A DNA stretch of 64,000 bases from Sulfuricurvum sp. Its GTDB lineage: Bacteria; Campylobacterota; Campylobacteria; Campylobacterales; Sulfurimonadaceae. The stretch is from NCBI RefSeq assembly GCF_030691015.1, contig NZ_JAUYFF010000001.1:62001-126000 (forward strand), given 5' to 3'. A program made the position numbers and the translations under genes. Positions 1-64,000 of the stretch are shown piece by piece (position 1 is the first letter of the stretch; every line of letters begins with the position of its first letter). A model generated the notes under the pieces. That model was given only the letters and a program-made list of their open reading frames with translations. It searched no databases and had not been told where the DNA came from.

Positions 1-103
1 GGTTTTGTTCCAATGACTTCACAGCCTGTCGAATCAGGCTTGTGGCTCTTTCTTTTTTCTGTTCTGCATCTTTGTTTAAATTAGGATTGCCTCGCTTCCC
101 CAT
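1..103 (-). CDS. TnpC/DUF6262-like transposition protein, 5' end only
   Basis: Only the first 34 codons are inside the window; the reading frame is open to base 1. The ATG lies in a TAATG overlap with the stop of the recombinase gene before it, so translation is probably coupled. The peptide begins MGKRGNPNLNKDAEQKKERA and is lysine-rich. Its position as the last gene after tyrosine recombinases, and its start, resemble the short TnpC/DUF6262 proteins of Tn554-type elements. The family call is inference from context and a short N-terminus. Confidence 0.5.
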   Translation of the reverse strand, partial: MGKRGNPNLNKDAEQKKERATSLIRQAVKSLEQN

Positions 104-1638
104 TATTTCTCCTTTCTAATTTGAACTTTGTTGTATAAGGATGCGAAGAGAGCCGCCCTATGATGCGAATCCCTCGCATTCGTCTCTTCTCCAATCTCAA
201 CCTGTTTTTCCGCTATCGTCAAGTACCTATCTACTTGTTCAAGATAGTAGCCTTCAAGATCCGCATCAGGAATCAGGTCATCACAGTCCAAACATTCCAA
301 ATGGTTTCCACAACTAGCAACATCGGGGCAATAACCAAGATCGGCTATCTTATGGGCTCTTGGATTTGCTAATAAGTTCTCTTCATACTTGTCACCTATA
401 CCATTAACTATAGATCCTTTCCAGTAATAGCGGGATTTTATATCGCCTTTTGCTTCCAAAAGCCTCTTTTGCTCAAATATCATAAAGCTGTCTGATGGAG
501 CTGAATAAGCATCCAATGAACCATAGGAGCGATGATTGGCAAATTGTTTTAATTGAGGACTTGTCCAGCCGGACTCCATCCGCAGTGTAATACCAGTTTT
601 TTTGAAGTCTCTTGGCACTGCACGTCTAGCTTCTGAAATTTTTAGGTCCATCTGTACTGAACGTATATATCTAGAATAGCTTAGTGAGGATAATGTGCAA
701 ATTGATTTATCGACGACATGTCGATACGTCAACAGAAAGTCTTTTTTATCTGAAGCAACCTGAAGTTCGTATGCAATGCCTTGCTGTGTTCCAATAAGCT
801 CAAACAGAATTTTCTGCATCGGTTCCTGAAGGTTTAAAAAACCCATCTTGTACTCAATTTCCCCTTTATTAGCGGAGTTTTTTACAACAGCATGTTTAAT
901 CGTCGCCATCTCATCTGTGAGCCTTTTCACACAATCCAATGGGTAGTTAAGTGTATCCTCTGGTCTTGTGGCATACAATCTCATAATCCAATAGGCTACT
1001 CTGATATGAAGAGGTGCTACATCTGTATTGAAATGTGCATCCAATTTTTCTAGAACATCTTGATCAATCACTTTATACTTGCTATCTTTAGATTTTCGGT
1101 CATATGGGTTTTCAATAGCCTCGATACCCTCAATATATGCCATAAAAGAGTGTCCATTCATCACTGAATGAAACTTCATGGCAATATAGAACAGTTTATG
1201 TTTATACACCTCGGATATCAACTTTGCACTTCGTTCATCGACCTTGGCGTCAAGCCATACTGTGTAATGTGCTAACGTATCTTTTTGAACCTGATGTAGA
1301 TTGAGTTTCTTTTCGGAGAGAAACTGATAATAGTTAATCAAGTGCGTTTGGAGATCTCTACCGCTTCCCCGATTCAACCCAGCTACAACAAACAGTTTAG
1401 CTAGATATTTTCCTCTGTTGCCAAGCTTTCCAAGATCTCTGAAAGAAATCGTGTCTGGATGAGACTTATTGGAGCGCTTATCCAGCACCCATGACTCATT
1501 CTCAAATAATGAAGTCGAATACCTCCCTAATGTAACGATAAGCTCTTGCTCAGCCTTCTTTTCATCATTGAATTGCTCATTGAGAAGCTTTTGAAATGTG
1601 ACCTTCCAGACAAACGCTGGTTTTTTTAATGCTGGCAT
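103..1638 (-). CDS. Tyrosine recombinase, third of a trio, degenerate active site
   Basis: A 511-residue tyrosine recombinase/integrase-like protein. Box I arginine is visible at about R225 (YATRPEDTL), and a late His plus the nucleophile tyrosine at about H369 and Y378 (ANHRSYGSLDAY). The expected H-x-x-R of box II reads R-D-F-K (about 343-346), so it may be catalytically weak or act as an accessory subunit. The C-terminus carries a Cys cluster (YCPDVASCGNHLECLDC) that could bind zinc, as in some Tn554-type transposition proteins. It overlaps the upstream recombinase by 13 nt and the downstream TnpC-like gene by 1 nt, so the genes form one translationally coupled operon. Confidence 0.8.
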   Translation of the reverse strand: MPALKKPAFVWKVTFQKLLNEQFNDEKKAEQELIVTLGRYSTSLFENESWVLDKRSNKSHPDTISFRDLGKLGNRGKYLAKLFVVAGLNRGSGRDLQTHLINYYQFLSEKKLNLHQVQKDTLAHYTVWLDAKVDERSAKLISEVYKHKLFYIAMKFHSVMNGHSFMAYIEGIEAIENPYDRKSKDSKYKVIDQDVLEKLDAHFNTDVAPLHIRVAYWIMRLYATRPEDTLNYPLDCVKRLTDEMATIKHAVVKNSANKGEIEYKMGFLNLQEPMQKILFELIGTQQGIAYELQVASDKKDFLLTYRHVVDKSICTLSSLSYSRYIRSVQMDLKISEARRAVPRDFKKTGITLRMESGWTSPQLKQFANHRSYGSLDAYSAPSDSFMIFEQKRLLEAKGDIKSRYYWKGSIVNGIGDKYEENLLANPRAHKIADLGYCPDVASCGNHLECLDCDDLIPDADLEGYYLEQVDRYLTIAEKQVEIGEETNARDSHHRAALFASLYNKVQIRKEK

Positions 1639-4046
1639 CTTCTTTCCTTCTCTACTTCAAGTTCATCAACCACACTCTGGTACGATTCGAGTCGATGCTG
1701 CTGGATAATATATTCAGCCCATGTAGCATACTCACGACTGGAAATCCCTTCTGCTTCCATTTCGATCACTATCGAATCCAAGATATTTTTTTGGTTATCT
1801 CTAAATTCGATCCATGTTTTCAGATATGGAACATCCGTGATCATACGAGCACAGCTTGCGCAACTCTCAACAGCCTGAAGTTTTCCGCATTCCCCCATAA
1901 TCGGATGCCGGACGCATTCCCCATATTCCATCTTTCGCTTGTGAACATACAACTCAATAAACAGTTGCTCTTTCTCCTCCCTGGTGTAGGCTTGAAGGCG
2001 TTCTTCATCCAATGATACTTTGAAGTGTTTTCTGAATAGATCCGTATTAAGTTCTTCAACCTTGCGCTCGCGAATATACGCATAGGCTTTCTCAGGTGTG
2101 TGGATGCTCATCCATCCAAAAAATGCCTTAATCTCTTCAGGTGCATGACCTTTTTCTACCATTGCAGTTGCGATCATCGAACGCATCTGATATGGTGTGT
2201 ATTTCCAAATATCCGCTTCAAGGTCTGCTTTAATCTTATATTTTTCTATTAGTAAATTGATCGGTTTTGTGAGCTCTCTTGTGGACGGTATATGATACTT
2301 AACCTGATGAGCACGGTTTTGATTACGCCTGATGAATATCGCATGACTTCCAGACTCCATTCTGACCGCTTTACTCAGCAACACCTGCTCATGAAAAGCT
2401 TGAATTACCTCTTCATCGTATATGGGCACTTTTCTAATCGGTTTTTTCCCTCTCTTTGCATAAGCCTTTACTTGCTTATTTGCATAAATTTCCAAAATAT
2501 AGCATCCTATTTTTTTGTCATATACCAAAGAGTCAACTTCGATATACCCAATCTCCGAAGGGCGGCACCCCGTCGCCGATATCACAAGAAATGCGTTTTT
2601 TATTTCTGCTTCAAGCTCATCAAGATACAAACGAATAACAAGATATACCTCTTCTGGTAGCGGCATAGTAGGATTCTCTGGCTCACTGACTTTTACGGAA
2701 AAGTCCCTAGCAATCATTTTCTGAATCTTTTTGAGGGATTCCGCCTCACTCTGACCTTCAATCGTTCTTTGGTTGGATAAATATGTGTAGAATGAAGCAA
2801 TATGGTTCTTTGCTGAGCGCACTGCATTAGGCTTTTTGTACGTACTCAAATATACAGAAACATCACTCTCCAATATCCCCGTTGCAGTTACGTTAAAGCG
2901 ATTTAAAGAAGACTTTACATACTTGAAAAATTGGATTGTTTTCTGCACCACCGATCCATCTTTGTTTTGTGCTGCGCGGTGCATTGCATAGATCTTCAGA
3001 TCCTTACCTATAGAGTCGTTTACAAGCTCACCAAGCTCGATCGAAAAACTTTTCCACTTGTTATTTTGAACATATCCGAAGCAGTATGTTTTAACGTTTT
3101 TTGAGACGTGGATCCTATTTAGCACGCGATATAGCTTTGCCTGCAAATACTGGTATTTTGAGCTCAATCCAATCAACTGATCATAAAAATCCGGCAGTAT
3201 CTCTTTTAGTTTGTATAAAAGGTTCGCTTCTTGATCAATGTGTACTTGTAATGCTTTGCCGAGTGAAATCTCTTCATTGTTAAGCATCTGCCATCTCAGC
3301 TCTTTTTTGAGGGCTTTTACGAACAATTCTTGACATGCAATCAGCGCATACATGATTACTGTTGAATTCGCAACATTAAAATGGTTTGCTACACCTTTTA
3401 AAGACCTCTTACTTGACAGCGCTTCTTGGATATCACATATCAATGCCAATGAAGTTCTGATGTCTTTGTGCAATGCGAATGACTGCTTGTAATCAAGAGT
3501 GATTTTTTTCCAGCCTTGGCTCATATAGTTCACATCAGCAACATATCGATCCAATGGAAGTATTCTCAAAGTAAGTGTGATATCATTTTTTCCCAAGTAC
3601 AACATTTGTTCGATCAGATGTTGCATTTCAGCTTCAAATCTATCCATTCCGCAATCAAACTTGTTTCTCAGAAATCCGAGTTTTTTCATGTTGAACCCAT
3701 GATATTCAAAGTACGCATACCGATGAATCCAATATTGACCGAAACACTTGTGGGTATGTGATTCAAGATATTCCTGTACAAGCTTTGAATGTTTTACTAA
3801 TGCCATCTCCAGCATTGTCCAAATTGCCTTTTCCAAGGCACTACTACGCTTTTCCCCAAACACTCGCTCAGCAATCTCCAGTAAGGTCAATTGTTTGTCA
3901 AGCAAGTTTTCCAAAAACAAATACCAGTCATAAGAATGCATAGAAATGTCTTTAAGATATTCCATTTTGATTTTAATACTACGAAATCGTTCTCCGTTGA
4001 TGACAATAAAGTTGCCCTGTTTTTTATGATACAGGTACTCAACCAT
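1626..4046 (-). CDS. Large tyrosine recombinase (TnpB-like), second of a trio
   Basis: An 806-residue protein whose C-terminal third is a tyrosine recombinase: box I arginine in SATGCRPSEI (about R495), box II as Y-T-P-Y-Q-M-R with Arg but Tyr in place of the usual His, then FFGW and the tyrosine in AYAYI. The first ~350 residues resemble nothing I recognise; a core-binding, helical region follows at about 365-450. Near the C-terminus a Cys cluster (GECGKLQAVESCASC) may bind zinc. Length and place after a ~390-residue recombinase match TnpB of Tn554-type transposons, although it is longer than classical TnpB. An in-frame TTG lies one codon upstream; I chose the ATG, which overlaps the previous gene by 8 nt. 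Confidence 0.8.
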   Translation of the reverse strand: MVEYLYHKKQGNFIVINGERFRSIKIKMEYLKDISMHSYDWYLFLENLLDKQLTLLEIAERVFGEKRSSALEKAIWTMLEMALVKHSKLVQEYLESHTHKCFGQYWIHRYAYFEYHGFNMKKLGFLRNKFDCGMDRFEAEMQHLIEQMLYLGKNDITLTLRILPLDRYVADVNYMSQGWKKITLDYKQSFALHKDIRTSLALICDIQEALSSKRSLKGVANHFNVANSTVIMYALIACQELFVKALKKELRWQMLNNEEISLGKALQVHIDQEANLLYKLKEILPDFYDQLIGLSSKYQYLQAKLYRVLNRIHVSKNVKTYCFGYVQNNKWKSFSIELGELVNDSIGKDLKIYAMHRAAQNKDGSVVQKTIQFFKYVKSSLNRFNVTATGILESDVSVYLSTYKKPNAVRSAKNHIASFYTYLSNQRTIEGQSEAESLKKIQKMIARDFSVKVSEPENPTMPLPEEVYLVIRLYLDELEAEIKNAFLVISATGCRPSEIGYIEVDSLVYDKKIGCYILEIYANKQVKAYAKRGKKPIRKVPIYDEEVIQAFHEQVLLSKAVRMESGSHAIFIRRNQNRAHQVKYHIPSTRELTKPINLLIEKYKIKADLEADIWKYTPYQMRSMIATAMVEKGHAPEEIKAFFGWMSIHTPEKAYAYIRERKVEELNTDLFRKHFKVSLDEERLQAYTREEKEQLFIELYVHKRKMEYGECVRHPIMGECGKLQAVESCASCARMITDVPYLKTWIEFRDNQKNILDSIVIEMEAEGISSREYATWAEYIIQQHRLESYQSVVDELEVEKERRCQH

Positions 4047-5208
4047 CAAGCTTTCCTTTTAGTTCCAATAAACGCTTATTTAAGTCTTCAGCATGCTTTT
4101 TAGCAAATTCTTGTGCAATCTCCGCATTTGCATGGTCTACATACGGCCTAATAGAGTCAATCGTTTTCCAACCCATAATGTGACGAATCGTCTCATCTGT
4201 TAATTTCAGCTCGCCATTCACCATGTCTTTAACTAGTTTCGTCGCCTTATCAGATCGTCCTGAGTGTGTTCGCACCGCTCCTTTAATACCAGCTTTTTTA
4301 GCAGCTGTTTTTAAAGCACTTCTATATGAATTTGCCGAATATTCTGTAAAAGCTACCTCTTCATTTTTTATTCGAGTATTCACAAATAAAGCATCATTTA
4401 ACTTTTTTGCTTTCATCTCTGCCTTATTTCGCTCATGACGAATATAGTTCTCAATCACGGAGGCCGTCTGATCACCGATAGCCACAGTACGTTTTCTACC
4501 GCGTCCAGTACCCTTAGATCTACTCGGCTTCACAGTGCTGTTCTTAGGATCATAATCTTTCAGCTTGATAGAAAGAACTTCATCAATCCTCATACCATGT
4601 AATGTCAACAGAAAAATTGCACGATTGCGATAATTACTGAAGTTGGAGTAGATTGCATGGATTTCCTCATCGGAGTATTCCATAATGTACTCTTTAATAT
4701 TTGTCTTGAATTTAGTGAGGAACAAATCAATTATCGCATCAGCAACCGATTCAACACTGTCCCAACGTAAAGTTAGTGCCGTCTTGTATTCCAATAATCC
4801 TCCATCTTTCCATCGATGAATCTGAAGAACGCTATGATCTGCGAATTGCCATAGAAATTTATAGAACCTGACGATCAAATCCTTGTGCTTCATGATTGTC
4901 TTATATCCAGCACTAGGTTCGCTTACAATCTCACCAGTTTTGACATCAAAATTAATAATATAGAGCATGTATGCCTTGACATCTTCATCAGTAGCATTCC
5001 AATACTGTATACCTCTTTCAGATAAAAAGTTAAAATATTTCACAAGACCATATCCTACTCGCTTGCCATATTCTAAAGAGTTTTTAGAACGGTTACTGAC
5101 ATATAAGCTTGAATAAAAATCCGGTATATTTGGGGTACAAATAAAGTAAAAATGGCTAATATTGCCATTTTTATGCCTTTTTCTTCCATTTTTGATACGA
5201 TATATCAT
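4039..5208 (-). CDS. Tyrosine recombinase (TnpA-like), first of a trio
   Basis: A 389-residue tyrosine recombinase with an apparently complete active site: R207 in LHGMRIDEVL, H315-x-x-R318 in RTHSGRSD, H343/W347 in HIMGW, and nucleophile Y356 in RPYVD. Residues ~45-125 form the SAM-like core-binding domain. It is the first gene of the trio and probably supplies the main strand-exchange activity of the element, with the next two proteins as partners. ATG start with a weak AAGAG ribosome site. In Tn554 the tnpA side is close to one end of the element, so the end should lie in the ~380 bases upstream. Confidence 0.88.
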   Translation of the reverse strand: MIYRIKNGRKRHKNGNISHFYFICTPNIPDFYSSLYVSNRSKNSLEYGKRVGYGLVKYFNFLSERGIQYWNATDEDVKAYMLYIINFDVKTGEIVSEPSAGYKTIMKHKDLIVRFYKFLWQFADHSVLQIHRWKDGGLLEYKTALTLRWDSVESVADAIIDLFLTKFKTNIKEYIMEYSDEEIHAIYSNFSNYRNRAIFLLTLHGMRIDEVLSIKLKDYDPKNSTVKPSRSKGTGRGRKRTVAIGDQTASVIENYIRHERNKAEMKAKKLNDALFVNTRIKNEEVAFTEYSANSYRSALKTAAKKAGIKGAVRTHSGRSDKATKLVKDMVNGELKLTDETIRHIMGWKTIDSIRPYVDHANAEIAQEFAKKHAEDLNKRLLELKGKLDG

Positions 5209-5586
5209 TATTATGCTCTTGCTAAAAAAATAACTGTTACGGATATTCTATATTCATGATTTACAGATTCAGACATATATTGTAGTCTAAAATACACTAT
5301 AATTAATACTTTCTATTCAATTCTTCACGTTAACGTTCTCAGGAACATATCTCTAAAACATATATATCCCATTTTTAAATGTATCGTAATTTCCTCCTTA
5401 CTAACGTTAGATAGTAGCCGTAAATCATCCGCATCAAAAAAAATAAATTCGTTTTACGGTCCCGTATAGTTTCAAACTGGACTGATTTTAATTATTTACC
5501 TTCCGTCTCGCACATACGCATCACATCGTAAAGAATATAGTAAAAAAGAATTATTTTTTCATGTGCCATATTCCACTCCATGTGAA
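5209..5586. other. Gene-free 378-base stretch, probable end of the recombinase element
   Basis: AT-rich, with no convincing ORF. It contains three small palindromes: ACGTTAACGT at 5327-5336, CTAACGTTAG at 5401-5410 and TACGGTCCCGTA at 5455-5466. The first two share TAACGT and lie about 70 bases apart, so they may be recombinase or regulator sites. A TACAAT-like -10 for the tnpA-like gene is possible on the minus strand. No long terminal inverted repeat was found, which suits a Tn554-type element. Confidence 0.4.
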
Positions 5587-5979
5587 TTACAAATGATTAG
5601 ATGATTCTTTTTTATGAAACTGCTCTTTATAAATCAAGATGTATCCATTATGAAGATACGCAATTGTTCCATCGTATTCCTGTGTTGCTTCTTTGATGCA
5701 AATATATGCCTTATTAATGATGTAGTTCATTGTTTTATCACCATATCGAATATGATTGACAAGATTATTCTCTTCATCTACATCAACAATACAACCATAA
5801 AAAAGAGTAGACAAGATACGAATAAGCGTTTGGGGTGATATCTCCCGAACTGTGTCTCTTAATATATTTGGATTGTCTTGAGGGTAATAGCGCACTTCAC
5901 CAAGCTTTAGATTTAAAACATTCCCTTCCATCAGCTTGTCGCCCATAAAATGTCCGATGACCTTGAGTTTGTTCTTCAT
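5587..5979 (-). CDS. Unrecognised 130-residue protein, partner of the zinc-ribbon gene
   Basis: I do not recognise this protein. It has no signal peptide or membrane segment and looks like a compact mixed alpha/beta protein with several aromatic strands (for example DGTIAYLHNGYILIYKEQF). It starts in an ATGA overlap with the stop of the upstream zinc-ribbon gene, so the two are probably made together as a two-gene unit. The unit is AT-rich, lies beside a mobile element and is divergent from an XRE regulator, a setting common for accessory or defence cassettes. Function unknown. Confidence 0.6.
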   Translation of the reverse strand: MKNKLKVIGHFMGDKLMEGNVLNLKLGEVRYYPQDNPNILRDTVREISPQTLIRILSTLFYGCIVDVDEENNLVNHIRYGDKTMNYIINKAYICIKEATQEYDGTIAYLHNGYILIYKEQFHKKESSNHL

Positions 5980-7178
5980 TGTAATTTTTCCTTTGTGTGC
6001 ATATGGACTAGGTAATCAATTGATGCTTTTGACAAAAATCCTTTTTCTTTGATAGTAAGAACTTGATTGAATAAAATACTTGAAATAGTAGTCTGGGGGC
6101 TATTATATGCCCGAGCATAACCTTCCATCTCCCACTGCCTATCGATGGCTTTATTGGCATATTTGACTAGGTTGTCCGTGATGGACTCGACTGATAGATT
6201 CTTTTTGTATTTTTGTTTATATGCGGCAGCGCTATTTGCGACAGCCCAGATAATTTTAAACATCTGTGTAGTTGAAAATTTTTCTGTTACCGTAGATAGT
6301 TCCAAAAGAGTTTTATCGTTGATTATCACTAGTGACTGATATATCAAGCCGCATTTTTCAAGCTGTACCCTTAAATATTCGATACTCTCATGTAATACGA
6401 TTTCTGTCCACAATTCATATCCATCTTCTATTTCTTGAGCTTGTAATATTGAAGGGGCAAGTAGAGTTTTGATGAGTGTTGACCATGTGGTGTCATCATG
6501 TGATATGTTGAGCTCATAATAAATTTCAAATAGATCATACTCTAGCGTATCATTTTCAAGCACAAATGCATTATGACTTCGATCACTAAGGCAGATAATT
6601 CCTCTTGTGATTAAATGAGTATAAATTTTCTGTGCATATTTCGTTGTAGGTGCCAAACGAATATGAGGGCATTTTGAAAAAGGCTTCAAGACCTTTAGAT
6701 CGTTTGTTAAACAATTTTTGACGAGTGCCGCAAGATAAAGACGGTCGCGAAGAGTTAACTCACTAATTTCAACCGGCTGTTTTTTTGTTTTATTGATATA
6801 CCCCGAGATAGCTTCGTCTTTAAACCGTTCACTGAGCTCTTTTACCCGATTTATTTGGCGCTTCAATTCCTTACAGCCATTACAATTACACTTTTTATTA
6901 TTAAGTAAATGGTCACACAGTAAACACACTTGCCTGTCTGTGCCCATGCTATGCCTAGAAGTAGGTAGATACCCAAGGGGAAATTTGCAGTAAGGACATT
7001 TTTCTTTTGATGATACAGGTGGAAAACATTTATAAAGATTAGTTGTTGAAACGTCAATTCGATATTTTTCAATCAGCGATGAAGGTCTGACATTTAAATA
7101 ATATTGCTCTTGAAGTTCTTTTTTTTCTTGTTGCGATAAATGATCAAGCCTGATTAGATATTTTGCGTATTTGTACAC
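5976..7178 (-). CDS. Zinc-ribbon protein with N-terminal HTH-like segment, function unknown
   Basis: A 400-residue cytoplasmic protein. Residues ~30-52 could form a helix-turn-helix (SSLIEKYRIDVSTTNLYK). They are followed by a dense Cys set, CPYC ... CLLC ... CNCNGC (about 61-102), typical of one or two zinc ribbons. The remaining ~300 residues are helical with no motif I can name. The start is GTG behind a good GGGAGAG site. The combination suggests nucleic-acid binding, but no catalytic motif is visible. It heads a two-gene unit transcribed away from the XRE gene across a perfect palindrome, so that regulator may control it. Confidence 0.65.
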   Translation of the reverse strand: MYKYAKYLIRLDHLSQQEKKELQEQYYLNVRPSSLIEKYRIDVSTTNLYKCFPPVSSKEKCPYCKFPLGYLPTSRHSMGTDRQVCLLCDHLLNNKKCNCNGCKELKRQINRVKELSERFKDEAISGYINKTKKQPVEISELTLRDRLYLAALVKNCLTNDLKVLKPFSKCPHIRLAPTTKYAQKIYTHLITRGIICLSDRSHNAFVLENDTLEYDLFEIYYELNISHDDTTWSTLIKTLLAPSILQAQEIEDGYELWTEIVLHESIEYLRVQLEKCGLIYQSLVIINDKTLLELSTVTEKFSTTQMFKIIWAVANSAAAYKQKYKKNLSVESITDNLVKYANKAIDRQWEMEGYARAYNSPQTTISSILFNQVLTIKEKGFLSKASIDYLVHMHTKEKLQ

Positions 7179-7209
7179 TCTGCTCTCTCCCGCTGGAATA
7201 TAATTATTA

Positions 7210-7227
7210 AACCCACTATAGTGGGTT
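7210..7227. promoter_or_regulatory. Perfect 18-bp palindrome, likely operator over divergent promoters
   Basis: AACCCACTATAGTGGGTT is an uninterrupted palindrome centred between 7218 and 7219. It lies between the GTG start of the zinc-ribbon gene (7178) and the ATG of the XRE gene (7283). Its core holds TATAGT on both strands, so it may overlap the -10 boxes of both promoters. The central ACTATAGT resembles the symmetric cores bound by small XRE control proteins. The inferred binder is the adjacent 83-residue regulator. Confidence 0.55.
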
Positions 7228-7282
7228 GTTTAAAAGTATAACAGAAACTACACTCGTGCATATATTTTAATGAAGAAGATAA

Positions 7283-7534
7283 ATGCAAGAATCAATAGTT
7301 TTTTCTGATGATGAAATCAGTTTGATGTATAAAAGAATCGGAGAGAATGTTAAAAAATATCGAGAACTGAAAGAGATGAGCCAGCTTCAGCTCTCGAATG
7401 CAATGGGTTACAATTCGGTCAGTTTGGTATCGGCAGCAGAATTATGTAGTGATGGAAAGCATTTTAATCTTGAGCACCTGTATAAAATCGCCAAGATACT
7501 TGATATTGCAATGTGCAAATTAATAAATACTTAG
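7283..7534 (+). CDS. Small XRE/Cro-type transcriptional regulator
   Basis: An 83-residue protein that is essentially one Cro/C1 helix-turn-helix domain: residues ~14-35 (RIGENVKKYRELKEMSQLQL) lead into the recognition region around NAMGYNSVSLVSAAE, ending in a KIAKILDI helix. Its size matches controller proteins of restriction-modification and other accessory cassettes, but no methylase or endonuclease is adjacent. It is divergent from the zinc-ribbon unit with the 18-bp palindrome between them, so it probably represses or times that unit and itself. Confidence 0.8.
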   Translation: MQESIVFSDDEISLMYKRIGENVKKYRELKEMSQLQLSNAMGYNSVSLVSAAELCSDGKHFNLEHLYKIAKILDIAMCKLINT

Positions 7535-7862
7535 TGTTTCAATAGAAAAGATACAGCGTATTGGTATCAAATATTAGATATCCAAAACATTCCTTCTCTT
7601 TATTATCCACTTGCCAGTATTTAGGATAAATTCTTCATGTCGGAAAACTTCAAAATGTAGTATCCGTATATTCTATAAATTCGACAGTGTTTTTCGTATA
7701 ATAATTTGTTGCTTATCAGATGGCTTTGGACTTGATAATAAGAGTATACGGAAAACACTTGTTTCCCGTACACTATTCTTACTCTTCTAACATTTTAATA
7801 GTTTATAGATATTTTTATATCTTGATAAGATTCACTTTTTAAAATGAAGATTAAATAAGATG
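7535..7862. other. Gene-free 328-base stretch with inverted repeats
   Basis: No gene is seen. The main content is the repeat cluster at 7686-7770. It lies between the XRE gene and the convergent mntP gene, at the boundary between the accessory region and the metal-handling genes. Confidence 0.5.
7686..7770. repeat. Nested inverted repeats of a TACGG-AAAACA motif
   Basis: AGTGTTTTTCGTATA (7686-7700) and TATACGGAAAACACT (7745-7759) are 15-base inverted repeats with one mismatch, enclosing a further CTTATCA/TGATAA pairing. The right arm also forms a tighter palindrome, TACGGAAAACA (7747-7757), CT, TGTTTCCCGTA (7760-7770), again with one mismatch. CGGAAAAC recurs at 7641-7648. It could be a terminator-like hairpin, a protein-binding array, or a recombination/attachment site. 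Confidence 0.5.
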
Positions 7863-8420
7863 CTATAACACTCCAAGATGTTCTAAGAGAATTTTAAAGC
7901 CAAGTCCTATCAGAATTACTCCACCAACCATCTCCGCTTTACTCTCCAAAAGTGACCCTAGTTTTTTCCCGATATAGACCGCAGCGATACATAACACAAA
8001 AGTTACCAGTGCGATCACACTTGCCGCTGTATAAATATCGGTTTGTAAAAAAGCAAATGTCACTCCGATAGCCATTGCGTCGATACTAGTAGCAATACCT
8101 AATGTGATAAGAGCTTTGGTAGAGAGATCGTTCACTTCATTGTCAAACTCGTTTTGATACGCTTCATAGAGCATTTTACCGCCCAGTCCTACAAGGAGGA
8201 CAAAGGCGATCCAGTGGTCGAATGATTGGACGTATTCGGCGAAACTGATCCCGATGAAATATCCGGCAATCGGCATCGCCCCTTGGAAAAATCCGAAAAC
8301 AGCAGCGGCAAATAGGGCTTTAGAGATGAGTAAATCTTTGTATTTTGAGCCGATGGCGATCGAGACGGCGACGGAGTCCATCGCCAATGCTATGGCGAGG
8401 ATGAGAAGGGTTTCATTCAT
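7863..8420 (-). CDS. mntP: Manganese efflux pump MntP
   Basis: An integral membrane protein of 185 residues, the usual MntP length, with about six transmembrane helices in two repeats. The conserved membrane aspartates are present: D15 in ALAMDSVAVS and D114 in ATSIDAMAIG. The family exports Mn2+ across the inner membrane to prevent manganese toxicity. It stands alone on the minus strand, 27 nt after the dmeF stop, so the two may be co-transcribed. I saw no obvious manganese riboswitch upstream. Confidence 0.92.
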   Translation of the reverse strand: MNETLLILAIALAMDSVAVSIAIGSKYKDLLISKALFAAAVFGFFQGAMPIAGYFIGISFAEYVQSFDHWIAFVLLVGLGGKMLYEAYQNEFDNEVNDLSTKALITLGIATSIDAMAIGVTFAFLQTDIYTAASVIALVTFVLCIAAVYIGKKLGSLLESKAEMVGGVILIGLGFKILLEHLGVL

Positions 8421-8447
8421 ACGGTATCCTGAGAAATAAGTGGCGAA

Positions 8448-9383
8448 TTATAGCGAAATATCGGGTTGATTAATCTCTACCGTGACGTGTACCAGCTCTT
8501 CGTGAATCGATAGGGCATCTCGAAAATCATTCGGACTCATTCCGTTATTACTGTGCAATGAGAGGATAACGGAGTATTTCCCTTTTCCCACTCGCCATAC
8601 GTGTAGATCGGTAATATGAGCTTCGGGATCAACGAGTGCAATTACCTCACGTACCTCTTCAACTACCGGATCGTCCATATGTGCATCGAGGAGGACTCTC
8701 CCCGTATCGCGCAGTAACCCCACCGCCCACACACTCACCAACACACCCCCTACGATCCCCATTACAGGGTCAAGCCACGATGCACCCCATAGCATCCCTG
8801 CTATCAAGGCGATGATTGCCAATACCGAGGTCGCAGCATCCGCTAATACATGCAAATAGGCAGAACGTAGATTGAGATCATGATCGTGGTCATGATGATG
8901 GTGATTTCCATGATGATCATGGTCGTGATGATGATTGTCTCCCAGTAGCCATGCCGTGATTAGATTGATCACTAATCCGAGGACTGCAACAAAAATCGCT
9001 TCATGGTAATGGATCATTACCGGTGCAATCAACCGTTCTATGGATTGGTAAAACATAAGCAGAGCAACTGCAAGCAGGAAGAGAGCACTGGTATAGCCTG
9101 CCAATACCTCAATCTTCCACGTACCAAACGCAAACCGACCATCCTGCGCGTATCGGCGTGCTAGAACATACGCCCCTACTGAGAGTCCGAGGGCGAGGGC
9201 GTGGGTACTCATGTGCCATCCATCGGCAAGGAGAGCCATCGAGCCGTAATAATACCCGCCGATGATTTCGGCAACCATCATGACTAGGGTTAGTATAACG
9301 GCGAATCTAGTTTTGCGTTCAGCTACAGGGTTCCCTTCATCAAACTGATGGGAGTGGATAAGGGGATTGGAACCTTTGTTCAT
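8448..9383 (-). CDS. dmeF: Cation diffusion facilitator, DmeF-type Co/Ni efflux
   Basis: A 311-residue CDF transporter with six transmembrane helices and a cytoplasmic C-terminal domain. The metal site residues are visible in TM2 (LLADGWHMSTHA, D54 and H57) and TM5 (HVLADAATS). A loop of mostly His and Asp (about 149-170) lies between TM4 and TM5. The SHQF motif near the N-terminus and the GSMALLADGWHMSTHA signature fit the DmeF subgroup, which exports Co2+ and Ni2+ in exchange for protons. It is divergent from an RcnR/DmeR-like repressor with an operator-like site between them, as in other dmeRF pairs. Confidence 0.85.
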   Translation of the reverse strand: MNKGSNPLIHSHQFDEGNPVAERKTRFAVILTLVMMVAEIIGGYYYGSMALLADGWHMSTHALALGLSVGAYVLARRYAQDGRFAFGTWKIEVLAGYTSALFLLAVALLMFYQSIERLIAPVMIHYHEAIFVAVLGLVINLITAWLLGDNHHHDHDHHGNHHHHDHDHDLNLRSAYLHVLADAATSVLAIIALIAGMLWGASWLDPVMGIVGGVLVSVWAVGLLRDTGRVLLDAHMDDPVVEEVREVIALVDPEAHITDLHVWRVGKGKYSVILSLHSNNGMSPNDFRDALSIHEELVHVTVEINQPDISL

Positions 9384-9412
9384 TGCTTGCCTCTGCTAAA
9401 AAATTATGATAC

Positions 9413-9426
9413 TATACCCCAGTATA
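9413..9426. promoter_or_regulatory. Likely RcnR-type operator between dmeF and its repressor
   Basis: TATAC-CCCA-GTATA is an inverted repeat with a C/G-tract centre. Read on the minus strand it contains TACTGGGGTA, resembling the TACT-G-tract-AGTA sites bound by RcnR. It overlaps a TATACT -10 for the repressor gene and a TATAGT -10 for dmeF, so binding would block both. Binding itself is inferred. Confidence 0.55.
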
Positions 9427-9453
9427 CTTAATAATGTTTAAAAAAGGAAAATT

Positions 9454-9726
9454 ATGGCACATACGATACACGGTAAGAAAGCTTTATTGACACGCGTACG
9501 TCGAATCAAAGGGCAGGCTGAAGCGTTGGAGAAAGCCCTGGATAATGAAAATGAATGTTCCGCCGTTTTGCAACAAATCGCTGCGATCCGAGGAGCGGTC
9601 AACGGTTTGATGAATGAGGTATTGGAAGGGTATATACGCGAACATCTGAGTGCCGATGCCCCCGTAGAACAGCGTGAGGAAGATTTGGAAAAGCTGGTGG
9701 GTGTTTTGCGTTCGTATTTAAAATAA
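9454..9726 (+). CDS. RcnR/DmeR-like metal-sensing repressor (CsoR/RcnR family)
   Basis: A 90-residue all-helical DNA-binding repressor. It has the RcnR fingerprint for Ni/Co sensing, H3, C35 and H64, with Tyr where RcnR has H60. The cores RVRRIKGQ and LQQIAAIRGAVNGLMNEVLEG are typical of the RcnR/FrmR branch. It probably represses dmeF and itself until Ni2+ or Co2+ binds. FrmR-type formaldehyde sensing is less likely, given H3 and the divergent efflux gene. A decayed relative of its 3' end lies at about 14.6 kb. Confidence 0.85.
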   Translation: MAHTIHGKKALLTRVRRIKGQAEALEKALDNENECSAVLQQIAAIRGAVNGLMNEVLEGYIREHLSADAPVEQREEDLEKLVGVLRSYLK

Positions 9727-9734
9727 AACATACT

Positions 9735-10658
9735 TTATTTGTATTCTAATGTGACACCCGAGGGCATTTGACTGATTAAGATTGACTTGTCATTACGGAT
9801 AAGTAAATAGCTAATAGACAAAGACTCCAGCATTGCGAGAGCTTTATTCTCATCCATAATGGAAACTGCAGTCGCTAGAGCATCGAGGCGGGTATTGTCC
9901 TCATCATCAATGAGGGTAATGGATGCATACCTCTGTTGCGGTTTTCCCGTTTTAGGATTGATCAAATGATTGTAGGATTTATTTTTGATATAACGTTCAT
10001 AATTACCGCTTGTGCTCACTGCTAAACGTTTCTTGGTCGATCTAATCACTCCGACGACACCTTCTGGATGAAAGGGGTCTTGAATCTCCACACTGCACTC
10101 ACCCAAACAGCCAATATCACCCGATGCCGCAATTACCGCTTTTGAAACTTTTTTTTGCTGGAGTATTGCAATCGCTAAATCAACACCATATCCCTTACCA
10201 ATTCCCCCCAAATCGATGAGTGTACCAGGAACCATTTTGACATGATTTTCATCTATTTTTATTCGATGATAACCAACACCTTGTTTGACCTTTTGAAGCA
10301 TATCATTCGTCGGAATCTTCTCATCATCGTATCCAAAACGATAGAGACTATGGGTGAATGAACCGACAGTCACATCAAAAGCACCACCACTGATTTTGTT
10401 CATCTCAAGAGAACGGACCAGAATATTGCGTGTTGTTTCACTCACATTCAGCTCATACGTTTGATTCAAGCGTGAGATTTCCGAATCAGATTTATACGTC
10501 GATAATCGTTGATCCAACTCTCTAAATAGATCAAATACCTCATCACCAGATTGCTGATCTTCAACAGTTACACTGATCAGTGTTCCCATATGGGCTTGTG
10601 TACGCGTTTGACTCCACAGTAACAATGGTAGCAATAAGAAAAATAATATCCATTTCAT
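9735..10658 (-). CDS. apbE: FAD:protein FMN transferase ApbE
   Basis: A protein of about 307 residues with an N-terminal signal peptide (MKWILFFLLLPLLLWSQT), so it acts outside the inner membrane. ApbE signatures are present: LIDLGGIGKGYGVD, HLINPKTGKP and DALATAVSIM. The enzyme uses FAD to attach FMN covalently to a Thr or Ser of target flavoproteins. A target with a TGAT motif is encoded at 12.1-12.6 kb in the divergent operon, so the pair is functionally matched. I chose the ATG; an in-frame TTG lies two codons upstream. Two Fur-box-like sites lie between it and the divergent porin gene. Confidence 0.92.
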   Translation of the reverse strand: MKWILFFLLLPLLLWSQTRTQAHMGTLISVTVEDQQSGDEVFDLFRELDQRLSTYKSDSEISRLNQTYELNVSETTRNILVRSLEMNKISGGAFDVTVGSFTHSLYRFGYDDEKIPTNDMLQKVKQGVGYHRIKIDENHVKMVPGTLIDLGGIGKGYGVDLAIAILQQKKVSKAVIAASGDIGCLGECSVEIQDPFHPEGVVGVIRSTKKRLAVSTSGNYERYIKNKSYNHLINPKTGKPQQRYASITLIDDEDNTRLDALATAVSIMDENKALAMLESLSISYLLIRNDKSILISQMPSGVTLEYK

Positions 10659-10688
10659 AACCAACAGTGTACCATATTTATACTAAAC

Positions 10689-10707
10689 GATAAGCATTTT
10701 CATTATT
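10689..10707. promoter_or_regulatory. Fur-box-like site, apbE-proximal
   Basis: GATAAGCATTTTCATTATT matches 14 of 19 positions of the classical Fur consensus GATAATGATAATCATTATC (counted by hand). It lies 31 bases upstream of the apbE start in the apbE/porin divergent gap. Iron-dependent repression of apbE is inferred. Confidence 0.55.
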
Positions 10708-10740
10708 AATATTAAATTCAGCTTCATATATTATACTTTC

Positions 10741-10759
10741 GTTATTAATAATCAATATC
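10741..10759. promoter_or_regulatory. Fur-box-like site, porin-proximal
   Basis: GTTATTAATAATCAATATC matches 15 of 19 positions of the Fur consensus (counted by hand) and ends 14 bases before the porin ATG, where bound Fur would block transcription start or clearance. Two such sites in a 115-base gap are unlikely by chance even at this AT content, but a genome-wide score was not possible. Confidence 0.6.
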
Positions 10760-10773
10760 ATAAAGGATAACCA

Positions 10774-12084
10774 ATGAAAAACCTCCTCTTGAGTGCTGTT
10801 GCTGCCATGGCGATCACCACCTCTCTTGCTGCAGACGAAGTCAGTGAGTTCAAAGCTCAGATGAAAATGTTGATGGAGCGCCTCGAAACCCTCGAGAACA
10901 GCAATAAAAAACAAGCTGAACAAACCAAAGTATTGACCGATGAGCTGATCAACGTTCAAAATCAAACCACATTTACAGTAATTGATAGCTCTAAAGATGT
11001 ACAGGGATTAAGTCCGGCGGCATCCAAAGTCTATTATTCTAAAAACCCTCTCTCTATCGGCGGGTATGGTGAACTCTATTATTCAAAATACAACGACAGT
11101 GTTGGGAGTGGTAATACTAAAGATGCGTATGGCGATACCTACCGTTTTATCCCCTACATTGGGTACAAATTTAGTGACACTATCATCTTGAACTCAGAAA
11201 TCGAATTTGAGCATGGCAATGAGGTGGCGATCGAGCAGCTCTATGTCGATTTTATCCTCGACCCACTGGCAACCATCCGCGTAGGTCATCAGCTTGTCCC
11301 TATGGGATACGTCAATCTCTACCATGAACCGACGCTATTCAATACTGTACAGCGCCCTGATGTTGAAAAACAGTTGATTCCATCGACATGGCATGAACTA
11401 GGTCTGAGTGTTTACGGTAAAACGGATAGTCTTGAGTATCAAGTGGGAGCATTCACCGCACTCGATATGAATCATCCGACAACCGGTACTCCGGTATCGG
11501 ATAAAGATTGGATCCGTAAAGCACGTGTTGGAAACGAGAGTGATAAAGGGATGGACAACATGGCCATTGTCGCACGACTCGATTATAATGGAATCAACGG
11601 TCTTCAAGTGGGTGCAAGTGCCTATACAGGAAAAGCAGGAAATGCGAAAGTTGCAGGCCAATCCGAGGAGGGGCAAATGACCATGGTTGATATCCATGCT
11701 ACTTACCAAAACGAAGGGTTTAAAGCACGTGCTCTGTATACCCAAAGCCATCTTAGTAATGCTGATTCGTATAAAACGGATATGCCAGAAAGTGCGCGTG
11801 GCGGTTATCTCAATTTAGAGTATAATATTTTACCCTTATTTACAGTATCAGGTGCTCGATTACCGCTATTTTTCCAATATGAAAACTACAATTTGGCAAC
11901 GAAAATGGCCAATGGAGCTTCATTTGGAAGAACAACAAGTTATACCTATGGTTTAAACTACTTCCCGCATGATCAAGTAGTTCTAAAAGCAGAATACATG
12001 TTACGACATAATGAAAATTCTGCCGATACAACCAAGTACATCAATGAAGGTATCTATTCGCTTGGGTTAGGATTTATTTTTTGA
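10774..12084 (+). CDS. Outer-membrane porin with N-terminal coiled coil
   Basis: A 436-residue protein with a Sec signal peptide (cut near AADE), a coiled-coil-like stretch (about 24-65, FKAQMKMLMERLETLENSNK), then many short amphipathic strands and a final Phe (YSLGLGFIF), the hallmark of a beta-barrel recognised by the BAM machinery. It is the first gene of a four-gene operon with an FMN-binding protein and two membrane proteins, downstream of a Fur-box-like site. A role as an entry channel for an iron species or small chelate is inference. Good AAGGA ribosome site. Confidence 0.8.
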   Translation: MKNLLLSAVAAMAITTSLAADEVSEFKAQMKMLMERLETLENSNKKQAEQTKVLTDELINVQNQTTFTVIDSSKDVQGLSPAASKVYYSKNPLSIGGYGELYYSKYNDSVGSGNTKDAYGDTYRFIPYIGYKFSDTIILNSEIEFEHGNEVAIEQLYVDFILDPLATIRVGHQLVPMGYVNLYHEPTLFNTVQRPDVEKQLIPSTWHELGLSVYGKTDSLEYQVGAFTALDMNHPTTGTPVSDKDWIRKARVGNESDKGMDNMAIVARLDYNGINGLQVGASAYTGKAGNAKVAGQSEEGQMTMVDIHATYQNEGFKARALYTQSHLSNADSYKTDMPESARGGYLNLEYNILPLFTVSGARLPLFFQYENYNLATKMANGASFGRTTSYTYGLNYFPHDQVVLKAEYMLRHNENSADTTKYINEGIYSLGLGFIF

Positions 12085-12596
12085 TGAAACTCATTTTACT
12101 TTTTCTCCTCTCGATCACCACCAGTTTCGCCCAGGTTTTGGGCGATCCGCTGGAACTGACTCAACGTACCTTTGGTTCCAAAAGTGTTGAAACGGAGAAT
12201 ATCATTCTCAACGATTCTCAGCTAGCTCAGCTTTCGAAAGCTTCACAGCAAAAAATCGACTCCAAACTCTATCGCATCTATGTTGCCAAAAATGGTTCTC
12301 AGACGCTCGGGTATGGAGTTTTGATGAACAAAAAAGTGCGCACTAAAACAGCCATTACTCTTTATCTTATCGGAAGCGACAAAAAAATCAAATCGATTGA
12401 AATTGTCGCATTCAACGAACCACTCGAATACCTTCCGAGTAAAACATGGCTTGACGTATTTGACAATAAAAACAGTTCCCATACCCTCAAACTCAATCAA
12501 GACATTCCCACCACCACTGGTGCTACCCTTTCGGCTCGTGCAATCACCGATGGAGCACGTGCGGCACTTGAATTGCTAGAGATTATCAAACTATGA
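12084..12596 (+). CDS. Periplasmic FMN-binding domain protein, likely ApbE target
   Basis: A 170-residue protein with a signal peptide and an FMN_bind-type domain. The motif TTTGATLSARAI near the C-terminus (about 147-158) matches the S/T-G-A-T flavinylation site, where ApbE links FMN to the final Thr. The domain normally carries electrons outside the inner membrane. Its ATG sits in a TGATG overlap with the porin stop and its own stop overlaps the next gene's ATG, so the operon is tightly coupled. It probably passes electrons from the two membrane proteins to an acceptor in the periplasm. The acceptor is unknown. Confidence 0.82.
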   Translation: MKLILLFLLSITTSFAQVLGDPLELTQRTFGSKSVETENIILNDSQLAQLSKASQQKIDSKLYRIYVAKNGSQTLGYGVLMNKKVRTKTAITLYLIGSDKKIKSIEIVAFNEPLEYLPSKTWLDVFDNKNSSHTLKLNQDIPTTTGATLSARAITDGARAALELLEIIKL

Positions 12597-13072
12597 AGTT
12601 TATCGCCTCTAAAAAACTCTCTGATAATCCTACTTTACGCGCAGTCATTGTTTGGATGCTCTTACTCTTGATGCTTGCAATGGTTCTTAGTCTTGGAGCA
12701 AAAGAGATCGAATACGGACTCACACCCCAAACATGGGTATCAACGGTGATGGGAAATCCTGATGAGTTTATTGATCCTATGCTCTTTAGTGATTTGCTTT
12801 TGAGCATTCATACCGATTTATTTGGACTGATCATCACCTTCATTCTGATTGCATCGCTCTATGTACGGACATTACGTTCAATGAAGAGCAAAATTATCGT
12901 GTTTTCAGCTCTGTTGATTGCATTACTTTTGTATCCTTTGGGGCTCTTAGGCTCATCACTCATCGGCGCCATGGGGATCATCACGGCACTAAGTGCTTTT
13001 ATTGTTTTTCATACTCTCATCATTATATTGTGCTTTGATCTTCTTTTGTCGCTTAGTCGTAAACGTTTATAG
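12593..13072 (+). CDS. Small membrane protein of the flavin electron-transfer operon
   Basis: A 159-residue integral membrane protein with about four hydrophobic helices (approximately 17-36, 70-92, 98-120, 125-150) and a periplasmic loop after the first. Two His residues lie in or beside membrane segments (LLSIHTDLFG and FIVFHTLIII) and could ligate a b-type haem, but I cannot name the family. It overlaps the FMN-binding gene (ATGA) and abuts the next membrane gene, so it is likely the inner-membrane electron donor or part of it. Function inferred from context only. Confidence 0.65.
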   Translation: MKFIASKKLSDNPTLRAVIVWMLLLLMLAMVLSLGAKEIEYGLTPQTWVSTVMGNPDEFIDPMLFSDLLLSIHTDLFGLIITFILIASLYVRTLRSMKSKIIVFSALLIALLLYPLGLLGSSLIGAMGIITALSAFIVFHTLIIILCFDLLLSLSRKRL

Positions 13073-13501
13073 ATGAATCAGAAACTTCTCACGTTTTTAG
13101 CATTAGGATTTGGTGCACTTATCATCCTGCAAGCTCTGCTTGGCGGATGGCTTTTTATCCATAATATAGGGATAACTCCCGATGAGATAAAAACTTATTA
13201 TGCAGATAAATCACTGCATGGAGTGCTGGAAGTGTTAGTGCCTCATACTCTTTTTATTACCATATCGCTCATGGCATTTCTCCATTTTTTATCTTTTATC
13301 GATACTATCGAACAAAAAACAAAAACATATTTTCTTCACCTTTTGTTTAGTTTATTTTTACTTGATCAACTAACTCCTATCGGCATAATACTAGGAATAG
13401 AAAGTTTTACTTATCTAAAAATACTTTTTTTTGTAGGATTTGAAGTTGTATTGGGATGGGTCTGGATTATCACTTTCTTTGCCTCCATAAAAAAGAATTA
13501 G
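13073..13501 (+). CDS. Small His-containing membrane protein, last gene of the flavin operon
   Basis: A 142-residue protein with about four transmembrane helices. Several His residues lie near membrane faces (FIHNIG, KSLHGVLEVLVPH, AFLHFL, YFLHLLF), compatible with haem b binding, although no haem family is recognisable. The ATG follows the previous stop directly. Together with its neighbour it may carry electrons from the quinone pool to the FMN-binding protein; this is inference. It ends 4 bases from a convergent Crp/Fnr gene, with no space for a normal terminator. Confidence 0.62.
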   Translation: MNQKLLTFLALGFGALIILQALLGGWLFIHNIGITPDEIKTYYADKSLHGVLEVLVPHTLFITISLMAFLHFLSFIDTIEQKTKTYFLHLLFSLFLLDQLTPIGIILGIESFTYLKILFFVGFEVVLGWVWIITFFASIKKN

Positions 13502-13505
13502 CTTT

Positions 13506-14120
13506 TTATATCAACCTCTCTATAGCTCCACGCTCTAGCCGTACTTTTCCTTTGTGTTCCAAATCTTTCAGGAGGCGGCTGATAACAACGCGAGAAGTCC
13601 CCAGCTGTGTCGCGATTTGCTCATGGGTCATTTCGATACGACTGCTCTCCTGTTGTGCTAACCACTCCAGTAAACGTGTATCGAGCCGCTTGAATTTGAT
13701 GTCTTCGACGAGTGTGGCGAGAGAGGCGAGACGGACGGTAAAGAGGGAAAACATAAAACTCAAATACTCTGGGCTTTGTGTCATGAGAGAACGGATAGAC
13801 TCATGATCGAGGAGGTAGCCGCTGATATCGCTCTCGGTGATAGCGGTGCCGATAGCGACGTTTTGGGAGACGAGGCTCGCGGTGTTGACAACGCATTGCT
13901 CCAGCGGTTTGAGAGTGTAAAGGGTGATCTCTTCGATCCCTTCGCCTTGGATATAGAGGCGGACACTGCCATCCGTCAAAAAAAGAATATCCTTACAGAC
14001 GTCACCTTGGTAAAATAAAATAGTATTTTTAGGTACGGTGATCGGACGGGCGTGGTTATGGACAAAGGCTTGAAGCTCTGGAGAGAGATGAGAATAAAAG
14101 GTAAATTGGGAAAGTTCCAT
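13506..14120 (-). CDS. Crp/Fnr-family transcriptional regulator
   Basis: A 204-residue regulator with an N-terminal cyclic-nucleotide-like beta-roll (about 15-125, including FYQGDVCKDILFLTDGSVRLY) and a C-terminal winged helix with recognition region EQIATQLGTSRVVISRLLKDL. It lacks the N-terminal Cys cluster of iron-sulfur FNR, having only C43 and C75, and it lacks a convincing cAMP pocket, so the signal is unknown. It could respond to redox or nitrosative stress. It is convergent with the flavin operon and may or may not regulate it. Confidence 0.85.
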   Translation of the reverse strand: MELSQFTFYSHLSPELQAFVHNHARPITVPKNTILFYQGDVCKDILFLTDGSVRLYIQGEGIEEITLYTLKPLEQCVVNTASLVSQNVAIGTAITESDISGYLLDHESIRSLMTQSPEYLSFMFSLFTVRLASLATLVEDIKFKRLDTRLLEWLAQQESSRIEMTHEQIATQLGTSRVVISRLLKDLEHKGKVRLERGAIERLI

Positions 14121-14161
14121 AGTAATGCCTCAAGGGATATGAGGCATTATAGCACGAGGCA

Positions 14162-14356
14162 TCAGTCGTTGCTCAGTTTGCATCCTGTGTTGATACCTAA
14201 AAGAGGGTAAAATGGGCAAAATCCTACCACACCGGTGACCACTAAAATAACACCGGCATAGCCAAACATATTTCCGCTCATGATGGCCCATGCGATGAGG
14301 GCAACTCCTGCAATAACACGTAGAACTCTATCGATTTTCCCTGCGTTACATTTCAT
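14162..14356 (-). CDS. DUF2892-type small membrane protein
   Basis: A 64-residue protein with two hydrophobic helices (about 10-28 and 32-50) and the DUF2892 pattern: an early Asn-x-Gly-x-x-D-R-x-x-R (CNAGKIDRVLR) and a GFCPFYPLLGINT motif with Cys near the end. Members are often found alone or fused to rhodanese domains and bear conserved cysteines; their exact role is not established. The family contains many short proteins of this length. It stands between the Crp/Fnr gene and a 363-base gene-free stretch. Confidence 0.82.
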   Translation of the reverse strand: MKCNAGKIDRVLRVIAGVALIAWAIMSGNMFGYAGVILVVTGVVGFCPFYPLLGINTGCKLSND

Positions 14357-14719
14357 TGTAAACTCCTTGGATGAGAATGTGATTCTCTAAATTTGTAGGA
14401 GTATTGTAGCTCTTTGAGGGTAGGGGTGTCTGTAACCTGAGTTACAAACTAAATTATAATATTTATAAATAGTCAATAATTAAAATTTCTGGAGTCAAAG
14501 ATGAGAGACTTGGGCTTGAGGGTGTCTTAAGGCTTTACGAGAAGGTGATACTTTAATGGTATACAAACATCTTGCGTTTCGATGCCCCGACAGAGCAGCG
14601 TGAGGAAGATTTGGAAAAACTTGTAGGGGGTGTCGCGTTCGTATTTGAAGTAAAGAAAACTACAGTTGCACTGTATATGACTTACTATTTGTTAAGTTAA
14701 AATTAATATTTTATTGTTA
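14357..14719. other. Gene-free 363-base stretch holding a decayed gene end
   Basis: No intact gene is seen. The stretch holds an AT-rich segment, probably including the promoter of the DUF2892 gene, and at 14559-14653 the remnant of an RcnR-family gene described separately. The part between (about 14490-14558) shows only broken short frames. Confidence 0.5.
14559..14653 (+). pseudogene. 3' remnant of a second RcnR-family repressor gene
   Basis: The bases from GATGCCCC at 14581 to the TAA at 14651-14653 closely match the 3' end of the intact repressor gene at 9654-9726. Translation gives DAPTEQREEDLEKLVG, identical to the intact protein at all but one residue. The frame then breaks at a run of five G (14626-14630); removing one G restores V-S-R-S-Y-L-K and the stop. 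The preceding ~20 bases are a more decayed match, and the 5' half of the gene is missing. It is a relic of duplication or gene loss beside a metal-handling cluster. Confidence 0.8.
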
Positions 14720-15070
14720 TTACCACAGCTCTATTCCAAACTGCCGGACAATAAGTGAGAAAAGGATAAAACACACTATTGTAATAGCTACCGAAGCACT
14801 CATAGCCCACCAAAACCCAATTCTCTCCAACAAAAGTGGAAACGCTAAAAACATCGGCAAGGTCGGAACGACATACCAAAACGTATACCACGCATGGTTA
14901 GCGATTTTTTCCATAGGCTGCTGTTCAACATAAAGCCAAATCAGCGCTAGAAATGTAACCAGCGGTAAAGCCGCAATTAGTCCACCTAGCTTATCGCTCC
15001 GCTTTGCCATTTCAGAGACAAGAATCACAACCCCTGCGGTTAACAAATATTTTACGATTAACCACGTCAT
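14720..15070 (-). CDS. DUF3147-like small membrane protein
   Basis: A 116-residue protein with four predicted transmembrane helices (about 3-20, 28-46, 60-82, 88-110). The sequence SEMAKRSDKLGGLIAALPLVT fits the DUF3147/GlpM-like group of small inner-membrane proteins, whose role is not established. It lies downstream of the HupE-like cluster on the same strand, 57 bases after the small His-rich exported protein, and may be the last gene of that operon. Confidence 0.7.
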   Translation of the reverse strand: MTWLIVKYLLTAGVVILVSEMAKRSDKLGGLIAALPLVTFLALIWLYVEQQPMEKIANHAWYTFWYVVPTLPMFLAFPLLLERIGFWWAMSASVAITIVCFILFSLIVRQFGIELW

Positions 15071-15127
15071 TATTGCTCCTTAAATATTCAATAAAGTATC
15101 GGCTACCTAATGATAGCCGATAGCATT

Positions 15128-15505
15128 TTATTTACCTGTGTGATTAGCCGCGTTAACTTTGCCGTATACATCAACAAAGACAAATAATGTCATCTTTGAA
15201 GGATCTTTAATTTGAGGATTTCTATATTGAACAACCCATTCAAGGGTAGCATTAAACCGCTTTTGCTCCGTCTTTACAGGTGCACATCCTTCCCAACTTG
15301 CATCTATTTTATTGGCTTTGACCAACTGTTTGATATGTTGATTAGCAGAAGTAATAACCATATTTCTAGACGCTTGTTCTTTTACTGTTCCATGAGTGTG
15401 ACCACTAGGACCGTGATCGTGTCCGCTTCCTGCATGAAGTGCAAGCCCGAACCATCCCGCACCCAAAGTTGTTGTTATTAATGTCATTGCGATAGCTTTT
15501 TTCAT
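15128..15505 (-). CDS. Small exported protein with His-rich N-terminal segment (DUF6488-like)
   Basis: A 125-residue protein with a Sec signal peptide (MKKAIAMTLITTTLGAGWFG) followed directly by a His-rich tract (HAGSGHDHGPSGHTHG) suited to binding Ni, Co, Zn or Cu in the periplasm. I chose the ATG at 15505: it begins the signal peptide and has a GGA ribosome site, whereas the longer frame upstream runs into the HupE-like gene. The remainder resembles DUF6488 proteins seen beside HupE/UreJ-like permeases; that name is from memory and uncertain. The gene follows the HupE-like gene by 13 bases. Confidence 0.72.
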   Translation of the reverse strand: MKKAIAMTLITTTLGAGWFGLALHAGSGHDHGPSGHTHGTVKEQASRNMVITSANQHIKQLVKANKIDASWEGCAPVKTEQKRFNATLEWVVQYRNPQIKDPSKMTLFVFVDVYGKVNAANHTGK

Positions 15506-15518
15506 GCTAATCCTTTTT

Positions 15519-16292
15519 TTATAAATTTTCGTGTGTGTATTCCGGTTGAGCCGGTGCTTCCATCTGTTGATGGATATGATAATGCTCATCCGCATTAAAC
15601 CCAAACTCTTCTTGATTCGCATTGTGTAAATAGCCATGCAACTGCATCAGTAGCAACATAAACCCTGCAAACATCAAAGCGTGATTGGCTACGGTACTAA
15701 ATCGTGCAAATGTTTTGGTTTTTCTCCAAATATTCAATACGATCAGCATCACCACCAATGCCAAGATTTGACCTATCTCCACCCCAAGATTAAAGGAAAG
15801 AATTCTCATCAGCATATCACCGTTTTGTTCACCCAATGGAAGCTTTTGTAAGCGTGTAGAGAGACCGAATCCGTGAATCAACCCGAATATTAGAACCATC
15901 CAAAAAAGCGGAGGGGCTTTTATTCCTAGATAATTTTGAAAACCTTTGTTGTTATCAAACGCTTTATATATGACACTGATAGCGATCACCGCATCAACTA
16001 ACCAATAGTTCGCGGTAATCCCCATAAACGTTGCAAAAATCAACGTAATAGAGTGCCCGACTGTAAATATTGTCACAAACTTTACGATATCGTTGAAGGA
16101 TGTCAAAAAGAAAATGACACCAAATAAAAATAGGAGATGATCATAGCCGCTAAGCATATGAGTAGCTCCAAGCCATATATATTGAAGATTTCCGCCCTCA
16201 ATCATTGCCTGCATATCCGCACTTGAAATACCGTGCGCATAAACGCTGGTAGCTGCTATAAGTGCGGAGAGTATGAAAAATATTTTTGTCAT
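15519..16292 (-). CDS. HupE/UreJ-2-like membrane protein, putative nickel or metal permease
   Basis: About 257 residues with a cleavable signal (TKIFFILSALIAATSVYAHG) and some six transmembrane helices. The region IWLGATHMLSGYDHLLFLFG is the HupE/UreJ_2 signature, with His and Asp suited to metal binding. A second motif, FTVGHSITL, and a His-rich tail (ADEHYHIHQQ) add to this. Classical HupE/UreJ proteins import nickel; for this subgroup the metal is not proven. The ATG at 16292 was chosen because the signal peptide and an AGGA site begin there, discarding 42 upstream residues. It lies between two genes for small His-rich exported proteins. Confidence 0.8.
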   Translation of the reverse strand: MTKIFFILSALIAATSVYAHGISSADMQAMIEGGNLQYIWLGATHMLSGYDHLLFLFGVIFFLTSFNDIVKFVTIFTVGHSITLIFATFMGITANYWLVDAVIAISVIYKAFDNNKGFQNYLGIKAPPLFWMVLIFGLIHGFGLSTRLQKLPLGEQNGDMLMRILSFNLGVEIGQILALVVMLIVLNIWRKTKTFARFSTVANHALMFAGFMLLLMQLHGYLHNANQEEFGFNADEHYHIHQQMEAPAQPEYTHENL

Positions 16293-16338
16293 AACTATCC
16301 TGTTAAAGTAATAATGGTGTAAAAAGGAAAAAAGAGAG

Positions 16339-16698
16339 TTAAGCGATAGGAGGTCTAAACAAATCTTGAGTGATGTCGGTAGGGATAAACAAATCAATGC
16401 TTGTAGCGATATAACCATTCAAAGCAGGAGTAAAATTCTCATCTTCCATAAAAAAAAGAAATGAGTCTGTAGGATTGAAGGTTTTTGTAAAATGAACATG
16501 GCTATGGGCGTGTGAGGAGATACCACTCTCGTGATCGTGTTCATGAAGGTGAAGATAATGGTTGTTTGATTCACTGTTTTCTGAGCCACAGTAGGTTTGC
16601 ATATGATCGTGAGAACTATTGGCTTGGGTTTCTACTGAGTAGAGTTTCCCGAATAACAGGCTTGGAATAATAAAGATCAAAAGCAACCATTTAAGCAT
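16339..16698 (-). CDS. Small exported His-rich protein, HupE-linked
   Basis: A 119-residue protein with a signal peptide (MLKWLLLIFIIPSLLFG) and a middle region rich in His, Asp and Glu (NNHYLHLHEHDHESGISSHAHSH is the core, shown by position about 46-68). A Cys lies at about 37. It ends in FRPPIA. I do not recognise the family, but the composition suggests periplasmic metal binding. It is the first gene before the HupE-like gene, 46 bases away, so it is probably co-transcribed with it and may buffer or deliver the metal. Confidence 0.65.
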   Translation of the reverse strand: MLKWLLLIFIIPSLLFGKLYSVETQANSSHDHMQTYCGSENSESNNHYLHLHEHDHESGISSHAHSHVHFTKTFNPTDSFLFFMEDENFTPALNGYIATSIDLFIPTDITQDLFRPPIA

Positions 16699-16769
16699 AT
16701 GAAATTATACCTAAACCAATATTATACGAATCAAAACTCAAAGACACTGATGTAAAATTTCCTTAACTT

Positions 16770-17039
16770 TTAATCAAAAAGCTCACCCCAAAACGACTCT
16801 TTTTTGTGATGTTTTTGATGATGTGGATACTCTTTGCGCTCGTAAGTGTCATTGCGAGAGGATGAACGCTCTTGATTATAAAGCGAATTTGAAGATACTT
16901 GTTTCTCAGAACGTTCGATGATTTTATCGAGTTCTCCGCGATCGAGCCAAACACCCCGACATTTCGGACAATAATCGATTTCGATTCCGCTTCGCTCCGA
17001 CATAACTAACGATTCGGTGACGCATACCGGACATTTCAT
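16770..17039 (-). CDS. TFIIB-type zinc-ribbon protein
   Basis: An 89-residue protein with one zinc ribbon at the N-terminus: C-P-V-C at residues 3-6 and C-P-K-C at about 24-27, followed by RGVWLDRGELDKII, the signature of the zf-TFIIB (PF13453) group. The rest is polar and low-complexity with several His. Members are widespread and of unknown biochemical role. It stands alone between the HupE-like cluster and the transposase remnant. Confidence 0.8.
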   Translation of the reverse strand: MKCPVCVTESLVMSERSGIEIDYCPKCRGVWLDRGELDKIIERSEKQVSSNSLYNQERSSSRNDTYERKEYPHHQKHHKKESFWGELFD

Positions 17040-17247
17040 AGTAACTCCTGCATAAACTTTTGTAGCATTCTAATAGAATTTGATAAACAAATAACCTATA
17101 ATTTTTAATAGCTCATCAAACCGATAGCAATCGACATAAATGCCATAAACGTACCTATCGAAATATCACCAAACATATAGACATTTACCACATATCCCTC
17201 TCAACGGCACAATGCTGATATCAGACGCATTATTTAGGGTACATACC

Positions 17248-17695
17248 TCACACGCTATATAATTGGCTTAAATAACTTCTCTGAGCTCCTACAAGCATTT
17301 TTTCCATTACAGTCCCATTCATTGATTTCGATAATACTTTTATCGCATCCATATCGAACTCTTCTTCGAGAGCCTTCTCAGTAAAATCATATTCCCCATA
17401 GAAATTGATATGCTGACTGTGGACGATAGAGCCGTTTTTGAGGGTGTTAATAATTTTGTTTTGTTGGTCCGAATCTTTCTCTTTGGCGATCAGGTATGCG
17501 AAATAGAGATAGTTCCAGCAAATGATTGAGTTTTGAATCAATTGAAGGGCATTACTGGCGATATCTTGCTCCTTTTTGGTGGCATAGAAATATTCTCCGC
17601 TGTTTCCTAAAAATACAGCTTTGGAGAATTTATTGTAAAATAAAAAATACACTGTTGTGGCAAACCCAATTTGATGTGTCGCTGAACCACAGTGA
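17248..17695 (-). pseudogene. Tn3-family transposase, C-terminal remnant
   Basis: The frame encodes the C-terminal part of a Tn3-family DDE transposase: ALQLIQNSIICWNYLYFAYL, a short linker, then NGSIVHSQHINFYGEYDF, both typical of the end of these ~1000-residue proteins. Only about 150 residues remain; the N-terminal ~85 percent, including most catalytic residues, is absent. The frame is open back to the stop of the histidine kinase gene, where the truncation point lies. No 38-bp Tn3-type terminal repeat was recognised nearby. It marks past transposition next to the metal-efflux operon. Confidence 0.8.
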
Positions 17696-18907
17696 TTAGG
17701 AATTAAATATCAATTCGATTTGAAAAGACGTTGCATCCTGTGTAATAGTGTACTCAAACCCTATTTCACGACTCAGCCGTTTTAATATTTTTTCCCCTAT
17801 TTTGGAACTGAATAAGTACTTTTCAGCACCGACAGTATTATCTATCCATATTTTTTTCATTATTGAATCCGATCCAATCTCTACGGTGGTATTCTCTTTG
17901 GCATAGGTAATCGCATTTTCAAGCAATGCACTAAGGACTTTTGAAAGTAGTTTTTCAGAAGCTACAATCGAAAAACTCTCCCTAGGTAATTTCAACACTA
18001 ACTGTTTACGCTGAATCAAAATACCCATTTTGGTTTCCAGTTTTTTAACCGTTTGAACAACATCGACGACGCTTTCTTCTACAAAATCAGAACCTTCTAA
18101 AAATAGCACATTTTTAAGTTCAGCCGTTAACCTCTGGAGATCATTGCCTAAATCTTCCGTAAATTTATGTTTTTCATACTTTGCATTGTTCTGATAAACA
18201 TCGAGCCGTGAACGCATCAAAGCCAAAGGGGTTTTTAACTCATGCGCTGCTTCTTTAAATAACTCAGCCTCTTTGCTACGAAATACCTCCAAACGATGAA
18301 TCAGCGTGCTGAATGCTTTAGATAGTTCTGCGATTTCCGTACCCGGATTATCAAGGGAAAAATCAAACGGTTCTTTACTGCTCCACTCTCGTGTTTTTTG
18401 AGCTAAAACCGATAAAGGTTTCATATAATAATCAAGTAAAAAAATACTGATCAACAAAATAATCAACAATGAAAAAAGATAGCGGATGAGAAGTTTTTGG
18501 GCATATTTATGAACGGACGCATTTACTTTTTCACTATCACTAATGGCATTAAGATAATACCCATTAGAAAGAAGATGTGCTACCGCAATTTGTTTTTGCT
18601 GAGTGAAATAAGGGGTTTTCGTGATCACAAACTGAAGATGACTTGCTTCTGATTCTTTTAAAACCATCTCTGTATGAGGAATAGAATACAAAAAGGCTAA
18701 ATCAGTTTTGGGTGTCAATGGAGTATGAATATATTCTCCAGCACTCTCAATCAGTACGTGTTTAAGCACTTTTTCTAAATCAGCAACCTTCTCCCCCCTA
18801 ATCGTCTCCGATGCTACCATCCAGTTGAGACTAAAAGCTATGGCGATAAGCATTGAAAAGATAAATGATATTTTGATCTTCAGTGATTCTGCCCACTTAA
18901 ATTTCAA
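17696..18907 (-). CDS. Sensor histidine kinase of the metal-efflux operon
   Basis: A 403-residue membrane histidine kinase: TM1 (~10-30), a periplasmic sensor (~31-135), TM2 (~140-165), a HAMP-like linker, then the H-box KEAAHELKTPLALMRSRL and the N-box LLENAITYA. The ATP-lid region is shorter and less canonical than usual (WIDNTVG and SSKIGEKILKRL). It overlaps the response regulator by 11 nt and ends the efflux operon, so it probably senses periplasmic metal like CusS or CzcS. The start is TTG without a clear ribosome site, consistent with coupling to the preceding gene. Confidence 0.85.
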   Translation of the reverse strand: MKFKWAESLKIKISFIFSMLIAIAFSLNWMVASETIRGEKVADLEKVLKHVLIESAGEYIHTPLTPKTDLAFLYSIPHTEMVLKESEASHLQFVITKTPYFTQQKQIAVAHLLSNGYYLNAISDSEKVNASVHKYAQKLLIRYLFSLLIILLISIFLLDYYMKPLSVLAQKTREWSSKEPFDFSLDNPGTEIAELSKAFSTLIHRLEVFRSKEAELFKEAAHELKTPLALMRSRLDVYQNNAKYEKHKFTEDLGNDLQRLTAELKNVLFLEGSDFVEESVVDVVQTVKKLETKMGILIQRKQLVLKLPRESFSIVASEKLLSKVLSALLENAITYAKENTTVEIGSDSIMKKIWIDNTVGAEKYLFSSKIGEKILKRLSREIGFEYTITQDATSFQIELIFNS

Positions 18908-19544
18908 TGAGATAACCTCGCGTTTTTATCGTTTTTATTATGGATGGATCCAGCTTACGGCGCAGACGACCCACCAGTTCATCGATAGCATTAGGAGTAA
19001 TATTTTGAGGGTTCTCATACAGAGCATCCATAATTTCATCACGTGAAGCGACGGAAGTACGGTTTAGCAGATAAAAAAGTAAGGCATGTTCATTTTTGGA
19101 AAGAACAATATCGATTCCCTCTTTTTGGATACTTTGACGAACAAGATCAATGTCAAAAGTTTGAAGGTGTAAGATTTTTGGTGAAAAGCGTCGGGAAAGA
19201 GCAATAATGCGTGCTCTTAGTTCTTTGACATCGAACGGTTTTTCGAGATAATCGTCTGCCCCAAATTCCAACCCTTGCACCTTGTCATCGACGCTTCCCA
19301 GTGCACTTAGAATCAAAATAGGCTGTGATGGATTTTGTTGTTTGGCATAGTGAATCAATTCTTTCACACTATCTTTTCCATAAAACGTTCGATCGAAAAT
19401 AATCACACTATAAGTAAATGCGTCAAGGTGACTCTTTGCCTCATCTAGTTCACTCACAGCATCAACAAGCCACCCTTCATTTCGTAAAGAAAACGTCAAC
19501 AACTCCAAGAGCTCTTTTTCATCGTCTGCAATCAATATTCGCAT
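18897..19544 (-). CDS. OmpR/PhoB-type response regulator of the metal-efflux operon
   Basis: A 215-residue two-domain response regulator. The receiver has the acidic pair (ADDEKEL), phospho-acceptor Asp in VIIFDRTF at about residue 51, and the conserved Lys in LEKPFDV. The C-terminal winged helix (~125-215) includes DEIMDALYENPQNITPNAID and ends in TRGYLIEI. It is encoded directly before the kinase and one base after DUF3240, and probably activates this same operon. ATG start. Confidence 0.9.
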   Translation of the reverse strand: MRILIADDEKELLELLTFSLRNEGWLVDAVSELDEAKSHLDAFTYSVIIFDRTFYGKDSVKELIHYAKQQNPSQPILILSALGSVDDKVQGLEFGADDYLEKPFDVKELRARIIALSRRFSPKILHLQTFDIDLVRQSIQKEGIDIVLSKNEHALLFYLLNRTSVASRDEIMDALYENPQNITPNAIDELVGRLRRKLDPSIIKTIKTRGYLIEI

Positions 19545-19832
19545 TTATAGCTCTTTTATTTCATTCATAAATATTTTGACCGTTTTATCTCTTAACTCTT
19601 TTTTAATTGCGGCCGATAAAACTATAGCTTCGGTTTCATGCATAAAAAGACGAAACAGCCCAAAATCTCGTCTTGCACTGACTTGCTCTTCGGCACTTAT
19701 TAAAAAGGCTCCGGCACTGTAGCGTTTACAAGGGAAAAAGTAAAAATCATCATACCCTTCTTCCAATAACAAATCAACCAATGTGTCTTTATTTCCGATT
19801 TCAAAGTAAATATCCATTCCTATTAAACTCAT
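19545..19832 (-). CDS. DUF3240 family protein of the metal-efflux operon
   Basis: A 95-residue soluble protein of the DUF3240 group, which is repeatedly found beside CzcA/CusA-type RND pumps. It has a ferredoxin-like or PII-like look, with a short alpha/beta pattern and the segment FYFFPCKRYSAGAFLISAEE. Its role is not established; it might be a metal-sensing or regulatory partner of the pump. Its ATG overlaps the CzcA stop (TAATG) and its stop abuts the regulator. Confidence 0.8.
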   Translation of the reverse strand: MSLIGMDIYFEIGNKDTLVDLLLEEGYDDFYFFPCKRYSAGAFLISAEEQVSARRDFGLFRLFMHETEAIVLSAAIKKELRDKTVKIFMNEIKEL

Positions 19833-22800
19833 TATTTACCCCTTTTATAAATCATTTTAAAGGCAGGAGGCAAAATAAGAAGCGTTAAGATAGTAGATGT
19901 CACTAATCCTCCTAATACAACAATCGCCAACGGTTTTTGAATCTCACTCCCCACACCTGACGCAAATAACAGCGGTAGCAATCCAAGTGCCGCGATAAAT
20001 GCAGTCATCAATACCGGACGGAGTCGTCGGCGCGCGCCCTCAGCAACAGCGTCGTCTATCGTTAATCCGTTCCCCAGAAGAGTATTAAAATAACTCACCA
20101 TCACAACACCGTTAAGTACTGCAATCCCAAAGAGAGCGATAAACCCGACCGATGCAGGGACAGAGAGATACTCACCGCTCAAGAAAAGGGAGATAATCCC
20201 CCCCGTCACTGCAAAAGGGATATTCAATAAAATTAGCAAGGTAGTACTCACCGATCGGAAGGTGAAGAAGAGAATCAGAAATATCACTCCGATACTCACC
20301 GGAACCACGGCCATCAGACGTGCAGATGAACGTTGCTGATTTTCAAACTCTCCGCCATAAACGATATGGTATCCCTTAGGGAGTTTAATGCCCTCATTGA
20401 TTTTTTGTTTTGCCTCTTCGACAAATCCGACCAAATCGCGGTTTTCAACATTAGAGCGAACCACACTCAGACGCTCATTATTTTCTCGGAGTACTTGTAC
20501 TGGACCTTCAGTTTCCTCTATTGTAGCCACACTAGCCAAGGGAACACTGCCCCCTTCACTCAAAGGGATCTCTAAGGCACTAAACTTCTCGTAATTTTGC
20601 GCGATATCACTGTCCAAACGGATCATAACAGGGGTGCGTGCATTGCCCTGAGGAACGGTATCGACAATAATCCCTTCCAATGACGCTTTTAAAAATTGTT
20701 GCAACTCGCCACTACTGACTCCCGTATTTGCTGTCGCCAGCCTATCAGGGGTAATACTGAGATAGTTTATCCCCTCGTTTAGGGTAACAACTACTTCGCT
20801 GGAACCTTTAATGCCCTCTAAAATCGTCCCCACCTCTGCGCTGAGGGTATTGAGTGTATCAATATCGGTACCGAAAATCTTGACCGCTAAATCACCCCGT
20901 GTCCCTGTCAACATTTCCGAAATACGCATATCAATCGGCTGAGTAAAGCTAAAACCAACCCCCGTAAAAGGCTTAAGCGTAATCATAATATTTTCCATGA
21001 TTTCCTCTTTGCTTTTTGCTTTCCACTCTTCTTTGGGTTTTAGGATCAAAAAGGTATCGGTCTGATTGAGGGTCATAGGGTCTAGTCCCAGTTCATCCGT
21101 ACCCGTTCGCGCAACAATAGTCTTGATCTCCGGAATAGTTTTGAGAAGCTCTTTTTGGATTGCCAAATTGAGATCTTTTGATGATTCTAATGAGATGGAA
21201 GGCATTGGCTCGACAATTAAAATCAAATCCCCCTCATCCAATGTCGGCATAAACGTTTTACCTACCAATCCAAAAAGGGAAAAGCTTATAACCAAAAAGA
21301 CTATCGCTCCGATAAAGAGCGTCTTCGTTCGAGTCAAGGCAAAATTGAGTGTCGGAGCATACAACTGTGCAAAAAAACGATCCAGCCGTGTTTCAGAGTG
21401 CGGAACCGTTTTGAGAAGCAACGATGCGACAACCGGAATTACGGTGAGAGAAAGGATCAATGAACCCAAAAGGGCAAACACAATTGTCATCGCCACGGGT
21501 GCAAAAAGTTTTCCCTCAAGCCCCTCCAGTGTCAAGAGCGGTAAAAAGACTACAGCAATAATCAAAAGGCCGCTGAATACCGAAATACTCACCTCTTTGG
21601 AAGCGCGATAGACGAGATGAAGTTTTGGGAGCTTTTGATCGGCTTCTCCCAGTTTGGCAAAGGTATTTTCAACCACTACAACCGCAGAGTCTACGAGCAT
21701 CCCAACGGCAATTGCCAAACCGCCTAAGCTCATTAAATTTGCGGTAATACCGAAATAACGCATCATAATAAATGCTATGGAGAGTGACAACGGCAAAATA
21801 ACGGCTACCGCTATCGCCGCTCGAACATCACCTAAAAATAATAATAGCAATACAATGACTAAAATAACTGCTTCAAGCAGTGCAGTAGAAACCGTATCCA
21901 CCGCTTTTTGAGTTAATTCGCTCCGATCATAAAAAGGGACAATGCTCACCCCTTTTGGAAGTGTCGGTTCCAATGCAGCAAGTCGTTGTTTTATGTCAAT
22001 GATCGTCTCTTTGGCATTGGCTCCGCGCAGTGCCATCACGAGACCCTCAGTTGCTTCACCCAAACCGTCTTTGGTAACAAAACCAAGCCGTGTACGTGAT
22101 TCATCATTTAGAGTACAAAAGTCACCGAGGCGTATCGGTCCGTTGTGCGAATGGATCGTGATATTAGCAATTTCACTGCTGTTTTGAACACCGCTTTGAA
22201 CTTTGACCAAATACCCTTCATCGCCTTTGTCCAGTCTTCCGGCTCCGTCATTTTTAAGGTTTTCAGCCAATGCTGATTCTAAATTAGCTATTGTAATTCC
22301 CATACGTCCCATAGCACTCACATCCGGAATGACAGCAATCGTCCGTACTTCTCCACCCAATGCATTGATATCCGCAACCCCTTTAGCCCCACGCAGTGCA
22401 GGACGGATAACGAAATCAAGCAGTTCTCTTTTGGCTTGTTGACTCAAATTTCCTTCAACCGTAAACATAAATACTTCACCCAGCGGTGTTGTAATCGGAG
22501 CCATCCCACCGCTTACCCCTTTGGGCAGTGATTCCATTGCCGAAGTAAGTTTTTCACTAACCTGAGAACGGGCACGATAGATATCAGTACCATCGCTAAA
22601 ATCAATGGTTATGTCCGCAATAGCATATTTGGACGTACTTTTGAGAAGTACTTGATTCTCTATCCCCATAAGCTCCGCTTCCAACGGACGAACCACTCTG
22701 GACTCTACCTCTTCGGGTGTCATACCCGGAGCTTTGAGGATAACTTTTACTTGCGTAGGTGAAATATCAGGAAAAGCATCGATAGGGATTTTTATAAAGG

Positions 22801-22891
22801 AATAAATCCCGTAAACGATGATTGCCAAAGCGGCTAAAAGTACAATAATACGCTGTTTGAGCGAGAATTCAATGATGGAATTCAACATCAT
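19832..22891 (-). CDS. Heavy-metal RND efflux pump, CzcA/CusA family
   Basis: A 1019-residue inner-membrane pump of usual length, with 12 expected transmembrane helices and two large periplasmic loops. The N-terminus PIDAFPDISPTQVKV and the TM4 motif AIAVGMLVDSAVVVVEN mark the heavy-metal branch of the RND family. It uses the proton gradient to export metal ions through the adaptor and outer-membrane channel encoded upstream. The exact metal (Zn/Cd/Co or Cu/Ag) cannot be fixed by eye. It overlaps czcB by ATGA and DUF3240 by TAATG. Confidence 0.9.
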   Translation of the reverse strand: MMLNSIIEFSLKQRIIVLLAALAIIVYGIYSFIKIPIDAFPDISPTQVKVILKAPGMTPEEVESRVVRPLEAELMGIENQVLLKSTSKYAIADITIDFSDGTDIYRARSQVSEKLTSAMESLPKGVSGGMAPITTPLGEVFMFTVEGNLSQQAKRELLDFVIRPALRGAKGVADINALGGEVRTIAVIPDVSAMGRMGITIANLESALAENLKNDGAGRLDKGDEGYLVKVQSGVQNSSEIANITIHSHNGPIRLGDFCTLNDESRTRLGFVTKDGLGEATEGLVMALRGANAKETIIDIKQRLAALEPTLPKGVSIVPFYDRSELTQKAVDTVSTALLEAVILVIVLLLLFLGDVRAAIAVAVILPLSLSIAFIMMRYFGITANLMSLGGLAIAVGMLVDSAVVVVENTFAKLGEADQKLPKLHLVYRASKEVSISVFSGLLIIAVVFLPLLTLEGLEGKLFAPVAMTIVFALLGSLILSLTVIPVVASLLLKTVPHSETRLDRFFAQLYAPTLNFALTRTKTLFIGAIVFLVISFSLFGLVGKTFMPTLDEGDLILIVEPMPSISLESSKDLNLAIQKELLKTIPEIKTIVARTGTDELGLDPMTLNQTDTFLILKPKEEWKAKSKEEIMENIMITLKPFTGVGFSFTQPIDMRISEMLTGTRGDLAVKIFGTDIDTLNTLSAEVGTILEGIKGSSEVVVTLNEGINYLSITPDRLATANTGVSSGELQQFLKASLEGIIVDTVPQGNARTPVMIRLDSDIAQNYEKFSALEIPLSEGGSVPLASVATIEETEGPVQVLRENNERLSVVRSNVENRDLVGFVEEAKQKINEGIKLPKGYHIVYGGEFENQQRSSARLMAVVPVSIGVIFLILFFTFRSVSTTLLILLNIPFAVTGGIISLFLSGEYLSVPASVGFIALFGIAVLNGVVMVSYFNTLLGNGLTIDDAVAEGARRRLRPVLMTAFIAALGLLPLLFASGVGSEIQKPLAIVVLGGLVTSTILTLLILPPAFKMIYKRGK

Positions 22892-23934
22892 TCAAACCCT
22901 AATCCGCTCATAGCACCTTTGAGGATAATTAACCCGCTCATCGCAACTTTTGTGTTTTGATCAATTCCTTTTTGACGTACAAGCACCCCATCTTTACTTA
23001 GACCGACTATAGCAAGCTCTTGCGCTTGAAACCCCTTTGCCGTATGGATAAAACAAATACTTTTTCCTTGATTTTTTACAACAGCATTGGAGGGGATGAG
23101 AATAGAGGTTACCGGTTTAGATACCGATACAAATAATCCGGTGGTCGTTCCTGCACGTAATTCACCGGAGCTATCATTTAAACGGGCAATCGCGGTAGCA
23201 GAGTTCGTCGAACCGTTTACAGAGGGAGAAACAGAGATAATCGTACCTAGCGAAGTTCCTGTTTTGTTTAAAACTTTGTCTCCTTTAGAGATTGAAGCAA
23301 TTTGTTTGGGAGAAAGATTAAGTATTCCCACCATCGCATCGGTATCCGAAATCCTAAAATAAGGTTGATACGGAGTAATTTTTTCAGCTACTGTTGATGG
23401 TGCAGTGGTAATCACCCCATTTTTTTGCGCGATAACCGCTAAAGAACCGTCCGTATTTAGACGAACTCCGGCAAGGCTAAACCGAGCCTCAAGCGTCAAG
23501 ATACGTGAGCGTAATGACGCGGCTTCGAGGGCACTGATTTGATAGTCTCGATAAGATATAACTCCATCTTTGTAGAGGGCTTCATCTTTTTTTACATTAT
23601 TTTGGATGCTTTGATACCGATTTCGAACCTCTTTGAGCTCAAATCCGTTCGCTAACAGTTCAGGTGAAGCAATACGGCAAAGCACTTGCCCCTTTTGTAC
23701 CCGATCACCGGCACGCACGTTTAATGCTACTACTGACGCTTCATGATTCAAAAAATAGCTTTTGGATTTCTCTTCATCATAGTCAATTTTTGCAATGAGA
23801 GGACCTACTGTTGAACTGGTGGCAAGAGTCACTTTCCCTACAGTTATTCCCATTTTTTTCATCTGAGCATCACTGATCGTGATCTGTGCCATCGCCGCTG
23901 TTGCTGCCATAAGCAGTAATAAACTTCGTTTCAT
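22888..23934 (-). CDS. Periplasmic adaptor of the RND efflux system (CzcB/CusB-like)
   Basis: About 348 residues with a signal peptide (MKRSLLLLMAATAAMAQ). The layout is that of a membrane-fusion protein: a lipoyl-like half (VVALNVRAGDRVQKGQVLCRI), a helical hairpin (~95-150), a second lipoyl half (VIAQKNGVITTAP), then beta-barrel domains (SPKQIASISKGDKV). It links the RND pump to the outer-membrane channel. I chose the ATG in a TAATG overlap with the channel gene; a TTG lies two codons earlier. No His-rich metal-binding extension is seen, unlike some CzcB proteins. Confidence 0.88.
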   Translation of the reverse strand: MKRSLLLLMAATAAMAQITISDAQMKKMGITVGKVTLATSSTVGPLIAKIDYDEEKSKSYFLNHEASVVALNVRAGDRVQKGQVLCRIASPELLANGFELKEVRNRYQSIQNNVKKDEALYKDGVISYRDYQISALEAASLRSRILTLEARFSLAGVRLNTDGSLAVIAQKNGVITTAPSTVAEKITPYQPYFRISDTDAMVGILNLSPKQIASISKGDKVLNKTGTSLGTIISVSPSVNGSTNSATAIARLNDSSGELRAGTTTGLFVSVSKPVTSILIPSNAVVKNQGKSICFIHTAKGFQAQELAIVGLSKDGVLVRQKGIDQNTKVAMSGLIILKGAMSGLGFE

Positions 23935-25118
23935 TACCAAACTCTCCCTATTTTCTCTTCTATTTCAGCCATCTCTTGAATGTAGCTTTGTTTCAGTTCG
24001 AGCGTGCGCAATCGTGCATCATAGTACGCATTTTTGGAAGCAAGATATTCAAATTGCCCCATAACACCCCCTTCATACCCTTTTTGTGCCATTGCAAAAA
24101 GAGTCTCATAATGTTTTTCATTTTCACATAATACGTTGATTCTCTCTTCACGCTCGCCTAAGTGCTCTACCAATCCAGCGACACTGAGTTGAAGCTTTTG
24201 CTTACTTACTTCCCGTAAATGAACCAGAGCACTCCGTTCACTCATCAACGCAGCGATTTTGTTCTCATTTTTGCTGCTAAATGCCAAGGGAATCGTGAGA
24301 CGAAAATCGACACTATTCTGCGTCGGTTCTTGCGTTATTCCGACCCCGATAGATACTGATTCAACCGTTGAATGTCTCACGGTTGCGATTGATCCATCCA
24401 ATGCTTCAATGCGATTATCCAGTGATTTCAACAATGGAGTCTCTTTGAGACGATCCTCTAAAGCGCTAGATTCTATAAATCTGAACTCCATATCGTCGAT
24501 AATGACTTCATCCTTCATCATTACCGCTTCTCTCAGACGGTATTGCGCATGTTCGGCTTCCATAAGAGCAGATGCTACTTCTTGAAGTGTAGCGCGATAC
24601 TCACTATCTAGACGCAACAATTCCATCTGTGATAACCGTCCGGCTTTGAATTTTTTCTCTCCGACAATGTAAGCTTTATAGGAAAAATCACGTTTTTGAA
24701 CAAGAATCGAACTGCGATCTTGTTCCAACCTGTACAAAAGCCAATCACGCTTTAAACCGATTTGAATATGTCCTTTTTGGGCAGCTATCTCTTGCTTTGT
24801 CCCTTTTTTCAACAATTCAAATTCATGTTCCTGCGCCGAACGCAGTGATGGATTTTTAAACGAGTAATCCACCATCACCCCATATTCTGTACCACTGCTG
24901 ATAGGATCATCACCCTTGATTCTCCGCGCAGATGTCTCAATACTCATAGGTTCAGAAGCAATAACAGAAGCTTTTTCAAAATTGATGGCATTAATGCGAC
25001 CATTAAACTGGATCATTTCCTCGGAAACGGTGTAAGCACGTTCAGAAAGCTCATTAAAACTTATCGCATTCCCCAAGAACGGTATTAAAATAGCGCTGTA
25101 GACCCATGCAGATTTCAT
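23934..25118 (-). CDS. TolC-family outer-membrane channel (CzcC-like)
   Basis: A 394-residue exported protein with a signal peptide (MKSAWVYSAILIPFLGNAIS) and two long alpha-helical repeats (for example AGRLSQMELLRLDSEYRATLQEV), characteristic of outer-membrane efflux proteins that form a trimeric channel. With the adaptor and the RND pump it completes a tripartite CzcCBA-type exporter. It overlaps the PepSY-like gene upstream by ATGA and the adaptor gene by one base. Confidence 0.86.
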   Translation of the reverse strand: MKSAWVYSAILIPFLGNAISFNELSERAYTVSEEMIQFNGRINAINFEKASVIASEPMSIETSARRIKGDDPISSGTEYGVMVDYSFKNPSLRSAQEHEFELLKKGTKQEIAAQKGHIQIGLKRDWLLYRLEQDRSSILVQKRDFSYKAYIVGEKKFKAGRLSQMELLRLDSEYRATLQEVASALMEAEHAQYRLREAVMMKDEVIIDDMEFRFIESSALEDRLKETPLLKSLDNRIEALDGSIATVRHSTVESVSIGVGITQEPTQNSVDFRLTIPLAFSSKNENKIAALMSERSALVHLREVSKQKLQLSVAGLVEHLGEREERINVLCENEKHYETLFAMAQKGYEGGVMGQFEYLASKNAYYDARLRTLELKQSYIQEMAEIEEKIGRVW

Positions 25119-25474
25119 TCAATCGGCTCCGTTTTTAAAATCGATCCGTTTGCAGGGTCAACATAAAGTTTTACACCTTTTGAAGCTGTATCTTTAACAC
25201 TTACCTGATAGACCAATTCCGAAGCAATATCACGAAGTTTAATATCACGGACGCTATACCCTTGCGAAGAGAGATGATTACGTATTTCTCCCTCTTTCAT
25301 TGGAGCTATCGATTTATAATATTGGCGTTCTTCCATTTTTTGAACTGGATGATTTTTATGATTTCCAAAAGTATATTTCTGATGTTCTTGTGGTGGGACA
25401 CTGATCGATGATCCCATCGCTCCATAAAGCGATAAGGAGAGAAATGTTAGAGATACAAAGGGGGTAAGTTTCAT
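25115..25474 (-). CDS. Exported PepSY-like protein, first gene of the metal-efflux operon
   Basis: A 119-residue protein with a signal peptide (MKLTPFVSLTFLSLSLYGAMG) and a C-terminal PepSY-like fold (GEIRNHLSSQGYSVRDI ... LYVDPANGSILKTE). Between them are a few His (PQEHQKY, NHKNHPVQK). PepSY domains often occur in periplasmic proteins near two-component systems and metal transport. As the first gene of the seven-gene operon, with a GAGG ribosome site, it may modulate the sensor or the metal. The specific role is unknown. Confidence 0.75.
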   Translation of the reverse strand: MKLTPFVSLTFLSLSLYGAMGSSISVPPQEHQKYTFGNHKNHPVQKMEERQYYKSIAPMKEGEIRNHLSSQGYSVRDIKLRDIASELVYQVSVKDTASKGVKLYVDPANGSILKTEPIE

Positions 25475-25662
25475 TTTTTAGCCTCATAATAGAAATATTT
25501 ATGATGCCATTTTATGGATTTGACGTGAGAAAATCATGAGAGAAACATTCTTTAAAATGCAGTTATATAACATACCTAAGATTCCAAGTGATGTTATTTT
25601 CAATATAATTTATCTTAGGTTAACCATTAAACCATATTGGGTTTAGGGTTTAAACCTACAAA

Positions 25663-25782
25663 CTATTTTTCGTATCGTACCTCATAGTTTATCTCTTTAC
25701 CTATGAACTTTTGAATAGCCTCTTTTTTGATTGCATATGGTAAGTCTTTAGCTCTAGTCTTATAATCTAAAATCATTATCAT
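25663..25782 (-). CDS. Possible 39-residue ORF or gene remnant
   Basis: An open frame from ATG to TAG encodes a short charged peptide ending IGKEINYEVRYEK. A ribosome site is not convincing and the family is not recognised. It may be a small protein, or the end of a lost gene in this decayed stretch. Confidence 0.25.
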   Translation of the reverse strand: MIMILDYKTRAKDLPYAIKKEAIQKFIGKEINYEVRYEK

Positions 25783-25988
25783 TCCCGATGCTGGTTTATT
25801 GTCTTGTTTGGTTAATTATAGCTTTTTATCTATATTTCTCTACGCGTTAAATAAATTTTGACATATTGACCCATGTCTCTGTAGAGACTTCTTGTCAACA
25901 ATATATAAAATATTATAGTACAATTATATACCACTAAGTAGAGGATTAAAACATTATTTAATGTACTATAAATATAATATTTTATTAG

Positions 25989-26070
25989 TATACTTAAAGA
26001 CAGCGTAGAAGCCGGAAAATAATCACCCCTTAATATGCTGAGGGTTTACCCTCGGCTTATTTTTTTTCTT
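25989..26070 (+). ncRNA. Candidate small structured RNA or leader with attenuator
   Basis: A TATACT box at 25989-25994 would start an RNA near 26001 that ends at a terminator hairpin (26037-26056) and a T-rich tract. Two upstream segments can pair with the terminator arms: CAGCGTA (26001-26007) with TATGCTG (26034-26040), and AAGCCG (26009-26014) with CGGCTT (26053-26058). Either pairing would compete with the terminator. A C-rich loop (CACCCC, 26024-26029) could base-pair with ribosome sites. Either a ~60-nt sRNA or an attenuated leader of the gene at 26179. Confidence 0.4.
26037..26070 (+). terminator. Rho-independent terminator hairpin
   Basis: GCTGAGGG (26037-26044) pairs with CCCTCGGC (26049-26056) around a TTTA loop, allowing one G-T pair, and is followed by a tract of mostly T to 26070. 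No protein gene ends before it on the plus strand, so it would terminate a small RNA or leader. Confidence 0.7.
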
Positions 26071-26178
26071 CATTACCTCTATCTATTTTCATTTCACACT
26101 AAAATCAGTTATAATTGTTACTTTCAGAATCGGTCTTGTTATCTCAAATACGCAATCTCTATAATGCAGAAGGTATAG

Positions 26179-27660
26179 ATGTTTTTTTCTTTCTATAACC
26201 GTTTTTTCTCCAAAAAGTCTCTTCCTGATCCTCAAGTACAAGACACTCACGATGATACGATACAAAAAGAGTTCTTCGCTCTAATCGCCAAAGAGGAAAA
26301 AGGTCTCTTTTTTGAAAATTTTAATCTTTTTTACCAAGAGAATCGGAGCGTAATCGATATATTACTCTTTCTTCCCGATAGAGGACTCTTATTTGGAGAA
26401 AAGCTGCAATGGAGTCTCGAAAGTCTCGAAGGCGCTAGTGTTGAACGTGCATCCAAAAAAAATAAAAAACTCTCTTCTACCCATTTAGAAACGACCGAAA
26501 CAGCGATTCGCCGTAAACTTGAAGATATACTCTCATTTGACTCAACCGTGTGTGAACGCTTTTTTTGGATGAGCTGCTTACGCGAAGAGGATTTTGATTC
26601 GTTAGACTCCTCTTTTCATGAACTTCTCCCTAAAGAGCGCCTCATATTCAGCGATTCCGCACAAGAATCGATTCACCGAAAATTTGATCTTTTGACCCCC
26701 AAGAAAGAGGAGCCTTACTCTACCCTGAAAGTCATTGGCTCCCTTCAATCCCATACGCTCCTCCTCCCCTCTGACGAGAAACCTTACGGTGCTTTTCTCT
26801 CTGAAGAACAGCAAAACTTTCTAGAAACCGATTATTCGGATACCGTTACAACTCTTTTTGGTGAGTACAACAGCGGCAAGAGTACTCTCATAATACGTAA
26901 AGCGCTCTTGTCACTACTCCTTAACCCGAAAGAGAAGATTCTCATTATTACCCCTACCCTTATAGGAGGAGAGATTCTCCGTAATGAATTCATCTCTCTT
27001 TTAGAATACGGTGCACTTAACGTTGATCTCTCATCTCTAAGCTTCTATTCTCCTTACAGTGCTGAACGACTAGTGGAACTTGATTGTTTTCAAACTGCCT
27101 CGATTATAATGTGCGATGATTCCTACACGATGAATAAAAAGTTTATAGAGACGCTGATAGAGCATAGAGAAAAACGGTGGCTTCTCCTCTCAATGCACAA
27201 TGAATATACTCCGTTCAGTGATTCCGCTTGTATCCTGCATAATAATTATCAAAAAAATATTATCTACACAAAAGTTCCGGCCTCTAGCGGAAAACCACTA
27301 CTTACCTTGCTATTAGAGCTGAGGATATGCTTGCAGTCTATATCAGCGGAAAAGATTATGGTTATTCTTCCTGATGATGTGCACCTGGCAGATTACAAAG
27401 AAGCCATCGATGAATATTTCGATATCAATACACGCATATTGAATAGAGAATTTAGTTTACAGTACCAAAACCTTGATGGTCTCATTCTCACGACCTCTAA
27501 CAATACCTATGGGCTTCATGTACCTTATGTCTATTGCATCACCTCCGATAAAGAAAAGAATTACACCTATCCGCTAAGCCGTGCATCAGAAAGTGCCACT
27601 ATAATCTCTTTTACAAATCCGAAAGGAGAAAATTATGACCAAAATTCTAAAGAGCGATGA
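26179..27660 (+). CDS. NERD-like nuclease domain plus P-loop ATPase, function unknown
   Basis: A 493-residue cytoplasmic protein. Residues ~35-110 look like a NERD (nuclease-related) domain: [20 protein letters not shown] is followed by FGEKLQWS, although the D/E-x-K residues are not certain. Around residue 235 there is a clear Walker [10 protein letters not shown], and later IIMCDDS as a possible Walker B, giving a superfamily-1-helicase-like ATPase layout. Helicase motifs III-VI are not convincing. It overlaps msrB by 26 nt and sits after the structured RNA. It could act in DNA repair or defence; I cannot decide. Confidence 0.65.
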
Positions 27661-28039
27661 GGAGTGGCGAGAGCTACTCTCAAACGAAGCGTATCAAGTT
27701 GCACGAGGGCATGGAACAGAAAGAGCATTTAGCGGAGAATACGCCGCGTTCAAAGGTGATGGTATCTACCGTTGTGTATGCTGTGCCGCGCCGCTGTTTG
27801 ATTCCTCCGCTAAATTCGATTCCGGTACAGGATGGCCCAGTTATGACCGTCCCATCACCCCTGATGCACTTGAAGAAAATCGGGATATCAGCCATGGCAT
27901 GGTCCGTGTAGAAGTCCTTTGCGCTTCGTGTGATGCTCATTTAGGACATGTTTTCCCTGATGGTCCTAAAACCACCGGATTACGCTATTGTATCAATTCC
28001 GTTTCTCTTACCTTTACACCACGTCAACAGGAGTCTTAA
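27635..28039 (+). CDS. msrB: Peptide-methionine (R)-S-oxide reductase MsrB
   Basis: A 134-residue single-domain MsrB. Zinc is held by two CxxC pairs (CVCC and CASC), and the catalytic Cys lies in RYCINSVSL near residue 119. Other family landmarks are SGTGWPSY and [10 protein letters not shown]. It reduces methionine-R-sulfoxide in proteins using thioredoxin. No signal peptide, so it is cytoplasmic. The ATG has a good AAAGGAG site inside the end of the preceding gene, and its stop overlaps the cyclophilin ATG (TAATG), so the three genes are an operon. Confidence 0.93.
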
Positions 28040-28572
28040 TGCGCCTTATTCTTGCCTTATTCTTAACATCAATCCTCAGTTTTGCCGCGGAACATCCGCG
28101 CGTCTTATTAGAAACGACTCAAGGGGCTATTACCCTCGAACTTTATGAGAATGTCGCCCCTATGGCCGTAGAAAATTTTACGACCCATGTCAAAAATGGC
28201 TATTACACCGGATTAACGTTTCACCGTATCATCAAAAATTTTATGATCCAGGGAGGAGACCCGACCGGCACCGGAATGGGCGGCGAATCAATCTGGAAAA
28301 AACCGTTTAAAGATGAATTTAAATCGGGAATCGTTTTTGATAAAGCGGGTATATTAGCAATGGCTAATGCGGGACCTAAAACCAATGGAAGCCAGTTTTT
28401 CATTACGACAGCCCCTACTCCTTGGCTTAACGGTTATCACACTATTTTCGGTCGTGTTGTCTCAGGAATGGATACATTGAACAAACTCAATAACATTCAA
28501 ACCAATGGCCAACGCAGTGGCGATAAACCTTTACAAACCCAAAAAATCATTAAAGCTACGCTACTTCCCTAA
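28039..28572 (+). CDS. Periplasmic cyclophilin-type peptidyl-prolyl isomerase
   Basis: A protein of 177 residues with a signal peptide ([18 protein letters not shown]), followed by a cyclophilin domain with the usual motifs FHRIIKNFMIQGGDPTGTG and NGSQFFITTAPTPWLNG. It catalyses cis-trans isomerisation of proline bonds during folding of exported proteins. The ATG at 28039 was chosen over an upstream in-frame ATG because the signal peptide and an AGGAG site begin there and it overlaps the msrB stop. Confidence 0.9.
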   Translation: MRLILALFLTSILSFAAEHPRVLLETTQGAITLELYENVAPMAVENFTTHVKNGYYTGLTFHRIIKNFMIQGGDPTGTGMGGESIWKKPFKDEFKSGIVFDKAGILAMANAGPKTNGSQFFITTAPTPWLNGYHTIFGRVVSGMDTLNKLNNIQTNGQRSGDKPLQTQKIIKATLLP

Positions 28573-28584
28573 TCTCTTTCAATG

Positions 28585-28600
28585 CCCCCTATAAAGGGGG
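28585..28600. terminator. Short hairpin between convergent genes
   Basis: CCCCCT and AGGGGG pair around an ATAA loop, between the cyclophilin stop and the convergent methyltransferase stop. There is no strong T-tract on either side, so termination is only plausible. Confidence 0.35.
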
Positions 28601-28603
28601 AAA

Positions 28604-29176
28604 TCACTTATAAAAAGCTACGGTACAATCATTCTCGTAATAATGACGGCGAAATAAAGTCTGTGCACCCAGTTTCTCAGCCAATGTATTAATATGGATA
28701 GTATGAAGATAATTAAAGGTTTTTGATTCCTGATTTCCTTCTAAAAAGTTGAAAATCACACCGCGCGTAGAGGCATTGTAGCACCGCTCGATAAAGCGAT
28801 AAGCAGCATTATGGGTTAGAATATTGAGAGCTCCGCTGCAGAGATAAAACTCTGCGACAGGAAGAGGATCGCTAAGGATATCACACTGGTATATTCTCTC
28901 TCCGCTACGGCGAGAAGCCTCCTCCACCATCACTTCAAGTGAATCAAGTCCTGTGTAACTAAGAGTGTACTGTCCAGTGGAGCGGATATAGGTACAAAGA
29001 TCACCGAAACCGCATCCTGCGTCAACAACCGAACTTGCATCACGCGGTAAAAGTGAGACTAATTGATAAAAACGTATTTCTTGCGATTCGTGTGAGTTCC
29101 AACGAAGTCCCTGCGGTGTGTAGCCGTATTTTATGATACCCGAATGATAAAAGTGTTCGTTATCGATTCGGTTCAT
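28604..29176 (-). CDS. SAM-dependent methyltransferase, class I
   Basis: A 190-residue Rossmann-fold methyltransferase. Motif I is VVDAGCGFGDLCTYI (about 50-64), with an acidic residue at the next strand (YTGLDSLEVMV) and YQCDILSDP as the following motif. The substrate is unknown; the sequence resembles general class I enzymes of Campylobacterota rather than a named tRNA or quinone enzyme. It is the last gene after motAB on the minus strand, 14 bases downstream, so it may be co-transcribed. Confidence 0.8.
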   Translation of the reverse strand: MNRIDNEHFYHSGIIKYGYTPQGLRWNSHESQEIRFYQLVSLLPRDASSVVDAGCGFGDLCTYIRSTGQYTLSYTGLDSLEVMVEEASRRSGERIYQCDILSDPLPVAEFYLCSGALNILTHNAAYRFIERCYNASTRGVIFNFLEGNQESKTFNYLHTIHINTLAEKLGAQTLFRRHYYENDCTVAFYK

Positions 29177-29190
29177 ATTTATGTGCCGGT

Positions 29191-30042
29191 TTATTTTTTA
29201 AGTTTACTCAAGGCATCCAAAATATTATTTTGTTTCGCTTGATCGAGCGGTGTGTCATTGGAGACGAACATATAAAACTCTACCCGTCTGTTTTTAGCAC
29301 GATTCTCTTCACTTGTGTTCTCGGCAACCGGTTTCGCCGAACCGAATCCCGCCGTTGATAAGCGCTCCGGTGCAACACCGTTACGAATCAATTCCCGCAT
29401 TACCGTTTCGGCTCTTTGGCTTGAGAGTTCGATATTATCTCTATACGCTGTCCCTCTAGGGAGAGGTTGATTATCGGTGTATCCGCGTACGGAAATATCA
29501 ACGGTAGGAGGCAATGTATTAATAATATCGGTAACACGTCTGAGAAACAGATGTATCTCTTCATTATCAATCGTTGCATTGGCCCCTTTAAACGGGATTG
29601 AGGTAGGGAGTTTTAACAATACGCCATCCATACTCTGATCGAGTGGTCCCGCTCCCATCGATGCACTTTTCAAATCTTGCTGAATTCTTTGAATCGCCTC
29701 AGACATAGCCTGACTAGCCGGTACAGGAGGTGAACCTACCAACAGCGATCCGCCATCAGCAACAGGCGCTTTTCCTGAAGGGTTGGCAGTCGCGTCAGGT
29801 GTCGGCTTACTCTCGCTGACCATATCGACAACAGGAGTGACCGATTCAGGAACCGGAGCGTAATCGTAAATTTTAACAAACTCTTCTTTTACAGCCCGTA
29901 TTTTTTCGGTATTAACCGATGCAATAGCAAAAAGGGCAATAAAAAGTGCTAATAAGAGACTGAAAAAGTCGGCGGTCGGAACTGCCCACTTCTCACCCGC
30001 TTCACACTCCGGGCACTTTTTACACTTGTGTTTTTTTGCCAT
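29191..30042 (-). CDS. motB: Flagellar motor stator protein MotB
   Basis: A 283-residue stator protein. A short cytoplasmic tail with Cys pairs (CKKCPEC) precedes one transmembrane helix containing the proton-pathway Asp (about D25 in VPTADFFSLLLAL). A long linker leads to an OmpA-like peptidoglycan-binding domain (~150-260, with DISVRGYTDNQPLP and NRRVEFYMF). With MotA it forms the ion channel that drives flagellar rotation and anchors it to the wall. The CxxC pair in the tail is unusual and could bind a metal. The ATG is 11 bases after the motA stop. Confidence 0.93.
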   Translation of the reverse strand: MAKKHKCKKCPECEAGEKWAVPTADFFSLLLALFIALFAIASVNTEKIRAVKEEFVKIYDYAPVPESVTPVVDMVSESKPTPDATANPSGKAPVADGGSLLVGSPPVPASQAMSEAIQRIQQDLKSASMGAGPLDQSMDGVLLKLPTSIPFKGANATIDNEEIHLFLRRVTDIINTLPPTVDISVRGYTDNQPLPRGTAYRDNIELSSQRAETVMRELIRNGVAPERLSTAGFGSAKPVAENTSEENRAKNRRVEFYMFVSNDTPLDQAKQNNILDALSKLKK

Positions 30043-30053
30043 CTATCTGCTCA

Positions 30054-30827
30054 TCAATTAAATTGGCTATGTTTCTCTTCCGCAGGGGAAAGAAAGTTCA
30101 ACAATTTTGCTTCAAGGGTACGAGGGTTGTCTCCATGGACAATCCCTACAATCCCCTCAAGCATCAACTTTTGTTCTTTAACGATATGGTGTGATTTAGC
30201 AATCATCTTTCTGCCCCAAGGTCCTAAAAGAACATACGAAGAGAAAATACCCGTAACCGTTGCCGTAAACGCCCCTGCAATACCTTTTGCCATTTCAGCC
30301 GGATTATCAAGTTTTTGAAGTGCTAGAATCAGACCCAAAACGGCTCCGATAAGACCCATAACGGGTGATGTTTCCCCCGCAAGAAGCCAGTAATGCCCAC
30401 AACCGTGATAGTAGTGTTCTGTCTCTTCAATAACCAATTCCATCGTTTCGACAATCGTATCGACTTCGTTACCGTCAACCGCCATACTGAGTCCCTGTTT
30501 TAAAAACTCATTATCCAATTGAGCCACTTTTGCTTCCAACGACAAAAGACCGTCGCGTCGTGCCATTGTGGATAACTCAATAATTTGTTTGATTCTCGCA
30601 TGTAAATCGACAGAGCTTTTTTTAAAAACGATTGGACCGAGATTTTTAAAAGCACCCTTAACGTACTCAACGTCGGTAGCGACCGCAGCAGCAGACATAG
30701 CCGTAGGGAAAATAACGATCAAAGAAGCTAAGTGAATAATATGGAGGGGATTTCCCCCATCTAAAAGATCCCCTGTTGAAATAGCTGCAATTGCCCCTAC
30801 TATCCCTAAAATAACCGTTAAATCCAC
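30054..30827 (-). CDS. motA: Flagellar motor stator protein MotA
   Basis: A 257-residue protein with four membrane helices (about 1-20, 30-50, 150-172, 180-205) and a large cytoplasmic loop between the second and third. The proline-bearing segments SPVMGLIGAVLGLIL and YVLLGPWGRKM match the MotA/PomA family. It partners with MotB as the proton or sodium channel of the flagellar stator. The start is GTG with an AAGGAG site. It heads the motA-motB pair. Confidence 0.93.
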   Translation of the reverse strand: MDLTVILGIVGAIAAISTGDLLDGGNPLHIIHLASLIVIFPTAMSAAAVATDVEYVKGAFKNLGPIVFKKSSVDLHARIKQIIELSTMARRDGLLSLEAKVAQLDNEFLKQGLSMAVDGNEVDTIVETMELVIEETEHYYHGCGHYWLLAGETSPVMGLIGAVLGLILALQKLDNPAEMAKGIAGAFTATVTGIFSSYVLLGPWGRKMIAKSHHIVKEQKLMLEGIVGIVHGDNPRTLEAKLLNFLSPAEEKHSQFN

Positions 30828-30921
30828 GTGACTCCTTCTCGCTTAGGGTATCCTTGATATTACCATGGCACTTATTGCTTGATTGTATCTTGTTTTTACT
30901 GAAATTTAAGGGTAATTATCT

Positions 30922-32073
30922 CTATTTTTTGTTAAAAAAAGTATATAAAACTTTAATCAAGAGCATCAGAAAAATTCCACTTCCCATACTTGCTACGATA
31001 AATGCATAATACTCATCATGGGTAATGGCATTTGCCCCGTACCCCAAGGTTGCAATGGCAACAGTAAAGGTAAGCGGCATCGAATCACTGAGGGAAAACA
31101 AAATGGTGTTTTTCAGGCCCAAATATCCCCCGTAAGCAACAAACGAGCTGATAAGACGGATACCGATAATAGCACTGGCGATAAAAAAGGCGAGTTGGAG
31201 GATTTTCATATCGGTAAACGCTTCCAATGCGAGGGTTGAACCGACATGAATAAAGAAAATAGGGACTAAAAATCCAAATCCGAAAGAGGAGAGTTTTTCG
31301 GGAAGCTCAGTTTTATGTTTAAAATAGGTCGCGATAAACATCCCTGCCAAAAATGCTCCCAAGACAACATCAATTTTAAGATACAGCATCACGGCGACCA
31401 TAATAAACATCAATGCCATAGAGAAACGGATATCCTGATCTTTACCGTCATCATGAGGCATAATAAGTGTTTTAAGTCCCGGATACCACCAAAAAAGGAT
31501 CCGAATTCCTCGGAAAAAGAGGACAAACCCTATAAGGAATAAAAAGAGCCCTCCGAGGGTAAACGCAAATTCCCGATTATACCCATATTCCAAACCGCCG
31601 CTTAGAATCGTCAACGCCATAATACTGACCAGTTCACCGATGATACCGATGTTGAGGGCAAGGGCAAGCCACGGCTCATTTTTCCCATACTCTTTGACCA
31701 ATGCCATAAGCATACCCAACGAAAAAATAGGGAACGCGACCAAATAGACCGAGCTGAGATTGAAATAGATAAAAAGGGCGAGTGAACATCCGTACAACAT
31801 GACAAAATAGAGTATCGTACGCCTTAAAAGAGAGGACTTTTCAAAACCGAAGGCTTTAAGATTGACCTCCATCCCCGCCAAAAACATCAGGTATAAAAAT
31901 CCGACCTTAGCTATGATTTTAAAGAGTTCGTTTTCAACCAAAAATCCGAAATAGCCTGCAAGACTCCCAAGAAGAATTTCGACAACTACCACCGGTATTT
32001 TAGTCACACGGGATAAAAATGGAGAGAGCAAGACCAACAGAGAGAGGGTAATAATGACAACGGTATTGCTCAT
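30922..32073 (-). CDS. Cation:proton antiporter, CPA2/KefB-like
   Basis: A 383-residue membrane protein with about 12 helices covering almost the whole length and no C-terminal RCK domain. The early segment IPVVVVEILLGSLAG and the motif FLYLMFLAGMEVNLKAFG are typical of monovalent cation:proton antiporters of the CPA2 group, which exchange Na+ or K+ for H+. The ion cannot be set from sequence. It follows folP by 2 bases, so it probably belongs to the end of the lysC-folP operon. Confidence 0.85.
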   Translation of the reverse strand: MSNTVVIITLSLLVLLSPFLSRVTKIPVVVVEILLGSLAGYFGFLVENELFKIIAKVGFLYLMFLAGMEVNLKAFGFEKSSLLRRTILYFVMLYGCSLALFIYFNLSSVYLVAFPIFSLGMLMALVKEYGKNEPWLALALNIGIIGELVSIMALTILSGGLEYGYNREFAFTLGGLFLFLIGFVLFFRGIRILFWWYPGLKTLIMPHDDGKDQDIRFSMALMFIMVAVMLYLKIDVVLGAFLAGMFIATYFKHKTELPEKLSSFGFGFLVPIFFIHVGSTLALEAFTDMKILQLAFFIASAIIGIRLISSFVAYGGYLGLKNTILFSLSDSMPLTFTVAIATLGYGANAITHDEYYAFIVASMGSGIFLMLLIKVLYTFFNKK

Positions 32074-32075
32074 AC

Positions 32076-33215
32076 TTATCCTCTCAACGCTTTCCAGACG
32101 TTTATCGCCTGTACATGTTCTTTCACATCGTGGGCACGAATAATCGTAGCACCCTGCTCTATCGCTTTGAGATGAATAGCCAACGTTCCCGCCAAACGCT
32201 CATCACTCTCTGAGGGAGAAATGGCATTGATCATCGATTTACGGCTTGCTCCGACAAGGAGTTTTTTACCTAATCGTAAAAAATGGGTTTGGTGGGCGAT
32301 TAAGGCACAATTTTCTTCCGTACGCTTCCCGAAACCGATCCCGCAATCGAGAATCATATCTTTGATACCGAAAGTCTCCCCTTTTTCGATACGCTCACGA
32401 AAAAAATTCTCTACATCGCTGATAACCGAAGAATAACTCGGGTTTTCCTGCATAGTATCGGGAGTCCCTTGCATATGCATAATCACGGCCGTTGCGCCGT
32501 AACTGCCGCAGAGGCGTGCGACCTCATCGTTTGCCAATCCCGTAATATCATTGATAATATGAAATCCTCTCTCTAGGGCATAATGGATGACACTGGGTTC
32601 ATAACTGTCTAGACTTAGTTTTGTCTTCTCATAGAGGCGCTGTTCATACAACGCATCGATGATAGGTGCCACGCGTAAAAGTTCCTCTTCGGCACTGACT
32701 CTCACACTTCCCGGACGGCTCGATACGCCCCCTATATCGATAATGCCGGCACCCTCACGGATCATCGTCTCAATTCTCTTTATCGCGTGAGAGCCTTGAA
32801 ATCGGCTGGCATGGTAAAAACTGTCATCATTGGCATTGAGAATGCCCATCACTGAGACAGTGTCATAACGTTTAAGATGGCAAAAACTCTCCAACTCGAT
32901 CGAGAGTTGTTTCAGTCCAAACGGCTGGGCTTTCTCTTTTTTCACCAACGCTTGCAGTTGTCGCTCCGTTGCGATCAGCACTACATCAACACGGGGAATC
33001 GATGCGGTAACCGTTCCTCGGGGAACCGCTAAATCGGCACCGATACTGAGGGCATCTTGTTTGAGGATATTAGCGGCACCCACGTGGAGATCACGAATAC
33101 GGATCAGATGCAACTGAGCTTTATCTTCCAAAATAGAGATACCGCCCCCATCGACACCGAGAGATTTCAGTTCACGGTGCAAATCAATGGTATTGGAAAG
33201 TTTTTCAACGACCAC
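32076..33215 (-). CDS. folP: Dihydropteroate synthase FolP, with N-terminal extension
   Basis: A 379-residue enzyme that joins p-aminobenzoate to a pterin pyrophosphate in folate synthesis. The catalytic TIM-barrel is at about 120-375: MGILNANDDSFYHASRF, GIIDIGGVSSRPGS, NDITGLAND and GIGFGKRTEENC. The first ~115 residues are an extra domain, as in the Helicobacter/Campylobacter proteins. GTG start overlapping holB by 11 nt. The order folP-holB-hobA-lysC-rppH equals that of Helicobacter pylori HP1232-HP1228. Confidence 0.92.
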   Translation of the reverse strand: MVVEKLSNTIDLHRELKSLGVDGGGISILEDKAQLHLIRIRDLHVGAANILKQDALSIGADLAVPRGTVTASIPRVDVVLIATERQLQALVKKEKAQPFGLKQLSIELESFCHLKRYDTVSVMGILNANDDSFYHASRFQGSHAIKRIETMIREGAGIIDIGGVSSRPGSVRVSAEEELLRVAPIIDALYEQRLYEKTKLSLDSYEPSVIHYALERGFHIINDITGLANDEVARLCGSYGATAVIMHMQGTPDTMQENPSYSSVISDVENFFRERIEKGETFGIKDMILDCGIGFGKRTEENCALIAHQTHFLRLGKKLLVGASRKSMINAISPSESDERLAGTLAIHLKAIEQGATIIRAHDVKEHVQAINVWKALRG

Positions 33216-33828
33216 GCTTAACCTCTTTGAGAAAATTCATCAACACCATAACCAAAACACTCTGAAATCGGCTATTAAGTTCGATCAGACGTAGGGCTTT
33301 CTCAAATCCTTCAAGTTGTAGTGTCGTGAGGGAAAGTTTTTCCACATGGATAGCCTGATACATCAATTGCTCAATCAATCCCTTCGCTTCATGCTTTTTG
33401 AAACGCTCATGCTCTTTTACAAAGGCAAAAAGCCCCGAGAGATCAAGATTTTTCAAACTTACAGGAAGTGCTTCATGAATGAGCTGATGATGTTCTTGCG
33501 TAAGACTGAGACGTGAGCGAACGGTAGGGAGAAAGGTGCTTTTGTTGGGAGCTAGAAGGATAAAAACAATGTTTCTAGGAGGTTCTTCGAGAATTTTAAG
33601 GAGGGCATTTTGTGCCGGAACCGTAAAGCTTTTGGCTCCGAGAATCAGTGTTTTCGTATTCTCTTCACTTTTATACGCTTCACCTATGACCTCTTTGGCA
33701 TCTTCGATTTTAAAATCATCCCGAATAAAGGTAACACAGCGTAGCGGCCGTCGGGACTCTTCAATCTCTCGTGCGCGCTCTTCCACCTGAGCGGTGATGA
33801 GAATTCCACCCCTCTCATTCGCGAACAT
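33205..33828 (-). CDS. holB: DNA polymerase III delta-prime-like clamp-loader subunit HolB
   Basis: About 207 residues, a shortened delta-prime protein as in Campylobacterota. The segment TKTLILGAKSFTVPAQNALLKILEEPP is the conserved clamp-loader signature (sensor/arginine-finger region); the P-loop part is reduced, which is normal for delta-prime. I chose the ATG at 33828, with a GGGGAG site at ideal spacing, over the TTG at 33867. It overlaps hobA by 14 nt and folP by 11 nt. Confidence 0.85.
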   Translation of the reverse strand: MFANERGGILITAQVEERAREIEESRRPLRCVTFIRDDFKIEDAKEVIGEAYKSEENTKTLILGAKSFTVPAQNALLKILEEPPRNIVFILLAPNKSTFLPTVRSRLSLTQEHHQLIHEALPVSLKNLDLSGLFAFVKEHERFKKHEAKGLIEQLMYQAIHVEKLSLTTLQLEGFEKALRLIELNSRFQSVLVMVLMNFLKEVKRGR

Positions 33829-34363
33829 TAATCTCCCCGAACAACACTGCACTAAGTGTTTTGTCAAACAGACGGTAGAGTTGCAGCAGTTTAATATCGA
33901 TGAGAGGGTCGTGGGAGCGAAGCACTAAAGCATTTTGAAACCGCTCATCCATAATCCATAACAGAGAATTGGCATTACGTTTTGCGATATCGGCACGGCG
34001 ATCATCTCCCCGCCCCACATACCAAAACAAATAATCTCCCTTAAAAGCAATATCAAGCATATCACTGAGCATATCAATCGACTCTCCGCCGCTGATATAC
34101 TCATAATGGGGATAAAGAGAGTCGATACAGACGATAGGGATCATCGGACGATCTTGAGAACGTTTATTGAGCGATAACGTAATATAGTGGGCTAACCATT
34201 TGCGGTCATGATCAGTAATCAGGACAACCGTTTTTCCCCCCATCATCTGATCCATGGCATTAGCGATTGCGGGGGTCCATTCGAAACGCTGCTCTTCGAA
34301 CCAGCTCATCGATGCCCCTTCGGAGCGAATCGATTCTAATGTCCATTGATCAAATTGGCGCAC
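33815..34363 (-). CDS. hobA: DnaA initiator-associating protein HobA
   Basis: A 182-residue protein of the HobA family, limited to Campylobacterota. It has a SIS-like alpha/beta fold and binds domain I of DnaA, bringing DnaA molecules together at the origin; it plays the role of DiaA in other bacteria. The evidence is the position between lysC and holB, exact length, and the WTLESIRSEGASMSWFEEQR start and LLWIMDERFQNALVLRSHDP core. The start is GTG, directly after the lysC stop. Confidence 0.88.
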   Translation of the reverse strand: MRQFDQWTLESIRSEGASMSWFEEQRFEWTPAIANAMDQMMGGKTVVLITDHDRKWLAHYITLSLNKRSQDRPMIPIVCIDSLYPHYEYISGGESIDMLSDMLDIAFKGDYLFWYVGRGDDRRADIAKRNANSLLWIMDERFQNALVLRSHDPLIDIKLLQLYRLFDKTLSAVLFGEINVRE

Positions 34364-35575
34364 TTATTGATCCAATGCGTACGCGCTGTGGAGTGAGCGG
34401 ACGGAAAGCTCCGCGTATTTTTCATCGATCACCATCGATACTTTAATCTCAGAGGTAGAGATCATCATAATGTTGATATTCTCGTGCGCCATCGTTTGAA
34501 ACGCTTTAGCGGCAACACCCGTATGGGATTTCATCCCGACACCGACGATGGAGACTTTACAAATATTTTCATCGTACGATGATTCACTGATCTCATCGGC
34601 TGCGATAAAGGTCTCAACGACTTTTTTTGCATCAAGCAATTCGGTTTTAGGGACCGTGAAATCGAGGTTCGTTTTACCGTCATGCCCAGAAGTTTGAATA
34701 ATCATATCAATATTTACACTGTTATCGGCCAAACGGGTAAAGATATCCGAAGCAATTCCGGGGCGATCGATCACTCCGCTGAGTGATACGCGTGCTTGGT
34801 TTTTATCGAGTGCGATTCCGCTAACAAGTGGTTTTTCCATAATATTCTCTTCCTTTGTAATAAGTGTCCCCTCAGCATTGGTAAAGCTGGAACGGGTTAC
34901 GAGGTTAACGTTTAGTTTTTTAGCAAGCTCAACAGAGCGATTCTGGAGTACTTTGGCTCCAAGGGATGCGAGTTCCAACATCTCATCATAGCTGATACGA
35001 TCCATTTTCTTCGCTTTAGGTTCAATACGGGGATCGGTCGTATAGATACCGTCAACATCGGTATAAATTTCACATAAATCGGCGCTCAAGGCTCCCGCAA
35101 GTGCAACGGCAGAGAGGTCTGAGCCTCCGCGACCTAGCGTGGTTACTTGACCGCTCTCGCTCACCCCTTGGAATCCTGCAACAACAATAACTTTGCCATT
35201 AGCAAGTTCTGCATGCATTGCACTAGGATCAATGCTCTCAATCCGCGCTTTCGTGTGGATACTGTCCGTTACGATTCCCGCACGACGACCGCTCATAGAG
35301 GTCGCACTGTGACCCATCGCATTAAGGGCGATAGAGAGAAGTGCGGCCGTTACACGCTCACCTGAACTTAGAAGCATATCGACTTCACTACGTTCGGGAG
35401 AAGAGGTGTAATGCTCCGCATAGGCGATTAGCTTATTGGTTTCACCGCTCATAGCCGATACGACGACGACGACTTGATGTCCCTCTTTAAGTGTTTGCGA
35501 GACTCGATTGGCGACATTTTGGATTCGCTCCAAATCACCGACGCTGGTTCCGCCGAATTTTTGAACAATTAGCAT
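34364..35575 (-). CDS. lysC: Aspartate kinase LysC
   Basis: A 403-residue aspartokinase that phosphorylates aspartate, the first step towards lysine, threonine, methionine and diaminopimelate. The kinase domain (1-~240) begins MLIVQKFGGTSVGD and has TTLGRGGSDLSAVALA. Two ACT domains follow (about 265-400, with GVIDRPGIASDIF and IVGVGMKSHTGVAAK), indicating feedback control by lysine or threonine. The ATG overlaps the rppH stop (TAATG), and hobA follows immediately. Confidence 0.95.
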   Translation of the reverse strand: MLIVQKFGGTSVGDLERIQNVANRVSQTLKEGHQVVVVVSAMSGETNKLIAYAEHYTSSPERSEVDMLLSSGERVTAALLSIALNAMGHSATSMSGRRAGIVTDSIHTKARIESIDPSAMHAELANGKVIVVAGFQGVSESGQVTTLGRGGSDLSAVALAGALSADLCEIYTDVDGIYTTDPRIEPKAKKMDRISYDEMLELASLGAKVLQNRSVELAKKLNVNLVTRSSFTNAEGTLITKEENIMEKPLVSGIALDKNQARVSLSGVIDRPGIASDIFTRLADNSVNIDMIIQTSGHDGKTNLDFTVPKTELLDAKKVVETFIAADEISESSYDENICKVSIVGVGMKSHTGVAAKAFQTMAHENINIMMISTSEIKVSMVIDEKYAELSVRSLHSAYALDQ

Positions 35576-36045
35576 TACAGGTACCCCTTGGTTCTAAAAT
35601 GGGAGATGACACGTTCGTAAACCGGTTTTTTAAAATGGGCGACATGGGTGAGCAATTCATCACTATTAACAAATCGATACGCTTTAAACTCAGGGTGTTT
35701 GGTCTCTAAATTGATAACCGCTCCCTTTTTTAGACGTACGAGATAATAGCGCTGTTTTTGCCCGGCATAGGGAGCCATTTTGGCTGCGACATGGGAGGGG
35801 AAATCGTACGCGATCCAATCGGGATACTCGGCAATAATCTCTACCTTTTTGGTACCGATCTCTTCACCGAGTTCGCGAAATAGGGCTTCTTCGCTCGATT
35901 CACCCTCATCAATCCCCCCTTGAGGAAACTGCCACACCCCATCCAAATCACTCCGCTCGGCGATAAAAACATCTTTAATCTCAGGATACTCGTGAGAGAC
36001 AATAATCGCCGCCACATTCGGTCGGTAGAACTTTTTTTCGGTCAT
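35575..36045 (-). CDS. rppH: RNA pyrophosphohydrolase RppH
   Basis: A 156-residue Nudix hydrolase. The Nudix box is complete: GGIDEGESSEEALFRELGEE, with the glutamates that bind Mg2+. It starts with the RPNVAAIIVSHEYPE pattern and contains WQFPQGG, the RppH/NudH signature. It removes pyrophosphate from the 5' end of RNA and so starts mRNA decay. First gene of the rppH-lysC-hobA-holB-folP operon; the promoter lies in the 69-base gap to hemW. Confidence 0.92.
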   Translation of the reverse strand: MTEKKFYRPNVAAIIVSHEYPEIKDVFIAERSDLDGVWQFPQGGIDEGESSEEALFRELGEEIGTKKVEIIAEYPDWIAYDFPSHVAAKMAPYAGQKQRYYLVRLKKGAVINLETKHPEFKAYRFVNSDELLTHVAHFKKPVYERVISHFRTKGYL

Positions 36046-36103
36046 TCACCATCTTTTAGTCTATTTTGGAGGGGTATTGTAAACTATTCGCTATTAAAAA
36101 TAC

Positions 36104-36109
36104 TATAAT
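36104..36109 (+). promoter_or_regulatory. -10 box of hemW, suggesting a leaderless mRNA
   Basis: TATAAT ends only 5 bases before the hemW ATG at 36115. With the usual 6-8 base distance from -10 box to start site, transcription would begin at or next to the A of the ATG. No ribosome site is present upstream. Confidence 0.5.
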
Positions 36110-36114
36110 CCCAT

Positions 36115-37176
36115 ATGCTTTTATACATTCACATCCCTTTTTGCGATAGCAAATGCTCCTACTGTGCGTTTAATTCTTATGTTGATAAATTCTCACTGCG
36201 CGAAGCGTATATGAATGCCCTCTTGATACAGCTTGAAGCCGAGCTTCTCCGTTTCAATGTTAGTCGTGACAATCCTATCGAAACTGTATTTATCGGCGGA
36301 GGTACCCCCTCTACCGTTGAAGCATCACTCTATAGGCCTATTTTTGAGATGATAGACCCTTATTTAACTAAAGGGGCTGAGATTACCTCTGAAGCCAACC
36401 CCAACAGTGCCACCCGAACGTGGTTGGAGGGGATGTTTGAACTTGGGGTTAACCGCCTCAGCTTCGGGGTCCAGAGCTTTAATAATGAAAAACTGAAATT
36501 ACTCGGACGCGCCCATCATACGCAGCACGCCCTCGAAGCAATCCGAACTGCCGCAGCCATAGGTTACCGACACCTCAGCATCGATTTGATTTATGGGGTA
36601 CAAGGGGACACCCGAGCTCTTTTAAAAGCTGATCTTGATCAAGCGTTTACCCTACCGATCGATCATATCAGCCTTTACGCATTAACGATCGAAGAGGAGA
36701 CAGCTTTTGAAAAAACTCCTGAAATTGCCGAAGAAGAGCTAGAACTCACACGGTGGATCTTTCGTGAAATCACTACAAAAGGGTACGAGCAATACGAAAT
36801 ATCAAATTTCGGAAAATACCGTTCGCGTCATAACCTTGGGTATTGGGAATATAAGGAGTATATAGGATTGGGTGCAGGTGCGGTCGGTTTTTTAAAGGAG
36901 AATCGCCTTTATCCCTCAAAAGATGTGGAATATTATATTTCCCATCCCCTACAAATTCACGAAGAACGAATAGAGACAGCCGCAGCAAAAAGTGAAAAGC
37001 TTTTTTTAGGATTTCGCAGTTGTGTCGGAGTCGATGAAGAGGAATTGAATAAGAATCAAAAACTTCAGGCAGAACTTCTCATGCGTGAGGGGATGCTTCA
37101 GCACCGTGAAGGACGCTATTTTAACACTGATTTTTTGCTTGCGGATGAAATCGCTCTTAGAGTAGAAGGGTTTTAA
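36115..37176 (+). CDS. hemW: Radical SAM haem chaperone HemW
   Basis: A 353-residue radical SAM protein. The [4Fe-4S] cluster motif is C10-x3-C14-x2-C17 (PFCDSKCSYC). Further markers are VFIGGGTPS, EANPNS and NRLSFGVQSFN. HemW-type proteins lack an extra N-terminal part found in coproporphyrinogen dehydrogenase HemN; its short start agrees with HemW, which binds haem and delivers it to respiratory enzymes. HemN activity cannot be excluded by eye. It is divergent from rppH. Confidence 0.88.
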   Translation: MLLYIHIPFCDSKCSYCAFNSYVDKFSLREAYMNALLIQLEAELLRFNVSRDNPIETVFIGGGTPSTVEASLYRPIFEMIDPYLTKGAEITSEANPNSATRTWLEGMFELGVNRLSFGVQSFNNEKLKLLGRAHHTQHALEAIRTAAAIGYRHLSIDLIYGVQGDTRALLKADLDQAFTLPIDHISLYALTIEEETAFEKTPEIAEEELELTRWIFREITTKGYEQYEISNFGKYRSRHNLGYWEYKEYIGLGAGAVGFLKENRLYPSKDVEYYISHPLQIHEERIETAAAKSEKLFLGFRSCVGVDEEELNKNQKLQAELLMREGMLQHREGRYFNTDFLLADEIALRVEGF

Positions 37177-37232
37177 ACTTTATTTTGCTAAAATCCTCAC
37201 TTAATCAAAAATTACATATATAGGCAGCTTGC

Positions 37233-37628
37233 ATGTTTGGAATGGGTATAGGCGAAATATTTCTCATCATTATTATCGCTATTTTATTTTTAGGACCCGA
37301 TAAACTCCCATCCACGATGGTAGAGATCGCTAAATTTTTCCGTAGTGTCAAAGGGACGGTCAACAGTGCTCGTGCAACGCTTGAAGAGGAGATGAAATTC
37401 TCTGAAATGAAAGAAGAGGCACTCAATTATAAAAAAGAACTTACCGATGCAAGCGCGGAGCTAGAGAGAATGACCAATGTTACGGAAATCGGCAGTGAGC
37501 TCAATGTCCTTAAAAATGAGATCAATCTCGATATCCCTCCTCCTGCTCCCTCCGCACCGAAAGAGCCTGAAGTGATCACTTTTGCTCCAAAACCAAAAGA
37601 GACTAAACCCGTAGAAGAGAATGCCTGA
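37233..37628 (+). CDS. tatB: Twin-arginine translocase subunit TatB
   Basis: A 131-residue TatA/B-type protein: an N-terminal transmembrane helix (GIGEIFLIIIIAILFLGPDK) with the conserved Glu near its start, an FGPDKLP-like hinge, then an amphipathic helix and a long charged, helical tail ending in Pro-rich APSAPKEPE. Length and adjacency to tatC mark it as TatB, which receives twin-arginine substrates with TatC. Its stop overlaps the tatC ATG. The Tat substrate SorA is encoded two genes further on. Confidence 0.9.
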   Translation: MFGMGIGEIFLIIIIAILFLGPDKLPSTMVEIAKFFRSVKGTVNSARATLEEEMKFSEMKEEALNYKKELTDASAELERMTNVTEIGSELNVLKNEINLDIPPPAPSAPKEPEVITFAPKPKETKPVEENA

Positions 37629-38410
37629 TGTTTGAAGATTTAAAACCCCATTTAGCCGAACTCCGTAAACGGCTCGGTATCAGTGTCGCTGCCGTTATCA
37701 TCATGTTTTTTGTCATGTTTAACTTTCACGAAGCCCTCTTGGCGTGGGTGACCGCACCTCTGGCTGAAGCAATCGCTTCCGTTGCCAAAGTCTCCACCAA
37801 AGCCGCTGAGGGTATGATCACGACTACTCAGCTCGGAGGAACTTTTTTTGTTGCTATGAAAGTCTCTTTTTTTGCAGGACTTCTCGTTGCCCTCCCTGTC
37901 ATACTTACCCAATTCTGGCTTTTCATCGCTCCAGGACTGTATGCCAATGAGAAAAAAATGCTTATCCCTTTTGTTGTAGGGGGAACACTCATGTTCGCTA
38001 TGGGGGCGGCATTTGCTTATTATGTCGTTACCCCTTTTGGTTTTAGCTATCTCATTGCCTTTGGAAGTGCCTCTTTCGTTCCGATGATCAATATCGAGGA
38101 TTATGTCGAATTTTTTACAAAGATAATGTTCGGATTCGGACTCTCTTTCGAGCTTCCGGTAATCTGCTATTTTCTTGCCCTTTTGGGACTTATTGATGAT
38201 AAGGCTATGATCGGATTTTTCCGCTATGCCATCGTTTTAATCTTTATCATCGCGGCCGTTTTAACTCCTCCTGACGTTATTACCCAAATCTTGATGGCAC
38301 TGCCGTTGATTCTTTTATACGGTATCTCTATTTTGATCGTCCGTGCTGTCAATCCGGCACCGAAAGAAGAAGCCTATATGGCTGAAGACGAAGAAGAGAC
38401 GATTGATTAA
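37628..38410 (+). CDS. tatC: Twin-arginine translocase subunit TatC
   Basis: A 260-residue membrane protein with six transmembrane helices. The N-terminal HLAELRKRLG is the conserved motif that recognises the twin-arginine signal; FELPVICYFLALLG in TM4 is also typical. With TatB it forms the receptor of the Tat system, which exports folded, cofactor-containing proteins. The C-terminal tail is acidic. It overlaps tatB and queA at its two ends. Confidence 0.95.
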   Translation: MFEDLKPHLAELRKRLGISVAAVIIMFFVMFNFHEALLAWVTAPLAEAIASVAKVSTKAAEGMITTTQLGGTFFVAMKVSFFAGLLVALPVILTQFWLFIAPGLYANEKKMLIPFVVGGTLMFAMGAAFAYYVVTPFGFSYLIAFGSASFVPMINIEDYVEFFTKIMFGFGLSFELPVICYFLALLGLIDDKAMIGFFRYAIVLIFIIAAVLTPPDVITQILMALPLILLYGISILIVRAVNPAPKEEAYMAEDEEETID

Positions 38411-39425
38411 CCCTCTACTCACTGCCAGTTACCACTATGAGCTCCCTGATGAGCTTATAGCGACTCACCCCATCCATCCCAGAGATCATGCCCGCCTCCT
38501 CGTCTACAACCGAGCCGATAGTACCATCACGCATGCCCGTTTCGACGCGCTCGAATCGTTTCTCCCTCAAAACTGCGGGATCATTTTCAATGATACCAAG
38601 GTAATTAAAGCTCGCCTATACGGGAAAAAAGAGAGCGGCGGTGCGATAGAACTTCTCATCAACCGTCCCCTTGATGCCTATGCGATTAATGTCTATATCA
38701 AAGGGCGCGTCAAAATCAACACTCTTTTGCTTTTTGATGCCGATCTCACAGCTTGTGTAACCGCTTTGCATGAAGACGGTTCGAGGGAAGTCAACTTTTA
38801 TCTTCGAGAGTGTCGGATTCGGTTTGAAGAGCTTCTCCCCATTTTAGAGAAAGTCGGCCATATTCCTCTTCCCCCGTATCTGGGGCGTGAGGACAACTCC
38901 GAGGATGAGCGTGAATACCAAAGCGTCTTTGCCCACTATGAGGGGGCAGTTGCGGCACCCACTGCATCACTTCATTTTAGTGATGAACTCTTTGAAGCCG
39001 TTTGTTCCTCCCATCCTCACGCCTTTGTCACCCTCCATGTCGGATCTGGAACCTTTAAGCCCGTCGAAGCTGAGATTATCACAGACCATCCGATGCACTC
39101 AGAGTATTTTGACATCAGCTCATCAGCACAAGAACTTATCCATAGCGATATGCCGCTTCTCTCTATCGGAACCACCTCGACCCGTACGGTCGAATACCAT
39201 GTCCGTACTCAAGAAGTACGCGGAGAGGCAAATCTTTTTTTACACCCGAACAATCCCCCGATGCGGGTCAACCATCTCCTCACCAACTTCCATCTCCCCC
39301 AATCAACCCTCTTGATGCTGGTCGCTTCCTTCGTCGGATTAGACGAGACACACCGTATCTATCAATCGGCGATCGATGAAAAATACCGCTTTTTCTCCTA
39401 CGGTGATGCGATGCTTATACTTTAA
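38403..39425 (+). CDS. queA: S-adenosylmethionine:tRNA ribosyltransferase-isomerase QueA
   Basis: About 340 residues, the normal length. QueA makes epoxyqueuosine from preQ1 in the anticodon of certain tRNAs. Visible signatures are YHYELPDELIATHPIHPRDHARLL, split here as LPDELIATHP and RDHARLL, and later APTASLHFSDELF, LHVGSGTFKPV and NHLLTNFHLPQSTL. The start is probably the TTG at 38403, overlapping the tatC stop by 8 nt, because an upstream ATG would add 20 Lys/Arg-rich residues absent from the family. Start choice is moderately sure. Confidence 0.88.
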   Translation: MINPLLTASYHYELPDELIATHPIHPRDHARLLVYNRADSTITHARFDALESFLPQNCGIIFNDTKVIKARLYGKKESGGAIELLINRPLDAYAINVYIKGRVKINTLLLFDADLTACVTALHEDGSREVNFYLRECRIRFEELLPILEKVGHIPLPPYLGREDNSEDEREYQSVFAHYEGAVAAPTASLHFSDELFEAVCSSHPHAFVTLHVGSGTFKPVEAEIITDHPMHSEYFDISSSAQELIHSDMPLLSIGTTSTRTVEYHVRTQEVRGEANLFLHPNNPPMRVNHLLTNFHLPQSTLLMLVASFVGLDETHRIYQSAIDEKYRFFSYGDAMLIL

Positions 39426-39476
39426 ATTACGTCCAATTATGATAAAATAGTGATATTCCTTTCTAAGGCATTCGCT

Positions 39477-40697
39477 ATGAGTAACATTAACCGCAGAAAT
39501 TTTTTAGGCGCCGGCCTCATTTTGGGCGCTTCAACCCTTATTGGGAAAGAGACCCCTCAAAAAATCATCACCAGCACAAGTGATTTTACCCCTCCCGTTA
39601 TTGCATTTCCGGAGAAAAAACCGCTTAAAGTGATCTCAGATCGCCCACCGCTTCTCGAATCACCGCGTGATATTTTCACTCAGGCGATCACCCCGAATGA
39701 TCAGTTTTTCGTCCGATGGCACATGCCTGATATCCCGACGTATATCGATCTCAACGAATTTCGTCTTGAGGTCAAAGGGTCTGTTGAAAAACCTCTTTTA
39801 CTCAGTATCGATGATCTGAAAAGCAAATTTGAACCCGTTGAAATCACCTCCGTTCTCCAATGCGGTGGTAATAGCCGCAGATATTTTGCAGGGACAGGTC
39901 CCGCAACGCACGGGGTTCAATGGGGACATGGCGCTATGGGATGTGCCGTATGGAGAGGTGTTCGCCTCAAAGACATTTTGCATATGGCCGGAGTAAAAGG
40001 GTCAGCTCGATGGGTAGGCGTTAACGGCTTGGAAAAACCTGCCATGGAGGAAACACCGAAATTCTTTCGAGAAATGGAGATTGATGAAGCCCTCAGCGGA
40101 GAATTGATGGTCGCGTATGCTATGAACGGTGAAGACCTCCCTTATCTCAACGGTTTCCCGCTTCGTCTCGTCATTCCGGGTCACTTCTCGGACAGCTGGG
40201 TAAAAATGCTCTCAGAGATCACGGTGATGGATGAATACCGCAAAAGTTTCTTTATGGACGTTGCCTATACCGTCCCCGATAACGACTGTGAATGTGTCGT
40301 ATCCGGAAGCGATTTCGAATACAAACGCAAACCGATTGCCGTAATGAAAGTCAAATCGGTCATCGGCTATCCGACTCCCAATACCGTTATCAAAAAAGGC
40401 TCACGCGTCAAAGTTACCGGAGTCGCTTTTGATCAGGGAAAAGGGATCAAAGAGGTGATGATCTCCACCGATGGAGGAAAAAGCTGGAGTGCTACCGAAC
40501 TTCAAAAAGATTACGGTAAATATGCCTATCGTCCATGGATCTACCAATGGGAACCTAAAGTCAAAGGTGAATATACCATCATGGTTCGCGCTATTAATCG
40601 TATCGGAAACATTCAGCCGCAAGTCAATGAAATCGGCTGGAACGCGGGCGGATACCAATACAACGCGGTTGACAGCGTCAACGTTAAAATTGTCTAA
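39477..40697 (+). CDS. sorA: Sulfite dehydrogenase, molybdopterin subunit (SorA-like)
   Basis: A protein of 406 residues with a twin-arginine signal (NRRNFLGAGLILGAST) and a sulfite-oxidase fold. The Moco ligand Cys is about C129 in SVLQCGGNSRRYF; the C-terminal dimerisation domain has VMISTDGGKSWSATEL. It oxidises sulfite to sulfate in the periplasm and passes electrons to the cytochrome encoded next. The start at 39477 fits the signal and an AAGG site; a longer frame adds nine residues. Campylobacter jejuni has an equivalent SOR pair (Cj0005c/Cj0004c). Confidence 0.88.
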   Translation: MSNINRRNFLGAGLILGASTLIGKETPQKIITSTSDFTPPVIAFPEKKPLKVISDRPPLLESPRDIFTQAITPNDQFFVRWHMPDIPTYIDLNEFRLEVKGSVEKPLLLSIDDLKSKFEPVEITSVLQCGGNSRRYFAGTGPATHGVQWGHGAMGCAVWRGVRLKDILHMAGVKGSARWVGVNGLEKPAMEETPKFFREMEIDEALSGELMVAYAMNGEDLPYLNGFPLRLVIPGHFSDSWVKMLSEITVMDEYRKSFFMDVAYTVPDNDCECVVSGSDFEYKRKPIAVMKVKSVIGYPTPNTVIKKGSRVKVTGVAFDQGKGIKEVMISTDGGKSWSATELQKDYGKYAYRPWIYQWEPKVKGEYTIMVRAINRIGNIQPQVNEIGWNAGGYQYNAVDSVNVKIV

Positions 40698-40706
40698 GGC
40701 TCTACT

Positions 40707-41021
40707 ATGAAAAAATTATTCCTAATTACTCTCATTTTGGCATCATCCGCATTCGCTCAAGTCGCTAAACCTATCGAAATGCCGTATGTCGATTACCCTA
40801 TGGTGAAAGGCGATCATGACGAAATTGCACAGCAATACTGCCTCATCTGCCATTCATGGGGTTATGTCTTAAACCAAGGTAAAAAAAGCCGACCGTACTG
40901 GACAGGAACCGTCCAAAAAATGGTAAATGAGTTCAAAGCTCCTATCGCTAAAGAAGATCAACAAACCATTATCAACTATCTCGTAAAACACTATGGATAC
41001 GAGGTAACATCAGGGCATTAA
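40707..41021 (+). CDS. sorB: Monohaem cytochrome c of sulfite dehydrogenase (SorB-like)
   Basis: A 104-residue exported cytochrome: signal peptide (MKKLFLITLILASSAFAQ) and one haem motif C45-L-I-C-H49. A late Met in VQKMVNEF may be the second axial ligand. It starts 9 bases after sorA and so is almost certainly its electron acceptor, passing electrons towards the terminal oxidase. Its stop overlaps the convergent recQ stop by 4 bases. Confidence 0.87.
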   Translation: MKKLFLITLILASSAFAQVAKPIEMPYVDYPMVKGDHDEIAQQYCLICHSWGYVLNQGKKSRPYWTGTVQKMVNEFKAPIAKEDQQTIINYLVKHYGYEVTSGH

Positions 41022-42847
41022 ACCCCTGCCTTGTCCTTCGATAATGCTCTGCAAACATCCAAAAACTGCTCACCGTATTTATCGTATTTCACTACCCCGA
41101 TACCGGAAATCGCTAACATCCCCTCTTTCGTTTCTGGCAGTTTTTGCGACATTTCAAGTAAGGTTTTGTCGCTAAAGATAACATATGCCGGAACCTTTTC
41201 CTCGTATGCTAAGTGTGATCTCACCCCTCTAAGTGCTTCAAACTCAGGAGTTTGCATCTCTTTGTTATGCGATGTTTCCGATTTCATCACTACTTTTGGC
41301 GGGTAAAGCGTTGTTTCTTTTAGTGTAACCCTCTGTTCCCCCTTTAAAATAGCAACCCCTTTTTCAGTAATTTTTAGCACCCCGTAATCAGCTTGAAAAA
41401 GTGCCTCAATCTCTATAAGTCGATTCGCGATACTAAGCCACTCTTGTTTCGTACGATCACGACCGATGCCGTAGACGCTGAGTTTATCGTGTTGTGCACT
41501 CAAAACTTTTTGAGATTCTGATCCTCTTAGAACGTCAATAACATAATGAGTACCGAAACTTTGCCCCGTTTTATGGAGAGCTGATAAAAACTTTTGCGAC
41601 TCAACGGAAATATCAACGATCTGGAAACTGCCCGCTTCAAGACAGTTATCACACACCCCGACACAATCATCAATTTTATCGCCGAAATACGCGGCTATCC
41701 CTTTATGACGACACACCTCTCCGCTCGCAAATCGGATGGAATCGTTTAATTGTTGCAATGCGACACGTTTATACTCACTCCCTCCGTCATTTTTTTCAAT
41801 CAGTGATTTTCGATTGACCACATCTGACATAGAGTAGAGCAATAGCGTCTGTGCTTCCAACCCGTCTCTCCCCGCACGACCGATCTCTTGATAGTAGTTT
41901 TCAATTGATTTTGGCATTGAGGTGTGAATGACAAATCGAATATTGCTTTTATCAATCCCCATACCGAAGGCCACCGTTGCAACCACAACCTGAAGGGTAT
42001 CGTCCATAAACGCTTTGTGAACAGATGTCCTCTCATCTGTACTCATCCCTGCATGATACGCACGCGAAACAATCCCATTCGCATTTAAAAATCGGGATAC
42101 CTCTTCCGTCTCTTTGCGTGAAAAAGCATAGACGATTCCGCTCTCTCCCTGTTTTTGCCGAATAAGTGCTAATAACTGCTTTTGCCCGTTTCCTTCTCGG
42201 TTTTTAGCTCTAATCGTAATATTGCTTCTAAAGGCAGCCGCTTTGATCAATACCGGATCGTTTAAATGGAGTTGGTTAATAATATCCGATTTAACTTTTT
42301 GTGTTGCGGTAGCAGTAAACGCAGCTATACAAACATGAGGAAAGGTGCTGCGTATGGAACTGAGTTTACGATAATCATCTCTAAACTCATGTCCCCATTC
42401 ACTGATACAGTGCGCTTCATCAATAACAAAAGTATTGATTTTCAAGTGCTGTAAAAATTCGATGAACCCTTTTGTCGCCATTCTCTCCGGTGAAACATAC
42501 AAAAGCTTTATCTTTTGTTCTATCAGCTCTTTGTGAATACGTTGCACCTCTGCTTCACTTTGCATTGAGGAGAGTGATTCGGCTTTAATACCCATTACTT
42601 TGAGTGCGGAGACTTGATCGTACATTAATGCCAATAGTGGGGAGACAACGACGGTTACCCCCTCTTTTATAATGGCAGGAAGTTGATAACAAAGCGATTT
42701 TCCCCCTCCCGTTGGAAGGAGCATAAGGGTATCTTTGTTTTCGATTATACTTCGAACCGCTAACTCTTGATGTTCTCTAAATGCACTAAACCCGAACACC
42801 TCTTTCAGTGTTGCGTGTAGACGACTATCCTCCGTGATGATACTCAT
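41018..42847 (-). CDS. recQ: ATP-dependent DNA helicase RecQ
   Basis: A 609-residue superfamily-2 helicase of usual length. Motifs in order: Walker A LPTGGGKSLCYQLP, DEAH-type box VIDEAHCISEWGHEFR, ATATQ, then MGIDKSNIRFVIH and YYQEIGRAGRDG. A zinc site follows (CRHKGIAAYFG ... CDNC), then a winged helix and an HRDC domain near the C-terminus (MSQKLPETKEGMLAISGIG). It unwinds DNA 3' to 5' in repair and recombination. It lies convergent to sorB. Confidence 0.95.
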   Translation of the reverse strand: MSIITEDSRLHATLKEVFGFSAFREHQELAVRSIIENKDTLMLLPTGGGKSLCYQLPAIIKEGVTVVVSPLLALMYDQVSALKVMGIKAESLSSMQSEAEVQRIHKELIEQKIKLLYVSPERMATKGFIEFLQHLKINTFVIDEAHCISEWGHEFRDDYRKLSSIRSTFPHVCIAAFTATATQKVKSDIINQLHLNDPVLIKAAAFRSNITIRAKNREGNGQKQLLALIRQKQGESGIVYAFSRKETEEVSRFLNANGIVSRAYHAGMSTDERTSVHKAFMDDTLQVVVATVAFGMGIDKSNIRFVIHTSMPKSIENYYQEIGRAGRDGLEAQTLLLYSMSDVVNRKSLIEKNDGGSEYKRVALQQLNDSIRFASGEVCRHKGIAAYFGDKIDDCVGVCDNCLEAGSFQIVDISVESQKFLSALHKTGQSFGTHYVIDVLRGSESQKVLSAQHDKLSVYGIGRDRTKQEWLSIANRLIEIEALFQADYGVLKITEKGVAILKGEQRVTLKETTLYPPKVVMKSETSHNKEMQTPEFEALRGVRSHLAYEEKVPAYVIFSDKTLLEMSQKLPETKEGMLAISGIGVVKYDKYGEQFLDVCRALSKDKAGV

Positions 42848-42878
42848 TATAAGACTCTTTCATTGGTTTTTATTTATT

Positions 42879-43655
42879 TCACACTACCGCTACTCTTCCG
42901 TTTCTCACTTCAATGATTCCGCTTAACTCCGCTTCAAATATCTCACTTGGAAAGTGTCCCATTGCCTCTTCATACGTCGGATTGTTGCGGCAAAAAGCTA
43001 TAAAAGGGGTATCTTCACACCTATTTTTACCTTTTTGACTTATATGGGCAACAAACGAATCGATATCGTCAATCGCACTCGCTTTCCCCTCTCTCAAAAG
43101 CAGCCGAGTTGCCGTACTTTCATGAAGACGATGGGGGAGAACGTATATCGGTTTTTCCATTGCCAATGCGTACTCCACACTGCGCATACTCCCGCTTCCG
43201 ATATCAGCTTCGGTTACGATCAATGCATCTCCCAGTGCCACAACGATCTCATTGCGGACGACAAAACTCCACTCCCGTGCACCGAATCCAGCCTCAAATG
43301 GCGTTAGTGTCAGTCCTTGGTTTTCAATCGCCTCTATGAGCTTTGCATTAGCAGCAGGATAGCGTACATCAATACCGCTAGGTAGAATTGCAACCGTATT
43401 TTCGGCACCGGCTCCGTGATGGGCTATGGCATCAACACCTGCCGCCGCACCGCTGATTATCACTATTCCTGAGTGAGATAATTTTCGTGAAAGTTCCAGT
43501 GTCATCGCACGTGTATAAGGATTTGGGCGACGGGTTCCCACTATTGAAATTTTCGGACGGTGCAATAATTCTACATTACCCCGATAATAAAGTTCCTCAG
43601 GGTATCGCTTCATAGATGAGAGTTCGGGAACAATAAAGGGAAGAGTGTTGTGCAT
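42879..43655 (-). CDS. dprA: DNA-processing protein DprA
   Basis: A 258-residue DprA/Smf protein with the Rossmann-like core IVGTRRPNPYTRAMT and SGAAAGVDAIAHHGA. It loads RecA onto incoming single-stranded DNA during natural transformation. The ATG at 43655 is preferred over a TTG 48 bases upstream. The C-terminal tail (EEAMGHFPSEIFEAELSGII) resembles the small winged-helix DML1 part of longer family members. It is transcribed in the same direction as recQ ahead of it, spaced 31 bases. Confidence 0.9.
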   Translation of the reverse strand: MHNTLPFIVPELSSMKRYPEELYYRGNVELLHRPKISIVGTRRPNPYTRAMTLELSRKLSHSGIVIISGAAAGVDAIAHHGAGAENTVAILPSGIDVRYPAANAKLIEAIENQGLTLTPFEAGFGAREWSFVVRNEIVVALGDALIVTEADIGSGSMRSVEYALAMEKPIYVLPHRLHESTATRLLLREGKASAIDDIDSFVAHISQKGKNRCEDTPFIAFCRNNPTYEEAMGHFPSEIFEAELSGIIEVRNGRVAVV

Positions 43656-43728
43656 AGATACTCTTTTAATCTTAATATGCACAACAATATCAGATAGTTT
43701 CAAAAAAGCTAAAAACTATGTCAAATTG

Positions 43729-44763
43729 TCAGATTTGCTCAATTCCTACCAGTTGAACTTCGCTGAGGAGTTCTTTTGACTCTATAAGTGCTTGTATCGT
43801 GTCAGGGCGCGGATGACCGATTGCGATAGCCGTTCCATGATGTTTTGCTTTTTCTATCGCCTCTTTAATTTGCCGCTTGACATTACGGACACCGTCTTGA
43901 TGATCGAGAAATACATCCCGCCCGATGTAGCGCATTCCTAACGAAGTGGAGACTTCCGGTACTTTAGTTTTGCCTATAGTACGACTGTCTACGAATTGTA
44001 TCCCCTCTTTTTTGAGGACACGGATTAATTTTTCCATCGAATCGCTATCCCCCGTAAATTTTGATCCGGTATGATTGTTCACATAACGGACATTGGGGAA
44101 AAGCTGTTTAAGGGCAATAATCCGTTTTCCGATCGTCTCTTCCGAATCACCGACATGGAGGGTAAAGGGTTCTTCATCATTAAAATCAATCGCTTCAAGG
44201 GGGAGATGGACCATATATCGGTTTTGCCGCTGTGCCAATTGTGCCGATTCAGAATGCCTTGGACTAGGAGGCAAAAAAGACATCACCAACGGTAATCCGG
44301 TTGATTGAATGGCTCTCACATCCCGACTATATGAGACATCATCGATTATGATCACCAGTTTCGGCTGAGTCCCATCGAGTCGTTTTGGACGCACTGCCGC
44401 CGGAGGGGGCGATGCTTTTGGCTCTTTCGGTGCATATTCATGCTGAGGCTTCAGCGGCTCACGTCTGTGTTCTTGCTCCAATAGTGCTTGAAGCTCTTTT
44501 TGAAGACGTTTTATTTCACTGTCATAGGCCGCTTCTTTGGTTTTTGAAGGGATCGCTGAATACTCATCAATAGCTGCAATTTGTTCGATTTGTTTTACCA
44601 GATGCTGAGTTTGTACCCGCTCACGTACAAGTTCATCTTCCACCTGATTAAATCCGATAAAATAACCGATTAAGAGTGCACTGAGAAAAATTACGAGGCC
44701 GAAGAGTCCCCATCCGATATATTTTAAAGAGAGATATTTTTGATAAAGAGGCTGTTTTTTCAT
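43729..44763 (-). CDS. Divergent polysaccharide deacetylase family protein (YibQ-like)
   Basis: A 344-residue protein with a single membrane anchor (~17-38), a helical coiled-coil stretch (~40-105), a Pro-rich linker, and a C-terminal domain (~130-344) of the divergent polysaccharide deacetylase type: LVIIIDDVSYSRD, NHTGSKFTGD and GTAIAIGHPRPDT. The catalytic domain would lie in the periplasm. The substrate is not known. It lies between dprA and ilvC, with a hairpin upstream. Confidence 0.85.
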   Translation of the reverse strand: MKKQPLYQKYLSLKYIGWGLFGLVIFLSALLIGYFIGFNQVEDELVRERVQTQHLVKQIEQIAAIDEYSAIPSKTKEAAYDSEIKRLQKELQALLEQEHRREPLKPQHEYAPKEPKASPPPAAVRPKRLDGTQPKLVIIIDDVSYSRDVRAIQSTGLPLVMSFLPPSPRHSESAQLAQRQNRYMVHLPLEAIDFNDEEPFTLHVGDSEETIGKRIIALKQLFPNVRYVNNHTGSKFTGDSDSMEKLIRVLKKEGIQFVDSRTIGKTKVPEVSTSLGMRYIGRDVFLDHQDGVRNVKRQIKEAIEKAKHHGTAIAIGHPRPDTIQALIESKELLSEVQLVGIEQI

Positions 44764-44790
44764 AAAAGAAGGAACCTCTTTCTGTAGAAG

Positions 44791-44815
44791 TTTTCAGAGC
44801 TTCGCGCTCTGAAAA
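44791..44815. terminator. Hairpin after ilvC
   Basis: TTTTCAGAGC and GCTCTGAAAA form a perfect 10-bp stem around a TTCGC loop, 7 bases after the ilvC stop on the minus strand. A proper T-tract is missing, so it may end ilvC transcription or protect its mRNA end. Confidence 0.5.
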
Positions 44816-44821
44816 GGGGAA

Positions 44822-45865
<1,044 letters not shown>

Positions 45866-45887
45866 TCATAGGCTTAAAATTTGGCGA

Positions 45888-45893
45888 ATTATA
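45888..45893 (-). promoter_or_regulatory. -10 box of ilvC
   Basis: On the minus strand GGGGTATAATTC precedes ilvC by 44 bases, with a T-rich stretch upstream. The G before the TATAAT and the lack of a clear -35 box fit Campylobacterota sigma-70 promoters. Confidence 0.55.
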
Positions 45894-45978
45894 CCCCACT
45901 TTTGCATAAAAATAAATTAGCGCACCCTTATATCCTTATGCTAAATACTCTGCTAAGGATGTTACAACGATCCCATGC

Positions 45979-45984
45979 TACAAT
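45979..45984 (+). promoter_or_regulatory. Probable -10 box of the gene at 46010
   Basis: TGCTACAAT is an extended -10 (TG-N-TACAAT). It ends 25 bases before the ATG, which has an AGAGG ribosome site. Confidence 0.45.
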
Positions 45985-46009
45985 TCACCCAAAAAAAGAG
46001 GCACTTTGC

Positions 46010-46651
46010 ATGAAAAAATTCAACCTTTTTAAAGAGATCATTATCGTTGCCAAAGATGATTTTTTACGTGCCGCCAACTCGGCAAAACGGTTCGCCGTTC
46101 GTTATGACGGCAAAATCGTCTTTGAGCCGTTTGAACCTGATCTTATCGCAATTTATGAGGGTTCAATTCCCCCCTTGTCTCCCCTTGCTACAAATTTATC
46201 CCGACCTATTTCAGAAATGCTCGGAAAAGATTACCGTATTGTAGAAGATGAGGATCGACTCCTTATCAAAGCTTCCGGTGCGTGGCAGAGTATCATCGGC
46301 TACAATCAGAAACGGGCTTTGTACGATGATACGACAGGAGATGGAATCGCCGAATTTTCCGATAAAGTATTAGAAGATATGGGATGGCACGCTACCGAAT
46401 TTAATGTCGGTTATCGGGAAATCGTAGAGCAATTCGAAGAAAAATGTGAGGGGATTTTGCTCTGCATCGAGCAAGAGGAGCCGTATCAGTTCAGCGGATT
46501 AGGATTTGTGTTTGACATAGAAAGTGCGAGAGAAATTGGATTTGACTATTGTGTCGCAAGCATAAAAGATAAACTTGAAAACGATGACGATTTTGCCACC
46601 CTCACCGATGATGAAGAGGAAGCGGCGTTATATTTTAAGATACCGCTCTAA
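46010..46651 (+). CDS. Unrecognised conserved-looking acidic protein
   Basis: A 213-residue soluble protein, acidic towards its C-terminus (KLENDDDFATLTDDEEEAAL). It starts MKKFNLFKEIIIV and shows alternating strands and helices with no motif I know. The ATG at 46010 is preferred to the longer frame because it has an AGAGG site and promoter; the 43 extra upstream codons overlap the ilvC promoter. It ends in a 24-base convergent overlap with ruvX. Function unknown; good codon structure suggests a real gene of this lineage. Confidence 0.65.
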   Translation: MKKFNLFKEIIIVAKDDFLRAANSAKRFAVRYDGKIVFEPFEPDLIAIYEGSIPPLSPLATNLSRPISEMLGKDYRIVEDEDRLLIKASGAWQSIIGYNQKRALYDDTTGDGIAEFSDKVLEDMGWHATEFNVGYREIVEQFEEKCEGILLCIEQEEPYQFSGLGFVFDIESAREIGFDYCVASIKDKLENDDDFATLTDDEEEAALYFKIPL

Positions 46652-47020
46652 AATAATCTTAGCCGAGAGGGAGTCGATCCGACCGTCGCGTTTGTAGCGG
46701 ATTTCCCCCTTCATCAGTGCTTCGGCTTCTTGGGAGCTGTGGGATTCGTCTTGGTAGGCGATCTCCCCTGCGAATTCGACGAGATTCATAAAGTGCGCAG
46801 CACGTCGGCGCATCTCATCCTCTGTCGTGCTTCCCATCGGGATACCGACCACAACCGTAGTTGCTTCGTATTCGTTCAACACTTTTTTGACATCGTTGGC
46901 GGCTTGATTTCTATTTTTACGTTCTACCGCCGGAAGCGGAGTCACGATTCCCGCACCTGCACTGAGTGCCAGTCCTATCCGTTTTAGTCCTAAATCAATC
47001 GCGATAATAGTTCCCATCAT
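46628..47020 (-). CDS. ruvX: Holliday-junction resolvase-like protein RuvX (YqgF)
   Basis: About 130 residues with an RNase H-like fold: the metal-binding Asp in TIIAIDLGLKRIG, the VVVGIPMGSTTEDEM strand, and YQDESHSSQEAE and DSLSAKIILERYL near the end. The family acts on pre-16S rRNA and may resolve DNA junctions. The ATG at 47020 overlaps the mnmE stop, with a GGGG ribosome site; a second ATG follows at 47017. Last gene of the rpmH-to-ruvX run. Confidence 0.9.
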   Translation of the reverse strand: MMGTIIAIDLGLKRIGLALSAGAGIVTPLPAVERKNRNQAANDVKKVLNEYEATTVVVGIPMGSTTEDEMRRRAAHFMNLVEFAGEIAYQDESHSSQEAEALMKGEIRYKRDGRIDSLSAKIILERYLKI

Positions 47021-48360
47021 TTCCCCAGACAAAACTGGCCGAACATCTTGTCAAACATCTCATCAAGTTCATACGGGCGGCTAATTGAGGCAACGGAGCG
47101 GATGGCTGCATTGATATGAAACGAAAAAAACTCCAGTTCACCATCTCGAAGCGGCTCGTTAGCATCATCAATCGATCTAACGGCTTTTTCGGTCGCACTG
47201 ATCTGACGTTGCGAGATGAGCATCATCTCCTCGCCGTCATTTTCATAATCCATTAGAGAACTCAGAACATCGATGAGAGATTGCATCTCTTGTTTACAGC
47301 TCAAGCGAATAGGGGTATAACCCTCTATCGCCGCAATATCAAACGATTCTTGTAAATCCGATTTGTTCAATACACAGATAAAAGGTTTCTCTTCGCGGTA
47401 CCGCTCGATTAGATCGATAATGGCACGGTCTTCTCCATCAATCTCACGTGAAGAGTCAAACAATACGATGACCACATCGGCATTTTCTATCGCCGAAATA
47501 GAGCGTTCGATCCCGATCCGCTCAATCTCATCGTGAGCGTTCCGTATCCCCGCCGTATCGACCAGACGGATCAGATGGGTACCGATACGTACCTGCTCTT
47601 CGATCGTGTCACGAGTCGTCCCTGCAATGTCGCTGACGATGGCACGCTCATAATCGAGAAGCGCATTTAAAAGAGAGCTTTTCCCGACATTGGGTTTGCC
47701 GATAATGGCGACACGAAATCCCTGCATTAAACCTGAACGTCTGCGGCTCGATTCGAGTGTACGAGAGAGGGTATGTTTGATGTTTGCGAGTTTGACTTCG
47801 ATCTGATCTACAACGTCTTGAGGCAAATCCTCTTCGGCATAATCGATCACCACTTCAGAGTACGCCAATATTTCAAGAAGCGCATCTCGGATACCCTCGA
47901 TATATCCGCGCAATTCACCCTTCATCTGACGCGCTAGTATCCGTGCGGCATCGTCACTTTTAGCTTCGATGAGTGCGGCGGTTGCTTCGGCTTGAGTCAA
48001 ATCTAAGCGACCGTTTAAAAAGGCACGTTTGCTAAACTCTCCCGGTTCGGCTAAACGCGCCCCCTCGGATAAAACAGCACATAATAGTGATTCAGCCACA
48101 ACATACCCGCCGTGACATTGAAACTCCACGACCTCTTCGCCGGTAAAACTGCGCGGTGCTTGGAAATAGATCACGATCGCTTCATCGATTAATGTACCGT
48201 CGTTATGATGCAAAGAGGTTAAAGTTGCATAGCGGGGTTGAAGTTGGCTTTTTTTGGTAAGTTTTAAAGCGATAGAGAGAGAACGATCTCCGCTAAGACG
48301 GAGAATCGAAATAGAACCGACACCGTTTGCGGTGGCAATAGCGGCAATGGTGTCGTTCAT
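47017..48360 (-). CDS. mnmE: tRNA modification GTPase MnmE (TrmE)
   Basis: A protein of about 447 residues. Its N-terminal tetrahydrofolate-binding domain starts NDTIAAIATANGVGSISI; a helical domain encloses a G domain with GKPNVGKSSLLNALL, DTAGIR and NKSD. It ends with the catalytic C-x-G-K motif (FCLGK). With MnmG it modifies uridine at the wobble position of several tRNAs. The ATG overlaps the stop of the Jag-like gene (TGATG). Confidence 0.95.
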   Translation of the reverse strand: MNDTIAAIATANGVGSISILRLSGDRSLSIALKLTKKSQLQPRYATLTSLHHNDGTLIDEAIVIYFQAPRSFTGEEVVEFQCHGGYVVAESLLCAVLSEGARLAEPGEFSKRAFLNGRLDLTQAEATAALIEAKSDDAARILARQMKGELRGYIEGIRDALLEILAYSEVVIDYAEEDLPQDVVDQIEVKLANIKHTLSRTLESSRRRSGLMQGFRVAIIGKPNVGKSSLLNALLDYERAIVSDIAGTTRDTIEEQVRIGTHLIRLVDTAGIRNAHDEIERIGIERSISAIENADVVIVLFDSSREIDGEDRAIIDLIERYREEKPFICVLNKSDLQESFDIAAIEGYTPIRLSCKQEMQSLIDVLSSLMDYENDGEEMMLISQRQISATEKAVRSIDDANEPLRDGELEFFSFHINAAIRSVASISRPYELDEMFDKMFGQFCLGK

Positions 48361-49181
48361 CAATATTCGTGGTAACTGTTGATGATGATAAACTTACCGC
48401 CATCACGGGTAGAGCGGATAGCCACATAACGATCCGGATATCGATCTCTTAGTTGTTTGAGGGCAATTTGGACCAATACACCATCCAACACTTTGGTTTG
48501 CGCACGTCCATCTTGATCGATAACATCACAAACATTGATCAAGTAGCGAGAAATAGACTCTTCTTGATTTTTTAAGAATTCCGCAATTTCCAAACGGAGC
48601 TGCATTCCATACACTGCATTGATCCAGTTGAAGAGCATATACGAGAGTGCTTTGTAACGATATCCCTCTTTTCCGATCATCAATGCCGCATCGGCACCGG
48701 TGAACTCGACAAGGAGCGTGTTTTCATCATAGACACTGACATCGACAGCATTGATATCAAAACAGATATCTTTAAAGAGGATGTTAATCTGCTCTTTCAC
48801 TTCATCGGCACACTCTTGGGCTGAGAGCTGATAGAAGTCCCCTTCCATCTCCCCCTCTTCTTCAAAATCATCGGCTTGTTCGTAAAATTCATCGCCCAAT
48901 ACCAACTCTTCAGGCTCAACATATACGGAAGCTGTTTCAATCTCTTCTTCAACCGCAGGTTCTTCTACAACAACCGACTCTTTGACGACTTCGACTGCCG
49001 TTGATACTCCCGCAGAGTGGGGGAGATTTGCAACAATAATCGCCGATTTTTTAAAAAGACCCAAGACCCCTTTGGAAGGGAATTGAACGATCTCGACTTG
49101 AAGCGCGGTAACAGAACATCCGAACTCTGCGGCCGCTTGTGCGTACGCTTGTTCTAGTGTTGGTGCTTCAATCTTTTTCAT
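48360..49181 (-). CDS. Jag/KhpB-like RNA-binding protein
   Basis: A 273-residue protein with a Jag-N domain (1-~50, MKKIEAPTLEQAYAQAAAEFG, GVLGLFKKSA), an acidic linker (~60-120) and a KH domain with ALMIGKEGYRYKALSYMLF. The C-terminal part lacks the R-x3-H signature of the usual R3H domain. The Helicobacter homologue HP1451, also between yidC and mnmE, was reported to bind the Cag VirB11 ATPase, but RNA binding is the general expectation. The start at 49181 overlaps yidC by 14 nt. Confidence 0.85.
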   Translation of the reverse strand: MKKIEAPTLEQAYAQAAAEFGCSVTALQVEIVQFPSKGVLGLFKKSAIIVANLPHSAGVSTAVEVVKESVVVEEPAVEEEIETASVYVEPEELVLGDEFYEQADDFEEEGEMEGDFYQLSAQECADEVKEQINILFKDICFDINAVDVSVYDENTLLVEFTGADAALMIGKEGYRYKALSYMLFNWINAVYGMQLRLEIAEFLKNQEESISRYLINVCDVIDQDGRAQTKVLDGVLVQIALKQLRDRYPDRYVAIRSTRDGGKFIIINSYHEY

Positions 49182-50778
49182 GATGCTTTTCCGCAAGATG
49201 AGCTTCGTGACGTACAGCACGAGCCGCTTCGAATTGTTTGTTTACGAGATATTGCTGCGCAATTGAGAAAAGGTTATTGACGAACCAGTACAACACCAAC
49301 CCAGCCGGGAATGTGAAGAAGAAGAACGTAAAGATAACCGGTAAAAATTTAAAGATTTTTTCCTGCAACGGATCGGTAAAGTTGCTCGGAGTGATCTTTT
49401 GCTGATAGTACATTGTCGCACCCATCAAAATAGGGAGGATGTAATACGGGTCCATACGTGAAAGGTCGGTAATCCATAATAACCATGGAGCCCCTTGGAG
49501 TTCAACCGCATTCAAAAGTACACGGTAAATGGCAAAGAACACAGGTATTTGAAGGATCAACGGTAAACATCCGCCCAACGGATTGGCACCGTGTTTTTTA
49601 TACATTTCCATAACAGCGGCATTCATCCGTGCAGGATCGCCTTTGTATTTCTCCTGTACCTCTTTGATACGAGGGGCAATGTCTTTGATCTTTTGCATAG
49701 AGACCATCCCTTTGTGGGTCAAAGGGTAGAGGAAAACACGGATAAGAACCGTCAAACCGATAATTGACCAGCCCCAGTTACCTAAAAGGCCATGCAACCA
49801 CATCAAGATTTTGAAAATAGGAGCTGCTACGAATGTAAACCATCCGAATTCAATCGCATTGACAAGAACAGGATTGATCGATTCAAGGGTTTTGTACTCT
49901 TTTGGTCCAATGTATCCGTTGAACGTAAAGTTATTCGCCCCTTCCAAATAGGTGACAGGGTTGTTGTTCACATCACGTTCGACTGTGACTTGAGTTGCTT
50001 TGTCAAACCCATAAAAAATAGTGGCGTAATATTGGTCAAATGCAGAGACGAGATGAACGTCACTAAACAATGAGCGCCCCTCAACATCGCCGTCTTCAAA
50101 AATAGTGGTGAGGTTATCGCCGGAATAGACCATTCCCCCCACAACCGTCATCATTTGTTCAATGATTTCAGGATGTTGCCCTAAGTAGAGAGAGTAGCGT
50201 TTTTCAGTAGAGAGAGCCACTTTCGCATCATAATGACCGTCAGCATAAAATGTCAACGTTTTCGTCACCGTCAATTCCGGGAGATTCTGACTCAATACAA
50301 TGGTCGATTTGCCGTTTTCGCCTAAAGCGATGTTTGTAGCATTTGTTGTATACGGAGTTTTTGCCGCCGCTTGATTGAGCGCTTCATCCGCAAAACGGAT
50401 TTGAAGCGGTTTCGCTCCGGTAGATGCGATCAGTTCTGAGAGTTTCCCGTCTTTACCGTTATGTTTTGCATTACTTAAAATGACCGAAGAGACCCGCCCG
50501 AGGGTATCAATTTTTAACGTAAATTCTTTAGCTGATACGGTGGTGAGCGTATCGGTCGTAACGGTTTTAATATCGGAAACAGCCGAAGCGTTACTCTCTG
50601 TTTGAGCCGCTGCAACAGTCGGTTGAATAGCAACTTCATTCGTAGTTGATACCGTAGTGGTGTTCTCTTCAGCGTTCGGAGCTTGCGGAGGAAATAGTGT
50701 CGTATAACCTATGAAAAAGACAAAAGATAAAGCAACAGCAACGAGGAGCCGTTGATTGGGAGTAAACTTTTCTAGCAC
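49168..50778 (-). CDS. yidC: Membrane protein insertase YidC
   Basis: A 536-residue YidC of the gram-negative type: TM1 (~10-25), a large periplasmic domain (~60-330), then five conserved helices including WGWSIIGLTVLIRVFLYPL with the hydrophilic-groove Arg, and PLILQIPVFFAIYRVL. It inserts and folds inner-membrane proteins, with Sec or alone. Start is GTG with AAGGG. It overlaps yidD and the Jag-like gene. Confidence 0.94.
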   Translation of the reverse strand: MLEKFTPNQRLLVAVALSFVFFIGYTTLFPPQAPNAEENTTTVSTTNEVAIQPTVAAAQTESNASAVSDIKTVTTDTLTTVSAKEFTLKIDTLGRVSSVILSNAKHNGKDGKLSELIASTGAKPLQIRFADEALNQAAAKTPYTTNATNIALGENGKSTIVLSQNLPELTVTKTLTFYADGHYDAKVALSTEKRYSLYLGQHPEIIEQMMTVVGGMVYSGDNLTTIFEDGDVEGRSLFSDVHLVSAFDQYYATIFYGFDKATQVTVERDVNNNPVTYLEGANNFTFNGYIGPKEYKTLESINPVLVNAIEFGWFTFVAAPIFKILMWLHGLLGNWGWSIIGLTVLIRVFLYPLTHKGMVSMQKIKDIAPRIKEVQEKYKGDPARMNAAVMEMYKKHGANPLGGCLPLILQIPVFFAIYRVLLNAVELQGAPWLLWITDLSRMDPYYILPILMGATMYYQQKITPSNFTDPLQEKIFKFLPVIFTFFFFTFPAGLVLYWFVNNLFSIAQQYLVNKQFEAARAVRHEAHLAEKHHEKD

Positions 50779-51104
50779 TGGGACCCTTTAAACTTAAAAT
50801 TTTTAATCAGAAAATAATTCTGTTGATATGGAACAAACCAGTATTTTATCGTATTTATGGAGAGTTCGGAGGGTTTTAACATCGGTTTGTTGATAATCGG
50901 ATAATCAATACCGCCGGAAAAAAGTTGATTGCACCGTAAAATTCGTAAAAATGTGGAATAAAATGCACGAGTGAGGGTGTTGCGCTCAAATTGCCACAGA
51001 GCATATTCGGAGCATGAGGGATAGTGACGACACGCACCGCGTGTCACCAAAGAGAAAGAGTGCCGATAAAGCCACAGGAGCTTAAGAAAGAAGATTCTTA
51101 TCAT
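50772..51104 (-). CDS. yidD: Membrane protein insertion factor YidD
   Basis: A protein of 110 residues with the conserved core RGACRHYPSCSEYALWQFE, which includes the YPSCSEYA motif, and an N-terminal amphipathic helix. It helps YidC insert membrane proteins. A GTG lies one codon upstream of the chosen ATG. The C-terminal ~35 residues form an extension relative to the shortest family members. It overlaps rnpA by 23 nt and yidC by 7 nt. Confidence 0.92.
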   Translation of the reverse strand: MIRIFFLKLLWLYRHSFSLVTRGACRHYPSCSEYALWQFERNTLTRAFYSTFLRILRCNQLFSGGIDYPIINKPMLKPSELSINTIKYWFVPYQQNYFLIKNFKFKGSQC

Positions 51105-51426
51105 CACCTACTCCAGCCATGGCACCCGTCCGTTTTAAAACATATTTGCAGTCGCGTCGCACTGTATCGAAAGGGTTGTCAAATAACCCTTTCTTGGCGA
51201 CAAAAACGTACCATCCGTCTTGTGCATTGGGTGAGAACTCATTAAAAAGAGCCCGAAGACGTCTTTTACATCGATTTCTCACTACTGCATTTCCAACTTT
51301 TTTACTGGCCGTATATCCAACTTTTTTTTCTCCCTTTAAGGGGAGATAAAACAACGCGATGGAAGTGCTGTGCGCATTTTTCCCGCGTTGATAAACACGC
51401 TGAAACTCACTATGGAGCTTTAGCAT
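51082..51426 (-). CDS. rnpA: Ribonuclease P protein component RnpA
   Basis: A 114-residue basic protein that assists the RNase P RNA in cutting tRNA 5' leaders. The signature RNRCKRRLRALF (RNR motif) and the preceding GYTASKKVGNAVVRN are clear. It follows rpmH by 11 bases in the usual rpmH-rnpA-yidD-yidC order. Confidence 0.94.
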   Translation of the reverse strand: MLKLHSEFQRVYQRGKNAHSTSIALFYLPLKGEKKVGYTASKKVGNAVVRNRCKRRLRALFNEFSPNAQDGWYVFVAKKGLFDNPFDTVRRDCKYVLKRTGAMAGVGDDKNLLS

Positions 51427-51437
51427 CGAGAAGCTAT

Positions 51438-51572
51438 TTAGACAGCCAATCGTTTTCTACCCTTAGCACGACGAGCGTTCAATACTCGACGGCCGTTTTT
51501 TGTCGCCATACGTGCACGGAAACCGTGGGTACGTTTACGTGGCGTATTATGCGGTTGGTATGTTCTTTTCAT
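51438..51572 (-). CDS. rpmH: 50S ribosomal protein L34
   Basis: A 44-residue, strongly basic protein starting [19 protein letters not shown] and ending AKGRKRLAV, diagnostic of L34. The AAAGGGA ribosome site lies just before the ATG. First gene of the ribosome/insertase operon. A TATTAT -10 may lie at 51605-51610 on the minus strand. Confidence 0.96.
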
Positions 51573-51715
51573 AAGCCATTCCCTTTAGAAATTTTTAGCA
51601 CGCAATAATAGACAATTCTTACTTAAAGAAGGGTTAAGTTTCATAAAAGCTTGTTAAAATAATCTCGAATAGTGCCGATATACTCACTAAGAATCAACCC
51701 TATAAAGGTTATAGT

Positions 51716-52240
51716 ATGACAACCTCAACCTCTTTCGATGCGTACCGCTCTCATGAGCTCAATATTCAAATGAAAACCAGTTCAGGGGATACACTCTCTC
51801 TAAACTTTGAAAATGAGCAGTCCCTTTCGCTGAATGAAAAAACGACGTCCAATAGCAAAGAACAATCGTTTTCTTTCTCTTCCATGCAGGCATTTTCCTT
51901 CAATCTCGACAGCAACGGTATCAGCGAACAAGATCAAAAAGAGATCAATGCCTTTATGGAAAAAGCGCAGCCGTACATCGATAAATTTATGAAAGAACTC
52001 GAAGAAGAGAATCAAACCTCCCCGATCAATAAGATCGCTTCGGATGTCACTAAACTAATCGGAAACCTCAAGAATAGTGATGAAAACGTCAAAAATCATG
52101 CCAAACAAGGGGTAGTTGATCTATTTGACAATGCCGTTAAAGAGACAAAACCTATGGATAAAATGATCGAAGAAGCTCAAAAGTTGATGCAAAAAATCAT
52201 CGACGGGTTTGATAAACTTTTTGAACCCCTATACGCTTAA
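51716..52240 (+). CDS. Unrecognised soluble helical protein
   Basis: A 174-residue protein. Its N-terminal half is rich in Ser, Thr and Phe (NSKEQSFSFSSMQAFSFNLD) and its C-terminal half is helical and charged (ISEQDQKEINAFMEKAQPYI, then IIDGFDKLFEPL). No signal peptide or membrane segment is seen. I do not recognise the family. The first half looks like a flexible extended segment, the second like a bundle of helices. Divergent from rpmH, and its stop overlaps the convergent cytochrome gene by 4 bases. Confidence 0.6.
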   Translation: MTTSTSFDAYRSHELNIQMKTSSGDTLSLNFENEQSLSLNEKTTSNSKEQSFSFSSMQAFSFNLDSNGISEQDQKEINAFMEKAQPYIDKFMKELEEENQTSPINKIASDVTKLIGNLKNSDENVKNHAKQGVVDLFDNAVKETKPMDKMIEEAQKLMQKIIDGFDKLFEPLYA

Positions 52241-52590
52241 GGCTTTAAAAAATCTCGCAACGTCGGCATAACAGACTGCCCTTTCGGGGTATTACTCAGT
52301 TCTAATGTAGTTTTGAGTTTCATGTGACAATCACGGCATTCACGAATAACCGTATGCTCTGCCACCCGCGCACTCTCAATCTTTGCAATCGGATGACACG
52401 CAAAACAATCACTGCCGCAATCGGCCATTTTAGAAGGATTAGCACTGTGACATTGTATGCACGTCATCATCGGTTTATGACGGTGATCATTATCGATATT
52501 TTTAAGGAGTGCGGGATGACAGGTCATACAATCCCCCGTACACCCCAAAAGCTGTAATAATAGTACAAAGAGTAAGGCAATTATTTTCAT
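52237..52590 (-). CDS. Small tetrahaem c-type cytochrome lipoprotein
   Basis: A 117-residue exported protein with a lipobox (LLQLLGC, acyl-Cys near residue 17) and four C-x-x-C-H haem motifs: CMTCH, CIQCH, CFACH and CRDCH. Several extra His could be distal ligands. Such a compact cytochrome probably shuttles electrons in the periplasm, tethered to a membrane. The electron donor and acceptor are unknown; no reductase is adjacent. It lies just after clpB on the same strand. Confidence 0.8.
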   Translation of the reverse strand: MKIIALLFVLLLQLLGCTGDCMTCHPALLKNIDNDHRHKPMMTCIQCHSANPSKMADCGSDCFACHPIAKIESARVAEHTVIRECRDCHMKLKTTLELSNTPKGQSVMPTLRDFLKP

Positions 52591-52598
52591 GGCGTGAA

Positions 52599-55175
52599 TT
52601 ATGCCACAGAAACGGTAATCTCATCTCCAACAGCATCAAAGGCAACGGATGCGCCCTCTTCCACTTCTCCGCCGAGGATCAAATCAGCCAAACGATCTTC
52701 TACGATCTCATAGAGTGCCCGTTTAAGTGGACGCGCCCCATAAACAGGATCAAATCCCGCACTCGCAATATACCGTTTTGCCGCATCGCTTAGGGTGAGG
52801 GTAATGTCACGCTCTACCACTTTTGCCGCAATGTCTCTAAAGAAGAGATCGACGATACTGAGTATTTGCGCTTCTCCCAACGGATTAAAGACCACCACAT
52901 CATCCAAACGGTTCAAAAACTCCGGTTTAAAGTGTTGTTTGAGTTCCCCGAGTACCATCTCTTCTAGTTTAGGGTCGCCGTGATGCGCCATAATCTTGTC
53001 ACTGGCGATGTTGGAGGTCAAGATGATGATCGTATTGGTGAAATCGACGACTACCCCTTTGTTATCAGTCAGACGTCCATCATCAAGCACCTGCAACAAG
53101 ACGTTAAAGACATCGGGATGGGCTTTCTCAACCTCATCAAACAAGATAACGCTGTATGGCTTACGACGCACCGCCTCGGTAAGCTGTCCCCCCTCATCAT
53201 ACCCCACATACCCAGGAGGGGCACCTACGAGACGCGAGACGGCATGTTTTTCCATGTACTCCGACATATCGATACGGATCATTGATTCGCTGCTGTCGAA
53301 AAGAAATTTCGCCAACGTTTTAGCCGTCTGTGTTTTCCCGACCCCCGTAGGCCCTAGGAACAAGAATGATCCGATAGGACGGCTTTTATCGGAGAGTCCC
53401 GCTTTATTACGCTTAATCGCACGGGCTACCGCATGGGTGGCACGCTCCTGTCCCACCACATCACGGTTCAATTCATCCTCGATATGAAGGATTTTCTCTT
53501 TTTCGCTTTGGAGCATTTTGTTGACCGGAATTTTTGTCCATCGACTCACAATCCCCGCAATCGACGCTTCATCAACACTGTTTTTGAGAAGTGTCCCCGC
53601 TGCCATCATATTTTTCCACTTCTCTTGAAGCACCTTTTCTTCTTCAAAAAGTTTCGGGATTTGACCGTATTCGATCTCTGCCGCTTTGTTAAAATCAGCA
53701 TTTTGTTTCGCCGATTCCGCTTCACGCCGCTTCGATTCAAGCTCCCCTTTGAGTTTCGCCATAGAGTTAAACACCTCTTTTTCATGCGAGAACTGCGCAT
53801 CGAGACTTCGACGCTCTTCACTCACATCGGCAAGCTCTTTTTGAATCTCTTCAAGTCGTTTGGTGTTGGCGACGCTCTCTTCCATCTTGAGTGCCTCTTG
53901 TTCAACGTTAAGGTTCGTTTGACGGCGTTTAACGGAGGCAAGGGCATTCGGCTCGGACTCAATCTGCATTTTTAACTCAGCTGCGGCTTCATCAATCAAA
54001 TCGATCGCTTTGTCGGGGAGGAAACGATCATTGATGTAGCGATCCGAGAGTTTTGCCGCCGCTACAAGCGCCGAATCGGTAATCGTGACGTTATGATGTG
54101 CTTCAAGACGCTCTTTCAGTCCACGCAAAATTTGTAACGACTGATTGACACTCGGCTCATCCACATTGACCGGTTGGAAACGGCGTTGAAGCGCCGCATC
54201 TTTTTCGAAGTATTTACGGTACTCTTTGAGTGTTGTTGCCCCGATTGTATGCAACTCACCCCGCGCAAGTGCGGGTTTGAGGATGTTGGCAGCATCCATA
54301 GAACCCTCAGACGCACCCGCCCCTACGATCGTGTGAATCTCATCGATAAAGAGGATGACATTCGCATTTTTTTTCACCTCATCGATGACCGCTTTCAGGC
54401 GATCTTCGAACTCCCCGCGGTATTTTGCCCCTGCAATCAATGCACTCATATCAAGGGTAATAACCCGTTTGTTCTGCAAACTAAGCGGAACCTCTTTATT
54501 AACGATCCGTTGTGCCAACCCCTCAACAAGTGCTGTTTTCCCGACCCCAGGTTCTCCTAAAAGGATTGGATTATTTTTTGTCTTACGGATGAGAATTTGC
54601 ATCATACGAGAAATTTCTTCATCTCGACCGATGACCGGAGAGAGTTTCCCCTCTATCGCTTCACGCGTTAAATCGATACCGTATTTGGAAAGTGATTCGA
54701 GATTTTCATCATCCGTTTGTGACTCAATCTTTTGACCTGAGCGCATCGCTTCAAACGTTTTACGCAATTCAAACACATTCACATATCTTTCAAGTATCTC
54801 TTTAAAGGGGGAATGGTTTAAATTTCCCATTAAAAAAGTATCGATAGCGATAAATTGATCCCCGTTGACCGCCATCTCAGCAGAACCGCGTTCAAGTGCG
54901 TGAATAAACTGTTTTGAGAGTCGGATATTTTCTTTCGTCACACTGGACGAAGTGGCTGGTTTACTTGCAGCACTTTTAACATCGAGTTCAATTGCCGTTT
55001 TATCGATATTCATTTTGACCAATGCTTGATTGAGCGGAGAATTACTGTTGGCAAGCAATGCCCATAAAAAATGGATCGATTCGACCTCGCTGTTTTTATT
55101 GTGCAGGGCCAATGAGATCGACGACTCGATCATCTCGGTCATTTGATGGGTTAATTTTTCAAATATTTTTTTCAT
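52599..55175 (-). CDS. clpB: ATP-dependent chaperone ClpB
   Basis: An 858-residue disaggregase of usual length. N-domain (1-~145), first AAA+ domain with [17 protein letters not shown] and [16 protein letters not shown], the coiled-coil M-domain (~400-520) that distinguishes ClpB from ClpA, then the second AAA+ domain with [20 protein letters not shown] and [12 protein letters not shown]-like ([16 protein letters not shown]). Together with DnaK it rescues aggregated proteins after heat shock. A sigma-70 promoter with an HspR-type operator lies directly upstream. Confidence 0.95.
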
Positions 55176-55204
55176 CTTTAAATCCTTATTAGTAAGTTAC
55201 AAGA

Positions 55205-55234
55205 ATTATAATACTTTGAGTCACTTGTTGTCAA
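55205..55234 (-). promoter_or_regulatory. Sigma-70 promoter of clpB
   Basis: On the minus strand TTGACA (55229-55234) and TATAAT (55205-55210) are separated by 18 bases, a near-canonical promoter with a real -35 box, unusual for this phylum. The clpB ATG is 30 bases downstream of the -10 box. Confidence 0.7.
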
Positions 55235-55235
55235 G
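55215..55235. promoter_or_regulatory. HspR (HAIR-type) operator over the clpB promoter
   Basis: Minus strand CTTGACA-N7-ACTCAAA matches 11 of 14 fixed positions of the HAIR consensus CTTGAGT-N7-ACTCAAG. It covers the -35 box and spacer of the clpB promoter, so HspR binding would repress clpB until heat shock. hspR itself is not in the window. Confidence 0.6.
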
Positions 55236-55253
55236 TCTTTTAAATACAATGAC

Positions 55254-55952
55254 TCACAGTAGAAATACCGACACGATTCCGATCATTCCTCCAAAGACTC
55301 CGCCCCATACGACCAACCATCCTAAATGCTCTTTCATCAACGTGTGAAGCATCTCTTTGATCATGATAGGTGTCAATTCGGCAAGTCGGGAGACAACAAT
55401 ACTCTCAATCGTTTCGGTAAGATGAGAGCTCCCCTGATGTAAATGGGTATTCAGTGCGCTCATAAACGATTCGCTCTGAGAAATCTCTATCGTAGAGAGT
55501 TTGATCTTCTCCAAAAACGGCTCTTTGAGTTTTCCGATAATCGCTTCTCCACCGAACATCCCTAACATCCCACCTAAAGGTGAATCCATCACACTTCGTA
55601 CCAATGCATTATATGCAGGGGTAAAATCGGTTTGTTCGATGATAGGAGTAAGATCGATGGTACGTTCTTGTGATTGGACAAAGCTCTCAATTTTTTCGGG
55701 AGTAAAAAATTGCTCCATAATGAGTGTTTTCAAAGCTTCGCGTATCGATTCGAATCGGTCTATAATAATTCCTGACCCGTAAAGATAGGGTACTTTTTCA
55801 AAAAGCATATGAATAGCCAACTGATTCGTCACCGCTCCTGAGAGGGCGAATAATCCGGCACTGCGCAACACCTCTGATGCTATACCGTCTATGCTGTATG
55901 ACGCACCGACCAAACCTGCTGAAACAAAATTTGTTGCCCATCCTTTATCCAT
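55254..55952 (-). CDS. DUF445 family membrane protein
   Basis: A 232-residue protein with a hydrophobic N-terminal part, the DUF445 signature GAVTNQLAIHMLFEKVPYLYGSGI (core ALSGAVTNQLAIHMLF), a helical cytoplasmic or periplasmic middle region and a C-terminal transmembrane hairpin (WLVVWGGVFGGMIGIVSVFLL). Family members sit in the inner membrane and lack a proven function. ATG start; upstream of the clpB promoter and transcribed in the same direction. Confidence 0.82.
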   Translation of the reverse strand: MDKGWATNFVSAGLVGASYSIDGIASEVLRSAGLFALSGAVTNQLAIHMLFEKVPYLYGSGIIIDRFESIREALKTLIMEQFFTPEKIESFVQSQERTIDLTPIIEQTDFTPAYNALVRSVMDSPLGGMLGMFGGEAIIGKLKEPFLEKIKLSTIEISQSESFMSALNTHLHQGSSHLTETIESIVVSRLAELTPIMIKEMLHTLMKEHLGWLVVWGGVFGGMIGIVSVFLL

Positions 55953-56026
55953 TTTAAAAGCTCCTAGTGTTAATACGTGTATTATACAAAAAAGGTTAAA
56001 GTTACACCCAAAAAAGGAGTGCTACT

Positions 56027-56515
56027 GTGATTCTTAATAGTATGGAAACTCTGCTTCGTAACGGTGAACGCTCTGAGATTTTAGGAGCACTTTCCGCAGC
56101 ACTTAATCGAAGTGATGAAGCCCCCTTCTGGCGACAGAAAAGTCTCCCTTTTTGCGAGGCTGTGTTAAGTGTACTGATTCCTCTTAGAGAAGAACATCTC
56201 TTGTTTGATCCCGAGGGAAATCCTCACGCCGAGCTGATACCCGCACTCTTTATCCGCTGGTGCGATCTCTTCAGCCTCAAAACGCTCGCATTTACCCTCT
56301 CGATCAGTAACCGAGAGGGTAAGTTAATACGTACAAAGCTTTCAGCCGAGTTTTGCAATACCTATCAACCGATCGATTTAGAAATTTTGGGGAAATACCT
56401 GAGCGGGTACAGTGTCAATCTTGAAAACGAGATGGTCGATTTTCCGATCACAAACTACAATCTCCATATCGGAATGACCTCACTCATCACAAAAATACTT
56501 GAAGGAAAAGTTTAA
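56027..56515 (+). CDS. Unrecognised protein, first of a two-gene unit
   Basis: A 162-residue soluble protein of mixed helix and strand, with no signal peptide. The start is GTG preceded by an AAGGAG site; an ATG five codons later is the alternative. It contains an early helical part and a later segment QPIDLEILGKYLSGYSVNLE. I do not recognise the family. Its stop overlaps the start of the next gene, so both are made from one transcript. Confidence 0.6.
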   Translation: MILNSMETLLRNGERSEILGALSAALNRSDEAPFWRQKSLPFCEAVLSVLIPLREEHLLFDPEGNPHAELIPALFIRWCDLFSLKTLAFTLSISNREGKLIRTKLSAEFCNTYQPIDLEILGKYLSGYSVNLENEMVDFPITNYNLHIGMTSLITKILEGKV

Positions 56516-56940
56516 TGCAAGAGATGCAAGCACTGAAAATCAACAGTTACCTCTCATCAGGAGAGATCGAAAGACTCCTTGAGAATGTCGAGTACATCTT
56601 AATGGCATCACCCTCTATGATGGCGGATGAACTTCCAATCCATTTCACTATCATCCTCAACACGTCCGATGTAATCCCCGAAGAGGTGAAGCCGCTTGTT
56701 TTGGAAAAATTCTGCCGTGAGCTTAATATCACCGCAACCAGCCATGTGTTAAGCAACCGTGAACGGATCGCATTTGCCATGACGACCCAAGAGACCCCGA
56801 TGCCGCGTCACATTGTCGATGATGCCGAAGCCAATACGATCCCGTGGACATTGTTGCATATTATCGATTTTCTAGGGAATTCTGACGGTTTTAAAGAGGC
56901 GAAAGACGGCCTCAGCGGATGGAGTTATAGTTATAATTGA
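56515..56940 (+). CDS. Unrecognised protein, second of a two-gene unit
   Basis: A 141-residue soluble protein with strands such as LPIHFTIILNTSD and helices between; it ends SDGFKEAKDGLSGWSYSYN. No motif is recognised. It shares its start with the stop of the preceding gene (TAATG). Both genes have base composition like the core genome around them, unlike the AT-rich islet that follows. Role unknown. Confidence 0.6.
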   Translation: MQEMQALKINSYLSSGEIERLLENVEYILMASPSMMADELPIHFTIILNTSDVIPEEVKPLVLEKFCRELNITATSHVLSNRERIAFAMTTQETPMPRHIVDDAEANTIPWTLLHIIDFLGNSDGFKEAKDGLSGWSYSYN

Positions 56941-56958
56941 ACAAAAGTGGAAATTTGA

Positions 56959-57210
56959 CTACGCACAATGCGACAAAACAAGCTCATGTTTTAGTTTATA
57001 GTCAATAATCCCTTCCAACGATATATCCTCATCAATATCGTCAAAATGGATACCTCTTCCACCTCCGATGAAATGGTGGTTTAAGAGTTGTGACACACTG
57101 CTTTACTCGATACGCTTAGTGTAGGAATACGGCAAAGTTAAAACATCACCGCTATTGAGATAGACTAAAATTTTAGTATCTAGTTCAATCTTACTGATTA
57201 AAGCATTCAT
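56959..57210 (-). pseudogene. DUF2442-like gene broken by one stop codon
   Basis: A continuous frame of 84 codons from ATG (57210) to TAG (56959) is interrupted once, by TAA after the codons for PYSYTKRIE. The part after the stop, GGGRGIHFDDIDEDISLEG, is the recognisable DUF2442 end. DUF2442 proteins are short, often paired with DUF4160 proteins in toxin-antitoxin-like modules. Without the stop the protein would have a normal length, so decay is recent or the stop is a sequencing error. Confidence 0.65.
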
Positions 57211-57247
57211 CCCACGCCTCCAAAAAATCTTGTTTATGTTTTTCGTC

Positions 57248-57269
57248 ATCCCGTGCCACGACACGGGAT
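57248..57269. repeat. REP-like palindrome
   Basis: ATCCCGTG, CCACGA, CACGGGAT form an 8-bp perfect stem with a 6-base loop. The GTCATCCCG...CGGGATCC layout resembles dispersed palindromic repeats of many bacterial genomes. It is GC-rich within an AT-rich islet, supporting insertion. Only one copy was seen in this window. Confidence 0.4.
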
Positions 57270-57324
57270 CCATCGATTAATAATTTAATTCGGCCTGTCC
57301 CCATTAACCCATAAAATATTATTT

Positions 57325-58209
57325 TCAATCTAACCATTCTAACGTTGATTTTTTTACAATTTGCATTGATTGCAAATATTTTGAAAGATTTGGTGGCTCA
57401 AGATATGAATTGGCAATATGCTGAAGTACTGAATAATATAAAAAACCCAAACAATTCCCTTCAAGGGTTGCACTTTCATCTTTTGGTGCGAAAGGTGTAA
57501 AACACCAATTATAATTTACTTCGTCAGTATCATCAGGATAACGAGTGTGATTAAAACCAAATTCGTCTATTTTCGCCGATAAAATTACTCCTTTATTGAG
57601 TAGAACTGAAAGTGCCGGTAAATTTATCAAATTCGTACTTTTGAAGTGTGCTTTTATATCTTTAAACTGAAAATCTCCAGAGTCAACAAAAAATATAAAA
57701 GTAAAAATATTATTGAGTGTTCTATTACCTTTTGATAAATACATATCTCTTAATAACGTTTCATCTGTCATAATCCCATTAAAGGCAGTATTTTTTATTT
57801 TTTCATGAAACATTTCATTTTTTATTTTTGACAATACCCCTGTAAAGGATTCTATATATTTTTTATTTTTGTAATAGGTTGACTTAATTTCACCGCAAGC
57901 ATAAACTGAATCGATAGGAATATATTCTGTACCATCTTTTGTAGTCATTAGAGAAGGTAAATTTGATGTATCAGCGATAATTATATCAAGCTGTGGGCTG
58001 ACTAAACCATTGCAATCAATCAAATGTCCATGAGTAATATAAAGTGTCTTAGGTAGCATTCTTTTAAAAAATTCACGTATATGAATTTCAATTTCATTTC
58101 CAGCAGCTCGTATATCAGCCGTTCCATGAATTCTAATAGCATCTTTGCGTACTTTTTTTAAATCTTCTGCTTCACTTTTAAAAATTTCTGGAATATTCAA
58201 TAACTGCAT
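57325..58209 (-). CDS. DUF6602-like protein, putative PD-(D/E)xK nuclease
   Basis: About 294 residues, soluble. The pattern HGTADIRAAGNEIEIHIREF, then LPKTLYITHGHLID, SPQLDIIIAD and VYACGEIKSTY fits the DUF6602 group and reads like a PD-(D/E)xK nuclease core: an early Glu, the Asp of QLDIIIAD, and E-x-K in GEIKS. Such proteins often sit in defence or mobile islets. The gene is much richer in A+T than pepP and its other neighbours, suggesting transfer. The ATG at 58209 was chosen; a GTG seven codons upstream is also possible. Nuclease activity is inference. Confidence 0.65.
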   Translation of the reverse strand: MQLLNIPEIFKSEAEDLKKVRKDAIRIHGTADIRAAGNEIEIHIREFFKRMLPKTLYITHGHLIDCNGLVSPQLDIIIADTSNLPSLMTTKDGTEYIPIDSVYACGEIKSTYYKNKKYIESFTGVLSKIKNEMFHEKIKNTAFNGIMTDETLLRDMYLSKGNRTLNNIFTFIFFVDSGDFQFKDIKAHFKSTNLINLPALSVLLNKGVILSAKIDEFGFNHTRYPDDTDEVNYNWCFTPFAPKDESATLEGNCLGFLYYSVLQHIANSYLEPPNLSKYLQSMQIVKKSTLEWLD

Positions 58210-58242
58210 GTTAACTGCTTCTCTTGACACAAAAGTAAAACT

Positions 58243-59547
58243 TTATCCATTACACATCCCTTCTATCTCTTCCACACTCTTGGCAATCATTGCCGATAGA
58301 TTCTCATACCCCTCTTCGGTAACGAGAATATTATCCTCGATTCGGATACCGATACCCCGATAACGTTCAGGGACACTCTCATCATCGGCACGGAAATAAA
58401 GCCCCGGTTCGATGGTCATCACCATCCCCGCTATGAAGGCTAATGATTCACCCGATTCATCCACATACGGACACGGATCATGAACATCCAGCCCCATCCA
58501 ATGTCCAATGCCGTGCGGAGCGTATTTTTTATGTTCTTTGGCTTTTACCAATGTACTTCGTTCACCGCTCAAAATCCCCAGTTCGATCAGCGCATCACAT
58601 AATAACTCTTCGCTGTAGCTTTGGAGCCAGTCGCGTTTGACACCGGGTTTGATTACATCAATGACCCGCATCTGCACAGCAAGAACTTTTTCGTACACTT
58701 CCCGCTGAGACTCACTGAATTTTCCGTTGATCGGAAAGGTGCGGGTAATATCGCACGCATAGAGTTCCCATTCGCACGCCGCATCGATAAGGACTAAATC
58801 ACCATCTCTTAGCTCATCACGGTTATCGACGTAATGGAGAGTATTGGCATTGTTCCCCCCTGCGACAATCGCTCCGTATGCTTCGCTCATCGCACCGCTG
58901 TTTAAAAAAACGTAACTCATTGCGGCTTGAAGTTGGTATTCCTTCATCCCTGCACGACATTTTTGCATTGCAATATGATGTGCTTCCGCCGTAATCGTGA
59001 GTGCTTTACGTATATGGGCGATCTCTAGCTCAGATTTAATCAACCGTAAGGTTCGAATCAGATGGGTAACATCACGAATGGAGCGGATATGGCGTTTGAC
59101 GCCCCGCATAGATTGAAGTGCCTCTGCCGCCGTTTTGGCTTCGATCAGTCGCGGTGACTCATGGTAGAGATCGATGTAGAGATTGATATGCTCCCGTAAC
59201 AGTTCTTTGATCATCCCTGTGTATTCGGCACTATTATGCACTTCATCGACACTAAATCGCTCCCGCGCACCATCAACCCCTAAACGTGCACCGTTCCAAA
59301 GGGCATGATCCTCATTGTGCGCTTCAACAAATAAAACGGTTTTGATTGATTCATCCGTTTTGATCAGGACTAAAATAGAGTTATCTTCATTAAATCCACA
59401 AAGATAATAAAAGTCGCTGTTTTGACGGTAAGGGTACTCGGTATCGTTAGAGCGGGTTTTGGCAGGTGCAGAAGTGATAATCGCCACACCCTCCTCCATT
59501 GTGTCGAGGAGTTTTGAGCGACGATTTAAAAAGTGTATTTCATTCAT
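58243..59547 (-). CDS. pepP: Xaa-Pro aminopeptidase PepP
   Basis: A 434-residue M24 metallopeptidase of usual length. N-terminal domain 1-~170, then the pita-bread catalytic domain with metal ligands in IDAACEWELYACDITRTFP (two Asp), HGIGHWMGLDVHD (His), TIEPGLY (Glu) and GIRIEDNILVT (Glu). It removes the first residue of peptides with proline at the second position. It ends 34 bases before the DUF6602-like islet gene. Confidence 0.93.
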   Translation of the reverse strand: MNEIHFLNRRSKLLDTMEEGVAIITSAPAKTRSNDTEYPYRQNSDFYYLCGFNEDNSILVLIKTDESIKTVLFVEAHNEDHALWNGARLGVDGARERFSVDEVHNSAEYTGMIKELLREHINLYIDLYHESPRLIEAKTAAEALQSMRGVKRHIRSIRDVTHLIRTLRLIKSELEIAHIRKALTITAEAHHIAMQKCRAGMKEYQLQAAMSYVFLNSGAMSEAYGAIVAGGNNANTLHYVDNRDELRDGDLVLIDAACEWELYACDITRTFPINGKFSESQREVYEKVLAVQMRVIDVIKPGVKRDWLQSYSEELLCDALIELGILSGERSTLVKAKEHKKYAPHGIGHWMGLDVHDPCPYVDESGESLAFIAGMVMTIEPGLYFRADDESVPERYRGIGIRIEDNILVTEEGYENLSAMIAKSVEEIEGMCNG

Positions 59548-59576
59548 GGCGTTATTGTGCCATAAATGGAGCTAAA

Positions 59577-60071
59577 TTAGAAATTTCGCTCTAGAAGTTT
59601 TCCTACTTTGAGGATTGTAATGATACGATCGGCTTGTTTACCGACACCGTCAATCATACTCTCTTCTTCGTTAATGGTATCCGGTGCAGGCCCGACATCT
59701 TTTTTCGGCAAACGTATTGCTTCGGTGAGACGGTCGATCACAAATCCGGCAACATCGTCACCGTTTTTCATAACGATAAAACGGGTCTCTTCCGTATGTT
59801 TTTGGGTCTCTAATCCAAAACGAGAACGCAAATCAATCAACGGTATAACGGAACCGCGAAGATTAAAAACCCCTAAAATATACTCAGGAGTTTGCGGAAC
59901 GCGTGTCCAAGAGATCGGTTTGATAATCTCTTGAATGCTTAAAATGGGCACCGAGAACTCTTCATCCCCCACGATGAATCCCACCAACTGGATCACTTCA
60001 TCGATTTTAACGTCGTCTCCCGAGAGGGCTTTGTTCTGTTTGTTAATAATTTGTTGAAGTTTTTCGCTCAT
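59577..60071 (-). CDS. cheW: Chemotaxis coupling protein CheW
   Basis: A 164-residue CheW with the two SH3-like subdomains. Signatures are QLVGFIVGDEEFSVPILSIQ, split as FIVGDEEFSVPI, then GVFNLRGSVIPLIDLRSRFG. It bridges chemoreceptors and CheA in the signalling array. It ends the cheV-cheA-cheW operon, two bases after the cheA stop. Confidence 0.94.
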   Translation of the reverse strand: MSEKLQQIINKQNKALSGDDVKIDEVIQLVGFIVGDEEFSVPILSIQEIIKPISWTRVPQTPEYILGVFNLRGSVIPLIDLRSRFGLETQKHTEETRFIVMKNGDDVAGFVIDRLTEAIRLPKKDVGPAPDTINEEESMIDGVGKQADRIITILKVGKLLERNF

Positions 60072-60073
60072 TG

Positions 60074-62575
60074 TTATAGCCCCTCATTAAACTTGATATT
60101 GCGTTTGACGACATTCATCAGATATTCCGGTGAATACGGTTTCGTTATGTATTCCACCATGCCTGATTCAACGCCGCGCATTCGGTCAGCTTTCCCGGTA
60201 CGTGACGTAACCGCAATCAATGCAAGATTTTTATATTTGTTGTATTTTTTAATCTCTGCAGCCAACGTATAGCCATCCATTCTCGGCATCTCAATATCAA
60301 CAAGCATACCGTCAAAGTTATGATCACCCTGCTTTAAAATATTCAGGGCCTCGACACCGTCTGTTGCTTCTACCAGAGTAATTCCCAACGGTTCGAGCGC
60401 TTTGCGCATAATGGTTCGGTCGGTTTTGGAATCATCGACAATCATCACACAGTAGTCACTCGCTGAGTTTTTAGCTCCTCCGCGGCTTTTCGCTTCCGCA
60501 CTCTCTTGTCCTACGGTTGATTTAACCGATTTTGCCATTTGCATCAATGCCGCAACGTCGACGATCAAGGTTACGCCGCCATCACCGCGAATCGTTGCCC
60601 CTGCAATCCCTTCGATCCCTTTAAGGTACTCGCCGAGGGATTTAATAACAATCTCCTCTTGTCCGACCAAGGAATCGACGATAAGACCGATTTTACTCTC
60701 AGCCAGTCCGAGGACAACGACATACGCATGTTCGCTGTTGTCAAATACACGCTCAACTTCGAAAATATCACCGATATGTACAAGAGATAGGACTTCATCA
60801 CGAAGACGCATAACGGAGCGACTCTCAACCGTATAAATTTCATCTTTGCTAATACGAACCGTCTCAAGAACCGATGCAAGAGGAATCGCATAATACTCTT
60901 CCTGTACACCGACAAGCAACGCTTGAATAATTGCGAGAGTAAGTGGGATTTTGAGCTTCATTGAAGTCCCTTTCCCCACTTCGGAATCAATGTCGATCAT
61001 ACCGTTAAGTTTTTCGATGTTGGTTTTAACAACGTCCATCCCTACGCCGCGTCCTGAAACGCTGGTAACTTGTGCAGCCGTTGAGAATCCAGGACGGAAA
61101 ATAAGACCGAATGCCTCTTTCTCTGACATCGTATCGGCTTCTTTTTCGGTAATAATATTTTTCTCAATCGATTTGGATTTGAGCATATCGGCATCAAGCC
61201 CTTTACCGTCATCGATAATCTGGATAACGATATGGTTCCCTTCATGGTACGCTTTAAGCTGGATAGTTCCACCCTCTTCTTTGCCGGCGGCAAGACGTGT
61301 TTCGGGTGTCTCAATACCATGGTCGCATGAATTACGGATAATATGTACTAACGGATCACCGATCTCTTCAACGATTGATTTGTCAAGCTCCGTCTCTTCA
61401 CCGGTGATTTCCAGCTCAATTTTTTTATTAAGTTCACGAGAGAGGTCACGGATCATACGAGGGAATTTGTTGAACACTTTTCCGATCGGTAACATACGGG
61501 TTTTCATAACGGCAATTTGCAAGTCGGTCGTTACCAAGGAGACAATCGATACGACTTGGTTGAGTTCTTCGAGGAACGCTTCCCCTTCATAACGCTCTTC
61601 AACGTCATCATTGATTTTAATAAGGCGGTTTTTACCGAGTACGAGTTCTCCGATAAGATTCATCAAATGGTCAAGTCGCTTGACATCAACACGGATGGTT
61701 TGTTCGACCGCTGATCCGCCACGGTTTTCACCATCATCTTTCGCTTCAACTTTTTTAGGTGCAGGAGCAGCTTTTGCCACAGGTGCAGGCTCACTTTTAG
61801 GGGCGGCCGGTGGGGTAACCGCTACCGGAGCGGCTGCAACTGAGGGTTTGACTGATTCAGGTTCTTGCGCTTTATTCGAACGCTTCGCAGCATCTTCAGC
61901 CTGACGTACTGCAATAAGGCGCTCAATCTCTGCTTCAACTTCCTCATCGCTCATCCCTGAGTAATCCGGTTCTTCTTCGGCGGAAGGGGTTGTAGATTTT
62001 GCTGAATTCGCTCGTTTTGCGGCATCTTCGGCCTGACGCACTGCGATAAGACGTTCAATCTCTGCTTCGACTTCCTCATCGCTCATCCCTGAATAATCAG
62101 GTTCTTCTTCACTTGTTGCAACGGCAACTTTTGGTTCAGGGGTAGGGGTCGATGGAGCTGCCGGGGCAGGAACCGTTTCACCCAATGAGGTACCGTTTGC
62201 GACCGCATCCAAACGAATAACACATGGATTCACTTCCAATCCGCTGTCTTCTCCACTGTCTCTGATACGGACAAGTAACGCTTTCATCAAGTCAATCGAT
62301 TCGAGGATAACGTCCATAACGTCAGCATCAATGACCAAATCTCCGTGACGTGCCATATTGAGCAAATTTTCCATGTGGTGTGTCAAATGGGTCAATACAT
62401 CAAAATTTAAAAAGGAGCTAGCCCCTTTAATTGTGTGGGCTACCCGGAAGATACGGTTGAGTAGATCCAAATCATCAGGTCGTGACTCCAGCTCGACAAG
62501 GTCTTGGTCAAGCTGTTCAATCAGTTCAAACGACTCAACCAAAAAGTCCTGTAATATCTCTTGAAATTCATCCAT
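60074..62575 (-). CDS. cheA: Chemotaxis histidine kinase CheA with C-terminal receiver (CheAY)
   Basis: An 833-residue hybrid. Order: Hpt domain with phospho-accepting His about H47 (VAHTIKGASSFL), a long linker (~110-290) with a duplicated ~30-residue motif, dimerisation helices, the HATPase domain (SCDHGIETPE, DDGKGLDADMLK and GRGVGMDVVKTN), a CheW-like domain, and a receiver (~710-830, MIVDDSKTD, LVDIEMPRMDGY, TKPYS). A receiver on CheA is typical of Campylobacterota and may act as a phosphate sink. It lies 10 bases after cheV. Confidence 0.95.
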   Translation of the reverse strand: MDEFQEILQDFLVESFELIEQLDQDLVELESRPDDLDLLNRIFRVAHTIKGASSFLNFDVLTHLTHHMENLLNMARHGDLVIDADVMDVILESIDLMKALLVRIRDSGEDSGLEVNPCVIRLDAVANGTSLGETVPAPAAPSTPTPEPKVAVATSEEEPDYSGMSDEEVEAEIERLIAVRQAEDAAKRANSAKSTTPSAEEEPDYSGMSDEEVEAEIERLIAVRQAEDAAKRSNKAQEPESVKPSVAAAPVAVTPPAAPKSEPAPVAKAAPAPKKVEAKDDGENRGGSAVEQTIRVDVKRLDHLMNLIGELVLGKNRLIKINDDVEERYEGEAFLEELNQVVSIVSLVTTDLQIAVMKTRMLPIGKVFNKFPRMIRDLSRELNKKIELEITGEETELDKSIVEEIGDPLVHIIRNSCDHGIETPETRLAAGKEEGGTIQLKAYHEGNHIVIQIIDDGKGLDADMLKSKSIEKNIITEKEADTMSEKEAFGLIFRPGFSTAAQVTSVSGRGVGMDVVKTNIEKLNGMIDIDSEVGKGTSMKLKIPLTLAIIQALLVGVQEEYYAIPLASVLETVRISKDEIYTVESRSVMRLRDEVLSLVHIGDIFEVERVFDNSEHAYVVVLGLAESKIGLIVDSLVGQEEIVIKSLGEYLKGIEGIAGATIRGDGGVTLIVDVAALMQMAKSVKSTVGQESAEAKSRGGAKNSASDYCVMIVDDSKTDRTIMRKALEPLGITLVEATDGVEALNILKQGDHNFDGMLVDIEMPRMDGYTLAAEIKKYNKYKNLALIAVTSRTGKADRMRGVESGMVEYITKPYSPEYLMNVVKRNIKFNEGL
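61887..62110. repeat. Two direct repeats inside the cheA linker
   Basis: Bases 61887-61978 and 62019-62110 encode the same peptide, with EEEPDYSGMSDEEVEAEIER as its start and LIAVRQAEDAAKR as its end. The proteins are identical over this stretch, while several third codon positions differ, so the duplication is not the newest event or is under selection. Confidence 0.85.
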
Positions 62576-62585
62576 TGCCTAACCC

Positions 62586-63530
62586 CTATTGAATATGAGC
62601 ACGTACGACACGCGCTACTTCATCGTAAAATAAATTCGAATCAAATTTGACTAAGTACGCTTCTCCGCCTGCCTCTTTTCCGCGAAGTTCGCTGAAATAG
62701 TCACTAATCGAAGAATTGAAAACAATCGGAATCATTTTAAATCTTGGATCGGCTTTTACATTCGCCGCGAAATGGAATCCGTCCATTAACGGCATTTCGA
62801 TATCCGAAGCGATCAGTCGGAGTTTAGAGCCAATCTCTTCACCGTATTTAGTGTACATATCTTCGAGAATTCTAAGACCGTTCTCCCCATCCGTCGCTTC
62901 AATAACATCAAAGCCCATCTGCTCCAATGCTTCTTTGATAATACGACGTGCGGTAGAGCTGTCATCCAACAGAAGAACATATCCGCTGAAGTTGTATTTA
63001 CCGTCTTCGAGCTTGCCGCTGGCAGGCTGATAGAGCCCCAGTTCTTGGACAACACTTTCTAAATCGAGAATTAAAAGAACCGCATCGTCTTCAATACGGG
63101 TAACACCCGTAATTTTGGAACTGTCCATCCCGCCATCACCCGAAATAAAAGATGCGGGTTCAATATCTTTCCAGTTGATACGGCGAATCCGTTTCGCTTC
63201 ATGGACAACAAACCCGATGAGAATATTATTGAATTCCGTAATAATAACCCGTGATTCTTTATCCACATTGTCGGGAGCGTCAACTCCCATCCATTTGGCC
63301 AAATTCACTACGGGGATCACAACACCGCGAAGATCAAAAATCCCTTCGATAAACGGAGGGGTTCCCGGTAATTCGGTGAGTTTTGGAAATCGGATGATTT
63401 CACGCACTTTTGCGACGTTTATACCATATATTCCCTCGTATACTTCATCGCCTTCGCGCTTAAATATACGAAAATCGACAAGCTCCATCTCGTTGCTGCC
63501 GACTTTTAAAATATCTCCTTGTCCCTTCAT
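62586..63530 (-). CDS. cheV: Chemotaxis protein CheV
   Basis: A 314-residue fusion of a CheW-like domain (~15-165, with IYGINVAKVREIIRFPKL and GIFDLRGVVIPVVNLAKWMG) and a receiver domain (~180-310, with the Asp in LIASDIEMPLMDGFH and the Lys in AYLVKFDSN). It couples receptors to CheA and can be phosphorylated for adaptation. First gene of cheV-cheA-cheW here; its start overlaps the preceding phosphatase-like gene by 4 nt. Confidence 0.93.
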   Translation of the reverse strand: MKGQGDILKVGSNEMELVDFRIFKREGDEVYEGIYGINVAKVREIIRFPKLTELPGTPPFIEGIFDLRGVVIPVVNLAKWMGVDAPDNVDKESRVIITEFNNILIGFVVHEAKRIRRINWKDIEPASFISGDGGMDSSKITGVTRIEDDAVLLILDLESVVQELGLYQPASGKLEDGKYNFSGYVLLLDDSSTARRIIKEALEQMGFDVIEATDGENGLRILEDMYTKYGEEIGSKLRLIASDIEMPLMDGFHFAANVKADPRFKMIPIVFNSSISDYFSELRGKEAGGEAYLVKFDSNLFYDEVARVVRAHIQ

Positions 63531-64000
63531 CGGGGCTCCTTACGAAAAACTGCTTCGTGCAATAACGTCTTATTTTGACTTGATTGTACAGTAAAGTATC
63601 TTTCATTGCAAGCAAAAGCACCCACGTTAATGTAATGAAGTTGAGAGAATTGAAAAGAGCAATTTTGATGAAAATGCCCCTCAACCAAAATATCAATCGA
63701 ATCCAAATGAAGCGATTTTAAACGCTTCTCTATCAATGTATGAAAATTCTCAATACTGCGGCAGTGTGATTTTCGTTTCATCTGCGCTTCCAGCCACCTA
63801 ACGATAAAACCGCCCCCGAACGTATCAATGGTTCGGAGAAAAGCCAATACCAAAGGGCTGCGGATCAGAGCCGTATAGATTTCGTATCCCAATCCCATAG
63901 CACTGTCACCATGCGAAAAGGCTATTGTTTGCCCTTCATACGTCATCACTATAGGCTGATCCTCGCGAGCGACAACCTCAATATTTGGGAGTAAATTCCT
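63527..64000 (-). CDS. LpxH-like metallophosphatase, C-terminal part only
   Basis: The frame is open to base 64000, so only the last 157 residues are visible. Motifs are TIAFSHGDSAMG and ILVEGHFHQN, similar to the metal-binding SHGD and GHTH parts of UDP-2,3-diacylglucosamine hydrolases (LpxH), which act in lipid A synthesis, with residues such as VRWLEAQMKRKS between. A related calcineurin-type phosphatase is also possible. The stop overlaps the cheV ATG. Confidence 0.65.
   Translation of the reverse strand, partial: RNLLPNIEVVAREDQPIVMTYEGQTIAFSHGDSAMGLGYEIYTALIRSPLVLAFLRTIDTFGGGFIVRWLEAQMKRKSHCRSIENFHTLIEKRLKSLHLDSIDILVEGHFHQNCSFQFSQLHYINVGAFACNERYFTVQSSQNKTLLHEAVFRKEPR

Follow-up and report, generated by a model that had tools for sequence, protein, structure and literature searches.

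What does a 400-residue protein do that is encoded beside a row of recombinase genes and opposite a small regulator of its own, and does this arrangement travel as a unit? The window analysed here is a stretch of 64,000 nucleotides of Sulfuricurvum DNA, for which a sequence-only reading had placed three open reading frames (ORFs) around a perfect palindrome; we found all three ORFs and the palindrome where it had put them. The module, of about 1.9 kb, comprises ORF400, ORF130, the divergent XRE83 and a perfect 18-bp palindrome:

5587–5979, minus strand: ORF130, lineage-specific partner of ORF400, joined to it by an ATGA overlap
5976–7178, minus strand: ORF400, predicted to contain a helix-turn-helix (HTH), a zinc ribbon, a winged helix and a helical C-terminal half
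7203–7232, minus strand: promoter-like hexamers of ORF400, flanking the palindrome and matching the consensus at 9 of 12 positions, a quality no commoner than in shuffles (8 versus a mean of 14.8)
7210–7227, no strand: perfect 18-bp palindrome AACCCACTATAGTGGGTT, probable XRE operator by conservation, shuffles and operator classes
7283–7534, plus strand: XRE83, small divergent HTH_3 regulator (Pfam HTH_3, 26.8 bits)

The stop codon of ORF400 and the start codon of ORF130 share positions 5976–5979, which is the ATGA overlap that had been pointed out, and XRE83 lies above the curated HTH_3 cut-off of 23 bits, in keeping with its description as a divergent XRE gene. The dense cysteine cluster ascribed to ORF400 is present as well (Cys 61, 64, 85, 88, 97, 99 and 102); an alignment of 17 relatives keeps C61 and C64 throughout, C85 and C88 in 15, C99 and C102 in 14 and C97 in 12.

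ORF400 belongs to no family in Pfam, NCBIfam, PHROGs or PADLOC, and the family libraries gave it no recognised enzymatic family, as the sequence-only reading had anticipated. Scanning the 17 relatives returned scattered hits only, each in one or two members: an Elf1-type ribbon (4e-5), Lar (2.5e-4), BH0509 (5e-4), OHA (0.0025), Condensin2nSMC (0.0037, in two members) and BstA (0.009, in 1 of 17). Structure prediction, proposed earlier as a check, placed an HTH, a ribbon and a winged helix in the N-terminal half, matching the HTH-like start that had been read from the letters. The model, built from four sequences, is fair at residues ~11–240 (block pLDDT mostly 67–90, with dips at 71–80 and 171–180), where it shows helices at 16–27, 32–39 and 45–51, the ribbon at 55–102, a long helix at 100–131 and a winged-helix-like region at 143–223. 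It is poor at residues 272–400, and residues 223–400 modelled alone reached a mean pLDDT of 47. Fold searches gave no clear match: the best Z of the fold comparison was a weak 4.9, Foldseek returned no match at E ≤0.001, and profile matches to RNA polymerase ribbons were weak (E 0.02–0.13). From the modelled domains we infer that ORF400 is a DNA-binding protein. One relative departs from this plan: in the 851-aa Janthinobacterium member (L022 8306–10861) the place of the zinc ribbon is taken by a long N-terminal stretch that matches TPR.

The module lies in an island whose ends were located by comparison with empty sites. The relevant features are as follows:

1–103, minus strand: start of a 162-aa coiled-coil gene, ginD-like by position (remainder left of the window, L015 18616–19104)
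103–1638, minus strand: third recombinase-like protein, ginC-like by position (PHROG integrase, E 1e-4; no PF00589 match)
1626–4049, minus strand: large tyrosine recombinase, ginB-like by position (PF00589, E 7e-12)
4039–5208, minus strand: tyrosine recombinase, ginA-like by position (PF00589, E 1e-18)
1–25992, no strand: part of the island inside the window, by empty-site comparison; 493 bp more lie to the left
25993–26023, no strand: right island end, the original 3′ end of an HU-like gene, by empty-site comparison

The gin-like names are assigned by position, not by comparison with named Gin proteins. The recombinase trio described earlier holds for two members, which match Pfam Phage_integrase; the third is integrase-like by its PHROG match only. 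Together with the small fourth gene the trio runs in operon-like order with near-overlaps at one island end, and in a genome-wide PF00589 search the two members were the only matches inside the island, where other recombinase types were sought by reading ORF lists. The island measures 26,485 bp (contig C4 61508–87993) and is inserted in the 3′ end of a gene that we take to be HU-like. Among nine relatives compared at this gene, the left flank joins window position 25993 directly in six, two more keep the flank order and G026 does not; all 31 bases of window 25993–26023 agree with the G017 empty site. The left island end carries a substituted 3′ end, so that the HU-like product survives and differs from that of G020 at one residue. 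The direct repeats are imperfect, with an 8-bp perfect core (CTTAAAGA) and 22 of 33 positions alike. The remaining cargo is presumably metal efflux and its regulation (genes that we take to be mntP, CDF and CzcABC); what we take to be an mntP-like gene at 7863–8420 is ~80% identical to another at G000:C4:259495–260057.

Two repeated sequences were seen in the island. An inverted repeat, AATTGTACTAT-CAA-ATAGTACAATT, lies just inside the left end (L015 18571–18595), with a matching arm of 11 bases close to the right end (around window position 25915), and is a possible recombinase binding site. Window 7636–7772 is an orphan copy of a dispersed sequence, with no resolvase ORF seen beside it. We considered this copy as an island terminus or cassette boundary and rejected it, since the island ends lie elsewhere and, of 16 copies read, 10 overlap the 5′ end of a small gene that we assume to be serine-resolvase-like; four have no such gene beside them and two are at contig ends.

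When the window was compared at the DNA level with its counterparts in G026, G012 and G016, the only block common to these four Sulfuricurvum loci was window ~5617–7533, which holds ORF130, ORF400 and XRE83; outside it there are just short recombinase-type matches between some pairs. ORF400 starts with GTG in the window and with ATG in the other three cassettes. Against G012 and G016, identities are 48–49% for ORF400, 74–76% for ORF130 and 87–90% for XRE83 (84–90% across all three other cassettes). All three genes are under purifying selection, with dN/dS between the window and G026 of 0.24 for ORF400, 0.15 for ORF130 and 0.04 for XRE83, the last with dS near saturation. The G012 and G016 modules hold an NYN-domain gene between ORF400 and ORF130 (E 8e-10 for the G012 copy), and the G012 module an additional 116-aa gene with weak likeness to Phd/YefM antitoxins (E 0.006). 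The NYN-domain copies are at L009 9836–10465 and L011 13103–13732, with a dN/dS of 0.18; at L011 12498–13103 ORF130 has an extra tail, which we take to be HicB-type and which is perhaps a recombination scar. ORF130 was found in 2 of 397 genomes of the phylum, both of which also carry ORF400, and had no plasmid or viral match; the family libraries assigned it to no family, the best match being AbiEi (PADLOC, E 0.016). In this lineage it was seen with ORF400 and nowhere else, as a putative accessory partner.

ORF400 also keeps company with recombinases. Of eight genomes examined, five have a PF00589 match no more than 8 kb away from it, and these are all five of the genus that carry it; in G217, G301 and G322 there is no such match within 8 kb on its contig. 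The PF00589-near share of a genome is 2.8–5.2% (about 4% expected), which gives P 6e-6 assuming independence, an optimistic value given that the five genes share ancestry. This proximity favours the main rival to the reading that we prefer, namely that ORF400 regulates the mobile element itself (its excision, replication or copy number) by binding the ends, the origin or the recombinase promoter, with XRE83 as its repressor. An HTH, a zinc ribbon and a winged helix unaccompanied by a recognised enzymatic family would suit such a role, as would plasmid pP62BP1, where, in the available text of its description, the XRE gene paired with an ORF400 relative is placed upstream of a proposed oriV and is suggested to belong to the replication region (PMC3346939). 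Against it, the recombinase modules adjoining the cassette differ among the four loci, and the side that the cassette occupies is that of ginA in the window and that of ginD in G026. We regard this rival as somewhat unlikely, and the operator evidence weighs further against it.

The palindrome at 7210–7227, in the intergenic region between ORF400 and XRE83 as described earlier, is the sole gapless perfect dyad with a half-arm of at least 8 in the 64-kb window; a general repeat search of the window did not list it as a palindrome. Mononucleotide shuffles of the 104-bp intergenic region produced an equal dyad in 18 of 20,000 cases. The palindrome is conserved as a perfect 16 bp in G016, with one change in G026 and with two in G012, and it lies between the −35-like and −10-like hexamers of ORF400, 55 bp upstream of the XRE83 start. 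Scanning the window for this operator gave one occurrence at up to 3 mismatches; in the genome, allowing 1 mismatch gave no further copy and allowing 2 gave one, at which level a reversed control pattern gave 4 matches per strand. Thus we see no second operator at the recombinase operon, the point that counts against ORF400 as a regulator of the element.

That the palindrome is very probably the XRE83 operator is suggested by related regulators, in which palindrome type follows the class of recognition helix. Of 41 genomes in the genus, 26 have matches to XRE83. At 15 of 16 XRE loci read by eye, a divergent ORF, of many kinds, lies within roughly 40–155 bp; an automatic count found one of at least 60 aa at 28 of 49 XRE frames, a figure kept low in part by the shortness of many stretches. 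Locus L135 yielded no XRE frame and L128 yielded two; for the window and L007 the divergent ORF listed automatically is a wrong short frame, an effect of the slicing. The helix SVSLVSAAEL goes with ACCCAC palindromes, SPGLISQxEL with ATAGTAA, [SA]VGxxS[VM]AE with ACTAAC, SLSIxSLAE with ACTTGT and, weakly (1 of 4 exact), SVSxxAKAE with TTCACT. Across the 49 related small XREs, with one mismatch allowed, the palindrome of the own class was present in 27 of 34 classed frames and that of another class in 2 of 211 comparisons; none of 5000 label permutations equalled this association. Collapsing similar upstream regions left 22 of 25. Exact matches numbered 19/34 for the own class (A 3/6, B 7/14, C 5/6, D 3/4, E 1/4) and 1/211 for other classes. 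Loci retrieved once the types had been written down gave 11/16 against 1/129, in a test that was not fully blind, as half-sites were trimmed and some class patterns loosened after these loci had been analysed. Kinship of neighbours explains part of the association, because the class A loci with the dyad are all this ORF400 module and the neighbours in class D are related; classes B and C each hold their own palindrome beside unrelated neighbours. L109, an unrelated class A locus, has both half-sites, not as one dyad. The eight frames of class F (helix STSFxARIE; L146, L148–L153 and L128) have none of the five palindrome types.

Genes divergent from XRE83 relatives include ORFs that we take to be lipoprotein-like and GGDEF-like. 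Because the same XRE type adjoins so many unrelated genes, the layout of an XRE and a divergent gene is by itself no sign of defence or of a toxin–antitoxin. It fits a second alternative, in which ORF400 is an ordinary accessory gene with no role in conflict that carries one of the plug-in XRE repressors of the genus, as other genes presumably do by their position. We find this improbable: within the genus the proximity of ORF400 to recombinases far exceeds expectation, and relatives of ORF400 are carried on plasmids of Bacillota, Pseudomonadota and Actinomycetota.

How widely does the family occur? ORF400 was found in 5 of 100 relatives, the window's own genome included, and in 6 of 397 genomes of the phylum. 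A fragment in G026 (L006) is joined to L007 as one gene, on the assumption that the two contigs are adjacent. In the phylum count a row for G380 was dropped as a fragment or chance hit (E 1e-4, 38 residues, a 58-aa frame between two ordinary genes). Relatives lie on 15 plasmid records among the 72,556 searched (the union of several searches), on one viral contig, found with five family queries, and in 8 genomes, which makes 24 distinct loci; two queries found none in 50,697 phage records, and a single, pattern-limited scan of genome contigs returned two loci, both already known. Outside the phylum the search covered plasmids and hardly any chromosomes, so that the choice of collections partly determines the plasmid share. 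As to the suggested clustering in defence islands, several plasmid relatives have restriction, BREX, RES or AbiEii genes nearby. That of Methylophaga is near a recombinase trio, RES/XRE, SLATT and restriction genes, that of Oceanisphaera near BREX-1 and a recombinase, those of Janthinobacterium and Thiothrix near AbiEii and that of Hydrocarboniclastica near RES; two Psychrobacter plasmids have restriction systems near it. A P. aeruginosa plasmid relative is near an integrase-domain gene and a RelE/ParE pair, the Exiguobacterium one has a recombinase within 5 kb and the Rossellomorea one is near phage structural genes. At some other plasmid loci no such mobile or defence neighbours were seen.

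A divergent XRE was seen at 8 of the 24 loci; for the other 16 the reading relied on ORF lists or on gene tables with gaps. This bears on a third alternative, a toxin–antitoxin-like pair with ORF400 or ORF130 as the toxin and XRE83 as repressor or antitoxin. A small XRE adjoining a mobile-borne protein would fit it, as would the NYN-domain gene inside the module at two loci and the weak matches of XRE83 to couple_hipB (17.1 bits against a cut-off of 71.65) and to a PADLOC control-protein model. The genes are divergent rather than co-operonic, however, no divergent XRE was seen at those 16 loci, XRE relatives adjoin many unrelated genes, and neither ORF400 nor ORF130 matches a toxin family. We consider such a pair quite improbable.

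We tentatively favour, at something short of an even chance, a mobile, XRE-repressed accessory module whose ORF400 acts in genetic conflict when released from its repressor. That the module is mobile is supported by one common block with differing recombinase modules, by empty sites and by the island ends; the proximity to recombinases, the plasmid records (several beside defence genes), the Psychrobacter pairs, the operator association and the structure model point the same way. Module, island and operator association can be read directly from the DNA, whereas repression by XRE83 and a conflict role for ORF400 we infer, the latter, though the leading idea, only weakly. Of the self-regulated mobile cassette first proposed, the three-gene block, the island with its empty site and the operator code stand; its comparison with defence or toxin–antitoxin systems found no such family matches. 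XRE83 would bind the palindrome, holding down both ORF400–ORF130 and its own gene. ORF400 would bind DNA through its N-terminal HTH, zinc ribbon and winged helix, its conserved helical C-terminal domain presumably carrying an activity or a partner contact, and ORF130 may act as its accessory partner. The module would travel as cargo of recombinase-bearing islands, and ORF400 relatives on plasmids; once the repressor is lost or titrated, ORF400 may act against phage or rival mobile DNA. This reading is weakened because ORF400 has no PADLOC family, because XRE relatives lie beside genes unlike defence, because a divergent XRE was seen at just a third of the loci and three genomes lack a nearby PF00589 match, and because plasmids are rich in defence genes and their share reflects the collections searched. 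A wider proposal, which we hold to be doubtful, is that ORF400 founds an uncharacterised family of conflict proteins that bind DNA by a zinc ribbon and spread across phyla on plasmids and recombinase islands, and that in Sulfuricurvum ORF400 came under one of the genus-wide plug-in XRE repressors with diversified, possibly orthogonal address classes (AACCCAC, ATAGTAA, AACTAAC, AACTTGT and AATTCAC half-sites). Both readings lose some weight because a search effect accounts for part of the plasmid share and, in the operator code, classes B and C alone are independent of related neighbours. If the operator code is true, the genus supplies matched repressor–operator pairs, a natural record of diversifying HTH specificity and perhaps a source of orthogonal switches; if the conflict role is true, an unrecognised, phylum-crossing family is added to mobile-element biology. 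Among the open-access papers and terms searched, we found no paper on the ORF400 family or on such an operator code.

Comparison with known systems places the module only in part. Restriction–modification controller (C) proteins and phage CI/Cro-type repressors are small XRE proteins that exert divergent control through a palindromic operator; XRE83 is alike in size, divergent layout and palindrome, its candidate operator, whereas no restriction–modification or lysogeny gene was recognised in the ORF400 module. Unlike type II toxin–antitoxins, and the HTH aside, ORF400 and ORF130 match no established family of toxins or antitoxins, and among known anti-phage systems (PADLOC-DB 2023) ORF400 has no match and ORF130 only that to AbiEi. 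The island resembles GInt genomic islands, which, in the part of their description available, have recombinase-like genes in a row (ginABC) with a small fourth protein (ginD), variable cargo, imperfect direct repeats and insertion at the 3′ end of a gene whose product is kept (PMC5385486; see also PMC10214605). It shares the recombinase row, with a third member only weakly recognisable, the small fourth gene, the imperfect repeats and the gene-end insertion that keeps the product. GInts have ginA at the outer end and cargo after ginD (PMC5385486), whereas here the ginD-like gene is outermost, beside the HU end, and the ginA-like gene faces the cargo; we call the island GInt-like only, because the operon runs the other way round. 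The closest parallel in layout is on Psychrobacter plasmids, where an XRE gene is divergent from the ORF400 relative in four of four and the intergenic region is 95% conserved, with an inverted repeat of AACCACTG and CAGTGGTT arms. The available text on pP32BP2 says nothing of the pair (PMC6514802). That on pP62BP1 describes a 401-aa hypothetical protein and a divergent XRE gene (ORF32/ORF33) and, of the pair, discusses only the XRE gene, as a possible replication regulator (PMC3346939). The pair differs from the window proteins in sequence (~16% identity for ORF400 and 28% for the XRE) and no ORF130 was seen with it; it combines, as in the window, an ORF400-family protein with a divergent XRE.
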